A DNA stretch of 64,000 nt. Origin: Mytilus galloprovincialis (taxonomy: Eukaryota > Mollusca > Bivalvia > Mytilida > Mytilidae). The DNA lies in assembly GCF_965363235.1 (NCBI RefSeq), contig NC_134844.1, positions 74,021,497-74,085,496 of the forward strand, in the 5' to 3' direction. Shown here piece after piece: positions 1-64,000 of the stretch; the first letter of the stretch is position 1; each line of letters opens with the position of its first letter. The notes beneath the pieces are model-generated. The model was not told the DNA's origin. It ran no database searches and was given only the letters and a program-made list of their open reading frames with translations. Made by a program: the position numbers and the translations under genes.

Positions 1-1501
1 TGTTGCAAATGCATGCAAATAATTGCCCTTGATTATCAACGTCTAGTCCTGTGATCTCATCGCCAGTTCTCATCTTGATGGGAATTTTACTGTGTGAACC
101 AGATTCTGGCATATGTATAATTGATTTACCATCAGATAAAAGTATTTCACCACGCTTTTCCAAGCACATGAAGCATGCTTTGAATGTACAGTTTAATGTT
201 TTGACAACAGTTCCTTCTCCATTCAAAAGAATTATACCGTTTTCAATATTTGAATAAAGCATGGTATTGTTCAGCTTGACCAGTCCATATTCACCAGATC
301 TAACTCTTGTCTTGTTGATACATCGACCTTCATTTAAGTTCTTAATGTCTATATTGTAAACACCTACAGCAGGAAAAGATGCATACATATTATTGTTCAA
401 TCCACAAGTTAGGTTTGTAGCGTTAAATGATACCTTTATTGTTCGAACACTGGAGCTAATAGTATCATAAACACAAAACGGCTTGCCATTAAAAACGATT
501 AGATCATCCATAGTGAAACAAGCGTTGTTCATTATTTCCATTTCCAATTGAGAACAACTTATTGTGTAAAAAAGTTGGAACTTTTGTTGTTGATTTTTGT
601 AGGCGTGAACTTGTTTCACATTAAGTGGGTGTTGAACTGACGTTTTGATCTTCTCTATTTTTAATTCGGATAGTGTAGCTAAGATTGGTTTAATTTTTTC
701 TATACATTCAAACGGACACGGGGACATGCACAGTTTATAATCCACCAAATCTTCTTCTAACTTTGTCAAAAGTACTTCCTCTTCGACTTGTAAGAGGTCT
801 ATAGTTTTGATTGCTGCAAATATTCTTGTTTCGGAAGCATGTTCTTTTAACGTTTCTATAGCAGTTTGTCTGGACGCCGATTTATTTTGTCTTGTGGTCA
901 GATCTTTAATTTTCTTTTCAATTTCACTCGTGCATTCCTTATCACAGGCACCAAGTTTGGTATAAATTTCTTGTTCTAGCTCATCCAAGTAGGTATTAAG
1001 TTCTTTCCGAAATCTTCTGATTTTCCCCCTATAATCATCTTTCTGTCCAGATAGAGAACTCAAATTATTCTTGTATACATCGAGTATTTTACTTATCATA
1101 AGCAAAAATTCTGAAATACGCCGTTGTAAATCGTCAATCGCCGTTCCCATTTTTACACCTTTTGACGCCTTTTCTATGGACTGAACATCTTCGCATGTTT
1201 TGTGCGATTCACGAAGACAAAAAGCGCAACAGATTTGGTCATGGTGTATGCAAAAGAGAGAAAGTTTCTGATCTTCATGAATATGGCAGGTATCCAGAAT
1301 ATTTAAAACCGAAGATCCTAACTTTTCAGCTTGAAGAATAGGGATTGTTTTGTGATTCGCTGTTGTTTTCCCTTTTCGATGGAACTTTAGACATTCTCCA
1401 CATAATGGTTCAGAGCAGTCACTACACCAAGAATGAGCTTGTTGGTTTTCTCCATCTCTACCGCACGGTTCACACCACTGTATATTCGAGGCGCCAGCCA
1501 T
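1..1501 (-). CDS. B-box/coiled-coil (TRIM-like) protein, C-terminus cut off by window edge
   Basis: The frame is open for 500 codons from the ATG at 1501-1499 to the window edge, so the gene is partial at its 3' end. Residues ~8-55 form a B-box1-type zinc finger (CEPC, then WCSDC, LCGEC and a following His). Residues ~70-110 form a B-box2 (CHIHEDQ, then FCIHHDQICCAFC and ESHKTC). A charged helical, probably coiled-coil, stretch covers ~125-250. A beta-rich C-terminal region follows and looks like the start of an NHL/WD-type propeller. No RING finger is present. Proteins of this plan (TRIM56/TRIM45-like) are greatly expanded in bivalves and are usually linked to ubiquitination or innate immunity by homology. 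Substrate and role here are unknown. A likely 5'UTR splice acceptor lies at about 1535-1536, followed by a poly-A run just before the ATG. Family assignment is firm; function is inference. Confidence 0.88.
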   Translation of the reverse strand, partial: MAGASNIQWCEPCGRDGENQQAHSWCSDCSEPLCGECLKFHRKGKTTANHKTIPILQAEKLGSSVLNILDTCHIHEDQKLSLFCIHHDQICCAFCLRESHKTCEDVQSIEKASKGVKMGTAIDDLQRRISEFLLMISKILDVYKNNLSSLSGQKDDYRGKIRRFRKELNTYLDELEQEIYTKLGACDKECTSEIEKKIKDLTTRQNKSASRQTAIETLKEHASETRIFAAIKTIDLLQVEEEVLLTKLEEDLVDYKLCMSPCPFECIEKIKPILATLSELKIEKIKTSVQHPLNVKQVHAYKNQQQKFQLFYTISCSQLEMEIMNNACFTMDDLIVFNGKPFCVYDTISSSVRTIKVSFNATNLTCGLNNNMYASFPAVGVYNIDIKNLNEGRCINKTRVRSGEYGLVKLNNTMLYSNIENGIILLNGEGTVVKTLNCTFKACFMCLEKRGEILLSDGKSIIHMPESGSHSKIPIKMRTGDEITGLDVDNQGQLFACICN

Positions 1502-1503
1502 GG

Positions 1504-2060
1504 CTTTGTTGGTTTTTTTTTTTTTTTTGCAGTTCTACAATAAAATAAAATATATAAAGATCAGTTTAGCTTGACTGTTAGTTGGATGAATTTATAAATC
1601 AAGAAGTAAATGAAGATTTATCATAACCATGTGTATTAAACTACCTTTCGTATTGGCTTCAAATATTTTTGTTTTTGATATATCCTTAGTTTTCAAATAT
1701 ATTTGGCTGTGATCGTTCACGATGAAGGTAAGCAAAGGAAACATGGAATTTAGAAAGTATTGTCTCCATTGTTGTACTTCGTTTCTATGTTCTTTCACTT
1801 AAAAGTTAGCCGACAACCTAGCTTCAGGGGCGGATCAAGGATTTTGGAAAGGGAGCATAGTATTAAATTTCCCCGAGCGGAGCGAGTCAATTATTTTTTA
1901 CCTGTTTTTGGTTTAAATACATTTAATAAGTGTAAAATGCATTTTAGTTAAAGAATAGAGGTTGGACATTTTTGGTGCCGTATTCCCTCCATTTATTGTC
2001 TATTATAAAATGACTCGGATGGATCCAAAGCTATGTATCATGTACTAATTAATATATTTG
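1504..2060. other. Non-coding stretch upstream of the B-box gene
   Basis: It begins with the poly-T run (poly-A on the gene strand) next to the B-box start. At about 1822-1890 there is a short fragment with a GGGGCGGATCAAGG-type end, related to the ends seen near 7741-7790. I see no credible coding exon. Confidence 0.4.
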
Positions 2061-2062
2061 AT

Positions 2063-2376
2063 GTGGGATTTTTATGCCCCACCTACGATAGTAGAGGGGC
2101 ATTATGTTTTCTGGTCTGTGCGTCCGTCCGTCCGTCCGTCCGTCCGTCCGTCTGTCCGTTCGTCCGTCTGTCCCGCTCCAGGTTAAAGTTTTTGGTCAAG
2201 GTAGTTTTTGATGAAGTTGAAGTCCAATCGACTTCAAACTTAGTACACATGTTCCCTATGATATGATCCTTCTAATTTTAATGCCAAATTAGAGTTTTTA
2301 CCCCAATTTTACGGTCCACTGAACATGGAAAATGATAGTGCGAGTGGGGCATTCGTGTACTGAGGACACATTCTTG
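2063..2376 (+). repeat. Interspersed repeat with GGGGCAT termini and a (GTCC)n core
   Basis: The left end carries a short hairpin (TGCCCCACCTACGATAGTAG then AGGGGCATTA). A CCGT/GTCC microsatellite follows at about 2118-2170. The right end has GTGGGGCATTCGTGTACT followed by a GACACATTCTTG tail. I recognise the layout as a common mussel repeat from memory; this cannot be confirmed here. No protein is encoded. Confidence 0.6.
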
Positions 2377-3060
2377 TTCAGTATGAAATGGACATAGAAA
2401 ATTTTCGTTTGTTAGTTAGCAGAAACATCACAGATTTCTTGTTGTAAACAAGATATACGGTTATTTAATGAAATTTACAATACGAAGAAAGACAAACAAG
2501 AAACTTGTATCCAAATGTTTGGTTAAAATGTTTCACCCAACAAGGGAAGTGAGAGGTTCCAATTGCAAATCAACCAAAGACCCCGAATGAATCGGAGAAT
2601 CGGAAATGACAATGAAGTTGTGAATGACGGTCGACACATGGAGACATATAGGCTACACCCAGCAGGCAAGTTGCAGTCGGGCTCTGAAAAAAATATTCAG
2701 TATATCAGATCAGTTCGGCGAAACAGATATTCCGGTCAGATATGAGATTTACATGACCCCCCCCCCCCCACACCCTCCCCCTCCTTTCCAGTTTTTTATT
2801 CATCATGTTTATTTAAAGCTAAATAATTGTATTTAAGGCAAAAATGAGGGTCAGATTTTTTTCTCTAAAATATCTCAGACTATCCAATCAAATCAAATGG
2901 TCCGTAACCTTAGACTTTTTAAAAATCTACATCTAGAGCTTACTGAATGAGGATCACTATTTAGCAATGTTATCAATAGGCTGGGAGTGTGGGGTTAAAC
3001 ATGTTCGTAGGTAAATAATATTGTTGTGTAACTTTTTTTTACCGGGATGTAATGGCTAGA
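2377..3060. other. Non-coding stretch
   Basis: AT-rich sequence with a poly-C run at about 2757-2785. No gene or complete repeat was recognised. Confidence 0.35.
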
Positions 3061-3061
3061 G

Positions 3062-3272
3062 TACTGTAATTCAGAAATTATTGCGAGGTTTTTGTTATTG
3101 CGATAAATGCAATGCTCAGAGTTGTAAACGCAATAATTTAAACTCGCATTTTCAAATATTTTATATAAATTAAATAGGATTTTTCTCAAAATCATAAAAA
3201 ATGAATTCGCATCTAAAATTACAAAATCGCAATGATAAATGCAAGAATTAATATATGAATTTAAAATATTAC
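3062..3272. mobile_element. Foldback MITE (ACTGTAAATTCAGAAATTA family), copy 1
   Basis: The left end reads TACTGTAATTCAGAAATTAT and the right end is a degenerate inverse with GCAAGAATTAATATATGAAT. The interior is AT-rich with repeated CGCAATAAT words. A second copy lies at 28206-28441 in the BET1-like gene. The element is non-coding and non-autonomous; the superfamily is unknown. Confidence 0.6.
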
Positions 3273-3388
3273 TTCCTGTCAGGTGGAATTGTGAAATAGA
3301 GACCAACACGTTCTTGCTCAATATTTTGTCGCTTTGGGGGCGCCATGCTTGTCATCCTCTGTATAAGCATTGTTTTTTCTTCATTTAT

Positions 3389-3728
3389 TGGAGGTATAGG
3401 GGGAGGGTTGAGATCTAAAAAAAAACATGTGTAATCCCGCCGCAATTTTGCGCCTGTCCCAAGTAATGAGCCTCTGGCCTTTGTAATAGTCTTTCCTAAT
3501 TTTACTAGTCCGAGATTACTTGTGTATAATTTGGAGTTTAGTATGACGTCCATTTTATCACTGACCTAGTATACATATTTGTTTAGGGGACAGCTGAAGG
3601 ACACCTCCGGGTGCGGGAGTTTCTCCGAGCGGCTACATTGAAAACCAATTGGTTGCCTTCGGCTGTTGTCTGCTCTATGGTCGGGTTGTTGTCTCTTTGA
3701 CACTTTTTCAATTTCCATGCTCAATTTT
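3389..3728 (+). mobile_element. Solo 3' tail of a Naiad-type Penelope-like element
   Basis: This stretch matches almost throughout the 3' region of the full element at about 13847-14165. Shared blocks include GGGGGAGGGTTGAGATCT, CCGCCGCAATTTTGCGCCTG, GGAGTTTAGTATGACGTCCA and GCCTTCGGCTGTTG. It is a 5'-truncated copy without coding sequence, as expected of target-primed retrotransposition. Confidence 0.75.
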
Positions 3729-4012
3729 ACTGTAATTTGAATTTCAAAATGACTGAGTTACGTTTTTCTCGACGTACTGGTCAACTCCACCGTAGCGAAT
3801 CACATATAACTTTGACATAATCAATAATTATACATACATTACAGTAAATACGAACTAAAAATATCTTTAAAGGTAAAGAATTGTCGCATGAAAATTAATT
3901 ATTTCATATCGGTTGAGAATAAGATTCTCTTATTGGATAAAAAGGGGTCACATGACATTCATTATTCTTCAGTAATAAATTCCATTGGTCATTGACAGAA
4001 CAAAACGGACCA

Positions 4013-7000
4013 AAACTAGAGGCTCCTAAGAGCCTGTGTCGCTCACCTTGGTGTATGTGCACATTAAACAAAGGAAACAGATGGATTCACACAAAATTGT
4101 GTGATGGTGATTTGTTTGTAGTTTATACTTTACTGATCATTCTTATTACTTACATTTTCTCTATCTGTAATAAACTTGGCCCTTTAGTTATAGAGGAAAA
4201 TATTTTGTAAAAACTTACAAAAATTGACGAAAAAAAGGGCAATTACTCCTTAAGGGGTCAACTGATCATCTTCGTCATGTTGACTTATTTGTAGATCTTA
4301 ATTTGCTGAACATTATTGCTGTTTACAGTTTATCTCTATCTATTATAATATTATTCAAGATAATGATCAAAAACAGATAAATTTCTTTAAAAATTACCAA
4401 TTGGAGGGGGGAAGCAACCCAACAACCAGTTGTCCAATTCATCTGAAAATTTCAGGGCAGATAGATATTTACTAGATAAACAATTTTACCCCTTGTTTAA
4501 TTTGCTTTAAATGCTTTGGTTTCAGAGTTATAAGCCAAAATCTACATTGTACCCCTATGTTCTATTTTTAGCTATGGCCGCCATCATGGTTGGTTGGCGG
4601 GGTCATTGCAAACATTTTTTCAAACTAGATACCCTAATAATGATTGTAGCTAAGTTTGGTTTAATTTGGTCCAGTAGTTTCAGAGGAGAAGATTTTTGTA
4701 AAAGATTTCAAAATTTAAGAAAAAATGATAAAAAATTTGTAAGGGTTCCGCGGAACCCAGTGTCTCGCCTACTTTTGCGGGTAACTCCCAGGCTCAACAA
4801 AAATGAGGAAAACAATCAATAAAAATATTCCTCTTGATACTATCTTTTGATTGTAAGAAGATTCTGTCCAAGTTTGGTAAAAATTCCAGAATAGTTTATT
4901 AATCGAATAAATGTTTTAAAAACTTTAACTGCAGACTGTATGTAATGTTAACTGGAAGAAAAACTAAGTCCATTTATAAGTAAAATACAGATACACAGGT
5001 ACCAAATATTAACAAAAAATTCCTTTCTAGATACTAGCTTTTGATCATAAACAAGCTTCTGTCCAAGTTTGGTACAAATGTAAAATAGTATAAGAAAGTT
5101 ATTAAATTTTTAAAAAATTTAACCACAGAGTGAATGTGTTGTTTCCTGGCAGAAAACCTAATTCCATTTAAAAGTATAATACGGGAAAAATTAATTTATT
5201 TTTTTACAAAATTTACTTCTGGATACTATCTTATGATCATAAACAAGCTTCTGTCCAAGTTTGGTAGAAATCCAGTATAGTTTAAGGAAGTTATTAAATT
5301 TTCAAAAACTTTAACCACAGAGTGAATATTTGTGGACGCCGCCGCCGACGACGACGACGACGGAATGTAGGATCGCTTAGTCTCGCTTTGTCGACTAAAG
5401 TCAAAGGCTCGACAAAAATGACTATAAAGGGCAATTACTCCTATGTTTAATTTGCTTTAGATGCTTTGGTTTCAGAGTTATAAGCCAAACTCTACATTTC
5501 AGGGCAGATAGAAATTGACCTGATAAACTTGACCTGATAAACAAGTTTATCTCATATCATATTGTGCTCTAAATGCTTTGGTTTTTGAGTTATAAGCCAA
5601 AAACTGCATTTTACCCCTATGTTCTATTTTTAGCCATGGCTGCCATCTTGGTTGGTTTGACAGGTCACGCCACACATTTTTTTAACTACATACCCCAATG
5701 ATGATTGTGTCCAAGTTTGATTAAATTTGGTCCAGTAGTTTCAGAGGAGATGATTTTTGTAAAAGATATATAAGATTTACGAAAAATGGTTAAAAATTGA
5801 CTTTAAAGGGCAATAACTCCTAAAGGGGTCAACTAACCATTTTGGTCATGTTGACTTATTTGTAAATCTTACTTTGCTGAACATTATTGCTGTTTACAGT
5901 TTATCTTTATCTATAATAATATTCAAGATAATAACCAAAAACAGCAAAATTTCCCTAAAATTACCAATTCAGGGGCAGCAACCCAACAACGGGTTGTCCG
6001 ATTCAGATGAAAATTTCAGGGCAGATAGATCTTGACCTGATAAACAATTTTACCCCTGTCAGATTTGTTCTAAATGCTTTGGTTTTTGAGTTGTAAGCCA
6101 AAATCTACATTTTACTCCTATGTTCTATTTTTAGCTATGGCCGCCATCATGGTTGGTTGGCGAGGTCATTGCACATATTTTTTAAACTAGATACCCTAAT
6201 AATGATTGTAGCTAAGTTTAGTTTAATTTGGTAAAGTAGTTTCTGGAGAAGATTTTTGTAAAAGATTACAAAATTTACGAAAATTGATAAAAAATGACTC
6301 TAAAGGGCAATAACTCCTATGTTTAATTTGCTTTAAATGCTTTGGTTTCAGAGTTATAAGCCAAAATCTACATTTCAGGGCAGATAGAACTTCACCTTAT
6401 AAACAAATTTATCCCATATCAGATTTGCTCTAAATGCTTTGGTTTTTGAGTTATAAGCAAAAAACTGCATTTAACCACTATGTTCTATTTTTAACCATGG
6501 CTGCCATCTTGGTTGGTTTGACAGGTCACGCCACACATTTTTTAAACTAGATACCCCAATGATGATTGTGTCCAAGTTTGGTTAAATTTGGTCAAGTAGT
6601 TTCAGAGGAGAAGATTTTTGTGAAAGATATATAAGATTTACGAAAAATGGTTAAAAATTGACTTTAAAGGGCAATAACTCCTAAAGGGGTCAACTAACCA
6701 TTTTGGTCATGTTGACTTATTTGTAAATCTTACTTTGCTGAACATTATTGCTGTTTACAGTTTATCTTTATCTATAATAATATTCAAGATAATAACCAAA
6801 AACAGCAAAATTTCCCTAAAATTACCAATTCAGGGGCAGCAACCCAACAACGGTCAGATTGCTTTAAATGCTTTGGTTTTTGAGTTATAAGCCAAAAACT
6901 GCATGTTACCCCTATGTTCTATTTTTAGCCATGGCGGCCGTCTTGGTTGGTTGTCTGGGTCACCGGACACATTTTTTAAACTAGATACCCAAATGATGAT

Positions 7001-7110
7001 TATGGCCAAGTTTGGTTTACTTTGGCTCAGTAGTTTCAGAGGAGAAGATTTTTGTAAAAGCTAACGACGGACGACGACGACGACGGACGACGACGGTCCA
7101 GGTGAGCTAA
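4013..7110 (+). repeat. Long interspersed repeat family with internal tandem duplication
   Basis: It starts with a short hairpin (GGCTCCTAAGAGCC) and carries characteristic words: GGGCAATAACTCC, GGGGTCAACTAACCATTTTG, CATGGCTGCCATCTTGG and TTTCAGAGGAGAAGATTTTTG. It ends in a GACGACGACG-rich stretch. Two units of about 860-880 bp (starting near 5427 and 6306) are arranged head to tail, and stretches such as 5790-5985 and 6650-6845 look identical. An inverted copy lies at 7985-8905. The ORFs inside are not conserved coding sequence. Confidence 0.75.
4736..5412 (+). mobile_element. Second repeat family nested in the 4.0-7.1 kb repeat
   Basis: It begins near GGGTTCCGCGGAACCCAGTG and ends near TCGCTTTGTCGACTAAAGTC. 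It interrupts the host repeat between AAAAAAT and AATGACT, where uninterrupted host copies read straight through (compare 6285-6300). AAAAAT lies at both edges and may be a target duplication. Related copies lie at 56345-56725 (inverted) and 60950-61065. Confidence 0.6.
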
Positions 7111-7137
7111 AAACGGTTGTTAACGAACTTTTACATG

Positions 7138-7256
7138 ATAATGACCGGTGGGGCGCGGTTTCCGTCTGATAATGACCGTTGGGGCGTGGTTTCCGTCTGA
7201 TAATGACCGTTGGGGCGTGGTTTCTCTGTTAATGACCGATGGGGCGTGGTTTCTCT
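7138..7256 (+). repeat. Tandem repeat, about 34-bp unit, 4 copies
   Basis: The unit TAATGACCGTTGGGGCGTGG followed by TTTCCGTCTGA (or TTTCTCTGT) repeats four times with small differences. It lies directly after the end of the long interspersed repeat. Confidence 0.8.
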
Positions 7257-7527
7257 GTTTAGATAAATGTACCTTTTATAAAACGTGTTCCTATTTTTAA
7301 TATTATATTTAAGTTGTTGAATTGTTTATTATATGTTTTTGCTAATTATAGAATTAAAGAGAACTTTATTAAGTATTTATATACTGAAAAATTGCACCAA
7401 AATGAATGGCAGTATTAGTACGACTGGTCTTCATTCTTTGCCATAGAAATCGTACAACTACTCGAGATCGCTTTAAGCGTTTTGAATTAAGGAGAATTTC
7501 CAAAACATGGTTTCTCAATGAAATAAA

Positions 7528-7672
7528 CATAATAGTTCTTGAAAATCTGGTCATTATCGTGATACATGGACTGCCCGTAGGCTCAGTCATTATCACTATC
7601 TTAGTCAATACCACTGTCCTGTGGGCATTCCATATATCACGATAATGACAATTTTTTTCAAGAACTATTATA
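7528..7672. repeat. Foldback: ~48-bp arms around a ~46-bp loop
   Basis: The left arm (7528-7578) and right arm (7624-7672) are inverse copies sharing ATAATAGTTCTTGAAAA, TCATTATCGTGATA and ATGGA blocks, with only a few mismatches. It would form a strong hairpin in RNA. It lies between the two opposed copies of the long repeat. Confidence 0.7.
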
Positions 7673-7984
7673 TAAATAGTTCACGAAGTCTAGTCTGTTA
7701 ATATTTTTTTCTTTATTTTGTTTAAAAGTGCAATCAAAGGGGGCGGGGCGTACATCCTCTACGCCCCTTCTGGATCCGCCACTGAGTCCTTGGATTTCTT
7801 ATTTAGCAATTTCAAAGTTGAAATTGAAAAATTAACCGCCTTTTAATTTTCTTTAACCGAATAATTTTGTCAGACGATGAGTCATCGTTACTGTTTTCGG
7901 TATATCTTATTGTTATTACAGTGTTAAAAGTTTCCCAAATGCTGTATGATGTCTTATAAGTCTCATAATCTATTATTCTATACT

Positions 7985-8905
7985 ATCCATATTGCTGCTC
8001 CTGAATTGGTAATTTTAAGGAAATTTTGCTGTTTTTGGTTATTATCTTGAATATTATTATAGATAGAGATAAACTGTTAACTGCAAAAATGTTCAGCAAA
8101 GTAAGTCTACAGGACCAAAATGGTCAGTTGACCCCTTTAGGAGTTATTGCCCTTTATAGTCCATTTTTAACCATTTTTCGTAAATCTTAGTTATCTTTTA
8201 CAAAAATCTTCTCTGAAACCACTTGGCCAAATAAAATCAAACGACCACAATCAAAATTGGGGTATTTAGTTTAAAAAATTGTGTCCGGTGACCCGGCCAA
8301 CCAACCAAGATGGCCACCATGGCTAAAAATAGAACAAAAGGGTTAAATGCAGTTTTTAGCTTATAACTCAAAAACCAAAGCATTTAGAGCAAATATGATT
8401 GGGTTGATATTGTTCATCAGGTCAAAATCTATCTGCTCTGAAATTTTGAGATGAATTAGACAACTGGTTGTTGGAGTGCTGCCCCTGAATCGGTAATTTT
8501 AAGGAAATTTTGCCGTTTTATGTTATTATCTTGAACATTATTATAGATAGAGATAAACTGTAAACAGCAATAATTTACAGCAAAGTAAGACCTAAAAAAT
8601 AAGTCAACATGATCAAAATGGTCAATTGACCCGGGGCCATCACCCCCTAAGGAGTTATTGCCCTTTTTAAGTCAATTTTTAACAATTTTCATAAAATTTG
8701 TAAATTTTTACTAACATTTTCTACTGAAACTACTGGGCCAATCATTATAGAAAGGGATAACTGTACACAGCAAGAATGTTCAGTAAAGTAAGATCTACAA
8801 ACACATCACCATCACCAAAACACAATTTTGTCATGAATCCATCTGTGTCCTTTGTTGAATATATAGACCAAGGTGAGCGACACAGGCTCTTTAGAGCCTC
8901 TAAGT
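7985..8905 (-). repeat. Inverted copy of the long interspersed repeat
   Basis: Reverse-strand copy of the 4.0-7.1 kb family. It shows inverse forms of the same words (GGAGTTATTGCCC, CAAAATGGTCAGTTGACCCC, AACCAAGATGGCCACCATGG) and ends with hairpin GGCTCTTTAGAGCC plus CTCTAA. Two partial units are joined (break near 8480). Confidence 0.7.
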
Positions 8906-9193
8906 TTTTCTTCTAAGCAAATAAAACTGTTTAATCTTTCGTCGGAGAACAGAATTTTCACTCAAGAAACTGATGATCTTTTGTAAAACTAAAATGTATT
9001 TGGAAAATGATTATGATTGATCTTTTACGATTGACAGAACTGTTCCATTTATACGAACCAGGTGTAAAAAAGAATTCTTCTAAAACTTTCAAGTAAAAGA
9101 CTTAAAAGGAAACAAATTCTTCACATCTCATCCATAAAATTGTCTCTGGAAAATTTAATTTTAATACGGACTGAGTATACAAACTGTGAAACC

Positions 9194-9475
9194 AAGTGGA
9201 AATCTAATCCGAGATAACTCTGACGTCCTGGGTTATTTTGCCAGACCAGCTGGGGCCAGGTATCGTCCCACAGCTGGCCTCAGTGGCGAAACAGCCGTTG
9301 GACGCCAGAGTAATCTCCGATTAGGCCCAAGTGAGTGTACAGTATTCTCGCAAGCGTTTGTATAGTTAATAAAATATTCGACATTCATTGCGATAAGTGT
9401 ATTTAGATTTTCACCACGGCCCCAGCTTGTCTGGCAAAACTGCCGTTGGATGTCAAAGTAATCTCGGACTAGTGG
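9194..9475. mobile_element. Foldback MITE plus an adjacent half copy
   Basis: In 9199-9326, CTAATCCGAGATAACTCTGA is mirrored by CCAGAGTAATCTCCGATTAG around a core with CAGCTGGGGCCAGG. A second half (CCCCAGCTTGTCTGGCAAAA to GTAATCTCGGACTAG) follows at about 9411-9470. Non-coding. Confidence 0.6.
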
Positions 9476-9544
9476 AAATCGAGATATAATTCATCACTAT
9501 ATATAGCTACTGCATGATGAAAATTATCAGGAATCAAGAGTTTT

Positions 9545-9566
9545 GGACATTGTAATAAGAATTGCT

Positions 9567-9624
<58 letters not shown>

Positions 9625-10090
9625 CATCATTGTTGGTTAACGTCCAGTGACAAATATTTCATGCATTTCTATGGCGAGAACAAATTTACAATAAGTGCAA
9701 TAATAGATTGGTGCTGTTTAAAAAGCAGTTACAGGATGAAGGTTCTAGACATTTTGACTGCAACTGGACGATGAAGATAAATTGAAAAGGGTAAAACATT
9801 AAGCCTTGCAACAGGTTACCTATATACATGTATGAACCCCTTAACCATTTGTCACATTGATTCGTAACGTGCAGATAGCGTGGAACACTCTTAACAAGAG
9901 GCATCAGATTTAAAGTCCTGATCTGACCGGACGTGGCTGCGTACTTGTACATCCTACAGAGCAAAAGCACCAACCAAAAACAAAGCTTTTACTTCGGTCT
10001 AGTCCCACATTGGCAAGCGTTTTACTACCGTCGCAAGAAAACCCAAGTGTCCATATTTCTAATCACCAATCCCCACTTGGAAGAACTGTA
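9545..10090 (+). repeat. (ATTG)n microsatellite with attached interspersed repeat
   Basis: ATTG units run from about 9571 to 9624 (roughly 13.5 units). The block GGTTAACGTCCAGTGACAAA then ATATTTCATGCA follows. Related GTCCAGTG(A)AAAATATTT and ACATCCGTGGCATATATTTC blocks recur near 22050 and 39055, so the block is dispersed. No coding potential seen. Confidence 0.6.
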
Positions 10091-10149
10091 AATGATATAT
10101 TATTTAGAATAATCTTTATATGTTAATGACTTTAAATCAGAGGCGCATT

Positions 10150-10287
10150 TAGGGGGGCAGGATCCCCCCTTTTCCGGGAAAAATGGTTATTTAGGAAATT
10201 ATTGAAGTACGACCATACCGGGCCTCCTCTTATACAGTCAGTGGACCCACACTTATGACAACTTCTGGATACGCCACTGATAATGGT
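10150..10287. other. Small repeat fragment
   Basis: A GC-richer block (GGGGGGCAGGATCCCCCC, then CTGGATACGCCACTG) resembles the end sequence near 7760-7785. It is probably an element end; nothing coding. Confidence 0.35.
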
Positions 10288-10495
10288 TAAGGTTCATCAT
10301 AACCTTTTTGCTAAAATGGCCGTATTTACACCCCAAATTTTACTCTGAGTACAGACTAACCTATACACCTGCAACAGTTTTAAGGGATGGCAGGAACTAG
10401 ATATATAAATTTTAAATGCATTTTATGTTTCAGAAAATTATAAACTTTTCTAGATTTTGCTATCCATTTTTTTTCGTTCCTGCAGAAGGTGCTAA
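10288..10495 (+). repeat. Left inverted repeat flanking the Naiad element
   Basis: About 200 bp that reappear inverted at 14250-14463. Shared blocks, read on this strand, include TTAAGGTTCATCATAA, ATGGCCGT, TGAGTACAGAC, GGCAGGAACTAGATATATAA, TTTCAGAAAATTA and CTGCAGAAG. The arms have drifted (roughly 75-80% by eye). Either the retroelement inserted into an older foldback transposon or the arms arose with the insertion. Confidence 0.75.
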
Positions 10496-10567
10496 AATTA
10501 ACTAAGTAGTGAAAACGATTGAGAAGCTCCCCTCATATAATCAATGTTGTGAGTAGTATTGATTTAA

Positions 10568-13522
10568 ATGGACAATAGATGGACAATAGACACCTATAAA
10601 AATACTACCATAGCTAACGTTTTTAACAATAAAAATCGTGGTTACCCTTCTATCGATAAGTGTCATGCCAAAAAATGACTTACGTGTCCCCGTCTTTCCA
10701 CCAACAATACAGTAAGGTCCACATTTAATGGTCGCACATTTTCTCTAAATTTTGAAACTGATATTACTTGAAAAACAAACAGTATTATTTATTTACTCAC
10801 ATGAAACAAACCGGGATGCGGTATTCAGTACGTAGGTGAAACTGGGCGATATTTATCTAAACGCACGCAAGAACACCTGTATCGTTTTAAAAGACCCAAT
10901 AAATTCAAAAGTATCATTTATCAACATCTTAAGAAGCACAGTCATCCTATTAAATATTTAACAGTTCAACCTTTAGAAGTAGTAAATAAGCAGCCTGGTG
11001 AATCTCATTCCAAGTTTGTACGATCACGAAAAATAAATGAATTAAATTGGATTAAAAAATTACAGACAGTCTACCCTCTCGGTCTTAATGATAATATCAT
11101 GGGAATTGGCAATATATCAAGAACCGATTCTGTTAACATTTTGGATATAGTTTCTAAAACTGTTCGTAAAAATCGTTCTCATGGACGCAGAAAAAATCGC
11201 AATCAAAGAAAATTTCGGACCAACCATACAAATATTTCGGACCTAATTTCCATTTCAAAAAACAACGGCAGACATTATCTGTTAACCAAGCTTTGTTCTT
11301 TACCTATAAATAAATTAAATAAAATTTTAGAGGATTGCAACACAATTTCATATTACAGTCCTAAGTATGAAATTGTCCAAATTATAATGGCATATTGTTA
11401 TTCTAAACTGTTTCCAAAAATTGATCGCCCTGAAGATCATAAAAAACATTTTATTAAAATAAAGTATGTCAATAAAGGTTTTGATTTTGTAAATATTGCC
11501 GGTATTTTTAACGACCATTCTGTTAAAGACCAAATTCCTGGATATTTTGATAATACTGAACTCCCTCTCATTTGTTATATTTACAAGAAATCTACCCGAA
11601 AATATGTGTTTAATTATAGCCAATTGTGTAAAGATGTAAATATCACTGAAAATACACCTATGTCGTGTAATTGCAGTAATTCAGAATACACCTATGGACC
11701 AATTTCCCATGTTATAACAGGAGACCTTAACATCGTTCGCGACCGAGAGTTAAAATCATTCCTCAGTAAAGGACCTAAATATCGTCCCCCGTCAACTATT
11801 AACTGGAATGAGTGTCGTAATATCATCAACGACTCACTCCGCGCCTACTGTTTGAAATGGGTAAAACGGGAAAAAGCTGACAAAAAATCTTTGGACTCTT
11901 TTTTTAATTCAGTAATGAAGATAGTTGATATTCGAATACAACATTTTAAAGAACATTTTACCCTCAACAAAAACTATAAAAACCCTATTTCGCGTATCAA
12001 AAATAAACTAACAGAACTAGCCAAGGAATTTGTTTTTGTCCCGGCTGATAAAGCTGCTAATAATATCATTATTGTTTGACGTAAATTTTATATAGAGGTT
12101 CTGCAAAAGGAAATCACGAATTCACCAACATTCCAACTGACTTCATTTTCAGAAAACGACATCTGTAACAAACATAAACTTTTAGCTACTTCTTTACAAG
12201 CAGAACCAAACACAATGAAAGTCCCAACTATGTACTGGCTTCCGAAGCTGCACAAAAAACCTTACAAATATAGATTTATTTCATCTTCCAGCCATTGTTC
12301 AACTACTAAATTGTCTGTTTTACTTACTAGTACACTTGGTACAATAAAAAACCTGATAATAAATTGTTCAAATAAGGCCTTTGAAAATAGTGGAATTAAT
12401 TACTTTTGGAGTGTCAAAAACTCGTTGGAAGTACTTGATAAATTGCATGCATATATTGGTGATTTTGAATCTGTTCAAAGTTTTGATTTTTCTACCCTAT
12501 ATACCACTTTGCCTCATATTCTTATTAAGAAAAAATTCACATCCCTAATTAACTGGGCATTTAAAAAGTCGGAATGCGAGTACATATGTTCAAACTCTTT
12601 TAGATCATTTTTTAGTAGCAATAAACAAAAGAACTATGTCAATTGGACATGCTTTGATACTATTTATGCACTTGAATTTTTACTTGATAACATTTTTGTT
12701 CGCTTTGGAGATTCCGTATATCGTCAAGTTATTGGAATTCCAATGGGGACTAACTGTGCACCACTTATTGCGGACCTGTTTTTGTATTGTTATGAGTTAC
12801 AATTTATGACTAAAATTAGCAAAGACCCATCAAAACAACATTTGATACAAAAATTTAACAATACTTTTAGATATTTGGATGATATATTGGCTCTAAATAA
12901 TGACGACTTCAGTATGTATACTAAAGAAATTTATCCTGTAGAACTTACTTTAAATAAAGCTAATGATAACAATGACCACTGCCCTTTCCTCGATCTTGAT
13001 ATCTATATCATAAACGGGAAGCTTAATACAAAAATTTATGATAAAAGAGATGATTTTTCATTTCCTATTGTTAATTATCCATTTTTAGATGGTGACGTTC
13101 CCTTGTCACCATCTTATGGTGTTTATATATCTCAACTTGTACGATTCGCTCGTGTATGTAACAATGTATTAGATTTTAGCGAGAGAAATTTATGTATTAC
13201 TGAAAAATTATTACACCAGGGTTTTCGATATCACAAACTGGTCAAAACATTTACTAAATTTTATCACCGGTATAAGGAAATAATTCGTAAATATAACTCA
13301 ACATGCAGACATCTTATACGTTCAGGTATTTCACATCCAAAATTTTATGGAAATATTCTTTATAAAGCACAAAAATGTCAGTATTCTCCTCAGAAACTAA
13401 CAAAACCTTTAAATAGACTTATTAAAAGGGGATATAGTTACGATACTGTTGTCAGGTCATTAAAGATTGCATATTTTGACTTTAACATTGATTCACTGAT
13501 AGGGTCTTTGCATCGGAACTAA
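10568..13522 (+). CDS. Naiad-type Penelope-like element protein (GIY-YIG endonuclease + reverse transcriptase) with four in-frame TGA, probable selenoprotein
   Basis: One frame runs from ATG 10568 (TAA just upstream) to TAA 13520-13522, 984 codons. It is interrupted only by TGA at 10676, 10769, 10802 and 12077 (residues 37, 68, 79, 504). Residues 31-46 form a Cys-rich knuckle; 72-90 carry the GIY-YIG core (SIIY ... QYVGETG); the endonuclease continues to ~170 (ELNWIKKLQ). A CNC motif lies at 367-369. RT motifs follow: PADKAANN before residue 504, LPKLHKKP at ~558, FDFSTLYTTLP near 639, GIPMGTNCAP at 723 and FRYLDD at ~767. An endonuclease N-terminal to the RT with a CxC linker is the Naiad arrangement; canonical PLEs have it C-terminal. 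Each TGA sits where Cys is expected (KxLTC knuckle, DITx, LLTxNKPGC zinc ligand, IIIVxRKFYIE). The alternative is four chance nonsense mutations with no frameshift, which is much less likely. The RT copies the element RNA; the endonuclease nicks target DNA. Confidence 0.9.
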
Positions 13523-14200
13523 ACACATTTATTTTTAAAAAAAACAGTTGTTGGCATGACACGGGTTATGTTCTTCTCATATATTTTATGATAGTATGAT
13601 ACTAAACCCCTAACGGGAGGGATTGTACCTGATATTCATATGATGAAGACATAATCTTTCAATCAGTTTAATTGAGGTCTGGAGCTGGCATGTCAGTTAA
13701 CTGCTAGTAGTCTGTTGTTATTTATGTATTATTGTCATTTTATTTATTTTCTTTTGTTACATCTTTTGACATCAGACTCGGACTTCTCTTGAACTGAATT
13801 TTAATGTGCGTATTGTTATTCTTTTACTTTTCTACATTGGCTAGAGGTATAGGGGGAGGGTTGAGATCTCATAAACATGTTTAACCCCGCCGCAATTTTG
13901 CGCCTGTCCCAAGTCAGGAGCCTCTGGCCTTTGTTAGTCTTGTATGATTTTAATTTTTAGTTTCTTGTGTATAATTCGGAGTTTAGTATGACGTCCATTA
14001 TCACTGTACTATTATGCATATTTTAGGGGCCAGCTGAAGGACACCTACGGGTGCGGGAATTCTCGCTACATTGAAGACCCATTGGTTGCCTTCGGCTGTT
14101 GTTTGCTCTATGGTCGGGTGGTTGTCGCTTTGACATATTCACCATTTCCTTTCTCAATTTTACCTGTAAATAATAGGTGATTTAACAGGTTTAAACTGTG
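13523..14200 (+). mobile_element. 3' untranslated tail of the Naiad element
   Basis: It carries the SECIS candidate followed by the tail family found alone elsewhere (GGTATAGGGGGAGGGTTGAG, GCGCCTGTCCCAAGT, GTATGACGTCCATTATCACT, GCCTTCGGCTGTTG, TCGCTTTGACATATTCACC). The homology with the solo copies ends near CTCAATTTTAC (about 14165), which marks the probable 3' end of the element. Confidence 0.75.
13572..13649 (+). promoter_or_regulatory. Candidate SECIS element in the Naiad 3' UTR
   Basis: SECIS hairpins direct Sec insertion at UGA in animal mRNAs. Here 13572-13582 pairs with 13638-13649 (11 bp, one bulge). ATGA at 13596-13599 lies opposite TGAT at 13630-13633. Twelve nt after ATGA an AA (13612-13613) sits in the apical loop. 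TAC/GTA, AA/TT and CCC/GGG pair inside the upper stem, with one bulge and one mismatch. Weak points: the internal loop is lopsided (13 versus 4 nt) and two C's lie next to the TGAT. The position, 50-127 nt after the stop, suits a SECIS. Confidence 0.55.
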
Positions 14201-14249
14201 TAACTGAGTGGACCGTATCAAATGAAACTCAGGTGTTTGTTTATTTTGC

Positions 14250-14463
14250 TATCTTCTGCAGACTGGAAAAAAATGAACATCAAAATCCAGGTAAGTTTTT
14301 AATTTTCTGAAACGTAGACTTCATATAACTTTTATATATCTAGTTCCTGCCATGCCTTAAAACTTTCCTGGATGTACCAGTTTGTCTGTACTCATAGTAA
14401 TTTTGGAGGTGTCAACACGGCCATATTTTTCAATTCCTTATGATGAACCTTAACGTTGCATTT
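14250..14463 (-). repeat. Right inverted repeat flanking the Naiad element
   Basis: Inverse partner of 10288-10495, ending at TTATGATGAACCTTAACG. Together they bound the 4.2-kb Naiad locus. Confidence 0.75.
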
Positions 14464-14785
14464 GTATATCCTTGTATCTATGGTAAACAGAAAAACGAAA
14501 GTAAAATTTTAAATTGAACTTACATTTTGCATACAACACGTTTAAGTCATATTTCATTTCACCTCACCATATGCATGCATTACTTTATAGATGTATAAGC
14601 CTTAAATACGTATGTTATATCTGATATATATTGGACAAACTATGATAATTGTCAACAAACTAACAAAACGTCATATTTCACATGTCCCATAATTCATTTA
14701 TTTACCGGTATCATTTGGGAAATTTACCTGGTCTGCCAAATTAAAATTGTGAACTAAATCAGGTCATATACATGCGTGTTAAACC

Positions 14786-16183
14786 TTAGGCCGTGTTCAC
14801 ATTGACCTAAACTCGGTGTTGTGTTAGTGTAACTCACACATAAACTAAACATAATTACGTTCCCATTGATAAAACTCAATGTTTAATACATGTAGTTTAA
14901 ATCATGTTTTGTCTACATGCAGTCGATAGTCGATGTAGGCCTTGTGTAGGTTCAGTGTACACAAAACTAGACATTCCGAACTGTAATTTTTCCATTTATT
15001 TGTAAAAAAGAAACGATTTTTATATAAGATTGATACTTATAACACTTATTAATGAAGTTCTTTACAGAAATATGTGTCTAAACTTGATATACTTATTTGT
15101 TATAAAAACACTTTACCGTAGCCTTATTAACCCCTAATCAAGACTCATTCATCATCATTGCCGAACACATAATTCATTTGAAAAGGTCTTCCCGAATCGA
15201 CTGGACGTACACACTGACAGAACTACTGCAAATCATCCAAAATTACTTTCTTAAAGGAGCAACCACTTTACTTTTAAAACAAAAAGGGGGGGTCTGATTC
15301 CGAATTTTTTCTCGCTCGAAAATTAATATTCAATTTTTTTCGATGGTACCAATTCAATATTTAACACTATAATGTATGGGGAAACTTTGGATTCAGACTA
15401 TTTTTTCATTCTGATCATCTGTAGGTGTCAGACCACCAATTAAAAATCCCTATCTGTTCAACCAAATTTTGCAATTTTCACAGCTTTCTAAATATTTTAC
15501 CTTAAGTTTAACTTCAAGGAAACCAGGTATATCCTGAATTGTACATGTATCACCTTCCTACATGCCAATTTTCAACCAATGTTTAAAGTCTTGTAACAAA
15601 TTTCTGATTTTGAAAAGACAGATACTACCAAAATAACTCCCGGTTTTCTGGAAATCTTAAATTAGTGTACTATGTAGCGCATTAATCCTGAATTTTTAAT
15701 GCAAACTCATAGACAAGTGAATTTTGGCTCAAAATGGTCTAGATATATTTCCCTTTCACCAAAAGTTTCATTTCTGCAAATTTGTTGGTTAGTCTAAGTA
15801 AACGATGACATCAAAAGCACGATTTTGTGTCAAAGTAGGACTACTTTTACATACGTTCTAAATTGGAGGGAGTAATTGGTGGTCTGACACCTGTATGACC
15901 CGATTTTTTTTAATCAAATTGTGGGAAATCCATACCTCCTTTTTTTTTAATTCAAATGGTCGTTCCCTTAGCTGCTAGAAAAGTTGTTCGAAAAATTGAG
16001 TTCGGTTCTACGTAATGAACATTTAAATGACATATAGTTTATAAGTGTGAACAAATCTTATGTACAGGTAACTAAACAAGGTGTAAAGATGTGGACAAAT
16101 CTTATGTGAAACTAGTGTAGATTACATTAAACCAAATGTAAACATGTTTACTGGACACGGCGTTTGGTGTGAACACGGCCTAA
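14786..16183. mobile_element. 1.4-kb non-autonomous TIR element
   Basis: The ends are perfect inverse copies of TTAGGCCGTGTTCACA. The inner ends are loosely similar (CACATAAACTAAAC-type words). No transposase ORF is present. The outer TTA/TAA could be part of the TIR or of a TWA-type target site. A related end lies at about 48612-48770. Its interior is interrupted by a second element at 15424-15891. Confidence 0.7.
15424..15891. mobile_element. 468-bp MITE nested in the 1.4-kb TIR element
   Basis: The terminal inverted repeat GGTGTCAGACCACCAATTA is perfect at both ends. TGTA lies directly outside each end (15420-15423 and 15892-15895), consistent with a 4-bp target duplication. No ORF. Confidence 0.75.
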
Positions 16184-16384
16184 GACTATGTTATATAAGT
16201 AATTTGTATTTCGTCACGCAGTGCATCAATTTAAAAACAAGAATGAATATGCAGCATTGAAACTGTTCGTAATGCAATTTATCTTGTTTTGAACCACTTT
16301 AACACAAACTTTTAAATAATGTTCAAATGTCTCATTGAAAATCAAAATTGCTATATTTTCAAAGTAAAAAATGGGCCAATTTCC

Positions 16385-16580
16385 ATCATGTTACAGCGTA
16401 ATCAGAAATTTCGCCGTTTTAGAATCTATTCTGGGTAATATTTTTAAAAGCGTACACCGAAACGTTATGATTGGTTTAAAACGTTCTAAACAATGAAAAT
16501 GCATCCAATGATGTAACGTTATTTTCATTTTGGTGTACAGGCAATGGGATTACCCATAGTCCTTTAGTTTCCGAAATTTG
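16385..16580. mobile_element. MITE-like repeat (GGGTAATATTTYTAAAAGCG family), copy 1
   Basis: TTCGCCGTTTTAGAATCTA and GGTAATATTTTTAAAAGCGT on the left, TTATTTTCATTTTGGTG and GATTACCCATAGTCC on the right. The same order is seen at 62395-62585, so this is a dispersed element of about 190 bp with inverted TGGGTAAT/ATTACCCA ends. Confidence 0.6.
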
Positions 16581-16589
16581 CTCCAACTG

Positions 16590-17150
16590 TGTCTAAAATC
16601 TTCATTTTTGAATGACAACAATTGCCACAATAGTAGAGCAGATTACCCTTCCAGAGCAATTGACTGTGCCCAAACTATTTTAAAAGTGAGTGTTTTTATG
16701 TTTTTGTTAAAGTCATCATTTTAAACACGACAACTGCCACATAAGAAGAGCAGATAACCCTTCCAGAGCCATTAAGTTCGCCCAAACAATGTTATGTTTT
16801 TGTTCTTCAGTTTTGAACAATTGGCACTATAGTAGAGCATATTACCCTTCAAGAGCAAATGAGTTTGCCCAAACTATTTTTATTATCTAGTGTAAATCTT
16901 CAGTTTTGAATGACGATAATTGCCACACAACAGTAGAGCAAAGTACCCTTCCATAACAACTGAGCATGCCCAAACCATGTTTCTGTTGAAATCTTCAGTT
17001 TTGAACAATGGGCACTATAGCAGAGCAGATTACCCTTTAAGAGCAACTAAGTGTGCCCCGAACTATTTCTATAGTCTTGTTTAAATATTTAATTTTCAAT
17101 GACGACTATTGCCACTAAAGTGGCACATTACTCTCCCGGGGTCCACTCAA
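16590..17150 (+). repeat. Tandem array, about 105-bp degenerate unit, 5-6 copies
   Basis: Each unit has AATTGCCAC(A), TAGTAGAGCAGATTACCCTT, CAAGAGCAA and TGTGCCCAAACTATTTT, followed by AAATCTTCAGTTTTGAA. Copies differ by point changes and small indels, so the array is old. Confidence 0.75.
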
Positions 17151-18004
17151 TCCAATCCAATTGAATTTTATGTTTTAGTTTGAATCTCTATTTTTCAATT
17201 GATAATGACTGTATTCTTTGTATTTTTCCGACTGAAAGTTTTGACAGCATCGTTGATATAATATAACTTTTAAAAAGCAAAATCTGGATTTTTTTTAAAC
17301 CGAACTAAAACTAATGGGTTTAAAGAAATCAGATAAGCAAAAGCAAACAAAAGACATCTGTTTTAAGGAACGAAATTAATTCAATGAACGTGCGCCTAAA
17401 AGGACGGGAAACAGCTCTACTTTGTCTATACATTACCATACTTTCTATTTATTTTATATAAATACAGCCAAATCTGTAAAGTTTCTACTGTCATTGGTAA
17501 GTCATTATGCGAAGTTTCTTTTATATTATTTCATATCATATCACAAGTGAAAAATGACCGACTTTTGTTGAATTTTCTGTGTGAAAGAATTTTTTTGTCC
17601 GAATCGTATACCCAATATGTAGAGTTGTATCGCGTAATAATTAATGTGATTCCGTATTATTACGAACACTCTCGATTAAATCACGTACATGTAATGTTGT
17701 ATTTATTTTTAAATACCATTTTTAAATTTAATGGTAAATTAAGAATATTAAATATCGCCAATATAGAGTAAACAGGCTATCGATTTCATATTTAAAATTT
17801 TTTCATGGTTTTCATTTTTCAATTAGCTTCATTGAAAATTAATGATCCAGTCATGGAGATAAACACTTTATTCAAATTAAAACAATAGGCTTGTTTATAC
17901 CTTCTTTCTAATTTGAAAGGAACTGGTTTATTTTTGGACCTATCTACCAATTTAAACACTGACCGACTTCTTGTAGACCAAATGAGAAAGATTAATAGAA
18001 CAAA
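17151..18004. other. Region upstream of the DUSP gene
   Basis: AT-rich, with no repeat or gene recognised. It must contain any 5'UTR and promoter of the DUSP gene. No TATA box or start site can be assigned with confidence. Confidence 0.3.
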
Positions 18005-21000
18005 ATGGTGAGTAGGAATATATATACGTGTTAAATTTTACATTTTAAGTGTTAAGAGAAGCTAAAGTTTTTATCGAAATTGTGACTCTGGGTTAAATTG
18101 AAAGTCATGATGTTTGTCTCATTCTTACGGAGCCATTATTCTATGGTGTTGATTGTGTTTTATATACTTATTGAGTTCGTATAGCTCTGCTCGTTTGGAA
18201 TTTCGATCTTCTTCTGGTTAATAACCTTTTACTATATATTTTTTTATCCATTTCATTTTTTTTTCTCTTTGGGAAATCGTTAGCAAGTATTGTTTTCTTT
18301 ATCCTTTAGAAATTTATAACTGTCTTCAAATGGTAAATTTTTAAGGTTTGTGTTTTAATAATTTGAAGAGGAAAAACAAATACATTTATCAATTGTATCC
18401 CACCAGTTATTTCGCACACAAAAATGGCACAATTCTGCTATTGACATGTCTATGAATGTTACTTCAAAGAACAACTATTTAATATGACTAATTACCAAAA
18501 TCAGTCATATTGATTGTTCTGGTTTGTAAGCACCATTTTGCATATTTCCGGAGTAATGATACGCGAGGAAGGGGAAAAAGATGGGGGAAAGGGCTCCGGG
18601 CTAGATACTAGTTTTATCGTTGAGCGCCAGGCTCAAAATTATGAACTGCACCGGAACATTCCTTTTCAGCAATTTAGGGAACAAGTTCGGCCCGAACGGG
18701 GCAAAACTTTAAGGACTTCGGTTTTCTCTGAGCTGTCTCTTCGCTCCACTAATAGGCTTCGAGCTTCAGGGGATTGCCAGAAAAGTAAAGCGGTTGTACT
18801 TTTTTACACCACATACATGTAGCAATGAATCCATTCTTTATTAGAACCACACTATAGAAGAATATCAAAATGACCTTGGTAAATGACAAAAAATAATCAA
18901 GATACGGGAAAATATGTAACAGCACGAATTCAAATTCCAATAGCATTTATTTACATTTGTACTAGTATACTAAATAAAACAAAATAAAAGGTAAAGAGAA
19001 TTGTCTCATTAGAAATCTTCTTATTTTAATATTGAAATCTCCCAACAAATTTAACAAAATCTGACATAAAGATGTGAATACAGAGTAAATCATGATGTAA
19101 ATTTGTGTACACCATGCGGGGATCAATGGTTGCTAACTTCCGCCACATTCGGTCTCTTCTAAATAGATGTCATTCTCATTGGCATAATATTTATATTGAA
19201 TTAAAATATGCATGATGATTTTTAATATGTTTATTATTTACAAATAAACATTTTAACGTTAAACTTGTAGGAGTCGTACGATGTCCAACTTTGTAACGAA
19301 GTTTTAATGTACTTTATGGACAGGAAAGCTGATGGCGCAGACTCAAACATAAATGAAGTCTACAAAAATCTATTTGTAGGAAACGAGTAAGTAAAAATAT
19401 TGTCCTTTCGTTATTTTTCTATTTTACTTCTTTTTTTTCTTTTTTTTTTTGGGGGGGGGGGAGGTGCTTAAGTAATAAAAAGAAATGCGACGTAATAGTA
19501 TGTGCCGGGGGGTGGTGGTGCTTAAGTAATAAAAAGAAATGCGACGTAATAGTATGTGCCCGGGGGGGGGTGCTTAAGTAATAAAAAGAAATGCGACGTA
19601 ATAGTATGTGCCCGGGGGGGGTGCTTAAGTAATAAAAAGAAATGCGACGTAATAGTATGTGCCGGGGGGGGGGGGGGTGCTTAAGTAATAAAAAGAAATG
19701 CGACGTAATAGTATGTGCGTCGTTGCGACACCAATAGAACAACACAATAACATCAGAAAAGACATCTAGTAAAAATTCAATATTCATTGTTCTACTAAAG
19801 GTAACTGCCCATATGTCAAGCTCTAAACTCTACGAGTGTAGTACATTATAAGTTGTCAGTGCATTGAACTGATTCTTAGAATAAAACAATGCTTTAAAAA
19901 TTTAACACTGCAAAATACGTGCAGGGACTATGTACTTCATTTGTGGTTCAGATCATGACAGTCATAGAAGCATTGATTACTAAAATTCCGCCAGCACATC
20001 TTCAAACTCATTGCTAGAGACGGAAACAAGTAGTAACGATGTCAGTGACGCGTTTTCGGTGGATACCAAACAGGGTATGTTTATAATCAAGTGAACAGAA
20101 CAGCCAAAACAAAATACAATTTAACTCACAATGTTTTATAACTCCATATTCTTTTTTTCAGGGTTATTGCACGGGATGCGGCAAAACTAAAGGAACTTGG
20201 GATAAATCTAGTTATAAATCTATCTCCAAACGAAGTGAAAACGAACCCATTAATATATGAACCTTATGACATAAAATACTGTCCACTAAGTTCGGATGAT
20301 AACGTGTACACATGCTTATTGAATATTGTTGAAGATGGTGCGGACCTGATAGAGGACATAATAAAAGATGGAGGTAAGCTAATCTAATCAGACTTTTTTC
20401 CTACTGTGTCGTGCACTATTCTGGGACTCTATCAAGTGAGAGCTATAAATGAAAGTAAAAACCAAGCTAAAAATCGGTGCAATTTACTTATCATTCAGGG
20501 TATAACGGTATCTGTTTCTCTATATATACACGAGCAAAATTATCGACAGCTAGTTAATTGTTTTCTTTATTTTAAATTAAATCTAAAAATTAGCATTGGC
20601 TGTTCCAGCCCCCCTTTTTTGTGGGGAACATTTGTTGATTATATAGGTGACCACTGAAGCATGTCTGTAGGGGGCTCCTATTATGGCAGTCAGTGCCTCC
20701 TTTTCTATTTCAAATTTGTGATCATTCATTTTGAGTTACATATAAATGAAAAGTCTGGAAAACCAAATGCAGCAAGTTTGCAAAAGTTGTGAACAAAATT
20801 ACGATGTTATAATTATATTTACCTGTGGAAGATAAAAGCGGGTGTTAGAAATGGAAAACAAAGTTTTCGTCATCAAAAAATTCTTCCTGGACCCCATTGC
20901 CCCCTGATAGCGACCCTTTATATTTTATAACTAAACAAACTGACACTTTATACGATATTTTTTGTTTCATATACTGTATCTAAGGGAAAAAAATACAATA

Positions 21001-21220
21001 CCATTTTATTATTGCAGGTAAAGTCTTGGTTCACTGTTCAGGCGGAGTCCGAAAATCGCCCGCAATGGCAATTGCCTATCTCATGCTAAAGGAACAGTTG
21101 CCTATCTGGAATGCCGTAAAGTGTATCAGAAGATGTCGTAAAGTGTGTCCTAGCAACGGTCTCATTATGCAATTGTGTATTCTGAATAAAGAAATATTTG
21201 ACAAAGTTACGCACAAATAG
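18005..21220 (+). CDS. DUSP3-like atypical dual-specificity phosphatase, 4 exons, probable pseudophosphatase
   Basis: Coding exons 18005-18007 (ATG only), 19271-19386, 20162-20373 and 21018-21220 give 177 aa plus stop. All junctions are GT-AG and phases agree (0, 2, 1). Human DUSP3 is 185 aa. The order of conserved blocks fits DUSP3/DUSP13-type enzymes: INEVYKNLFVGNE (residues ~29-41), AAKLKELGINLVINL, PLSSDDN (candidate general-acid Asp), VHCSGGVRKSP (P-loop) and CPSNGLIMQLCILN at the C-terminus. The P-loop signature should be HC-x5-R; here it is HC-SGGVR-K, so Lys occupies the Arg that binds phosphate. In other PTPs Arg-to-Lys at this site nearly abolishes activity, so the protein may bind phosphoproteins without hydrolysing them. 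The start in a 3-nt coding exon rests on phase and donor only. Intron 2 (19387-20161) holds a minisatellite. AATAAA lies at 21566. Confidence 0.85.
18500..18830 (+). other. GC-richer block in DUSP intron 1
   Basis: An open frame of about 100 codons is GC-richer than its surroundings, but there is no recognisable domain or splice context. It may be a repeat fragment. No function assigned. Confidence 0.25.
19271..19386 (+). CDS. DUSP exon 2
   Basis: Acceptor TTGTAG at 19265-19270, donor GTAAGT after 19386. It encodes ESYDVQLCNEVLMYF through NLFVGN and ends in phase 2. Confidence 0.8.
19449..19724 (+). repeat. Minisatellite in DUSP intron 2: 5 copies separated by G-runs
   Basis: The unit TGCTTAAGTAATAAAAAGAA + ATGCGACGTAATAGTATGTG occurs five times almost unchanged. 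Spacers are C/G runs of 7 to about 13 G. The cores are near-identical, so expansion is recent; the G-runs could form G-quadruplexes on the sense strand. Confidence 0.85.
20162..20373 (+). CDS. DUSP exon 3
   Basis: Acceptor TTTTTTTCAG before 20162, donor GTAAGC after 20373. It encodes VIARDAAKLKELG to IEDIIKDG, including the PLSSDDN general-acid loop. Confidence 0.88.
21018..21220 (+). CDS. DUSP exon 4 (P-loop exon)
   Basis: Acceptor TTATTGCAG before 21018, stop TAG at 21218-21220. It carries the P-loop VHCSGGVRKSP and the C-terminal helix region. Confidence 0.9.
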
Positions 21221-21565
21221 ATAACATATACAATGTATATTGGAAGAAAACATACAAAACATATGGCTGCATTTACATTTTACTTTAGTGCGCATGCAGG
21301 CATGCAGTATGGTAAAAAGAACAGTTCAATACATTGCCATTGCATACCTAAACGTTTGGGGTTCTTGTTCAAACAAGTCGTTTGGGCAGGTACATATAAT
21401 ATACATGTATGTATTACATGTCTCTAAGTTTGAGTATGTAGAACATAAGATTCTATTCTTATGTATGAATTAGTTGTGCTACTATTTGTATAAGCTACCT
21501 CAATTTTATGTGACACTATTTTGATTGGAGTTTGACCAAAACATACTTGTTGCTTTAAGTATGTA

Positions 21566-21575
21566 AATAAATAAA
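21566..21575 (+). terminator. Poly(A) signals of the DUSP gene
   Basis: Overlapping AATAAATAAA, 346 nt after the stop codon, is the first good signal downstream. Confidence 0.5.
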
Positions 21576-21599
21576 AATATGACTCAAACGCATGTGTTT

Positions 21600-22090
21600 C
21601 ATAGTATAATAAGCCATATATATATATATATATATACTTAAGAATTATGCTCGATAGTCTTATTATTGATTTATAAGGTGTCTATAGGTACAGGAGCAGC
21701 TTTTGTAAAATTACTACCAACGAACATGTATACAATCATTTGTGTATCAAATGTATGTTTTATAAACAATTGTTAAAGAAATTCATTCCATATTTCCTGA
21801 GTGTAATATATGTTAGACAATTTTAGTTGATTGGTTGGTTGGAAGGTTGGTTGGTTTGTTGGTTATAAAATGTTTGCAATGTATCAAGTGACAAGTTCTT
21901 TATATCGAGTGGTTGGAACCGCTGTATTGGTCGATTTGTTGTTACGTTTAATGGTTGATGGATTGAATTTATAAATATTGACTGTTTTCTAGGTTAAAAA
22001 TACGCATATTTTATATTGTCTATTCATTGATTAATGATTTATGTACGTGACGTCCAGTGAAAAATATTTGACGATTTTTTTTTACTCAGA
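21600..22090. repeat. (TA)n, TTGG-rich and GTCCAGTG repeat block
   Basis: (TA)n at about 21617-21637, a GGTTGGTTGGTT-rich run at about 21830-21865, and a TGACGTCCAGTGAAAAATAT block at 22048-22070 related to that at 9640. No gene. Confidence 0.5.
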
Positions 22091-22499
22091 GAAATAGGAA
22101 AGGTGTTTTCCTCATGGAAAAGAGAAATAGGACGGCGACAACTTCCTCGATTCAATGAACAGGCGAAAATCTAAAATTCAATGCTATTTTCAGATTCACA
22201 CCAACACGTAAATAACAAATACGAAAGTTCTGATACGGGTTCGATATAAATTGCAATTAAAAAAATACACTACAAATAAATTGTAAAGTCTGATGAGTTT
22301 AGAAAAGGGAATAAAATGTATAAAACAAGATTCAATGATATTTCATGACGAGTGTTAAGCCTAGCATGTCCAAATGCAATTTATGATATTCAAATTAATT
22401 TGGTGTTTGCGCATGGCCTGGGAGAGATAAATTTTCTCTATTTGTAGTTGCCATTTATGGACTTTCATAAAACATTTTGACCTTTTTAGCATTGTTTAT

Positions 22500-22880
22500 A
22501 GCCTGGTTGAACGGAATATTAGCGTAATACAGTTAAAGCATAATTTTATTTATCTATCATAACATAATAGTAAAGATTACAGGCAAAAAACGAAAAAAAA
22601 ATTATATAAAAACAAACCGTCATTCAAGGACATAATTCCTATCAGGAGTTGATTAAGATTTCGACTAAGCGATAACCAAAAGTTCCAAGTGGTGAAGTTA
22701 AAGTCATGCCCACGAAAAAATAACATACACCATTACGAGTTGGATGACCAACATGGCATATCAGTTTCACAGACCGACAACGAATATGTTCCGATCATCG
22801 TAAACACAACCCCAGTCTCATTTTCCATCAATGTAAATACCAAATTAGACTTATCATGCGTAGATATTGAACTTGGAGCA
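22500..22880 (+). repeat. Duplicated segment, copy 1
   Basis: Matches 23250-23570 with the same order of words: AGCATAATTTT, CGTCATTCAAGGA, GTGAAGTTAAAGTCATGCC, GAGTTGGATGACC and TCAGTTTCACAGA. An old local duplication about 750 bp apart. The small open frame here is not conserved in copy 2, so it is not called as a gene. Confidence 0.65.
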
Positions 22881-22909
22881 ACATGACTGGAGCTACATGT
22901 AGAGAAAGA

Positions 22910-23060
22910 TCAGTTTATTCTTCCGGAGAACCTGCGATCACCCCGGTTTTAGTGGGTGTTAGTGGTGCTCATTCTTTAGATTCCTCGATTCTGCGTTTTG
23001 TGTGCTGCTGTAATGAGACTGATGTGGTGTGATTGCCAATGAGACAACTATCATAAAAAG
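22910..23060. repeat. Interspersed repeat fragments
   Basis: CTTCCGGAGAACCTGCGATC then ACCCCGG resembles the block near 46265-46330. GATTGCCAATGAGACAACTA at about 23033 belongs to a short repeat that recurs near 24690, 38250, 39105 and 56855. Confidence 0.55.
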
Positions 23061-23249
23061 TTCAAATAAAGTAAAATGAGCAACTATGTGCAAATGTACG
23101 GGCTTCATCAATGAGAAAAACCCTTACCTTAATGTATTGCTATAAAGATCCCGACAGAAAATAAATTTGGAACAATTCAATTTAGAAATCTTAGGTTATT
23201 TTCGACTACATATCGATCACTACTCTTCTTTTTTTTTTTATCCTTGCTG

Positions 23250-23570
23250 AACAGATGATTAGCTCAAAACAGTGAAAGCATAATTTTCTTTATCCATCAT
23301 ATCATAATACAATTATTAAGATAACAAGCCATCATATTACAATTATTAAAATATCAGACAAAAAAATGAGAAAATTTTTGAAAAAAAACGTCATTCAAGG
23401 ATGCTTTTAAAAGACTCAATTCTACAATGTGTTAACCAATAGTTCCAATTTGTGAAGTTAAAGTCATGCCTACAAAAAAATTACGAAGACCATAATGAGT
23501 TGGATGACCGTTATGGAAAATCTGTTTCACAGATGACGAACACTGAATATGCAAAACACAGAACAGCGCT
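23250..23570 (+). repeat. Duplicated segment, copy 2
   Basis: Partner of 22500-22880, with more indels and substitutions. Confidence 0.65.
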
Positions 23571-25040
23571 AAGATAACTCGAAAGGCAGGATTTAAACGT
23601 GCATGCTTCGATGATCTTAGCCAGAGCGATCGATTGATTGTAATTATGTCTCCGTTCATTGAAAAATCGCAGATCTCAGAAAGAAAACAATCCGAACAGA
23701 TCTTATTTAGATTATTGATATCAGAGGTATCTTTTTTTGAGATATCAGATCAATCGCCAACCAATCTAACATTTGCAAAGAAAGAAAAATGGATATGAAA
23801 ATTTCACAAGATAATGAATGTAAGCATTGTCATTCAGATAAATCGCCAATAAAATTGTTTTCAGTACAAAACATTATGGACCCTTAACTTAAATATTCCA
23901 ACTCGGAATTTATTATTATATTTTAGATCAAAACTACCGTAAACTGTATGTAAGGACATAGTTAGTTATATTGGCTTCATTAGCTGGTAAAGTTAAGATA
24001 ACGCCTTCCTCCTGAGAATCTGAGACTGTTATAACACAGTAGTCAGCTTCCTCATATTATAAATAAAACTTTTAAGGACCCGTCATCTGAGTGTCCGATT
24101 GAGGGCTTTTTTTTCTTTTTATTTAAGGAGATGATGTTTCATATTTCTTTTTGATTATAAATCGAATGAAAAAGATCTTAAATAAACGAAAACGTGCAAA
24201 ACTCGCAAGCAAGTACCCTCTTGGTAAATAGTTTCACTGAGTAAAACTTTATACTGAATGCCAGTCGGTTGTATGACAGTCTTCACTATGCCTACACAAT
24301 AATTTATATTTTATTTGCGATCTTGTTTTTATAGGGGGAAATGTGGTCCATCTTTAGAATAAAGGTGTATAAAACATGTAAAAGGCATATAAAAACACAC
24401 TGTAATATTTGGTGTCTAATCAATGTTATTCTTTTCCGGAAATTTTTCAACCTTTTATCCGGAAACGGATAAAGTATTAGAGATGAAAAGTCATGTCATT
24501 GATACGTTTTACTAATAGCAATCAATAACTCTTTGTTTAGAATAAGTTTTGACATTGAACAAATGTTTTGCTGGAGATTTTGACACATCAACACTCTGAA
24601 AAATGACAGATTACAGGAACAACCGGAATGGTAATAGTTATCCGCGTCAATTTTTTTATTTCGTTTCTTCAATCAAAACATTGTGAATTGAGAGTTGTCT
24701 TATTGTCATTCATACCACATCTTCCTATATCATGTATCAAGATCATGTTTGCATGAAAGTGTTACAGCCTGATATGTCATAATTGTCTATAACCCTTACT
24801 CTAAGATGGGGGTTAAGGGTTATTTTCGTACAACGTTTTCCGCCTTTTTATTTGTGTTTTGATGCTTTATTTCCCTTTTACTCATGTTTGGTTTCGTGTG
24901 TGTGCTAATGTTCCCCCAATACACCATATCACTATTCCTGGCTGGCCCTTAGAATCTGTACTGCTTAAACTATTGACGTCACACAACAATCACTTTTCCA
25001 TTCATTGTGGAGTCAGATATTTTGTATTATGGCGTCAAAA
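23571..25040. other. Non-coding stretch
   Basis: No gene recognised. A GAGAGTTGTCTTATTGTCAT + TCATACCACATCTT repeat fragment lies at about 24688-24724. Confidence 0.35.
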
Positions 25041-25042
25041 TT

Positions 25043-26667
25043 TTAGGCTTAAATTAAAATATTGTTTGTTTGCAGTTTACCGACCGACCCTTGAAAATCC
25101 TCCCGACTGTGAAAATTTTATTGCTTTATAGTTGAAGAATTTTTTTTTAATACTTCTATTGACGCGATCCGGAACTTTGGGTCCTTTCCGGAAATGATTT
25201 AAAGTCTGGGTCAATTACGCATTTCAAGTTCGGTTTTTCTTAGCTTCCCGTCAAGCGTTCATGTGACCATTTAATGATAGAGCACATGGAAATTGTTTAC
25301 AGGTATCCATGAAGTCACGGAGGAGTACTTTACGCTGTCGTCTCGTGTCAATTTTAAGACAAATAACAAACAAAAAAGTTTATTAGTAAACTGTTTATAC
25401 AGATTCAGGCACATGTAATGATGTGTGATGATATCATTGACGATGATGCAGCGGATATTCATAACTGACACGATAACCATTCTGTCTCAAACAAATCGGG
25501 TACACAATCTGTGGAGCCTGACTTTATGGAACCAATTTTAGTGGTTAAATAATTCGACAGCAGCTTGAAGTATGGCATATTTTCTACAAATCGTTGTGAA
25601 GACGACAAAGATGAAACCACTCCTCCGTGACTTAAATCTTCATGGATATCTGTAAACACGCCTGTACGGAGGAAGGGCTCATTTGAAAGGTTAATGGATA
25701 TAGATCATGCCAAATCAATAAGAAGCAACCCTAACTACACAAAGATGTAGAGGAAATGAATGGTTAGCTTGAAAAATAAATATACTCTCTCTATATTAAA
25801 TCTATCTTCGATTGCAATGAGTATGCTCCTTTAGGATAAGGGGGCCGGCTGCCCCACTCATTGCAATTATTCTCTTTCTTACAATATTAAATATACCCAA
25901 ACTGTGTGGCCTGTGTGAATTCAATTAAAACATGTCCTTAGGAGCTATGCTGCCAATTTTTTTTATGCATTAAAAACATTTCAGTACAGACCATTTACTT
26001 TTAATGGGGTGCTATGGATTTCACCCCAAACTTTAGATTTCTTTGGTTTTCATTAAAGCCTGGCAAAAATATAACCTTATCACATATAATTAAATATTGT
26101 TAGAAATATGAAAACAGTCGAATGTCTTAATACTTTTTTTTCAAGTTGCCTTTTTTTCAATTGAGGAAGATTCAATGGTTATTTTTTTTTATTATTAAAA
26201 ATACACTCTTTAATACATTGTCTTATAAATCTTTAATATCTACATTTTTCTGATGAAAATACTCTACTCATGAAAACATTCTAGTCAAGAAGCATACATG
26301 TCTGAATATATTTCTTTAAAACAGTTCTAGTCATAATGACATTCCTTGTTTATAAGTGTTCCAGTATTTAATAATTATACCATATTTTATGTCATAAATT
26401 GGATAATGACACTATGTTAAAGTTTCTGTTTTGGTTAAAAAGTTTTTTATCTGAAAATGCCTGTTCATTTGATGTTGGTTTTCAGCATGTCCAGTGTTTG
26501 TTGTTTTAAAATGTTTTTTTTTCTTCACAAGAAACTTGGTTTAGTGTAACTGCTTGTTTAAACTGTATTTTGGCTGATAAAATAAAATATTTTTCCTACC
26601 TACCGACCCTTCAGTCTGAAGGTACAGTCGGAAAACTGCAAACAAACATATTTTTAAGGTTGGCCTT
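25043..26667. mobile_element. 1.6-kb element with inverted ends, containing a second foldback
   Basis: The left end TAAAATATTGTTTGTTTGCA then GTTTACCGACCGACC is mirrored on the right by CCTACCTACCGACC ... GCAAACAAACATATTTTTAA. The same end type (TTTGTTTGC, AAATATTTTTAA, GGCC) bounds the element at 27760-28050. No transposase. Inside, 25284-25664 is a separate foldback with arms sharing TATCCATGAAG and GTCACGGAGGAGT. Confidence 0.55.
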
Positions 26668-27759
26668 ACAGGAACCTGTGTGATGACATGTACAAAAAAT
26701 GTAATGGCGGACAAAACAAATACATGTAACTACATGTATAAGGTGTATTCATATCACACTATCATGACCATTACATTTGGGACCCATTGAAGAAAAATAT
26801 AATTACAGAATAACTAATCGAAGAATTCAAGTGGAGAAAAATATTCAACAGGTGACCGAACAAACGTTAATTCACAAATGAGTGTAGCGCATGAGTTAAT
26901 TATCAATGTCGTTCTGTCACGAGTTGAATTCTTTTATTAGTTAAATAGATACACATGTAACTCTATAGCATGTATCAGGTCATTACAGATAATATCATTC
27001 TGAATTTACAAAACATGATCATGTACTCATCAAAGTGAGAGGATTAGCGCTATAAAACCAGATTTAATCCACCATTTTCTACATTTGAAAATGCCTGTAC
27101 GAAGTCAGGAATATGACAGTTCTTGTCCATTCGTTTTTGATGCGTTTTGTTATTTGATTTTGCCATGTGATTATAGACTTTCCGAATTGATTTTCCTCTA
27201 AGTTCAGTATTTTTGTGATTTTAATTTTTGCATATGGTTTCTTCATTCAGATGATTCTAAAATTTGTAAAAGCTTTTCGAAATTTATATACTTGGACTAT
27301 GTATAAAATGATGTACATTTACATGTATGTTTATCATGGTTTTATCATGTTTATTTCTAAATTTTTAATTTCTCTTTGATAACTAGATTAAGGAAATTTT
27401 GACATCTTACTTAAATAGTTTCATTAATATTGCTCAACAAATGCTTGGAAAGTAAATTTAATGTGTATTTCAGGCAATCAATTTTTAAATATTTTCCTTT
27501 GTACTTTACTACAGTTACTCATATATAAAATGGTAGTATAAAAAAAATTGAGTTAACTCCCCTAGGATGCAAAATAAATCGTTATGTGCAATAATAAATA
27601 TATAAGTCTTGAGTGCACATGCTTGCCAAGAAATACATATATTTCAAAAAGTATTTCTACAATTACAAATGTAGGTAAATGTATACCCTTGATTAATAAT
27701 GGGGTAGAATGGAATACATACATGTGATGTAGATTTAGAAACCATGTTAACTACATTGT
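26668..27759. other. Non-coding stretch upstream of the first BET1-like exon found
   Basis: A repeat fragment at about 27055-27130 (AATCCACCATTTTCTACATT, CGAAGTCAGGAATATGACAG) is shared with 42838-42905. The missing first exon of the BET1-like gene may lie here or further upstream; none could be identified. Confidence 0.35.
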
Positions 27760-28050
27760 AGGCCATAAAAAAGAATAGGTTTGTTTGCCCTAACCCTACC
27801 TACCCAGAAAATAGCTGCCTACTCATAATCTTTTATTGTCCTGATGTGAAAATATTTTTTTTCATTCAGATAGGCATGAAGACTAATAAATATGATAAAC
27901 ATCGGATACTTATAATTTATCTTTGCCAAAAAAAAAAAGAAAATGCCTACCTACATGTACATGTACATTTGTACCTACCCACCGTCTCAATGTTTGGGTA
28001 GGGTTTGGGCAAACCAAAATATTTTTAAGTGTGGCCCTAGGCAATATGAC
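27760..28050. mobile_element. Foldback MITE just upstream of BET1-like exon 2
   Basis: Left arm GTTTGTTTGCCCTAACCCTA, right arm GGGTAGGGTTTGGGCAAACC. Outer parts are TAGGCCATAAAAAAGAATA and ATATTTTTAAGTGTGGCCCTA. About 290 bp, non-coding, ending ~40 bp before the exon. Confidence 0.65.
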
Positions 28051-28091
28051 ATGTAATTTTTGTATGATGACCATATATTTTTACATTTAAG

Positions 28092-28177
28092 GATTGTCTA
28101 GATCAGAAGAAATGCTTGATTCTGAAAACCAAAGACGAGTTGATGGATTATCAGACAAAGTATCAAGACTGAAATCA
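28092..28177 (+). CDS. BET1L: BET1L exon (N-terminal half of SNARE motif)
   Basis: Acceptor TTTAAG before 28092, donor GTATGT after 28177; enters with 2 nt of a split codon and ends in phase 0. Confidence 0.9.
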
Positions 28178-30521
28178 GTATGTGCTAACCTGACTTAATA
28201 CAGAATACTGTAAATTCAGAAATTATTGCAATGTTTTCATTATTGCGAAAAATTGGACAGTGTTATACATTGTACATGTACATGTTATAATTGCAATAAT
28301 TCAAACTCACATTTTGAATCTTTTTTTATATGAATAAAACAGGACTTTTCTCAATATCACAAAAAATAAAATTGCATTTTAGTCTAAAATTTAATTACAA
28401 AATCGCAATAATAAATGCAAGCAATAATTTGTGAATTTACTGGTCATGTATACATAATATAAATTTTTCAAAAACATCACTGTATCAATGATTAAAAAAA
28501 TGTGTAACATTGATCAGGATCATGAGGATGTTGTGTTTTTTGGAATGAATTTTATCTTTAAAACACAGCAGATGCTCAGCTGTATGCCAATCAAATAAGA
28601 CAGTTCTTATTGTGTGACTATAGTGTTTAAGAATAACAATCAAATATCTGAATGTCTTTACTGCCAGATAAATTTTTAGTTAAAACTGAACACAATAATT
28701 TCTGAATTTACTGTAACTTGTGCAAGGTGCATGAATCTAATATCTGTTCTAAAAATATCATATTTTTGTCATTGTTGAAGTTATCTTTACAATTGAAGTT
28801 TAACCTTCCTCACTCCAAATAATTGTAGTTAAATCAACTACATTCAATTCTTTATACAATGTAATATTTAATTTCACTTCCCACTGATAAATTTAAGCAA
28901 TTTGTACCCATCAGTGCATACAAGCACTTAATTATTGAATGATATATAGCAAGCGAGTAAAGCAAAACTGGAAGATTATATGCATAAACATGATAAAACA
29001 ATATATTTTTCAAACAGAGAAGTTGTAGGCCCTCTAATCTGTTACTGATTCAATTTTCATATAGTTCTCTTTCATAATTTAACTATTTTCAGCTTGCGTT
29101 TGATATAGAAACAGAATCAAAAGACTCTAACAGATACTTGGACGACATGGTAGGTTCTCAATCTTCTTGTTTTCTCACAATTTTTATTTTGTTGATTAAA
29201 AACATAAAAGTCATAGGGTCGACAAAAAGGCAAGACACATATCAAATCTCAACAGATACTAATGAATTGCTTTAAACAAAATGAAAGTGACAAAAATTTA
29301 CAATAGATTAAGAATTTGACAGAAAATGAAAAAAAAATATAGTACATTTAGTATGTTACCATTTTGTTGAAACTGTGAAACCAGTGAAGAAGAATTACAA
29401 GTCTGATGTGCTTTTAATCTGTTCTTTGTATTGTATTTTAATTATTTTATTTTTTTTTATCAAATTTCAAGGGTATGCCTGGCCGTTTTGACGTAAAAGT
29501 AGCTACACACCTGTATCCCTGAATCCTTTTGAATGAATCATATTAGTTGAAATATACGAATTAATAATATTGAAAGTTATTGCAATTGCATAAACAGTAA
29601 AAGTTTTCATATTACATTGTAGTACTTTAGTCAAATATGTAACTCTGAAACAAGTTTTGAAATTTTATTTAAGTTTGTCTCTCATAAAAGTATATATATA
29701 TATACATATATACATGTATATCAATGAAATTTGCTATCTGACAAAAAGTTAACTGCAAAAACTCTTATAATCATTCAAAGGAATGTTTTTTGTATATTAT
29801 TTTATTTAACAATTAAAGTGCAGTGAAAATAAATTTTGTTAACGTCTGTGTTATTATTGCCACCGTCTTGTTTACATTGGTCAACGTCGTCTATCGAAAA
29901 ATAACCAATATCAAGGTCAACTACCGAAAGTTCTCTCGACCAATCATATCAACGTATTCCCTAATATAAAATCCAAGATCGATTATTTGAACAAAACATC
30001 TTTAAATACATAAGATTTTAAAAAACAAACATAAAAAATAAATGAAATAACAACTAATCATATTGTCTCCTGTCTTGAGACAATATGATATGTAGCTATA
30101 AATTTCCAACAAAATCAAATGATGATTTTCATACAAATATGGTCGGAAATTAATAATATAACTATTAAAGCGTATGTATCAGGTCAATACAGGATATATC
30201 GACCCAAAAAAATATATCAACCTCAGACTTTGTCATCAGTCAATATACTTCTTTCAGGTCACCTCATACAAAGGCTATACATTTAATTGTAAAATAATAA
30301 ATACTAGTTAAACTAAATGAATCATCACAACTGATAACAATTTTACATTGCAGGGTAATGACTTTGAGAGTACACATGGATTATTAGGAGGAACAGTTAA
30401 TAGACTTTCTCATATGGTGTCAGCCAACAAAGGAAACAGGAAGTTGATGTGTTATATGATTATAGGACTTGTGCTGTTGTTTTTCTTAGCATATTATCTC
30501 ATTACAAAAGTGACTAGTTGA
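28092..30521 (+). CDS. BET1L: BET1-like Golgi Qc-SNARE (first exon not identified)
   Basis: Three exons: 28092-28177, 29093-29149 and 30354-30521 (stop TGA), all GT-AG, giving 103 complete codons after a split first codon. The order matches human BET1L (GS15): a SNARE helix with SEEMLDSENQRRVDGLSDKV, SRLKSLAFDIETESKDSNRY and LDDM, then GNDFESTHGLLGGTV, then NRKLMCYMIIGLVLLFFLAY as the single C-terminal membrane anchor. BET1L acts in retrograde and intra-Golgi vesicle fusion with syntaxin-5, GOS28 and YKT6. The human protein is 111 aa, so only a short N-terminal exon of about 5-15 codons, ending in phase 1, is missing. Introns hold MITEs. BET1 itself is a less likely alternative, because the RLKSLA and NRYLD blocks fit BET1L better. 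Confidence 0.92.
28206..28441. mobile_element. Foldback MITE (ACTGTAAATTCAGAAATTA family), copy 2, in BET1L intron
   Basis: Left end TACTGTAAATTCAGAAATTA, right end GCAATAATTTGTGAATTTAC. Same family as 3062-3272. A third end lies at about 28682-28710. Confidence 0.7.
28711..29092. other. BET1L intron sequence
   Basis: AT-rich, no further feature recognised. Confidence 0.35.
29093..29149 (+). CDS. BET1L: BET1L exon (central SNARE motif)
   Basis: 19 codons, LAFDIETESKDSNRYLDDM, acceptor TTTTCAG and donor GTAGGT. Confidence 0.92.
29150..30353. other. BET1L last intron
   Basis: AT-rich, with a (TA)n run near 29691-29720. A short palindrome around 30062-30092 (TATTGTCTCCTGTC-TTGAGACAATA) is present. 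No exon recognised. Confidence 0.35.
30354..30521 (+). CDS. BET1L: BET1L last exon with membrane anchor
   Basis: 55 codons plus TGA. Acceptor TTGCAG. It encodes the end of the SNARE motif and the transmembrane helix CYMIIGLVLLFFLAYYLI. Confidence 0.93.
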   Translation, partial: GNDFESTHGLLGGTVNRLSHMVSANKGNRKLMCYMIIGLVLLFFLAYYLITKVTS

Positions 30522-32358
30522 GAGGTCTCCAATGTTTATATTGTTTTGCAATGAGTTTTAAAATACCATTGAATGTTGATTATCTTATAACACCTCTGCA
30601 GTTTCTCCCTGTTGGTCCCAAGGTATAATTGAACAGGATTCTTTTGTTTGCTCATATTTGATAGAGGTTATACAGGCTTGACTTCTATCATGGGGTGACT
30701 CATGTCATTTATTTTGACAATAGAAAATCATTCTACATTCTTTCATGTGGAGCATCTGAAAATTTTTGACACTAGAAACTTTTTTGATTGTACCTTGAGA
30801 TGTATAATTAACCCTATAGCTAATTAGGTGAATTTTTTGGATGGTGGGCATTGGTACATAGTGGAAAATGCTCTGTTATGACATCACCATTGTTCAACCT
30901 GTGTTGAGGATACACTCCTTTTATCCATAATAAGAGATGACGCATCAAAAATCTTTAGAAAAAATATATAAGCTTTTGTATGTAAAGATGTGCTCCAAAA
31001 TTTAAGCTTTAACATTTGTCCTCAGGAAGATTCTTTGTTAGAGGATATTATCAAAATTAACAAGAGCTGTAGTGTAGTTATTTTATTCATTTATTTTGAT
31101 AAAGTACATTCAATGGTATTTTTAAAAGCTGTGTAATTGATTAATATTTATTGTGCATTATTGTTATATAGATGGGGTAATATTCTGAGAAACATCCATT
31201 TTCTTCAGTGCGGGTCACTGTTGGTATCAATTTAAAACCGATACAGATTATGTGTATGCACTTTCCTAAGGTTGGTTCCCTCCATAAAATATTCAGTATG
31301 CCTTCGGAATATACAAATGTTATTGTGAAGAATTTCAATAAAGATCTTGTACCAGTCCAGCACTTCCCTTACTTAGCTCTGACATTTAGTTTGTTCAATC
31401 AAGTCAGGAGATTGAAAGTTGTTATCCATTCGTTTAATATTTTTGAGCGATTGATTTTGCCATATTCCATTTGATTATGGACTTTCCATTTTGATTTTTC
31501 CTTTGAGTTTACTCCTTTAAAATTGAATACAGGGTCATTCAACATGTTCAATTGAGATAGTAGAGTATTCGGAAGCCATTTCAAAAACATGAAATATTGT
31601 TTTAAAAGTTGCATGTATATTTTGTTGTATTGTTCTATGTGCAAAACATCTTGTATTAACAATCAGTGTGTTTTATATTTGTATAAAAGTGGACCATAAA
31701 ATATCATTAAAACATGTTTAATTTATTATCACTTTCAGTATTATTGCACATTTTTATTTCTCTTTTTTTCCATCATTTTGTGAATGGAATAGATGGTATT
31801 GTTAATTGTCATGAAAAAGATATATATAAACATGTACATGAAATTGTAGATTATCTTTGCTCCTCTCAGAGAGATTGGTTTTTTTTACTTGAGCCCGGAA
31901 GGCATTAGTGAGAAAAGCAATCGAGTTGAGTGGACTAATGATAATCTGTTTATTGCTATGTTACCTATGATGACATTGTCAATTTCATTAACAATATCAC
32001 ATGCTTCCTTAGTTTCTATTGTCTGTCTGTCTGTCCATCCATCATTCTGGCATATCAGTTTTCAACATTTTTTTCTTCTACTTGAAGATGTTCATTTGAT
32101 ATTTGGTTTATTGTTTTATCATAAGAAGTTATAGATTAAGATTGAAATTTATTTTGGTCTTATGATTTTGTGCAGAGTTATGGTCCTTGAACTTAGAAAA
32201 TTCACTCAAATAAGCAGTTTTCCGCCTTTTAAATCCCCACTGGAAAGCCTCTTACAGACTGAGTGGGTGTAAAATCGTTGTTATTGATCGCCGATGACAA
32301 ACAAACTAATGATCAAGGATTCAGTATAACATGAGAACTCCAGTTGTCCACACTGTAA
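30522..32358. other. Downstream region of BET1L with repeat fragments
   Basis: Probable 3'UTR. AATAAA at 31337-31342 lies inside a repeat block (about 31200-31510) whose words GTATGCCTTCGGAATATA and AGAATTTCAATAA recur at 55448-55500. No other gene recognised. Confidence 0.35.
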
Positions 32359-32548
32359 GGGAGCTACCATTTGATTTTTATGGGGGATGGGGGGGGGGGG
32401 GGGGGGGGCTAGGATGAAAAATTTTGTCCTGCATTTTTTTTTAGTTTTAATCTCTGTCCTGCCTTTTTATTTTTCACTCTATTCCGTCCTGCCTTTTCTT
32501 TTTAGTTAATCCTGACTTTTTTTACCTAAATTGTCATCCTGACTTTTT
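32359..32548 (+). mobile_element. Harbinger-like MITE, copy 1, left part (split by insertion)
   Basis: It starts GGGAGCTACCATTTGATTTT after TAA, then a G-run, GCTAGGATGAAAAATTTTGT and imperfect 'CCTGCCTTTTT' repeats. It resumes at 37222-37303 after a 4.7-kb insertion flanked by TTTTT. The far TIR is lost or degenerate. Confidence 0.75.
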
Positions 32549-32686
32549 ATACGACCGCAAAATTTGAAAATTTTTTCGTCGTATATTGCTATCACGTTGG
32601 CGTCGTCGTCTGGGTCGTCGTCGTCCGAATACTTTTAGTTTTCGCACTCTAACTTGAGTAAAAGTGAATGGAAATCTATGAAATTT

Positions 32687-35395
32687 TAACAAAATACAAA
32701 TACAAATATACAAATATTTTATTGGCACAAACACAATTACAATAATTGGCAATGGCCCATACAACTGGTATACAAATAGTAATAATGCATAGAATATCAA
32801 TAGGCATATTTAGAACAATATCATCGAACGATATCAATATCATCAACAGTAAATGATTAAAAAAAAATATATCAATTACATAGTTGGTCAAACATATTAA
32901 GTATTGAAAATAATGACAATATTAATATGTAATATTATGAACAATGATTATTAGCAATTTTATAGAGTTTGTTCTGCTTTACGCAGGTTCAAACTGTCTG
33001 AGATGAAAGAGGAAGTTAATTTTAGGATTGTGTATGAATTATTATTTAATAAAAAGATTATATTATTTTCATGTTTTTGAAATCTTGTAGGATCAACGAT
33101 TATATTTGAAACTTTATGGTAAAATATGTCCCTCTTAGTTGAGTATTTTTCACAATGTAAAAGAAAATGTTTTTCATTTTCAATTTGACCAGAATTACAT
33201 ACAGAGCAGTATCTCTCATTTCTGGGAATATTTAGATGTCTCCCTCTTTCAATCATCAGTGTATGAGCGCTTATACGGATCTTACATATTGCAGCTCTGT
33301 CACTTCTGTTTTTTAATATATCAACATAGGGTGGTCTTCTGCCCATTATGTAGACACTTTTGAAAAAGTCTAACTTTTTGGATTCAAATATATTTGCATT
33401 TTGAACTTGCAAACATTGGTCATTAATTCTTTGTTTAATAGAATTTAAATTACCTTTAACATAATTAAAGTTATTGATGATATAAGACATTCCAAGTTCA
33501 TTCAAAAGACTCTTGACCTTTATGACCCAAGGGTTTGAATCTACAGATTTAGTGAATATATCATATGCCAAAGAATTTTCCGAAGAAACTATATGGTTCA
33601 GGTAGTTGAATATTGAATATAATATTTTATTTTTCAAGGGAATTCTATTAAGTTCAGCTCGACATCCATCATTAGATGCCTTACAGTGAACCCCTAATAT
33701 GTCTTTGATAAATTTAACATGAAGTTTTTCAAATGGATCAGAGTCTTTAAAATGTGAATCCACCCCCCAAATTTCACTACAATATGTAAGAATGGGAGTA
33801 ACTAAACAATCAAACAATTTTTCAAGAAGTCTACATGGGTTGTTGAGACCTATAGTTTTCTTTATTTTATAGTATGCCTTCCTGGCTTTTTCCATTAGAG
33901 TATTCACAGCAAGGCAAAAATTGCCATTATACTTTAAAACAATACCCAAGTAACAATAATTTGTTACTGTTTCAAGATATGCATTATCATAAGTAAAATG
34001 GTTTAACAATGTCTTGCCATTAGAATTAAATATCATAATTTTTGATTTATCAGTATTAACTTGTAGTTTCCATGTTGAACAATATTCATGTAAAATATCA
34101 AGAGATTTTTGTAGACCCTCTTTGCTTTCAGATAGTAAAACAATATCATCTGCATATAACAGAATGTTCAAAGAGGTATCCCCAATAGCAACTGGATCCG
34201 TATGTTTGTTATCAAGATTACCTACTAGATCATTTATAAAATAGTTAAAAAGAAGGGGACTCAATACGTCACCTTGTTTAACACCCCTTTCTGATAGGAA
34301 TGGAGGACTCAACCCATTAGAGAATTTTATTCTACTTACTGTATCAGTATACATTGAATAAATAACATTAAACATTTTTTGGGGGATATTATGTTTTATG
34401 AGTTTAGAAAATAAGCCTAGTCGCCATACAGTATCAAATGCCTTTTTTAAGTCTATGAAGGCAGCAAAAACTTTTTTCTTTTTTTGTCTATATTGATCAG
34501 TTATGGTCTTAAGAGTGAATATGTGGTCAGCTGTACGACTTTTCTCTTTAAAACCTATTTGATTTTTACTTATTAAATTTTTGATATCCATAAATTTTAC
34601 TAAACGTTTATATATAACTTTATTAAAAAGTTTACCCAGGTTTGAACTAATAGATATACCTCTATAGTTCCCTGGATCAAATTTGTCCCCTTTCTTATGC
34701 AAGAGAACAAGTAAGCTCTCATTCCATATTCTCGGAAATTGACCAGATTCGAATATGCTATTAAAGAGTTTATGAAGTGGTTTTATTAAGATGGGGATTG
34801 CATTTTTCAACATTTCATTTGAAATCATGTCGGCTGATGTGCTTTTGCCATTTTTAATTAAACGAATAGCTGTTACTATCTCTTCAATTGTTATCTCTGA
34901 ACTCAAGTGAGTTAAGTCATCTGTAACATGTGATAAATTAAACTTTTCTTTTAGAGAGTCAAAATCTTTAATAATTTTAGAGTGAAAACTATTGTGATTT
35001 ATGTCACAGCTATTTAATTTTTTATAAAACTGGATGAAATCTTCTTGGGGTAAAGATTCATTTTCTTTGTTATTACTTTTTTGTCTACTTAATTTATTCA
35101 AGATGTTCCAAAACATCTTTTGGTCTTTCTCACATGTATAAAGTTCTGAAAATATATCTTTTTTGTATTTATTTTCTTCATATTTACATAGACGTCTAAG
35201 TCTAGATCTGAAAGAATAAAATTTATGTCTGTATTCAGAATTATAGGGATGTTTATTAACTAACTTTGCATAATTTTTTACTGTAACGCCAAGTTCACGG
35301 CAAGATTCAGAGTACCAAGGTCGTCTTTTTTACCTATTTTGATTTTTATTTCTGACTGGGACTTTCTTTACTAGTTTAGCAGACTTCAAAGCATA
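32687..35395 (-). mobile_element. 5'-truncated LINE (non-LTR retrotransposon)
   Basis: It is bounded on the right where LINE protein homology stops and the ATGACCACAAAAGG host repeat resumes (about 35395). On the left it ends in a tail of AAATAC/AAATAT-type short repeats (about 32690-32720), as in CR1/L2-type LINEs. No apurinic endonuclease region is present, so the 5' part is lost. Confidence 0.8.
32960..35116 (-). CDS. LINE reverse transcriptase (718 codons open)
   Basis: Residues ~130-400 form the RT: LLVLLHKKGDKFDPGNYRGI, KNQIGFKEKSRTADHIFTL, FAAFIDLKKAFDTVWR (catalytic Asp motif), GVKQGDVLSPLLFNYFINDL and LLYADDIVLL. The C-terminus (~residues 640-665) carries a zinc-knuckle-like CSVCNSGQIENEKHFLLHC, typical of CR1/L2/Jockey-type LINEs. 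The frame is open for 718 codons, so the insertion is fairly young. The frame also continues upstream of the ATG (RPWYSESCRELGV) to about 35330, where a TAA breaks it, with further homologous-looking residues beyond. With no endonuclease the copy is dead on arrival. Confidence 0.92.
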   Translation of the reverse strand: MFWNILNKLSRQKSNNKENESLPQEDFIQFYKKLNSCDINHNSFHSKIIKDFDSLKEKFNLSHVTDDLTHLSSEITIEEIVTAIRLIKNGKSTSADMISNEMLKNAIPILIKPLHKLFNSIFESGQFPRIWNESLLVLLHKKGDKFDPGNYRGISISSNLGKLFNKVIYKRLVKFMDIKNLISKNQIGFKEKSRTADHIFTLKTITDQYRQKKKKVFAAFIDLKKAFDTVWRLGLFSKLIKHNIPQKMFNVIYSMYTDTVSRIKFSNGLSPPFLSERGVKQGDVLSPLLFNYFINDLVGNLDNKHTDPVAIGDTSLNILLYADDIVLLSESKEGLQKSLDILHEYCSTWKLQVNTDKSKIMIFNSNGKTLLNHFTYDNAYLETVTNYCYLGIVLKYNGNFCLAVNTLMEKARKAYYKIKKTIGLNNPCRLLEKLFDCLVTPILTYCSEIWGVDSHFKDSDPFEKLHVKFIKDILGVHCKASNDGCRAELNRIPLKNKILYSIFNYLNHIVSSENSLAYDIFTKSVDSNPWVIKVKSLLNELGMSYIINNFNYVKGNLNSIKQRINDQCLQVQNANIFESKKLDFFKSVYIMGRRPPYVDILKNRSDRAAICKIRISAHTLMIERGRHLNIPRNERYCSVCNSGQIENEKHFLLHCEKYSTKRDIFYHKVSNIIVDPTRFQKHENNIIFLLNNNSYTILKLTSSFISDSLNLRKAEQTL

Positions 35396-37221
35396 ATGTT
35401 TATGACCACAAAAGGAAGGTTGGTATTGATTTTGGGAGTTTTGGTCCCAACATTTTAGGAATTAGGGGCCAAAAAGGGCCCAAATAAGCATTTTCTTGGT
35501 TTTCGCACTATAACTTTAGTTTAAGTTTATAGAAATCTATGAAATTTTGACACAAGGTTTATGACCACAAAAGAACGGTTGGGAGATTTTGGGAGTTTTG
35601 GTTTCAACAGTTTAGGAATTAGGGGCCAAAAAAGGGCCCAAATAAGCATTATTCTTGGTTTTCGCACAATAACTTTAGTTTAAGTAAATAGAAATCTATG
35701 AAATTTAAACACAATGTTAATGACTACAAAAGGAAGGTTGGTATTGATTTTGGGAGTTTAGGTCCCAACAGTTTAGGAATTAGGGTCCAAAAAGGGACCC
35801 AAATAAGCATTTTTCTTGGTTTTCGCACCATAACGTTAGTATAAGTAAATAGAAATCTATGAAATTTAAACACAAGGTTTATGACCATAAAAGGAAGGTT
35901 GGTATTGATTTTGGGAGTTTTGGTCCCAACAGAATAAGGGGCCCAAAGGGTCCAAAATTAAACTTTGTTTGATTTCATTAAAATTGAATAATTGGGGTTC
36001 TTTGATATACCGAATCTAACTGTCATGACTGTGTATGTAGATTCTTAACTTTTGGTCCCGTTTTCAAATTGGTCTACATTAAGGTCCAAAGGGTCCAAAA
36101 TTAAACTTAGTTTGATTTTGACAAAAAATGAATCAGTTAGGTTCTTTGATATGCTGAATCTAAAAATGTACTTAGATTCTTGATTATTGGCCCAGTTTTC
36201 AAGTTGGTCCAAATCGGGGTCCAAAATTAAACTTTGTTTGATTTCATCAAAAATTGAATAAATGGGGTTCTTTGATATACCAAATCTAACTGTGTATGTA
36301 GATTCTTCATTTTTGGTCCTGTTTTCAAATTGGTCTACACTAAAGTCCAAAGGGTCCAAAATTAAACTTAGTCTGATTTTAACAAAAATTGAAATCTTGG
36401 GGTTCTTTGATATGCTGAATCCAAAAATGTACTTAGATTTTTGATTATGGGCCCAGTTTTCAAGTTGGTCCAAATCAGGATCCAAAATTATTATATTAAG
36501 TATTGTGCAATAGCAAGTCTTTTCAATTGCACAGTATTGCGCAATGGCAAGAAATATCTAATTGCACAATGTTGTGAAATAGCAAAATTTTTTTAATTAG
36601 AGTTATCTTTCTTTGTCCAGAATAGTAAGCAAGAAATATCTAATTGCAAAATATTGTGCAATAGCAAGATTTTTTTTTAATTGGAGTTATCTTTCTTTGT
36701 CCAGAATCAACTTAAATCTTTGTTATATACAATATACAATGTATATTCACTTTTTACTACCAACTGATAAATTAAAATAATCTTTACCATTCAGTGATAA
36801 CAAGCAGTTTTTTTACATCTTAATATTTTATGATGTATTTAAATGAGTAGTTATTGTTGCAAACTCCATTAGAAATTTTAATTGAGATTAGTTTTGGAAT
36901 AAGGGAAAGGGGGATGTGATTAAAAAAATTGGGTTCAATTTTTCTCATTTGAAATTTCATAAATAAAAAAGAAAATTTCTCAAACATTTTTTTGAGAGGA
37001 TTAATATTCAACAGCATAGTGAATTGCTCTAAGAGAAAACAAAAATTTTAAGTTCATTAGAACACATTCATTCTGTGTCAGAAACCTATGCTGTGTCAAC
37101 TATTTAATCACAATCCAAATTTAGAGCTGAATCCAGCTTGAATGTTGTGTCCATACTTGCCCCAACCGTTCAGGGTTCAACCTCTGCGGTCGTATAAAGC
37201 TACGCCCTGCGGAGCATCTGG

Positions 37222-37303
37222 TTTTTCAGTGTCTCATCCTGCCTTTTTTTTTAACTCAAAATTCTTGTCCTGCCTATTTTTTTCAAATTTCATCCTAGCC
37301 CCC
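37222..37303 (+). mobile_element. Harbinger-like MITE, copy 1, right part
   Basis: It continues the split MITE: TGTCTCATCCTGCC, CAAAATTCTTGTCCTGCC, TCAAATTTCATCCTAGCCCC. It stops before the terminal inverted repeat, so this end is truncated. Confidence 0.7.
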
Positions 37304-37895
37304 ATCTGTGTTCCATCTCACATCGACATAACTTTGGAATGTTACCAGTAAATAAACACGTGCATATTGTTTACATTGAAATATGTGGTAACCTTTCATT
37401 CGAGGTAGAGGTAGTTAAGAAAATTAGTGTTAGTTTAAACTCACGAAGTTTAGGGCATATAATGTTGAAAATATGCCGCACAGCCCTATATTTTGACCTT
37501 TGAAAAAAATTGTGGTGCATATGCACTTTCAATTCTAGGATAAGATTTCAAAACTTCATAGTTAAAGTGGAACATATTTAGCCGTAAAAGGAGTTCCTTT
37601 GGGAAATTGCATTGTCAATATTTAAAGAAATGCAAACTTCATATTGCTGAACTTTGGTATAACCTGTCTATTTTGTTTACAAACAATAAAATCATGCTAA
37701 GTCTAACGGAGCCTCATACATCATCACCAGTCTTTATTGGGCACTATGTTGTTAGAACAGCAGTCTTCTATTAATTTGTGTGATATTTGTGTTTCTTTTA
37801 AAAGAGTTGGATTATTCACTGCTCTGTTCTATATAGTGAATTAAAACATTACAGTGTACAGTATTCTAAGGTACATTTTAATTGACTTGTAAAGA
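37304..37895. other. Non-coding stretch
   Basis: No gene or repeat recognised. Confidence 0.3.
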
Positions 37896-37898
37896 TTT

Positions 37899-38005
37899 GA
37901 GCAACATTTGTAGCACGTACCACTGAAATATGAGCAACATTTGTAGCACGTACCACACACATTTGAGCAACATGTGTAGCATGTACCACAAATATTTGAG
38001 CAACA
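37899..38005 (+). repeat. Tandem repeat, 33-bp unit, 3+ copies
   Basis: GAGCAACATTTGTAGCACGT + ACCAC(A)n-rich linker repeats three times, then a partial GAGCAACA. Confidence 0.8.
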
Positions 38006-38239
38006 AAAAAATGTTATGCTGCAATTTCCAACCAATGTTATAAAACATATGGTTATCTTTAAATATATAGGATATCAACTGTCTTTTTACAGATGCCGTA
38101 TCCCTCTGTATGTGAACTTGCTCTTCTTTTGTTATCATTTGGTTGATAGGTGATTGTTTAACCTCCATGGTATATATTTTATTCATATTCGGAACAAAAA
38201 TATACAGGCTGTAGTTTTTAATTTTTGTGTCACTTTGTA

Positions 38240-38290
38240 TCTTTGTTGAGAGTTGTCTCACTGGCAATCATACCACACCTTCTTTTTATA
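38240..38290 (+). repeat. Short interspersed repeat fragment
   Basis: GAGAGTTGTCTCACTGGCAA then TCATACCACACCTTC, one of at least five copies in the window. Confidence 0.55.
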
Positions 38291-38344
38291 TCTAATTGTA
38301 CTTAAAAATTAACATGTTTACAATCTCGTGTCATTCTTCAAGAA

Positions 38345-39030
38345 TGCCATTAAAGTGTAATGCTATAGGAATGTAGCTTGTTTATTTAAGCTAAAACATG
38401 TTCTTTAAGTTGTAATGCCTTGAGAAATATCCCTTTTGTAGTGTAACGATACTGTTTTTACTGTAATGCTAAAAGAGTGAGACTAACCTATAGTAATTCT
38501 ATAAAAATGTACCTAGTGTAATATTATTGGACTATACCTAGTGTACTGCTATTAAAATGTACACAGTGTCATGCAATATGATTGTACCTACTGTAATGCT
38601 ATAAGGCTGTACCTTATGTCGTGCTATAGGACTGTACCTAGTGTCATGCTATAGTACTGTACCTAGTGTAATGCTATACGGCTGTACATAATGTGCTAAA
38701 TGACTAAAACCTAGTGTCATGCTATAGGACTGTACCTAGTGTCATGCTATAGGACTGTACCTAGTGTCATGCTATAGAACTGTACCTAGGGTCATGCTAT
38801 AGGACTGTACCTAGTGTAATGCTATATGACTGTAACCTACGTCATTGACTGTACCTAGTGTAATGCTATAGGAGTGTACTTAGTGTCATGATATATGACT
38901 CTGTCTAGTGCCATGCTATAAAACTGTAGCTAATTTAATGCTACAGGATTGTACATAGTGTAATGCTATAGGACTGTACCTATTGTAATGCTATAGGACT
39001 GTGACTAGTGTAATGCTATAAGAATGTATA
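38345..39030 (+). repeat. 25-bp minisatellite, about 20-25 copies
   Basis: The unit CTGTACCTAGTGTCATGCTA + TAGGA (variants GTAATG/GTCATG) repeats from about 38505 to 39030, with more degenerate copies back to 38345. It lies 3' of the C1q gene on that gene's strand. Confidence 0.85.
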
Positions 39031-39320
39031 GGTTGATTAGTAGTTTGTTAACATCCGTGGCATATATTTCATTTCATGCTTATAAAATAAAGATATTATG
39101 TATGATCGCCGATGAGACAACTATCCATCCAAGATCAAATGAAGTGGATGTAAGCATATAGTATCTTGTATATACAAAACGCATAAAAAAAGTCCCGCAT
39201 GCGATACATTCGTTACTGACTCCCTACCTGGGACTATTATACTTAGTGTAATAGTCTCAGTCCATACAGACCATAGAGGGTGAAAATAAATTAGCCAAAG
39301 CATAGGAATTAAACATCTGT

Positions 39321-39326
39321 TTTATT
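39321..39326 (-). terminator. Poly(A) signal of the C1q gene
   Basis: AATAAA begins 1 nt after the TAA stop on the minus strand, so the 3'UTR could be only some 20-30 nt. Confidence 0.5.
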
Positions 39327-39327
39327 A

Positions 39328-39707
39328 TTATAAAAGATATCCAGTGATATAGGATTGACGTCCACCATGTATTGCCCCTCCTCCTGCCAGTTTAATGGTA
39401 ATTTGATCTCCCTTTTTCAAATCTAAGACGATATTTTGGGACTGCGAATTTGCATGATCTGTTTTAGCGGCATACCCAGTTGAGAAAAACGCATTATTCT
39501 TTATCCATTGATAGTGAACATAGTGCTTCCCGGAAGACTCGATCATACAACCCAAACTATAAAGTCCATTATGTGGTACTGTAAATACCCCAGTTGAGGG
39601 ACTATAGTGTTTTCCTACGTTCGTGGCTACATCTTCAAACAAAATGACACTGCCAATCTTTGGAGAGGTTTTAGCATATGCCAAGAATGCAGGTCTGTCA
39701 GCTGAAC
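39328..39707 (-). CDS. C1q exon 3 (globular domain)
   Basis: Acceptor after a poly-T tract (TTTTTTTTTTAG on the minus strand). The whole C1q domain lies in this exon. Confidence 0.93.
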
Positions 39708-42700
39708 CTAAAAAAAAAACATTGTGAATTATGTCTATAATCTTCGGAAACCGCATAGTGTAATGCAGGGCCCGTATGCATAAAACATCTTAACTTAAGT
39801 GTTCCTTAAACTTAGATATCACAAAGAATTTCCTTAGTTAAGTAATATTCTCAAGTCGTATGCATAAACTTACTTATGTCTTCACTTAACTAAGGAATAC
39901 TTAAATCGGAACCTTTCTCTAGTTACCGTATGATATATATATTAGACCATCACATGTACCCAGTCGTGTAAAAGTTTTTTATGATTATTTACATTGATTG
40001 ATCAATAATTCTTTTATTAAGAGCTTGGGTTAAATTGATGTTGGTATGTTAAACAAGTTAATAATACGTAACATAGAACAATTTTGCAACAAATGAAAAG
40101 TTTGCGCAGACGAGAAACAGTTGGTGTTTCGATGGATGAACATGGGAAGAAAATAATACATTTGTAATCCAAAACTCACCCTTCTTCATCTTTCATGGAT
40201 GTTTTATTTTTTGAGACAACAATAAATTGTATACCCTGAACAAAACATGATAACTGTTTTAATGGCATAGCACCAGTGTATATCACTAGCGTTGTAAGCA
40301 TGTGCTTACAAATAATTTTATAAAACTTTTTTTGCATTAAAAATTTTACTATATTCGTTCAACTTCTTAGGGAGCTACCATTTGATTGATTTTATGGGGG
40401 GGGGGGCTAGGATGAAAAATTTTGTCCTGCCTTTTTTTTTTAGCTGTAATCTAATCTCTGTCCTGCCTTTTTATTTTTCACTCTGTTCGGTCCTGCCTTT
40501 TTTTTTTTAGTTTATCCAGACTTTTTTTTACCTAAATTGTCGTCCTGACTTTTTTTGCAAGTGTCTCATCCTGCCTTTTTTTTTTACCCTTTCTCTAGTT
40601 ACCGTATGATATATATATTAGACCATCACATGTACCCAGTCGTGTAAAAGTTTGTTATGATTATTTACATTGATTGATCAATAATTCTTTTATTAAGAGC
40701 TTGGGTTAAATTGATGTTGGTATGTTAAACAAGTTAATAATACGTAACATAGAACAATTTTGCAACAAATGAAAAGTTTGCGCAGACGAGAAACAGTTTC
40801 GTAAGTGTAATCTTAGGCGTTTTCTAAGTATAAGGGGTTTTATGCATCTATAATACTAAAATCATAACAAGGCCCAATTAGTCAGCCATAATGGGGTAAA
40901 AACGACAAATCAAAGAATTCAACTTTAAAAATAACGAGGCCCAATTAGTCAGCCATCATGGGGTTAAAACGACAAATCAAAGAATTCAACTTTTAAAATA
41001 ACGAGGCCCATTTAGTCAGCCATCATGGGGTAAAAACGACAAATCAAAGAATTCAACTTTATATATAGTAAATATAGGATAATGGTGCAGATTAAAAATT
41101 ACAACACTTCAGACCCTTTTGTTTTCCACATAATTAATATTGCCAATAATTAACAAGTTCCTGGGCGAATCCGATGTCGATACCAATAATATATTCACCT
41201 GTTACCTATTACCTTATCTGTACGTTCCATATCTGACAGGCGTACCACCAATTGGGGTATTTAGAATTTTGCTATATACACGGGTCATACTCACAGGGTT
41301 GACACTACTAAATTCAATCATTAACTTAAGTCGTTTTGAAGATCAAGCTAATTCGTAATAGTTATGCATGAGAGATTTCCAGTTGTTTAAACGAGATAAC
41401 TTAATCGACATTACTAGTGACTTTGTACTGTAACAGGGTACATGGGGTTTTTCGAATGCCAGTTTAAATGGGTTATGTATAATCATAGATTCAACGTCGT
41501 GCTTGATATCAATTTAGTATCCATGGATTAATGAGTTTGAAATAACATTGTAGTGTTGTGTCGTTGTTCTCCTCTTATATTTATGCGTTTCCCTCAGTTT
41601 TAGTTTGTTACCCCGATTTTGTTTTTGTCCATGGATTTATGAGTTTGAACAGCGGTATACTACTGTTGCCTTTATTTAGGTTAAAAAAATAACATGTTTG
41701 GATAACGGGAAGAGGCGAGTTCAATTTGAGTTCGTGAAGAGGCCAAGTAAACTGATCTTGTTATATTTAACCACTGGCACAATCATAAAATCAATAACTT
41801 GGAACTTACTAGTACATAGATCATTATTGGTGAAGGTTTCAAAAGTTTAATTGATTTTGTCAAATTTTGTTCACTATTGAAGGAAGACAAAACATTAAAC
41901 GTCTTTCTTAGTCTGTTCAACCCGAAGTGCTTACTCAATTTAAAGTGTATAAGCTTATTTCTTTAAATTAAAAGCAGTTGCGCTAATTTTCTTTGTACTT
42001 ATATTTTACATCAGGGCTGTTCAAATCTTTAAATCTTTACTGAAGTATAGAGGATTGCAGCTTATGTTTAAACTTCAAAAAAAAACGACGATCAATGTAT
42101 CAAAACCAAATGATAACTCAATATTTCAATTTCAATAGATTTTGATAAAATAATATATATATATAAAAACAGATTAGATAGACAGTTCTAATGCAAACTA
42201 AAATCCAATTTGAAGAAAAACCGTGTACAAAGTAAAAACCATTAGAATAAGGGAAAGTTCATCTACTTACCGTATTTTCCCGATTGACCATCACAACATC
42301 TATCTGTTTTCATCAACAATTTAAGGAGGTCCTCAGTCATACATGTCCTTTTATCTAAAGTTTACAATACATTGTAAGGTAAAGTATCACTATACTTTAC
42401 TTTAAACAGAGACATAACTATATGTCTCTGCTCTCTGCTTTAAATGAACGCATATATTCATTTGAAAAAATTTACTGTTTGCAATAGCATTAAATGTTCT
42501 AAATAATAAGGATGTTCTTATCCCAAGCATAAAAACTTAGCCGTATTTGACACAACCTTTTTCAACTTTTGATCTTCAGTGCTGTACAACTTTGTACTTT
42601 TTTTCGCTTTCGATCTTTTATATCTGGGCGTCACTGGTGAGTCTTGAGCGGACGAGGCGCTTTTTTGGCGTATTAAATTTTAAACCTGATATTTTGTTAT

Positions 42701-43867
42701 TCATTAATCATGTGTTTCTTTGTCTGGTACGTTTTCCTATTTATTTGTATTGTAGTCCTGTAATATTATGTTGTCATTTCTATGTTATATTTAACATTGC
42801 CATTAAAGTGCGAGGTTTGGCATGCCACAAAACCAGGTTCAACCCACCATTTTTTCCTTTAAAAATGTCCTGTACCAAGTCAGGAATATGGCCATTGTTA
42901 TATTATAGTTCGTTTCTTTGAGTGTTACAATTTAACGTTGCGTCGTTTGTTTTCTCTTATTTTTGAGTGTAAATTGACATTGCGATAAGACGTGTCATGG
43001 TACTTGTCTATCCCAAATTCATGTGTTTGGTTTTGATGTTATATTTGTTATTCTCATGGGATTTTGTCTGATGCTTGGTCCGTTTCTGTGTGTGTTAGTT
43101 ACATTGTAGTGTTGTGTCGTTGTTCTCCTCTTATATTTATGCATTTCCCTCAGTTTTAGTTTGTTACCCCGATTTTGTTTTTTGTCCATGGATTTATGAG
43201 TTTGAACAGCGGTATACTACTGTTGCCTTTATAAATACGAACAAACTTTATAGTGTTACACTGTTCAAACATAGGTATACTTAGCTATAACAATCGTTTT
43301 GCTATCCTAGAGTTATCTCCCCTAACAAAGATCTTATTCGTTTTTAAAAACTTTATATTCTGTAAATTATTATACGCAGCGGCATTATTGACCATTTTTT
43401 CTATTCGAAATGCAAATATATGGTTAATTATCTATAATGAAACGTGTTTCGAGATATAAAGGATTTGTTTTTGTAACGTCAAGGTTATTTATTTTTTTTA
43501 TGTTTTTTTGGGTTTTTTTTTTAAGACCCGTATTTAGGCTATTTTGTGGCGCCCAGTTTTTATCAGTGGAGGAAGCTGAAGTGCCCGGATAAAACCAAAG
43601 ATCTTCGATAGGAAAACTGACAATCCTGGTCAATTAAGACTGACTCACAACCTCAGTGTTGATTGGCTAATGGTTACAGTAGTAACTGCTGCGACCACTT
43701 GGTCACCGAGGCCCTACGCCGAGATTATAACATTATATACTTTGTAGACGGTGTAAAAAATGATAGAAATCAAAGAAATAAATTTACTCACCCTCAACAG
43801 CACCAGTCAAAACTTCCAAAAGTATTGCAGATACGACAACAAACAACATACAAGTTTTCATCACCAT
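39328..43867 (-). CDS. Secreted C1q-domain protein, 3 exons
   Basis: Exon 1 is 43867-43792, exon 2 42354-42271, exon 3 39707-39328. All junctions are GT-AG with phases 1 and 1; the total is 540 nt, 179 aa plus TAA. Exon 1 encodes a signal peptide (MVMKTCMLFVVVSAILLEVL). Exon 2 gives a short linker with Cys (DKRTCMTEDLLKLL, DRCCDGQSGKY). Exon 3 is one globular C1q domain of about 125 aa: RPAFLAYAKTS, ILFEDVATNVGKHYSPSTG, FTVPHNGLYSLG, HYVHYQWIKNN, LDLKKGDQITIKL and a terminal SYITGYLL. No collagen region, as in most bivalve C1qDC proteins. These act as soluble lectin-like recognition proteins in haemolymph or mucus; the ligand here is unknown. Intron 2 holds a MITE and a direct duplication. 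Confidence 0.92.
39911..40119 (+). repeat. 209-bp direct duplication, copy 1
   Basis: From CCTTTCTCTAGTTACCGTAT to GCGCAGACGAGAAACAGTT; nearly identical to 40587-40798 (one obvious difference: TTTTTTATG versus TTTGTTATG). Confidence 0.85.
40370..40586 (+). mobile_element. Harbinger-like MITE, copy 2 (3'-truncated)
   Basis: TTA then GGGAGCTACCATTTGATTGA, G-run, GCTAGGATGAAAAATTTTGT and the CCTGCCTTTTT series. It stops abruptly where the second 209-bp duplicate begins. Confidence 0.75.
40587..40798 (+). repeat. 209-bp direct duplication, copy 2
   Basis: Partner of 39911-40119, abutting the truncated MITE. Confidence 0.85.
40862..41060 (+). repeat. Tandem repeat, ~66-bp unit, 3 copies
   Basis: GAGGCCCAATTAGTCAGCCA + TCATGGGGTAAAAACGAC + AAATCAAAGAATTCAACTTT repeats three times inside C1q intron 2. 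Confidence 0.85.
41061..42270. repeat. C1q intron 2 with an interspersed repeat
   Basis: At about 41545-41670: TTGTAGTGTTGTGTCGTTGT, TTCCCTCAGTTTTAGTTTGT and GAACAGCGGTATACTACTGT. The same block recurs at 43105-43235 and inverted at 62208-62345. The rest is AT-rich with no exon recognised. Confidence 0.55.
42271..42354 (-). CDS. C1q exon 2 (linker)
   Basis: Acceptor AACTTTAG, donor GTAAGT. 84 nt, enters and leaves in phase 1, joining exons 1 and 3 in frame. Confidence 0.85.
42616..43240 (+). repeat. Composite interspersed repeat in C1q intron 1
   Basis: It starts with GGGCGTCACTGGTGAGTCTT and GGCGTATTAAATTTTAA (also inverted at about 50085-50160), continues with GTACCAAGTCAGGAATATGG (also at 27095) and ends in GAACAGCGGTATACTACTGT. 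The blocks occur separately elsewhere, so this may be a longer element, perhaps the 3' end of a retroelement. Confidence 0.55.
43792..43867 (-). CDS. C1q exon 1 (signal peptide)
   Basis: ATG at 43867-43865; hydrophobic core MLFVVVSAILLEVL; donor GTGAGT after GAG-G. Confidence 0.85.
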
Positions 43868-44396
43868 TTTCGTAGATAATACAAGTATGAATGACTGTAT
43901 GATAGAACAACAGTTGGGTTATATTTTTTTCAAGAACTCTGATTTCTTTATTGCGTGTTTAAATTATTTTGAAAATTGTAACTTGATATTCAAAATTACG
44001 ATATGGCATGTCATTGTATAAATGGCATCTGCAAGAGTAAATTATAGGTAGAATTTGTCTTTTTCTAAGAAAAAGAATTTTATTACAAAGGGACGATTAA
44101 ATTTATCAATCCACAAGTCGAATAATGTCTTACACCATTTCATAATGCAAAAAAAAACAAACAAAAAAAGACCAATATGTAAACCCGACCATGTTTCCTT
44201 TGCGGCGCATGCGTTTTTATCCCGGGAACAAGAGAAAGTTTTTTTTTAACTTAATTTTGAAATTATTTTTTCTCTTACTGTCAATAGAAAAAAACTATCT
44301 CACTTACCCTAAAACAAACTATTCTGCTTCATGAAACCCACTATACATTACCAATAAAACGACAGAATGCAACATCAATATTAGCTAATTAAATAA

Positions 44397-46000
44397 ATCA
44401 CAGCAGGTACTCTGGAAGGACATACTGTATCCATAGTGACACCAATCACAGTAAGGCATCCTAACCGACTTTTTAAAAATTGTAGCACACCCCATCATAT
44501 CAGAAAGTGATAATAAAGACAAGAATTAAATTTTAAGAATATATTACAGGCTTTCCTTAAAAGTGTCCTTTTAACGTAGAAGTCACAAAGTCTAAGAGTA
44601 ACATTACAAGTAACGCGTTGTTCTTGTCGTTTCTTATGGAAATTCAAAGTTCATACTGCTTGTATCCTGATCTTGTAAAAAGTAAAACAACAAAAATACC
44701 GAACTCCAAGGAAATTTAAAACGGAAACAATTGATACAATCAATAGCGTAAGAACATCAAAAAACGAAAAACAACTATCAAACTTCGGACTTGGTGCCCG
44801 CATTTCCGTATGTAGAAAATGGTGAATTAAACCTGATTTTAAAGCTTGCTAAACCTCTCACTTGTATGACTTTCGCATACAATTCCATTTAAATTCTGAC
44901 AACATTTTGTGAAAACAAACCCAGACATAACTAGTAAAAATGTTTAAAAAAAATGGGTACAGCAGTCAACATTGTGGAAATTATAGTCTCGATCACTATA
45001 AACACAAGCAAAGTTTCTTTGACATAACCCTGGGTCACCAACTTTCTACTCAGAACCTGATGACGTTTTACAAAGTTCGAGTTGCAGATGCAAGCTGTTG
45101 AATACTGAATTAGTTGGGAAATGTACTGGTATATCCTAAATGCAGATGAAGTTGGTATATTATTACTGAGGTGGGGGAAATTGATCATTTCAAAATCAAA
45201 ATCGTCTCGTTTGTCATAGATTCTTGTACTGTGATGACCCTGTTGTTTCTTTAATTTCAAGTTCTTGAGGATATACCAATGGAACCCAATCGGAAATGTT
45301 TTATTGATTACATCTTAAGAATTGCTTGTGGAAAGAATATCATCAATAAATATGAATGTAAAATTAAATGTTCTTCTTGTTTTTGAACACCGACTCATAT
45401 GTAAATATGAAAAGGTCGACAAGGTGAGGCGCACAGTTCATTCCCTTAGGATTTCCGATTATTTGTTGAAAAAAGTATATATCCAATTCAATAAATATAT
45501 TATCAATAAGAAACTCCAGCATACTGAGCACTTATTCCTTTGTGTATATAAAAAAGAAGATGTAGATGTAGCATATTTTACCTTTTTTGTTCACAATTAA
45601 CAAAAAATGCCGTATGATATCCCAAAGTAATACTTTTATAGCGTATGCTAACATTTAAATATCGACAATTTGGCAAAAACGAATTCTTAAAAACAGAATT
45701 CAAGCAGGTTTAATAACGGTAGTATACTGAAACAATATTCCCGACAAATATTATAAATCAATTCTGAAACTATTATAATAGACGCAACATTTTCAATTAC
45801 CAAATTTGAAATTTTTATTTCTGTATGTTTACACGTATGTCGGTGGTTAAGTACCACATTTATTTGCTTTTTGTAATTATTTAATCTTTTTTTTTTTTTT
45901 ATTTAGCAAACATTTTGCATCACTATCCAAACTTTAGAGAAGTATACGTTACACAAAATATTGCGAAATAAACCAAGATTATTTTATGTGGGGCGCTTAA
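44397..46000. repeat. Duplicated segment upstream of C1q, interrupted by a PLE fragment
   Basis: Blocks at 44397-44690 (ACTCTGG, AAGGCATC, CAAAGTTCATACTGCTTGT) and 45715-45980 (GTATACTGAAA, ATTCCCGACAAATA, CGCAACATTT, AAAATATTGCGAAATAA) match 62690-63000 and 63045-63260 in order. The extra ~1 kb here contains the decayed PLE at 44990-45465. Confidence 0.55.
44990..45465 (-). pseudogene. Decayed Penelope-like RT fragment
   Basis: In pieces of different frames it reads QQIIGNPKGMNCAPHLVDLF (the GIPMGTNCAP motif), FIDDILS (the YxDD motif), and RIYDKRDDFDFEMINFPHL + YISQLIQYS, which align with TKIYDKRDDFSFPIVNYPFL + YISQLVRFA of the Naiad at 13 kb. Stops and at least two frameshifts show it is dead. 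It comes from a different, older copy or subfamily. Confidence 0.75.
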
Positions 46001-46244
46001 ATGCACAAGACAAATGTATTTCTAATTCTAACATCTATTGGAGTTTTAAGCTGATATTTAAGATAGTAATCAGTTAATGGGAAAGGATACTCCTCTTTAA
46101 AAGTGCATGCGTTCAGAAAACTATAGTCTGTACAGATATATGTATCAGATTTGTTTTCTAGTTATTGCTTTAACCATTGTACCATATAATTTACTATAAA
46201 TAAACGACCATTTAATGTACTAGTATTTGACTTTTCAGCGAATT

Positions 46245-46435
46245 TGTACTTACCAAGAACAACAAGCCAGATGTCACGTTTGGAGCAGGATTTGCTACCC
46301 ACCTGAGCACATGAGATAGTACCCGGGTTTCGTTGTTGCTGTTCTGGTTTTTTTGGGGTGTGATTCCCGTAACTTGGTCATGTTTTTCTATGTAACGCTT
46401 TGTAAACTGTTGTTTGTCTTTTCGTTTTTTATTTT
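46245..46435. repeat. Interspersed repeat fragment
   Basis: AGATGTCACGTTTGGAGCAG, GGATTTGCTACCCACC, TTGTTGCTGTTCTGG. Part of it resembles 22915-22985. Confidence 0.45.
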
Positions 46436-46478
46436 ATTTTATTTTTTTCGATTATGTTTTAAGTCTTTCTTCGACTTA

Positions 46479-46760
46479 GGGAGCTACCATTTGATTTTTA
46501 TGGGGGGGCTAGGATGAAATTTGAAAAAAATAGGCAGGACAGGAGTTTTGAGTAAAAAAAAAAGGCAGGATGAGCAACTTGGTAAAAAAAAAAGGCAGGA
46601 TGACAATTTGTGTAAAAAAAGTCAGGATAAACTAGTAAAAAAAAAGGCAGGACCGAATAGAGTGAAAAATAAAAAAGCAGGACAGAGATTACAACTAAAA
46701 AAAAAGCAGGACAAAATTTTTCATCCTAGCCCCCCCCATAAAAATCAAATGGTAGCTCCC
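46479..46760 (-). mobile_element. Harbinger-like MITE, copy 3, full length with TTA target duplication
   Basis: 282 bp with TIR GGGAGCTACCATTTGATTTT + TATGGGGGGGCTAGGATGAA, a near-perfect inverse at the right end, and TTA on both sides (46476-46478, 46761-46763). The TWA target site suits PIF/Harbinger-type MITEs. The interior is a series of AAAAAAAGGCAGGA(T/C)-type units. Opposite orientation to copies 1 and 2. Confidence 0.85.
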
Positions 46761-46989
46761 TTATGAAATTCTTCAGGCTCTCTTTCATTGTTGTATGGTT
46801 GAAATTATTAATGCGACTGATTTGCAAAGGATTTAATGGTTCAAATTATATTGTAGCCCAGTTCATTCCTTTATTTTTTAGCCAATCATTGATTTTTTTA
46901 ACCAATTCATGCGTAATCATAAATTTTGTATTTTACATTGTAACACGATCGGAAAGATATAACACATTTTAAAAAGATTATATTTAATT

Positions 46990-47400
46990 GAGAATGAAAA
47001 TTGGGATTGTTTTAAAGAGACACCAACCCGTCCAAAGAGCTAAAACAGCCGAAGTCTTCAACACAGCGACAAAATCCTGCACCCGGAGTCGTGCTTCAGA
47101 AATAATGAAAGTTATATTAAACATATAAATGAACAAAAAATAAAATTCATCCAAGACTAACAAAGGCCAGATGCTCCTAACTTGGGACAGGCGCAGAAAT
47201 GCAGCGGGGTTAAATATGTTTTGTGAGATCTCAACCCTGCCTCTGTACCTCGAGCAAATCTAGAAACAAAACATACACACAACAATATACGCACAGCTAA
47301 ACTCAATTTAAAAGAAGTCCGGATCCGATGTCAAAATAGGAAACAAAAGATACTAAACAAAATGACAATGATATATAAATTAACAAAGTACAATCACACT
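46990..47400 (-). mobile_element. Naiad-family tail, 5'-truncated
   Basis: On the minus strand it follows the 13.71-14.16 kb tail: TTGTCATTTTGTTTAGTATC, TTTTGACATCGGATCCGGAC, GGTTGAGATCTCACAAAACA, GCGCCTGTCCCAAGTTAGGA, GGCCTTTGTTAGTCTTGGAT. It is more diverged than the 3.4-kb copy and starts just after the position of the SECIS candidate. Confidence 0.7.
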
Positions 47401-48087
47401 ATAAATGCTTATAAGTGAAAGGTAAGTTCACACAAGTTTGAGCTTTCTAAACAAACATATGGACTGCTTCGCTCTATTCTAATTTAAGGTAATAATAAAT
47501 ATGTATGCATACGGTTGTTGAATTAGTATTGGACATATGGTATTTTTAGACATAATCATACAGATTCGCTCGGGTAAAGATAACAATCGAAACTCAAAGA
47601 TTGTTAATGCAATTAAATTGATAGCGATTACTGAAATGTACAAGGATGTCTTGTAATGCACAAGCTGAAATATGAAGTGGAAGAAATTGATTTCCATACC
47701 TACAGTAGCAATTGCAGTTTGGGGTGGTGCATTTGTGTCTGAGAAAAACCAAAACATACCAGCTCCATGGATATTGCCTATAAATTGACATTCCAATGTG
47801 AAATGGGATGCAAATTGAAATGGATATGTATCATTTACTTTTATGACACAGACAGAGATAATGCCGGAATAAGCTTTAGACCTGCTATCAAAAACTTCTT
47901 CAAAGTCTTTATATAAGTTTTGATATCATCCCGATGCTTATTAGTATTAAAGATTTCTTCCTGAGTATTTGCATAGCTGGCTAAGAAATTTGACATCTAT
48001 GTTTCAATTTTCCGTTATCTTGATGTCGTAAAATGGGAAATGACGATTTGCATTTTCACTGAACTAGTACACAACTTTGTTAAGGGC
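47401..48087. other. Non-coding stretch
   Basis: An open minus frame of ~100 codons (47479-47796) shows no recognisable domain. Nothing else seen. Confidence 0.3.
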
Positions 48088-48190
48088 AATCTAAAGCCTG
48101 CCTGCAGGTGCGGAATTTTCTCGTTTTGTTACATGACAGTGTCTTGGACTGTTTTTGGTCTTTAACACAATCCCAATTTTCATTCTAAAG
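48088..48190 (+). mobile_element. Short Naiad-family tail fragment
   Basis: AAGCCTGCCTGCAGGTGCGG, AATTTTCTCG and a distal TCTTTAACACAATCCCAATT correspond to the CACCTACGGGTGCGGGAATT end region. Diverged. Confidence 0.45.
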
Positions 48191-48611
48191 TGAAGACAAG
48201 TGATTTATTTATATTTCATTGATTAACATTAGGTTGCATATATATCTCAAACACTCCTTTTACATTTTCGTCCACGTATACCCCAATCAGCATAAAAAAA
48301 AAGTTGTTTGGAATCTGATTGCTCTTGAGACAACAATGAGCAATGCACCAAATAATTGAGGTGTCATCTATTAAATGTCACCGTACTACCTGCAACTAGA
48401 GTAAAAGCCATACAGTATGGTAAGGCCCGCTATAAAAGACACCCACAAGTACCCATTGCACAACAGAGATGGTTTGTGTATTCATTTGTATATGTTTATA
48501 TAATCGGTAAAAAATAAATTTTGTATTTTTAAACCAACACAATCGATCGTATACAAATATATGAATAGCAACCAGTGACTTAAATAGCCTTTAATTTAAA
48601 TATGTAAACAA

Positions 48612-48770
48612 GCAAGGTCGTGGTCACATTAAGCTAAATTCGGTGAGGCGTGCATGTACTCTACACTTAAGCTAATCTCGTTTACGTTCCCAATGATACT
48701 AGTAACTATATTGTTAGTATAATAGTTCCAAATACATGTACATGTGTATATGATATTTTCAACTTGTTAC
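48612..48770 (+). mobile_element. End of the GGCCGTGTTCACA TIR family
   Basis: AAGGTCGTGGTCACATTAAG, CTAAATTCGGTGAGGC and CGTTTACGTTCCCAATGATA parallel 14786-14870. No partner end found, so truncated. Confidence 0.5.
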
Positions 48771-49095
48771 ACCGCACAACTGGTCAGAGGTCTAAAAGTA
48801 GTATACCGCTGTTCATGAATTGATTGAGAGAACATGCTTTAAAAGAGATGGGTTATAATCCTTGGGGATGCTATTATCACAAGTAAAAAGAATATGTGTT
48901 TTAAAACAATAAATAGTCCAAATGTTCTTAGTGACTGTCACATTATTTAAAGGAAATTTACCTGTATAAAACACGGGTCGGATGTATCATATATATATAT
49001 ATGTGTTACAAAACCATTCATATTATTGACCAATTTACAAATGATTTACAGAAAATAGATTTTATAAAAATGTACTGAGAAATGTTTAAATACTA

Positions 49096-49552
49096 CACAG
49101 CTACTTTTGCATAGGTAATATTTCTGTACCAAAATATGTAGTACAGGAAATCTATTTTTAATATTCAGTACTTAGTCTATTTTGTTATTATACAATTATT
49201 GTAATATTTAGGTACCTGTATTTTACAGTACTTGATTTGTACTTGAAATTTAAGTACTACAGATTTTTTTGTTGCATGGTTACATTTTCAGCATTTTGAA
49301 AGTTTGTCTAAGAGTCCTCTTCAAATCTCATAAAGTTATGATGTTCAAACATGGAATACTGTGATCATTGCTGGTATTATTTTTGTACCAATATTTTAGT
49401 ACAAATCAAGTACTGGAAAATACCAAGTACCTTAATATTACAATGATTCTAAAGTAAAGAATTAGTACTAAATATTAAAAGTAAATTTCCAGTACTACAG
49501 ATTTTAAATACAGAAATAGTACAGAAATAGTACCTATGCAAAAGTAGCTGTG
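49096..49552. mobile_element. 457-bp palindromic foldback element
   Basis: Ends CACAGCTACTTTTGCATAGG + TA are inverse copies; TA lies outside both (49094-49095, 49553-49554), as for Tc1/mariner-type insertions. Inverse similarity continues inward for most of its length, with many GTAC/AGTACT words. No ORF. Confidence 0.75.
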
Positions 49553-49554
49553 TA

Positions 49555-50084
49555 ATATAAATAGCATATTATGATGAATGTGACAAAGATTTCCATTTTA
49601 TTTTATTTTCTAATGGTTTACACCTCTTTCCAGAAATTGTGTAATCAATGCAGGTTGAAAACATTTTGTTCTTTGAAATTTCTAAATCACAAAGCATATA
49701 TTATAGTTAAAAAAAATTTGTATTTGAATTTTATAAAAGTAATTTATTTATTCAAAAATTTATCTTATTTTAATCAATCTTATTTATAACTTTCAAAGGT
49801 AAATCATTTATACAAATATATACTTGACCTCATTTTTGATTTGCTGCTAAATTGTTATTGCATGCTATATGTGTGAGGTTATTCTCTCATATTGCAGGTT
49901 GTAACATTATCTTGGACTGCGGTTTTATGTTATAATGTATACATGTTATTATATATATTATGTCAAAAGCTCCTTAGACAGTTAGAGTGTTGTAAATTTG
50001 ACTTCTGCCGAAACAAAATATTTTTTTTCTTATCTTATCTTATATATGAATGAATGAATTGAATGTAAATAAACTCATCATAGA
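49555..50084. other. Non-coding stretch
   Basis: Very AT-rich; no gene recognised. Confidence 0.3.
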
Positions 50085-50225
50085 TACCAGAACTAAATTT
50101 AGTATATACGCCAGACGCGTTTCGTCTACAAAAGACTCATCAGTGACGCTCGAATCCAAAAAAAGTTTAAAAAGCCAAGTAAAACCAGTGCTCATTACGT
50201 GAAACTAATTGAAAAGTTTTCAGAA
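50085..50225 (-). repeat. Interspersed repeat (CGTCTGGCGTATA family)
   Basis: CGCCAGACGCGTTTCGTCTA and CAAAAGACTCATCAGTGACG are common mussel repeat words from memory; the inverse lies at 42616-42680. Confidence 0.6.
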
Positions 50226-50504
50226 CGCAGCGTCTCGACATTACATCATTAATTTGAAGATTTAAATGAAAATTGTTTTGTCTTTATTAACAGGCACCAC
50301 AGAAATTTAATTATCTACATAATGTTTAACTCGATAATCTGTACAAAATTCAATAGTAACCAATGAATAAAATTTGGTACAAATAATTTTTTTTACAATC
50401 AATATCTCGCTAAGGAAATTGTACAGATTTTCTTACACTCACGGAAGAGCTGCACATTCTAATCTTCTACTTACAGCAAAAGACATATAAAAATCTGTTA
50501 TTTT

Positions 50505-50510
50505 TTTATT
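50505..50510 (-). terminator. Poly(A) signal of the second B-box gene
   Basis: AATAAA on the minus strand about 110 nt after the stop. Confidence 0.4.
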
Positions 50511-50618
50511 GTGATAAAACAACCCTTCATGTGCATCGAAATAAATCATTACAAGAAACGCAAGTGGAATATTCTCTCTATGAGAATATGTGCAAATGTA
50601 TATATTCTTTTAGAATTT

Positions 50619-52557
50619 TCACTTTGGGGATATTTTCATGGCATAGAGTTTCGCATTCTTTTTATTCAAGCTGCTCCTGCATCCTAATAAAACAAATCCG
50701 CGATGGTCTATGGCAAGACAATTTGGTGTGCGTTTGATATCCATTTTGAACAAACTTTGAGTTGATAAACATTGCCCGGAAGTATTAAGAATGTGTAACG
50801 TGAGGTTAGCGGCATCACATACAATTACCCGATTAGATTCCGTGACAACTAAATCAGTCGGGTCAAAGGTTCCGCGGACTGACGATTCCGAACCTTTATA
50901 TATGCATTTAACCTCGTCATCATCGTCATCTGTCAAAACAATCAACGTTCCATTACGTAGACTATACTTCTGCTTGACAATAATGTAAATATTCCTTGAC
51001 TTGTCTGAAGTAATTTTGAATGGCATGGAGTCGTCCTCGAACAGTGGTTTCTTGTTATTGTCTACACTGTAGGTTTTTATGTGTTCTCCGTACAGATTCA
51101 TCACAATTATCTTGTTTTCCCTTGGATACGAATACTTGTCGATGGCACCAACGATAATTTTGCCATCGCTGGTGATATGGAGTGCACCGGTTGTTTTCAA
51201 CGGCGCCACACTGTACTTAGATTTTTCTAATTTATTTTCGGCAGAAATTGTCCGAAGACAAGTTTCTTCGGTAGATAATAAAAGATCTCCGGACGGCAGC
51301 AGTGCCATACTTTTAAAGTCAACACTGAATTCATGTATTTTCTCGAGTGATCCATTAAAAAGTTTCACATGATGAAGTTCACCTTCGGAATCAGAGCTTT
51401 TTTCTGCGTTAATAAGAACAGACCCATCAGGACAACATACAATATTATCAATGGACGGAAATTTCGATTTATAACTTTCCACCACACTCAAAGAGGTGCT
51501 GGTAGGATTTTTTAGTTCTTCAGCATGTTTTACAATGCCATAAAGTGATTCTATACCACACTCTGTTACTTTTCCTGGATTGAATTCCGGTAAAGAATCA
51601 AACTCCGTCTTAAGGTCTATTCGTAAGTCAAAACTCATTTCTGTCCTTGCAGCTTCAAACACGGCACTTTTGCATTTAGAATCGACAATATTTGTGAGAT
51701 TGTTGTTCTTCTCTTCCAATTCGATCCCGTATTTGGTTGTCTTTTTCTCTTCTTTTTCAATGTCATTTTTTATTGCCTCCCATTTCTTACCAAGTTCGAG
51801 CAACAATTTGTTTGTGTGTGCGTCAATTGCATCTTTTAAAGTTTTTCCTTGTTTTTGAATATTCTGAACTTCCGTTTCAAGTGTGGAGTAACCTCTTTGC
51901 TTCATTGATCCTAATGTATTTTGATGTCTAAACATGTCGATAATAATCTCTTGATACTTAGAACTTCGAGCTTTCAATTTGTAAAGAGAAAATGTATAAC
52001 CGGAATCTATATCAATTATGTGATGATCCCTATGTGGTTGCGAAACGCACATTGTGCAGACGACATCTTCGCACTGCTTACAAAAACCACATCCGCGCTG
52101 ACGATGGAGTTCACAGTAAACAATACTATCATACTTTTGGTCAGTTGAACCGGTTATCTCGATATCCACTATTGAGGGCCCTCATGGGGTTTTTTATTAT
52201 GTGATTACTTGGCCGTTTTTTTAATGATTATTTGATTATTAAGCCAAATATTTCATGATTATTTGATTACCTAGGACTGTATTTTTAGTTTATGATTATT
52301 TGATTACTAAAGATAAGCAAATATTTAATGATTATGTGATTATATTGGCAAAAAAATGGTGATTATGTGATTACTAGGACCCCCATGAGGGGCCCCACTA
52401 TTTTGTGCTGGTTATACAAGTTCAATTCGTTCACTTGGTGTAACATACAACAATTCATACACATAAACAAATTACATGTCAAACATCTACCTTTGATAGG
52501 ACTTTGTTCCGGACATCCTTGACACGAAATTGCAAATTCTTGAATTGATCCAGACAT
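50619..52557 (-). pseudogene. B-box/coiled-coil/propeller (TRIM-like) gene with an insertion inside the coding sequence
   Basis: Coding starts at ATG 52557 (MSGSIQEFAISCQGCPEQSP). The first ~54 codons form a B-box1-type finger (SCQGC, RCLTCNLFMCMNCC, then His). The frame is then broken by a 221-bp element (52174-52394) with duplicated 8 bp. Beyond it, the same frame resumes (DIEITGSTDQKYDS) with B-box2 (YCELHRQRGCGFCKQCED + VVCTMC, HRDHH), a long coiled coil (~residues 110-240) and a six-bladed NHL-like propeller C-terminus (SIDNIVCCPDGSVLIN, GALHITSDGKIIVGA, DPTDLVVTESNRVIVCD, CLAIDHRGFVLLGC) to the stop at 50619. Without the insertion the gene has 569 codons. As it stands, translation from ATG runs into a stop inside the element, so only a B-box1 stub would be made, unless internal initiation or splicing removes it. 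The disruption may be polymorphic. Confidence 0.85.
52174..52394. mobile_element. 221-bp hAT-like MITE inserted in the B-box coding sequence
   Basis: The ends GGGCCCTCATGGGG and CCCCATGAGGGGCC are inverse copies. CCACTATT flanks both sides (52166-52173 and 52395-52402), an 8-bp target duplication typical of hAT transposons. The interior is made of TGATTATTTGATTA / TGATTATGTGATTA repeats. No ORF. Confidence 0.88.
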
Positions 52558-52599
52558 TTTAACAGCGATAATCAATGTTTATTGTATTTTGCTACAACT

Positions 52600-53480
52600 A
52601 ATAATTCCCAAAATTTCAGCAGTAGAAATATTTCGCTTCCATTTTATTTGCAGTCTTTATTAACATGACCTGTTTCCTGATAATCAATACTTTTGGAAAA
52701 TCTTGTTGACACAGAAGTTATATATAATATTAAAATGATACACCTGTGTCCTATTTTTAGTATTATATAACAATAGTGTAATGTATATAATTAACCGGTA
52801 TTTTTTATGTCATTGTTATGAAATATAATCCGACAGAAAACAAAACGCAACAAAATAGACATTGTTTCGTTCTTGGGAATACAGATTTACCTACGTTACC
52901 TGCTTATTATTCAGATATTTTTATACTTCTACAAGTATGGACAAAGATCAGTGTGGATAGTATGTTTTCTGTCTAAAACTAAAAGAGTTCTCTGGGTTTT
53001 TTTCTTTATAGGGTTCTATGTTTAACTATTTTGCACAGTGACAGCCAACCTGTACCAACCACTAAAAAATTATTTAATATTCAGTTTAGATGTTCAACAC
53101 TGTCATGGAGGAGAAACACTAATTGCATGGATTAGTACATGATTCTAATAAAATAAGTTCAACATTTTTTCATTTGGGATACATTGTAGCATCAAATACT
53201 TGGAGAACTTTTAGGAGAAATTAGGAGAACAACACATTCCGTGCATTACTGCATGATGTGGGTTTTTTTAAAAACGCAAGATGGTATCTGAGAACCTGCA
53301 TGCATGTTCTATTTGTATGGTTCCATTTATTATCAATAGTGGTGATCATTCTTTACTTGGGTTTGTACACAAAAACTGTAAATTAGATAAGTCTAGATAA
53401 TAGTCCAAGAATAATTAGTGCAAAATTTTGATTAAATGTTCAGACTTTTTTTAAGCAGATATCTAAGGTTTTAAGTAATG
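52600..53480. other. Region upstream of the second B-box gene
   Basis: AT-rich. No repeat or gene recognised; it probably contains the B-box promoter. Confidence 0.3.
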
Positions 53481-53484
53481 ACAA

Positions 53485-53513
53485 TACAGACCTTCTAAAA
53501 TTCAAACTGACCA
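53485..53513 (+). repeat. 29-bp perfect inverted repeat, left copy
   Basis: TACAGACCTTCTAAAATTCA + AACTGACCA; its exact inverse is at 61497-61525, 8.0 kb away. The minisatellite starts directly inside. Confidence 0.9.
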
Positions 53514-53800
53514 TTATTCCGTGCGTTCATCGTGTATCGTGCGTGTTGCGTGCGTGCATCGTGCGTGTATCGTGCGTGTGCCAATCGTGCGTTCATCATT
53601 CATCGTTCCGTGTATTTTCCGTGTAACGTGCGTGCATCGTGTATTCTTAATCGTGTATCGTGCGTGTATCGTGCGTGTATCGTGCGTGTATCGTGCGCTC
53701 ATCAATCATTCATTCTTAACCGTGTATCGTGCGTGTATCGTGCGTTCATCAATCATTCATTCTTAACCGTGTATCGTGCGTTCGTCAATCGTGTATAATT
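53514..53800 (+). repeat. GTGTATCGTGC minisatellite, array 1
   Basis: Short units CGTGTATCGTG / CGTGCGTTCATC / ATCATTCATTCTTAAC repeat with variations. Same sequence class and same strand as array 2 at 61250-61496. Confidence 0.85.
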
Positions 53801-54059
53801 GTGTATATCAGATAATGTGCATTTGTCAAACGTTCATCTCTAATTGTGTAACGTTCATACAGTGCGGTTTTTATATGATAGTCGGTTATAGAGCTCACCA
53901 AAGCTTATATTTTTTCTCACGGTTAAAGTATATACATGTATATATAAACGAGTCTAAATTGAAAACTACGTTCAAACCTATGATTGCGTGGATAAAAACC
54001 GCAATTTTTATACGTGTGCATGTAAAACAAATTTCGTTGTAGAAGGGTCTTAAAACAGC

Positions 54060-54110
54060 AACATGTATGTATATATATATATATATATATAGTGTGTGTG
54101 TGTATGTGTA
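54060..54110. repeat. (TA)n(GT)n microsatellite
   Basis: ATGTATATATATATATATAT then GTGTGTGTGTATGTGTATG. Confidence 0.85.
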
Positions 54111-56130
54111 TGTTCCGACTTAAATAAAATTTACAGTCATACTTACTTTCTTGTGAACACTTAATTAACTTCAACGTACATAACGTTCATACAGATTTAT
54201 AACTTTTGTGTAAATATTTTATCATCTGTAAATATTTCGTGGTTATTCAGTGAATCTTGGCTGGGACTGACACTTCTTGATATAATGATACATGTTGTAC
54301 GTACAAACAATAACATGATATTGACATTTCTACGACATTAAAATTGAAATTTCTGTTCAACTGAGCGAAAATGGACTTAAAAATATACTGTTGGCCAATT
54401 GTTATTTGTTAAAAAATATTCTGTCAATTAAAACAAATGTGCTTTTGCAAATGTGGGGAAGCTCCACTAAAAAAATCGAAACTGGAAAGTATGAAAGAAA
54501 AGAAGTCCACGAGATGACACGTGTTGTAGCTCTACTATTGAAGATGAACTTCATGTCATTCTAAAATGCCCATTATATGTAGTTTTAAGAGAAATATAAT
54601 ACATTTTAATGAACATTTTAACCTATAATTATCAGATAGCGAAAATTTTATATTTTTATTTAATAACGGCAATGTTGCTGCTATAGTCGCCAAAAACACC
54701 AACAATATTTTATTGAAAAGAAACTATACAAATCCTTGGTTGAACTAGGCTAGATTATAATTCTTCGCTTATTTGGCAAATTTATATGCTACTAAGATAT
54801 TTTCAAATATTTGATAAATACCATTATAAATATCATTTTTGTCTTAGTTTCTGATGGTCACATGCACGTTATGTTATTCCATTGAGAAAATACAATATAC
54901 AAGATTGTCGGGTAAATGTGGACTGCGGATTAAAATGTTAAATGTCAAACTTGAATTAACAAATTAAACTGAGGCGAATTAACACGAATATGTATATTCT
55001 CTTCAACAGTGTTTGAATTCTCTCTTCTGAATTTCATTTAAACTAAGCTAAAATGTTTTGTGGAAAATTGAATAAAAATAAACATTATATGTATTTGAAG
55101 GCATTATTTTAATTAAACAAATATAAGATCAGGCAAATATATCATGTATTATTTTAACTTGAGGAACCTTTAAAAACTTGAAATTGAATTTACAAGTTTA
55201 AGATATAATCTTGTTTTTTTTTATATATAAAATAGTTAAATATATGGTTTTATCATAACAAGTCTTTATTTGAATTGAATAAACATGGAACACTTTAACG
55301 GATTCATTTTTCATTGTGTTCATGGTTGCCTATCAATGACACCGTTTTTAATACGTACTAGTATGTCTAAAAGATTTTTATCCGCAAAAATAATTCACAA
55401 TAGTACGTTGTTACTGACTAGGTTGGTCCACTCTGTAAAACATTAAGTATGCCTTCGGAATATAAAAATATTAAGGTAATGTCAAGAATTTCAATAACGG
55501 CCGGGAAACAGACTAAATGTAGTTGTTAACCGTCTATGATTATTAAAGAATGGCGGATGTTTTTTTCGGTACGTCTAAACACTGCTAAGGATTCCTTGGT
55601 GCACTAAGGCCTTGACTATACAATTCCACTAAGGATTCGAATGAGTCACGGCTGTTATATGTATTATGTTTATATATCATGTTAGAGATTGATATTTAAT
55701 GCATAAATTTCAAATTTTACAGAAAATAATCATAAATAAACGAGATATTCAACATTATTGAGACACGTGCCGTTTTTTCTTTGACATGCCGAAAATCAAT
55801 GAACCGATTGACATGTGCCAAATAACATAGCAACTGATTAAACAATCACGATCTTTTTTTATTTCAAGTAATTTAAAACAATTGTATCGAAAATATTTAT
55901 GCTTCAAATATTTATAATTAAATGTGTTGTTCTTATTCAAAATGATAAAAAGGACAAATAATTTTGCTGTTGTTTTATTTCCTTCCCAACAAAATTGTTT
56001 GCCATAGGAGCACGACTTTTATGTGCGCCAACATATATATTTATAAGTGTTTCGATTTTATTTTAATTCTGAAAAAGATACGTGTATATACAAAGATTCT
56101 ACAAATGGTTTCATTAAAAATATGAGTAAA
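54111..56130. other. Long gene-poor stretch
   Basis: AT-rich. A repeat fragment at about 55448-55503 (GTATGCCTTCGGAATATAAA, AAGAATTTCAATAACGGCC) is shared with 31297-31345. No gene recognised. Confidence 0.35.
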
Positions 56131-56300
56131 TTCCGAAAACCATCATAAGAAACAACTATATGTTAAGTTTCATGAAATGGATAAGCGGTTCTCGAGTTAC
56201 AGTGCGACATGCGGACGCCCGGCGGACGGACGGACGCCGGACATTTGTATACCATAAAACGTCCCGTCAAAATGTTGACGGGCGTATAAAAAAGCGTAGT
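56130..56300 (+). repeat. Repeat end with CGTCCCGTCAAAATGTTGACGGG hairpin
   Basis: TAAGTTTCATGAAATGGATA, GTTCTCGAGTTACAG, GACGGACGGACG, then a short palindrome around CCCGTCAAAATGTTGACGGG. Confidence 0.5.
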
Positions 56301-56344
56301 GCGCCCGTATGTCAGAAGGAAATCTGATTTGTATGTTTTTTGAC

Positions 56345-56725
56345 GAGTCTTAGACTTTAGTCGAAAAGGCGAGACTAAGCGATCCTACATTCCGTCGGCG
56401 TCGGCGGCGTCTACAAATATTCACTCTGTGGTTAAAGTTTTTGAAATTTTTATAACCGTTTCTTAAACTATCCTGGATTTCTATTAAACTTGGACAGAAG
56501 CTTTTTTATAATCTTAAGACAGAATCAAGAAATTTTTAAATATTTATTAGATTCATAAACTGTCCTGTGTTTTTACCAAACTTGGACAGAAGCTTTTTTC
56601 AATCAAAAGATAGTATCAACAGGAATATTTTATTGATTTATTTTCTCGTTTTTGTTGAGCATATGATTAACAGAAAGAATAGGCGAGACACTGGGTTCCG
56701 CAGAACCTTTACGATTTTTTTTAAC
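56345..56725 (-). repeat. Inverted copy of the family nested at 4.7-5.4 kb
   Basis: GAGACTAAGCGATCCTACAT, AATATTCACTCTGTGGTTAA, ACTTGGACAGAAGC and GGCGAGACACTGGGTTCCGC are inverse matches of 4736-5412. Confidence 0.65.
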
Positions 56726-56789
56726 AAAGTGTCTGTTTAACATATTGTATGAGATAATCTATGAAATAAATTTAATGACTGTGGTATGT

Positions 56790-56905
56790 TCATTGCTCAC
56801 TGTTGAAGGCCGTGGGGTGACTTATGGTGAAAACTTCTGTGTCATTTTATTTCTTGCGATGACTTGTCTCATCCCCAATCATACCACATCTTTTTCTTGT
56901 TATCA
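56790..56905 (+). repeat. Interspersed repeat (GTTGAAGGCCGT ... CATACCACATC)
   Basis: GTTGAAGGCCGTGGGGTGAC through ATGACTTGTCTCATCCCCAA and TCATACCACATCTTTTT; fuller version of the fragment at 24688 and 38244. Confidence 0.55.
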
Positions 56906-57179
56906 AAACTTCAACACGTATTTTCAAAAACTTAAAGAACGGTTGTACGAATATGTATTGAAACTTCGTAACCAGCTTCAACATGTTCATTTGTGGACAA
57001 GAATCATTTGCGAATCTATAAAACACGTATTCAAAATGTCGATTAACTGGAAACAACAAAGTATACCAGAATTTGTTAAAACGCTCCACGAACAAGTCAA
57101 GCTGACGACAGACGACGACGAAGTGATACCAAAATACGAACGCAGAATTTGTATGCGGTCTTTTAAAAACCGACATTAG
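56906..57179 (+). CDS. Unidentified ~90-codon open segment, possible exon or gene relic
   Basis: The frame continues out of the repeat into 91 codons that look protein-like: NFNTYFQKLKERLYEYVLKL, then NQLQHVHLWTRI, NWKQQSIPEFVKTLHEQVKL, TTDDDEVIPKYERR, stop TAG. Composition is amphipathic-helical and GC is higher than the surroundings. I do not recognise a family; there is no clear splice acceptor, and the upstream part is repeat. It could be a last exon, a relic or chance. Confidence 0.3.
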
Positions 57180-57406
57180 ATGTATTGCTCTGTTGATAAA
57201 TTTATTATTTACTTGAAATATTTACAAAATACTTTTGAAAAAATACTTCTTCGTTCTGAATTTTTTTTCAACAACTATTCATTTATCAGTATCCATCTTT
57301 ACCGATCTTGTCGATTAAACGTTAACGCAACAGATAGGAGGATTCCCGTGTAATCAGTTATGTAATTTGACACGTGTAAGACGGTTAATTGATTTACAAT
57401 CCCATC

Positions 57407-57606
57407 ATGAACAAAAAATGGATAAAAACTACCGATTTTTCTATGAAACTTTAGACGCACCCGTGTTTTTTTTTTACAATGGGGTGTTTTTTGTTCTGTA
57501 ACTGTGGACATTTTTTGTCCTTTATGAATCCATATGACAAAGACTCCAATAAGGATAAATTTTGTTTCATAGAAAAATCGGTAGTTTTTATCCATTTTTT
57601 GTTCAT
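57407..57606. repeat. Perfect 43-bp inverted repeat around a 114-bp loop
   Basis: Left arm 57407-57449 starts ATGAACAAAAAATGGATAAA; the right arm 57564-57606 is its exact inverse, ending TTTATCCATTTTTTGTTCAT. Transcripts would fold into a long perfect hairpin. Confidence 0.88.
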
Positions 57607-57609
57607 TTT

Positions 57610-58750
57610 TATCGGATACAATAGATTGCAAAATACAAACAATTAATTGAAGTTTCGTATGCATCTATCAAGACCAGGCAATTTTTGACTAGTATAAAGG
57701 GTTGCCTTGGTTTTATAGCTCAAAACGGTATTATTCGTTTTGCTTTACATTGGGTCGAATAATGAAATAATAGCTCAGCACACTTCGGCGCAGACCAGCA
57801 GACTTTGGCGCAATGGTGTGCGATGGTTTATATAACGCGGGATACCTCAATTAAAGTCTACATAATTATGTGCAATTATTATGAGCAGTTTAATTGTTTC
57901 AATGTAAGTATATAAAGCATTTACTATTGTGTTATTGCCTATGGATGTTATAGTTCAATTTGCTGCGTTCTTATTGAGAGATCGTCCTATTTGATGTTTT
58001 GAATGTGGAAATCATTTTTGCTTCTACATGTATCTTTACTCAATTTGTTCCTCTAATGAGATCCTCATTTACCATTATATATTCATATGAAAAGTTTGTG
58101 GACCCGTATGTATTTAGGGAATGATACCCAATCGTACGTATAAAAAACAAATCTTTCGTGTATTTCTCGTTTCACAGTCCTACATGTATATTGAATTTTA
58201 CTCACAACTCAGTAAGTTGATACCAGCGCGGGTACATGTATGCTTAAACCTCTTATTCTAGATGTCAGGTAACTTTCTTGTGTTTATATTCATATGTTGG
58301 ATTGCTGTCTGATTGACGAATACTCGTCATTTTATATATATAGATTTTTTTTAATTTGTTTTTTAGGGATGCACCCAGTTGCACCTTCTCATTTAAGATA
58401 TATTTCCGTGGCATAACCTCGAAAGATTAGTCACATCACTAAAAACAATAAGGGAAATGAAACTTCTTCTCGCATGTTGAATTTTGGGTAATAGTCCTCT
58501 TCATCAAAATACTGCCTTGAACTCAATTTTGGTATAAATATAAAGAAGCCACAATTTGGTTCTGAAATGGATATTTTTGTAAACACCAAAAGCTAGGTAG
58601 AGCATATCCCTTAATTGATATAGGCTCTTAAATTCTGCAATGTTGAGAGACCATGCTAGGGCTGTTAGCAAGTCAAAATCGCTAAACTCTCATTATCCGT
58701 TGAGAGATTTTCTGAAAATACCGAATGGCTTTTGCCTTATTCGAAACTAA
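57610..58750. other. Non-coding stretch
   Basis: No gene or repeat recognised. Confidence 0.3.
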
Positions 58751-58761
58751 AACATTAGCAA

Positions 58762-58850
58762 ATATAACTGGTGGCCTTCGGCTGTCAATTGTTCTTTTTG
58801 GGTTGTTGTCTCTTTGACATATTCCTGATTTTCATTCTTAGTTTTAAAAT
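58762..58850 (+). mobile_element. Short Naiad-family tail end
   Basis: TGGCCTTCGGCTGTCAATTG, GGGTTGTTGTCTCTTTGACA and TTTTCATTCTTAGTTTTA match the last ~85 bp of the tail at 3650-3728. Confidence 0.55.
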
Positions 58851-59940
58851 AACTAAAAATATTATTAACAATTGTTAGTTCAAAATACATTTAACAAGTC
58901 AGAGTGCGTTGATACATGTTATATTCTACTGAATCTACTATATCCGTTATTATTACGTAATATATATATATCATACATGTAAGTCCTGTGTCCAGGTGGA
59001 AATAACGGGCGGTAATAACAATATGTGATTTGTATGTCAGGTGAAAGTGACAACGGGTGGTATGTATACTACAATGTTTATCGTCTTCCATTATACATGA
59101 GGGTAAAGATGGGGGTTTATAGAAGGAAATTATAGACAAAAAAATAAAGAATACAGAAAATAACCAGACAAATATATAGAAAAGAAAATGATGAGGTACT
59201 AGAATATATGGAATAAAGAATGATCGGCAAAAGGTAAAACGAATTATAAATTGCCTAAAATAGAATACAGAAATAATGAATCCCCATTCAGACCCTCATG
59301 ATCTGACATTTAATGCTTTAGGACAATTATGGGCATGCGATACAGTTTTAGACCGACAGTGATTTTCTTTTACAAAATCAATTTGTACATGTGTATATGT
59401 GCTAAAAATTATATCTTCATGTGCTAAATTTAAAAGACAAATGGGTTTGAATTATTCGACATTTACTTAATATTTCGGTTTCTTGGACATTTCTGTCCTT
59501 TGCGCAGACACCCTTAACATTTTATGTTTCAAAATATAAAGATATGCAGATTTCGGTAAAGAGATAAGGATTATCTTCATTACAAAATTGGGTTGTTACT
59601 ACATTTGTGTAACAATTCTTTGTTAAAAGAAATTGATTTAAGAAAAAACGGTATTTTTGTTAAATATTTATCTAGTTAAAAAAAGTCGTTAATTTTTTCA
59701 TAATAGTTGGAACAAAAATCTCCATACGGTATCAAGCCAAATTTCTAAAAAGAGGAGACATATGCTCTTAAGCTAAATTAAAATGGTTAAATCTCGAAAA
59801 AAAATGTTAAAATGCTAAAAGAAAGAGTTTAATGTCTGCTTTTTTAGATTAATTCTGCGAATTGTTTTTGTCCGCATAAAACATCAAACAGAGAGATAAA
59901 GAGAATCACAACTAATTGAATAAAATGGAGGATTGAAATG
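58851..59940. other. Non-coding stretch
   Basis: AT-rich; no gene recognised. Confidence 0.3.
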
Positions 59941-59944
59941 GAGA

Positions 59945-59990
59945 ATGTGTCAAAGAGACAACAATCTAACCAAAGAGCAGAAAATGGTGC
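59945..59990 (-). mobile_element. Very short Naiad-family tail fragment
   Basis: GTGTCAAAGAGACAACAATC then AACCAAAGAGCAGA is the inverse of the GTTGTCTCTTTGACA end block. Confidence 0.4.
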
Positions 59991-59999
59991 GTCTAAACC

Positions 60000-60940
60000 C
60001 GGCTCAGGACTCCCAAGTGCACTAATGAGTTATAATATGCTACTAAGGACTAAAAGAGTGATGTACAATGTAAACAAATTTCTTATCTAGATAGACATTG
60101 ATATTTAATGCATATATTTAAATTTAATCATTAAAGATCACAAATAATAACTGAACAATGCCTGTGCCGGTTTTCGTTATTTTTTCCGAAAATCACTGAA
60201 CTATCAGACACGTGTCAAATTACATAACTGATATCAATATTACCTTAAAAAATGAAAAAAATAATTATTTGGAGAAGAAAATTACCCTGACATTTAGATA
60301 TATTTACCATAAAAATAGTTTTAAACATTTTTTAAAAATCATTTAATATGCATCGGTTTATGATTTAATGAAAAAATATAGAAAATTGTTAAGCTGTTTT
60401 TTTATTAGGAAGGAAAATAATGTTTGCATCGAGAAAAATAGCCCCTCCCCTATAAATGATAATTAATTTACCTTATTGGGGGCTTAAATTTGGACACCGA
60501 TCGCGAGACCTGACTGCCATAAACAACATATTACGAACAGCAAACAATTGATATGTATGAAAGACAACAACGGACACAAAATGATTGCACTGAATAATTT
60601 CAACTACCATTCAGATTGATTTTTCAAATCTCATCAAATTAGACATGCATTTGAAAAAAAACCTTGGGATATCTATTACCGTTTGGTTTCAAATTGGAAT
60701 TAAAAATTGCATTTCCGCAAAGAGTTTTAGGTAAAATCCCGTGAATCTCACCTCCTAGAAATTTGAAGTGTCAGGATGTTTGAAATATGTCTGAATTTCT
60801 TACATTTATTTATTGCAATCAATTATACCAAACATGTAGTTGAAATAATTTCTAGAACCAGTCACTGTCTGTAGATATAATGTGTCGGACATTGTATGCA
60901 TAAAAATAAAATTAAGATTTTTAACTTTATGAAATAAAAT
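60000..60940. other. Non-coding stretch
   Basis: AT-rich; no gene recognised. Confidence 0.3.
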
Positions 60941-60944
60941 TAGT

Positions 60945-61070
60945 AAGGGTTTCGCGGAACACAATGTCTCGCCTTCGTTTGCCGTAAACTTGAACTCTCA
61001 GGCTGAACAAAATCAAGACACTATATTTTGACTGTTAGGAGCTTCTGTCCAAGTTCACAAACATTTCCGG
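60945..61070 (+). repeat. Short copy of the GGTTCCGCGGAACC family
   Basis: TAAGGGTTTCGCGGAACACA, ATGTCTCGCCTTCG, GCTTCTGTCCAAGTTCAC; related to 4736-5412. Confidence 0.6.
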
Positions 61071-61249
61071 TGCCTATAAATAGCCGACTTTAATTTTAAG
61101 TCATTTGAATCTGAGCTGGCAAAATAGCATATTATCTATTATGCTGGTATCAGCAAAACAGCTACAAGTAGTGCCTTTAATTAAAATGCATATTGATTTT
61201 AAATACTATTCTAAATAAAATAGCTTTGAGAATCGTGTAAAAAGCGTTC

Positions 61250-61496
61250 GTTGTTCATTCGTCACTGAATCATTCATCGTGCGTGTATCGTGCGTGCGTG
61301 TATCGTGCGTGTATCGTGTATTTATCATTCATCGTGCATCGTGCGTGTATCGTGCGTTCATCATTCATCATTCATTTTGCGTTAATCCTCCGTGTAACGC
61401 TCATCGCTCATCGTGCGTGTATCGTGTATCGTGCGTGTACCGTGCGTGTATCGTGCATTCACCGTGCGTGTATCGTGCGTGCGTGTATCGTGCGTG
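61250..61496 (+). repeat. GTGTATCGTGC minisatellite, array 2
   Basis: Same units as array 1 (CGTGCGTGTATCGTGCG, TTCATCATTCATC). It ends directly at the right 29-bp inverted repeat. Confidence 0.85.
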
Positions 61497-61525
61497 TGGT
61501 CAGTTTGAATTTTAGAAGGTCTGTA
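61497..61525 (-). repeat. 29-bp perfect inverted repeat, right copy
   Basis: Exact inverse of 53485-53513. Confidence 0.9.
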
Positions 61526-62205
61526 CATGCATGGAATGACACTTGGGTCTATTTGAGCAAGAATGTACACTTCTGTGTAATTCAAATTATTTCTTCGAAA
61601 AACTTCTTCTCCATGGCTTAGTTAAAATTACAAAAAGAACATTTTACCGGCATGAAAATAATATCAATTGCAGAACCTTTATGAGCATGCTTGAAAGACT
61701 CGCTACTCCTACAAAAGTCAACTGATAAAATATTCTTGTGGATATATGTATATCTACATACGTGTAGTATGTCCTCATTAACTATGAGTTCTGATGACTT
61801 TCTTTTGCAGTAGTATATTTAAGACAAAATTCTCAGTTCCAAAGTGGCATCACTTATATATCATAATTTCCTGTCGATATGAACATCTACATAGTATGTC
61901 CTGATTATCTACCAAGTTAATGAAATTCTTGTTTCAGAGGGTTGCGATGAAAGGAACAGGACTAATGGACGGACGGATTGACGGTCAAACATATTATTCT
62001 AATGATTATTGACTTTGTTGTGTGTGGTATGATAACTTCGTAAATCCAATTAATTTGTTTATGATTCTCAATTTCTGGAAATAAATTAGATAACATAGCG
62101 AAGACTAGACAAAAATGAACTATGCTTCTAAATATTCGTAATGAAACAGGTATTGCAAAATTATTTTCATTTCAAGATTTTTGTTATATGGTAAATATAG
62201 GTGCA
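61526..62205. other. Non-coding stretch
   Basis: No gene recognised. Confidence 0.3.
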
Positions 62206-62207
62206 AC

Positions 62208-62345
62208 AGTAGTATACCGCTGTTCAAAACTCATAAATCGATAGAAAAGGGAAAAAAACGGGTTACAAATTAAAACTGAGGGAAACGCATTAAATATAAG
62301 AGGAGAGAACAACGACACAACATTAAAATGTAACACACACAAAAA
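62208..62345 (-). repeat. Inverted copy of the GAACAGCGGTATACTACTGT repeat
   Basis: CAGTAGTATACCGCTGTTCA, AAACTGAGGGAAACGC, AGAGAACAACGACACAACAT; third copy after 41545 and 43105. Confidence 0.7.
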
Positions 62346-62394
62346 TATCATACATTATAGATGAAATCGGTAGAGTAAGTATGGAGATTACTGT

Positions 62395-62585
62395 TAGACA
62401 ATTCGCCGTTCCAGAATCTAATTCATTATTGGTAATATTTCTAAAAGCGTACACTATAACGTTGTGATTGGTTTGTGTTTAAAAGTGATAAACTATAGAA
62501 ATTCCACAAATGACGAACACGTTATTTTCATTTTGGTGAATGAATAATTAGATTACCCATAGTCCTCTAGATTCTGAAAAGGCAA
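62395..62585. mobile_element. MITE-like repeat (GGGTAATATTTYTAAAAGCG family), copy 2
   Basis: Same order of blocks as 16385-16580. Confidence 0.6.
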
Positions 62586-62689
62586 ATTAATTGTTTATTT
62601 ATTTACAAAAAAATGGCCTTAGCCCACTGTATATTGCACTGACAATTACATTATGATCAACACGAATATAAACTTCTCAAAGGGATGAA

Positions 62690-63260
62690 ATCCGTTACTC
62701 TGGAATGGCAAGTATTTCCGGGTTCACTATAAACGATAAGGCATCTTACAAAAATGGAAGGTTACAAGGACATTATAGATTTAATGCACACACAGTCATA
62801 TTAGCTTTTGTTTATACAAAATGTTATTAAGACAAAAATCAAAATAAAATATATTTAAGGCTTTTAAATCTTTTTTACATATCATAGCAGTTAGGTTGTT
62901 GATGTGGAAAAGTAATGTGCTGTCCTTCTTTATGTGTCTTAAGTTTATCCGGGAAACTCAAAGTCCACCCTGCTTGTGTTCTTATTTTGCAATCGAGTAC
63001 GTTGACAACAGGATTATGTTAAACAATATTTCAACAGGTGTCGTAGATATAAATACAGTATACTGAAAATATTATTCCCGACAAATAGTTAAAATGACAA
63101 CAATGAAACAATAAACGCAACATTTACAATTAGCAAATTTAATATTTAAATTTCTGTATGTTCGTCTGTACGTTAGTGCATAAGAACCACATTTTTAAAA
63201 ATAATTATTTAGTAAATATTTTGCGTAGCTATGCAAAATATTGCGAAATAACACGAAAGA
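62690..63260. repeat. Partner of the 44.4-46.0 kb duplicated segment
   Basis: See 44397-46000; this copy lacks the PLE insertion and its surrounding ~1 kb. Confidence 0.5.
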
Positions 63261-63589
63261 TGTATTATAAGGATGAGTAGATCCCATGTTTTTTTTTTTA
63301 AATCAAATTGCAAAGTATTTTTGATAGTAACAGCAGAAAGGTAATGAATTTATTGAATCCCATGTAATTCTGCTCATTTTGGTTATAAACATGACACGGT
63401 AGCTCTAATGAGAGGCGGCGACGAATTTGCAAATGATTGTTTTGGAGTGTCTATTATTGTGTATACATGTATATATATTGGCGTTTATATTCTTCTGTAA
63501 GTACGAGAAAGTACTACAATTTTTCATTAAATTCCATCTAGCCAATTATGTATTATAGTATTATCATATTGATTCATTGCACAATGCAA

Positions 63590-63770
63590 ATATATTTGTA
63601 ATTTAAAATTGAATGCTTCTTTTTTATAGGGATGTAAAAGCGTTGACCTAATTACAATTTGTATGAAGCGCGAAAGCGTTTCATTCTAAAATTTGAGCAC
63701 GGTCAACGCTTTTAAAAACCTATAAAATTACGAAAAGAAGCATTCTTAAAATACTTGTAATTACAATTTT
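63590..63770. repeat. Foldback repeat
   Basis: GAATGCTTCTTTT, AAAAGCGTTGACC on the left; GGTCAACGCTTTTAAAAACC, AAAAGAAGCATTC on the right, around a small CGCGAAAGCG core. Confidence 0.7.
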
Positions 63771-63889
63771 TTGCTAGGATCATAAAAACACAATTTCTAT
63801 AAAGTTCTTCTTTTATTTATTTGTGCACTTAATTGTGGAAGTACTTGTCATCATGAATGTTGAATCTCATTTTGAAATGAAGGCTAATT

Positions 63890-64000
63890 TCAGAATGATG
63901 CGAAATTGTTGTTAGCCAATCAAAATAACGTATACATCTACATGAAGTTTAATTTCAGAATGACGCGAAATTGCTCAGTTAGCCAATCCAAATAACGTAC
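63890..64000 (+). repeat. Tandem duplication of ~64 bp at the window end
   Basis: TAATTTCAGAATGAYGCGAA + ATTG + TTAGCCAATC + AAATAACGTA occurs twice. Confidence 0.75.

Follow-up and report, generated by a model that had tools for sequence, protein, structure and literature searches.

Structure of the locus

The window, by which we mean the whole 64,000-nucleotide stretch of Mytilus galloprovincialis DNA that was analysed, carries on its forward strand a copy of a Penelope-like element (PLE) whose reading frame ends in TAA, contains four in-frame TGA codons and is followed by a SECIS element. The features of the locus are listed below, where U or Sec marks a TGA codon read as selenocysteine.

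10568..10596, forward strand: flanking DNA outside the element, supplying an in-frame ATG by chance; absent from the other 39 matches listed
10597..14162, forward strand: element as present in the window, a 5′-truncated family-1 Sec-Naiad; limits set by the start and end of the sequence common to other copies
10598..13522, forward strand: element-derived part of the frame, comprising 974 codons and the TAA, with four TGA read as Sec (translation and copy comparison)
10676..10678, forward strand: TGA, putative Sec37, in the middle of a C-x4-U-x2-C knuckle; Cys in L060
10769..10771, forward strand: TGA, putative Sec68 (DIT-U); Cys in L060
10802..10804, forward strand: TGA, putative Sec79, a probable zinc ligand with C84; Cys in L060
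10820..10837, forward strand: GIQYVG block of the GIY-YIG endonuclease (alignment A2)
11666..11674, forward strand: CxC motif, Cys-Asn-Cys; families 2 and 3 have TGA in place of the first Cys
12077..12079, forward strand: TGA, putative Sec504, directly before the reverse transcriptase (RT) core; Cys in the Naiad-type RTs L047, L048, L049 and L052
12872..12883, forward strand: YLDD catalytic motif of the RT, read from the translation
13520..13522, forward strand: TAA stop codon, TAA in 20/20 copies read
13523..14162, forward strand: 3′ untranslated region (3′ UTR) up to the 3′ end of the element; copies diverge past the same 3′ sequence
13578..13642, forward strand: SECIS element, Rfam RF00031 (SECIS_1), 30.9 bits, E 5.1e-4

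Translation of 10568–13522 gives 984 residues followed by TAA, and the internal stops fall just at residues 37, 68, 79 and 504, all of them TGA, as the initial annotation had described. Within 10598–13522 the frame contains no TAG, a single terminal TAA and the four TGA, and the remaining five frames contain 47 to 123 stops apiece. Given this base composition, the chance of a 975-codon frame free of TAA and TAG is about 4e-26.

The window element shares 99.6–99.8% identity over approximately 3.56 kb with the 18 other copies compared. The common sequence starts at 10597 in all 39 other matches listed, and the sequence upstream of the other copies differs from that of the window and mostly contains the family's own start. 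The family's own in-frame ATG lies further upstream in 14 of the 19 other copies read, and nine of the 19, the reference copy L014 included, extend upstream to no more than 21 bases from the 5′ end of L014. The first ten codons of 10568–13522, including the ATG at 10568, are non-element DNA. Because the 5′ region and start of the family are missing and the ATG is flanking DNA, the window copy is 5′-truncated, with a start codon derived from the flank; other family-1 copies are longer. The initial annotation had described this copy as intact, apparently complete and possibly active, and its frame is indeed open from ATG to TAA with a SECIS present. The missing 5′ region and the foreign ATG nevertheless lead us to reject a complete and autonomous window copy, a reading to which we attach practically no probability.

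A matching 3′ end was found by text search in the copies compared except L027, and the window copy showed no convincing target-site duplication. When the upstream junctions of 18 other copies were compared (L025 was left out as its orientation was not found), a partial copy was joined upstream in six, giving tandem arrangements with pseudo-LTRs. L014 has two SECIS elements because such a partial copy is joined upstream of it. Variable 5′ ends and tandem joins would fit target-primed reverse transcription. Searches with the Rfam models yielded only SECIS matches in L014 at E up to 1, with no hammerhead ribozyme, and in the window no match at the gathering score, hammerhead included.

Domain organization

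In tblastn, alignments of the N-terminal part of the window protein to PLE-type endonucleases reach E 3e-12. The Pfam GIY-YIG model matches three of the nine members of alignment A2 (best E 1.4e-7) and gives no match to the window protein itself. A CxC motif, which is a mark of the Naiad group, lies between the endonuclease and the RT; it reads C367-N-C369 in family 1 and CTC in L060, a locus collinear with the window protein in alignment, and takes the form U-x-C in families 2 and 3. YLDD and GIPMGTNCAP are both present in the window protein, and Pfam RVT_1 matches weakly (best E 0.014, in two of the seven members of alignment A3), without a match to the window protein. The Naiad-type domain order given in the initial annotation, with an N-terminal GIY-YIG endonuclease, CxC and a probable PLE-type RT in one frame, is supported.

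Searches of PDB sequences with the window protein, the endonuclease profile and the RT profile returned no credible match, and an AlphaFold model of the endonuclease built from the window's own sequence failed (mean pLDDT 34.5). A weak Pfam ATE_N match to the window protein (E 0.065; also seen in two of the seven members of A3) was dismissed as chance. One stretch in IMG/VR fitted a search pattern, and no relative was confirmed there.

TGA codons and selection within family 1

A foot-protein-1 query hit a single locus of the genome, where the best row has 97% identity in an open frame of 770 codons; 32 AKPSYPPTYK repeats occur at this locus, a repeat typical of the Mytilus edulis group, which identifies the host as a blue mussel. 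At least 40 near-identical family-1 copies are present in the assembly (1.385 Gb in 331 contigs), this being the number scored out of 5793 candidates. A 33-base pattern around site 79 matches 120 places, and site 79 is TGA in 100/100 of those listed. Conservation of the TGA codons across copies, a check proposed in the initial annotation, was followed in 20 copies including that of the window, which were the best-scoring ones rather than a random draw. All four sites are TGA in 20/20, and codons 11–984 are free of TAA and TAG in 19/20, the exception being L026 with one extra TAA; TGT or TGC at the four sites combined with nonsense codons elsewhere occurs in none of them, and every one of the 20 has a SECIS. 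Two older copies also carry TGA, L035 at four sites and L036 at the three that it covers. Because family 1 is young, its uniform TGA mainly reveals the state of the founder.

Codon changes provide a measure of constraint. Relative to the older copy L035, dN/dS is 0.037/0.31 over the whole comparison and 0.035/0.30 for the codons past 504. The 20 young copies contain 51 distinct codon changes, comprising 23 synonymous, 27 nonsynonymous and one stop, which is an excess of synonymous changes over the neutral expectation of 25% (p 0.0012). Divided by the TGA sites, codons 11–36 show four synonymous to two nonsynonymous changes (p 0.03), codons 38–78 show zero to two, codons 80–503 show no synonymous excess (three to 12, p 0.77) and the codons past 504 show 16 to 11 plus the stop (p 1.8e-4); these five tests on the young copies all used best-scoring copies. 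Judged by these counts, the codons downstream of the fourth TGA are under purifying selection. The last stretch thus indicates constraint downstream of every TGA, and the middle stretches carry no signal of constraint.

Diverged Sec families

Further families were sought with a degenerate endonuclease pattern, from which 18 loci and then five more were fetched. Family 2 comprises L039, L040, L053 and L054, and family 3 comprises L033, L034, L045, L055, L056 and L057. Where they align with the window protein, both mostly share 50–70% identity with it, and their synonymous sites are saturated or nearly so relative to family 1 (overall pS 0.71–0.82). Among the copies whose alignment covers a given site, TGA is found in families 2 and 3, respectively, at site 37 in 2/2 and 5/5, at site 68 in 3/3 and 6/6 and at site 79 in 3/3 and 6/6. 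The first Cys of CxC, which is Cys in family 1, is likewise TGA in 3/3 and 5/5. Site 504 is TGA in three of four family-2 copies (GGA in the other) and TGC in 4/4 family-3 copies. For L034, L040 and L056 a second, frame-shifted alignment gave conflicting codons at one or more sites, and the alignment with matching neighbours was used.

Families 2 and 3 are known from decayed copies alone, which have frameshifts and some TAA or TAG codons (for instance three in L034 and two in L053); stray TGA codons occur in L034 at 42 and 928 and in L057 at 108 and 432. L045 has 731 codons without a stop except the TGA in CxC. With dN 0.12 and dS 1.0 between them, the two families are sisters by sequence distance. 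On the simplest count, therefore, Sec at site 504 would have changed to Cys in family 3, or Sec would have been gained more than once. A TGA just before the RT was also seen in L050, which is too short to place and was excluded from the counts.

Cys counterparts in the same genome

Nine other PLE-type endonucleases could be aligned at E up to 1e-3, and Cys occupies sites 68 and 79 in 9/9. Site 37 is Cys in six of the seven that cover it, the seventh (L043) having TGG. L029, L044 and L046 gave no alignment to this endonuclease region at the same threshold. The invariant columns of A2, an alignment of nine sequences, some of them partial, include C at U37, C40, U68, U79 and C84 together with three His. 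L030–L032, L037, L038 and L041–L043 thus share the Cys (C or U) and His columns of the Naiads, but unlike the Sec-Naiads they have TGC or TGT at 68 and 79 and no TGA. Their frames stop soon after the endonuclease, so that this domain is probably C-terminal in them, as in canonical PLEs.

A Naiad-ordered family free of TGA was reached via L047; 150 matches were scored, 24 of which have open frames of at least 1000 codons. One copy, L060, read in part, resembles the Sec-Naiad in its endonuclease–CxC order, in a HVITGDLNIV stretch and in 35% identity to the window protein over 373 residues (E 6e-53). It differs from it in having Cys at 37, 68, 79 and both CxC positions, and its family differs in its open frames of about 1000 codons and in the SECIS, for which a search of 300 nt close to the 3′ end gave nothing, the position of the stop codon there being uncertain. 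Site 504 is Cys in L047, L048, L049 and L052.

SECIS element and host Sec machinery

The window SECIS, found in a search of 771 bases, lies 55 nt downstream of the stop; its 30.9 bits fall below the Rfam gathering score of 35. Its letters are identical in 17 of the 20 family-1 copies, the window included, with one change each in the other three. A SECIS is also found 3′ of the stop in family 2 (L039, 26.2 bits, with E 0.31 when seven loci were searched together) and in family 3 (L034, 21.6 bits, E 0.84 when searched alone), so that the scores lie below 35 in all three families; in the seven-locus search, L034, L035, L040 and L045 had no match with an E of 1 or less. A motif scan recovered the AUGA/UGAU core of the SECIS in the window, L039, L040 and L034, which was equalled or beaten in 1, 1, 0 and 0 of 50 shuffles, respectively, and found none in L035 or L045, where the core has point changes.

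Covariation was assessed in an alignment of six sequences from three families. Standard pairs fill 93.8% of the cells of an eight-pair stem, compared with 31–50% when the stem is slid, and 14 cells have changed on both sides; none of 500 shuffles was as good for pairing, double changes or covariation score. Two of the five measures were unremarkable, namely the number of pairs with changes on both sides (65/500 shuffles as high) and further pair types (115/500). The stem was drawn from these same six sequences, which favours it. When a 181-nt piece of the 3′ UTR was folded, nothing set it apart from shuffles (z −1.1); what argues for the SECIS is the covariance model together with the core motif and covariation.

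Two loci in the genome score over the cut-off for tRNA-Sec (79.6 and 77 bits), and ARAGORN identified a tRNA-Sec with anticodon TCA at the first, the one checked. The same search in control genomes gave matches in 14/14, mostly below the cut-off and over it in five. tRNA-Sec serves host selenoproteins in any case.

Discussion

The window contains, very probably, a 5′-truncated copy of a young Sec-encoding Naiad of the mussel, in which four UGA codons are decoded as Sec through the SECIS, UAA is the true stop and copies arise by target-primed reverse transcription. Several features of the sequences support this reading: the frame, the conservation of TGA, the exchange of Sec and Cys between families, a SECIS with covariation, selection after the last TGA and the presence of tRNA-Sec. 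The protein of the family is almost certainly made with Sec at four places where relatives use Cys; the initial annotation had proposed Sec at these positions, and the Cys of relatives and the 3′ UTR SECIS uphold that reading.

In full-length copies a single frame would begin with a GIY-YIG endonuclease at the N-terminus, continue through a CxC linker and encode a telomerase-like RT after it. The SECIS in the 3′ UTR would recruit the host Sec machinery, with tRNA-Sec, eEFSec and SBP2 inserting Sec at the four in-frame UGA codons and UAA terminating the element frame. The endonuclease would then nick DNA and the RT would copy the element RNA from the nick, a route of transposition expected to leave 5′-truncated and tandem copies such as those observed. 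Within the endonuclease, Sec79 and C84 may form a zinc site with conserved His, the candidates being H103, H120 and H126, and bind the metal through Sec79; C32, U37 and C40 may form a second knuckle. A Sec in the zinc site of the endonuclease had been suggested in the initial annotation; the alignment, where relatives have Cys at the position, supports the suggestion at the level of sequence.

Other readings of the TGA codons have to be weighed. If they were real stops, the copies would yield at most a short peptide of the endonuclease, and spread of the family would depend on enzymes supplied in trans. The decayed state of the family 2 and 3 copies read would suit this, and Sec decoding is itself deduced from sequence. 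Plain termination would nevertheless leave unexplained the purifying selection past the fourth TGA, the freedom of codons 11–984 from TAA and TAG in nearly all copies read, the covarying SECIS and the Sec/Cys exchange between families, on which grounds we reject it as very unlikely. UGA might instead be read without Sec, through A-to-I editing to UGG or through readthrough by a near-cognate tRNA, and heavy RNA editing does occur in some molluscs. Editing would yield Trp, but relatives carry Cys, save for the one TGG at site 37; moreover, with either process a SECIS would serve no purpose, although three families have one. A-to-I editing is rejected for these reasons, and reading without Sec appears, like termination, very improbable.

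A more serious alternative accepts that Sec is inserted and holds that UGA is kept mainly as a throttle, the recoding steps and the dependence on selenium limiting full-length protein and copy number, rather than for better chemistry. Four or five UGA codons share the one SECIS found, and mRNAs with several UGA codons give low full-length yields, so that little complete protein would be expected; in addition, this genome abounds in copies of a Cys-encoded relative whose open frames run to about 1000 codons, which implies that a working Naiad does not need Sec. A throttle could, however, occupy any codon, whereas the sites coincide with the Cys of relatives (37, 68, 79 and CxC in L060; 504 in four Naiad-type RTs), and in A2 the columns of the three endonuclease sites hold Cys or Sec without exception. 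The endonuclease TGA codons have also been kept across families despite saturated synonymous sites, with TGC and TGT one step away. We therefore regard the throttle as unlikely, although it deserves far more weight than termination or editing. Sec decoding at Cys positions remains the preferred reading, and a further claim may be added to it tentatively: in the mussel lineage Sec may be actively kept, not merely tolerated, at the three endonuclease positions, including the predicted zinc ligand, and the separation of the families may have brought gains or losses of Sec at CxC and 504. We hold this to be possible, if somewhat doubtful. If it is true, the mobility of the element would depend on selenium, and the families would amount to an experiment of nature comparing Sec with Cys in a single DNA-cutting enzyme, with an origin possibly separate from that in clams and spiders.

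Sec-encoding Naiads are not new, as the initial annotation had said. Craig, Yushenova, Rodriguez and Arkhipova reportedly described in 2021, in Mol Biol Evol, Naiads with an N-terminal GIY-YIG domain, CxC, pseudo-LTRs and no hammerhead, and are said to have found multi-Sec Naiads in clams and spiders. The mussel element would resemble those of clams and spiders in its N-terminal GIY-YIG domain, CxC linker, RT, several Sec, tandem partial copies and the hammerhead that was not found; they would differ from it in that here the host is Mytilus and three families, whose Sec sets overlap without being the same, stand beside a Cys-only Naiad. Among the papers listed by the literature searches, none showed Sec in PLEs as its subject. 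The 2021 paper of Craig et al. is cited in the reference list of PMC11167929, and a passage of PMC10941475 gives Naiad as a class. Selenoprotein P, to which the abstract of PMC8266573 ascribes 10 Sec and two SECIS, is likewise an animal protein with several Sec, but it is not mobile, and one SECIS per element was found in the Naiad.

The mussel Sec-Naiad is accordingly a well-supported further example of an element type already reported. Novelty may lie in the host, a mussel, and in a Sec/Cys mosaic that coexists with a Cys-only relative, and the value of the find is that matched Sec and Cys families occur within one mussel genome. Selenoproteins are rare and multi-Sec ones rarer. Three Sec families with differing Sec sets and a Cys-only relative with open frames, all in one genome, provide matched pairs bearing on what Sec offers beyond Cys, and a retrotransposon relying on the host Sec machinery would tie the activity of mobile DNA to a trace element. 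Gene finders that read TGA as a stop would score these open elements as dead.

Surroundings of the element

The element, a 5'-truncated copy of the young Sec-encoding Naiad family (family 1; window 10597-14162, plus strand), is flanked on each side by one arm of an inverted repeat; the arms are 79% alike, and the insertion seems to have been placed inside an inverted pair older than the element itself. Three further fragments in the window, 78-83% identical to the 3' part of the element, are old relatives of it. Other frames in the window include an uninterrupted reverse transcriptase frame, probably from a LINE-like element, a C1q-domain frame and a frame that is perhaps TRIM-like.

Features in the window
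10286-10505 and 14236-14454, inverted repeat arms, ~220 bases each
3375-3729, fragment resembling the element 3' part
47132-47386, minus strand, fragment resembling the element 3' part
58769-58846, fragment resembling the element 3' part
32960-35116, minus strand, frame of 718 codons whose reverse transcriptase domain matches Pfam RVT_1 at E 2.7e-43
39328-39756, minus strand, frame of 142 codons containing a C1q domain (E 4.3e-18)
50619-52169, minus strand, frame of 516 codons whose match to the B-box zinc finger is weak (E 2.6e-4) and does not reach the Pfam cut-off

Related copies in the genome

The Cys-only Naiad family of the same genome (the partly read copy L060 and matching loci) has open frames of about 1000 codons, with some copies arranged in tandem at a spacing of 3.37 kb; it looks recently active. 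Twelve of the 46 reverse transcriptase pattern matches, these twelve all on the plus strand, lie at 1.95-3.82 Mb of one contig (G000 C13), a cluster that may be a duplicated block. One locus fetched from this interval, L051, is a decayed family-1-like copy.
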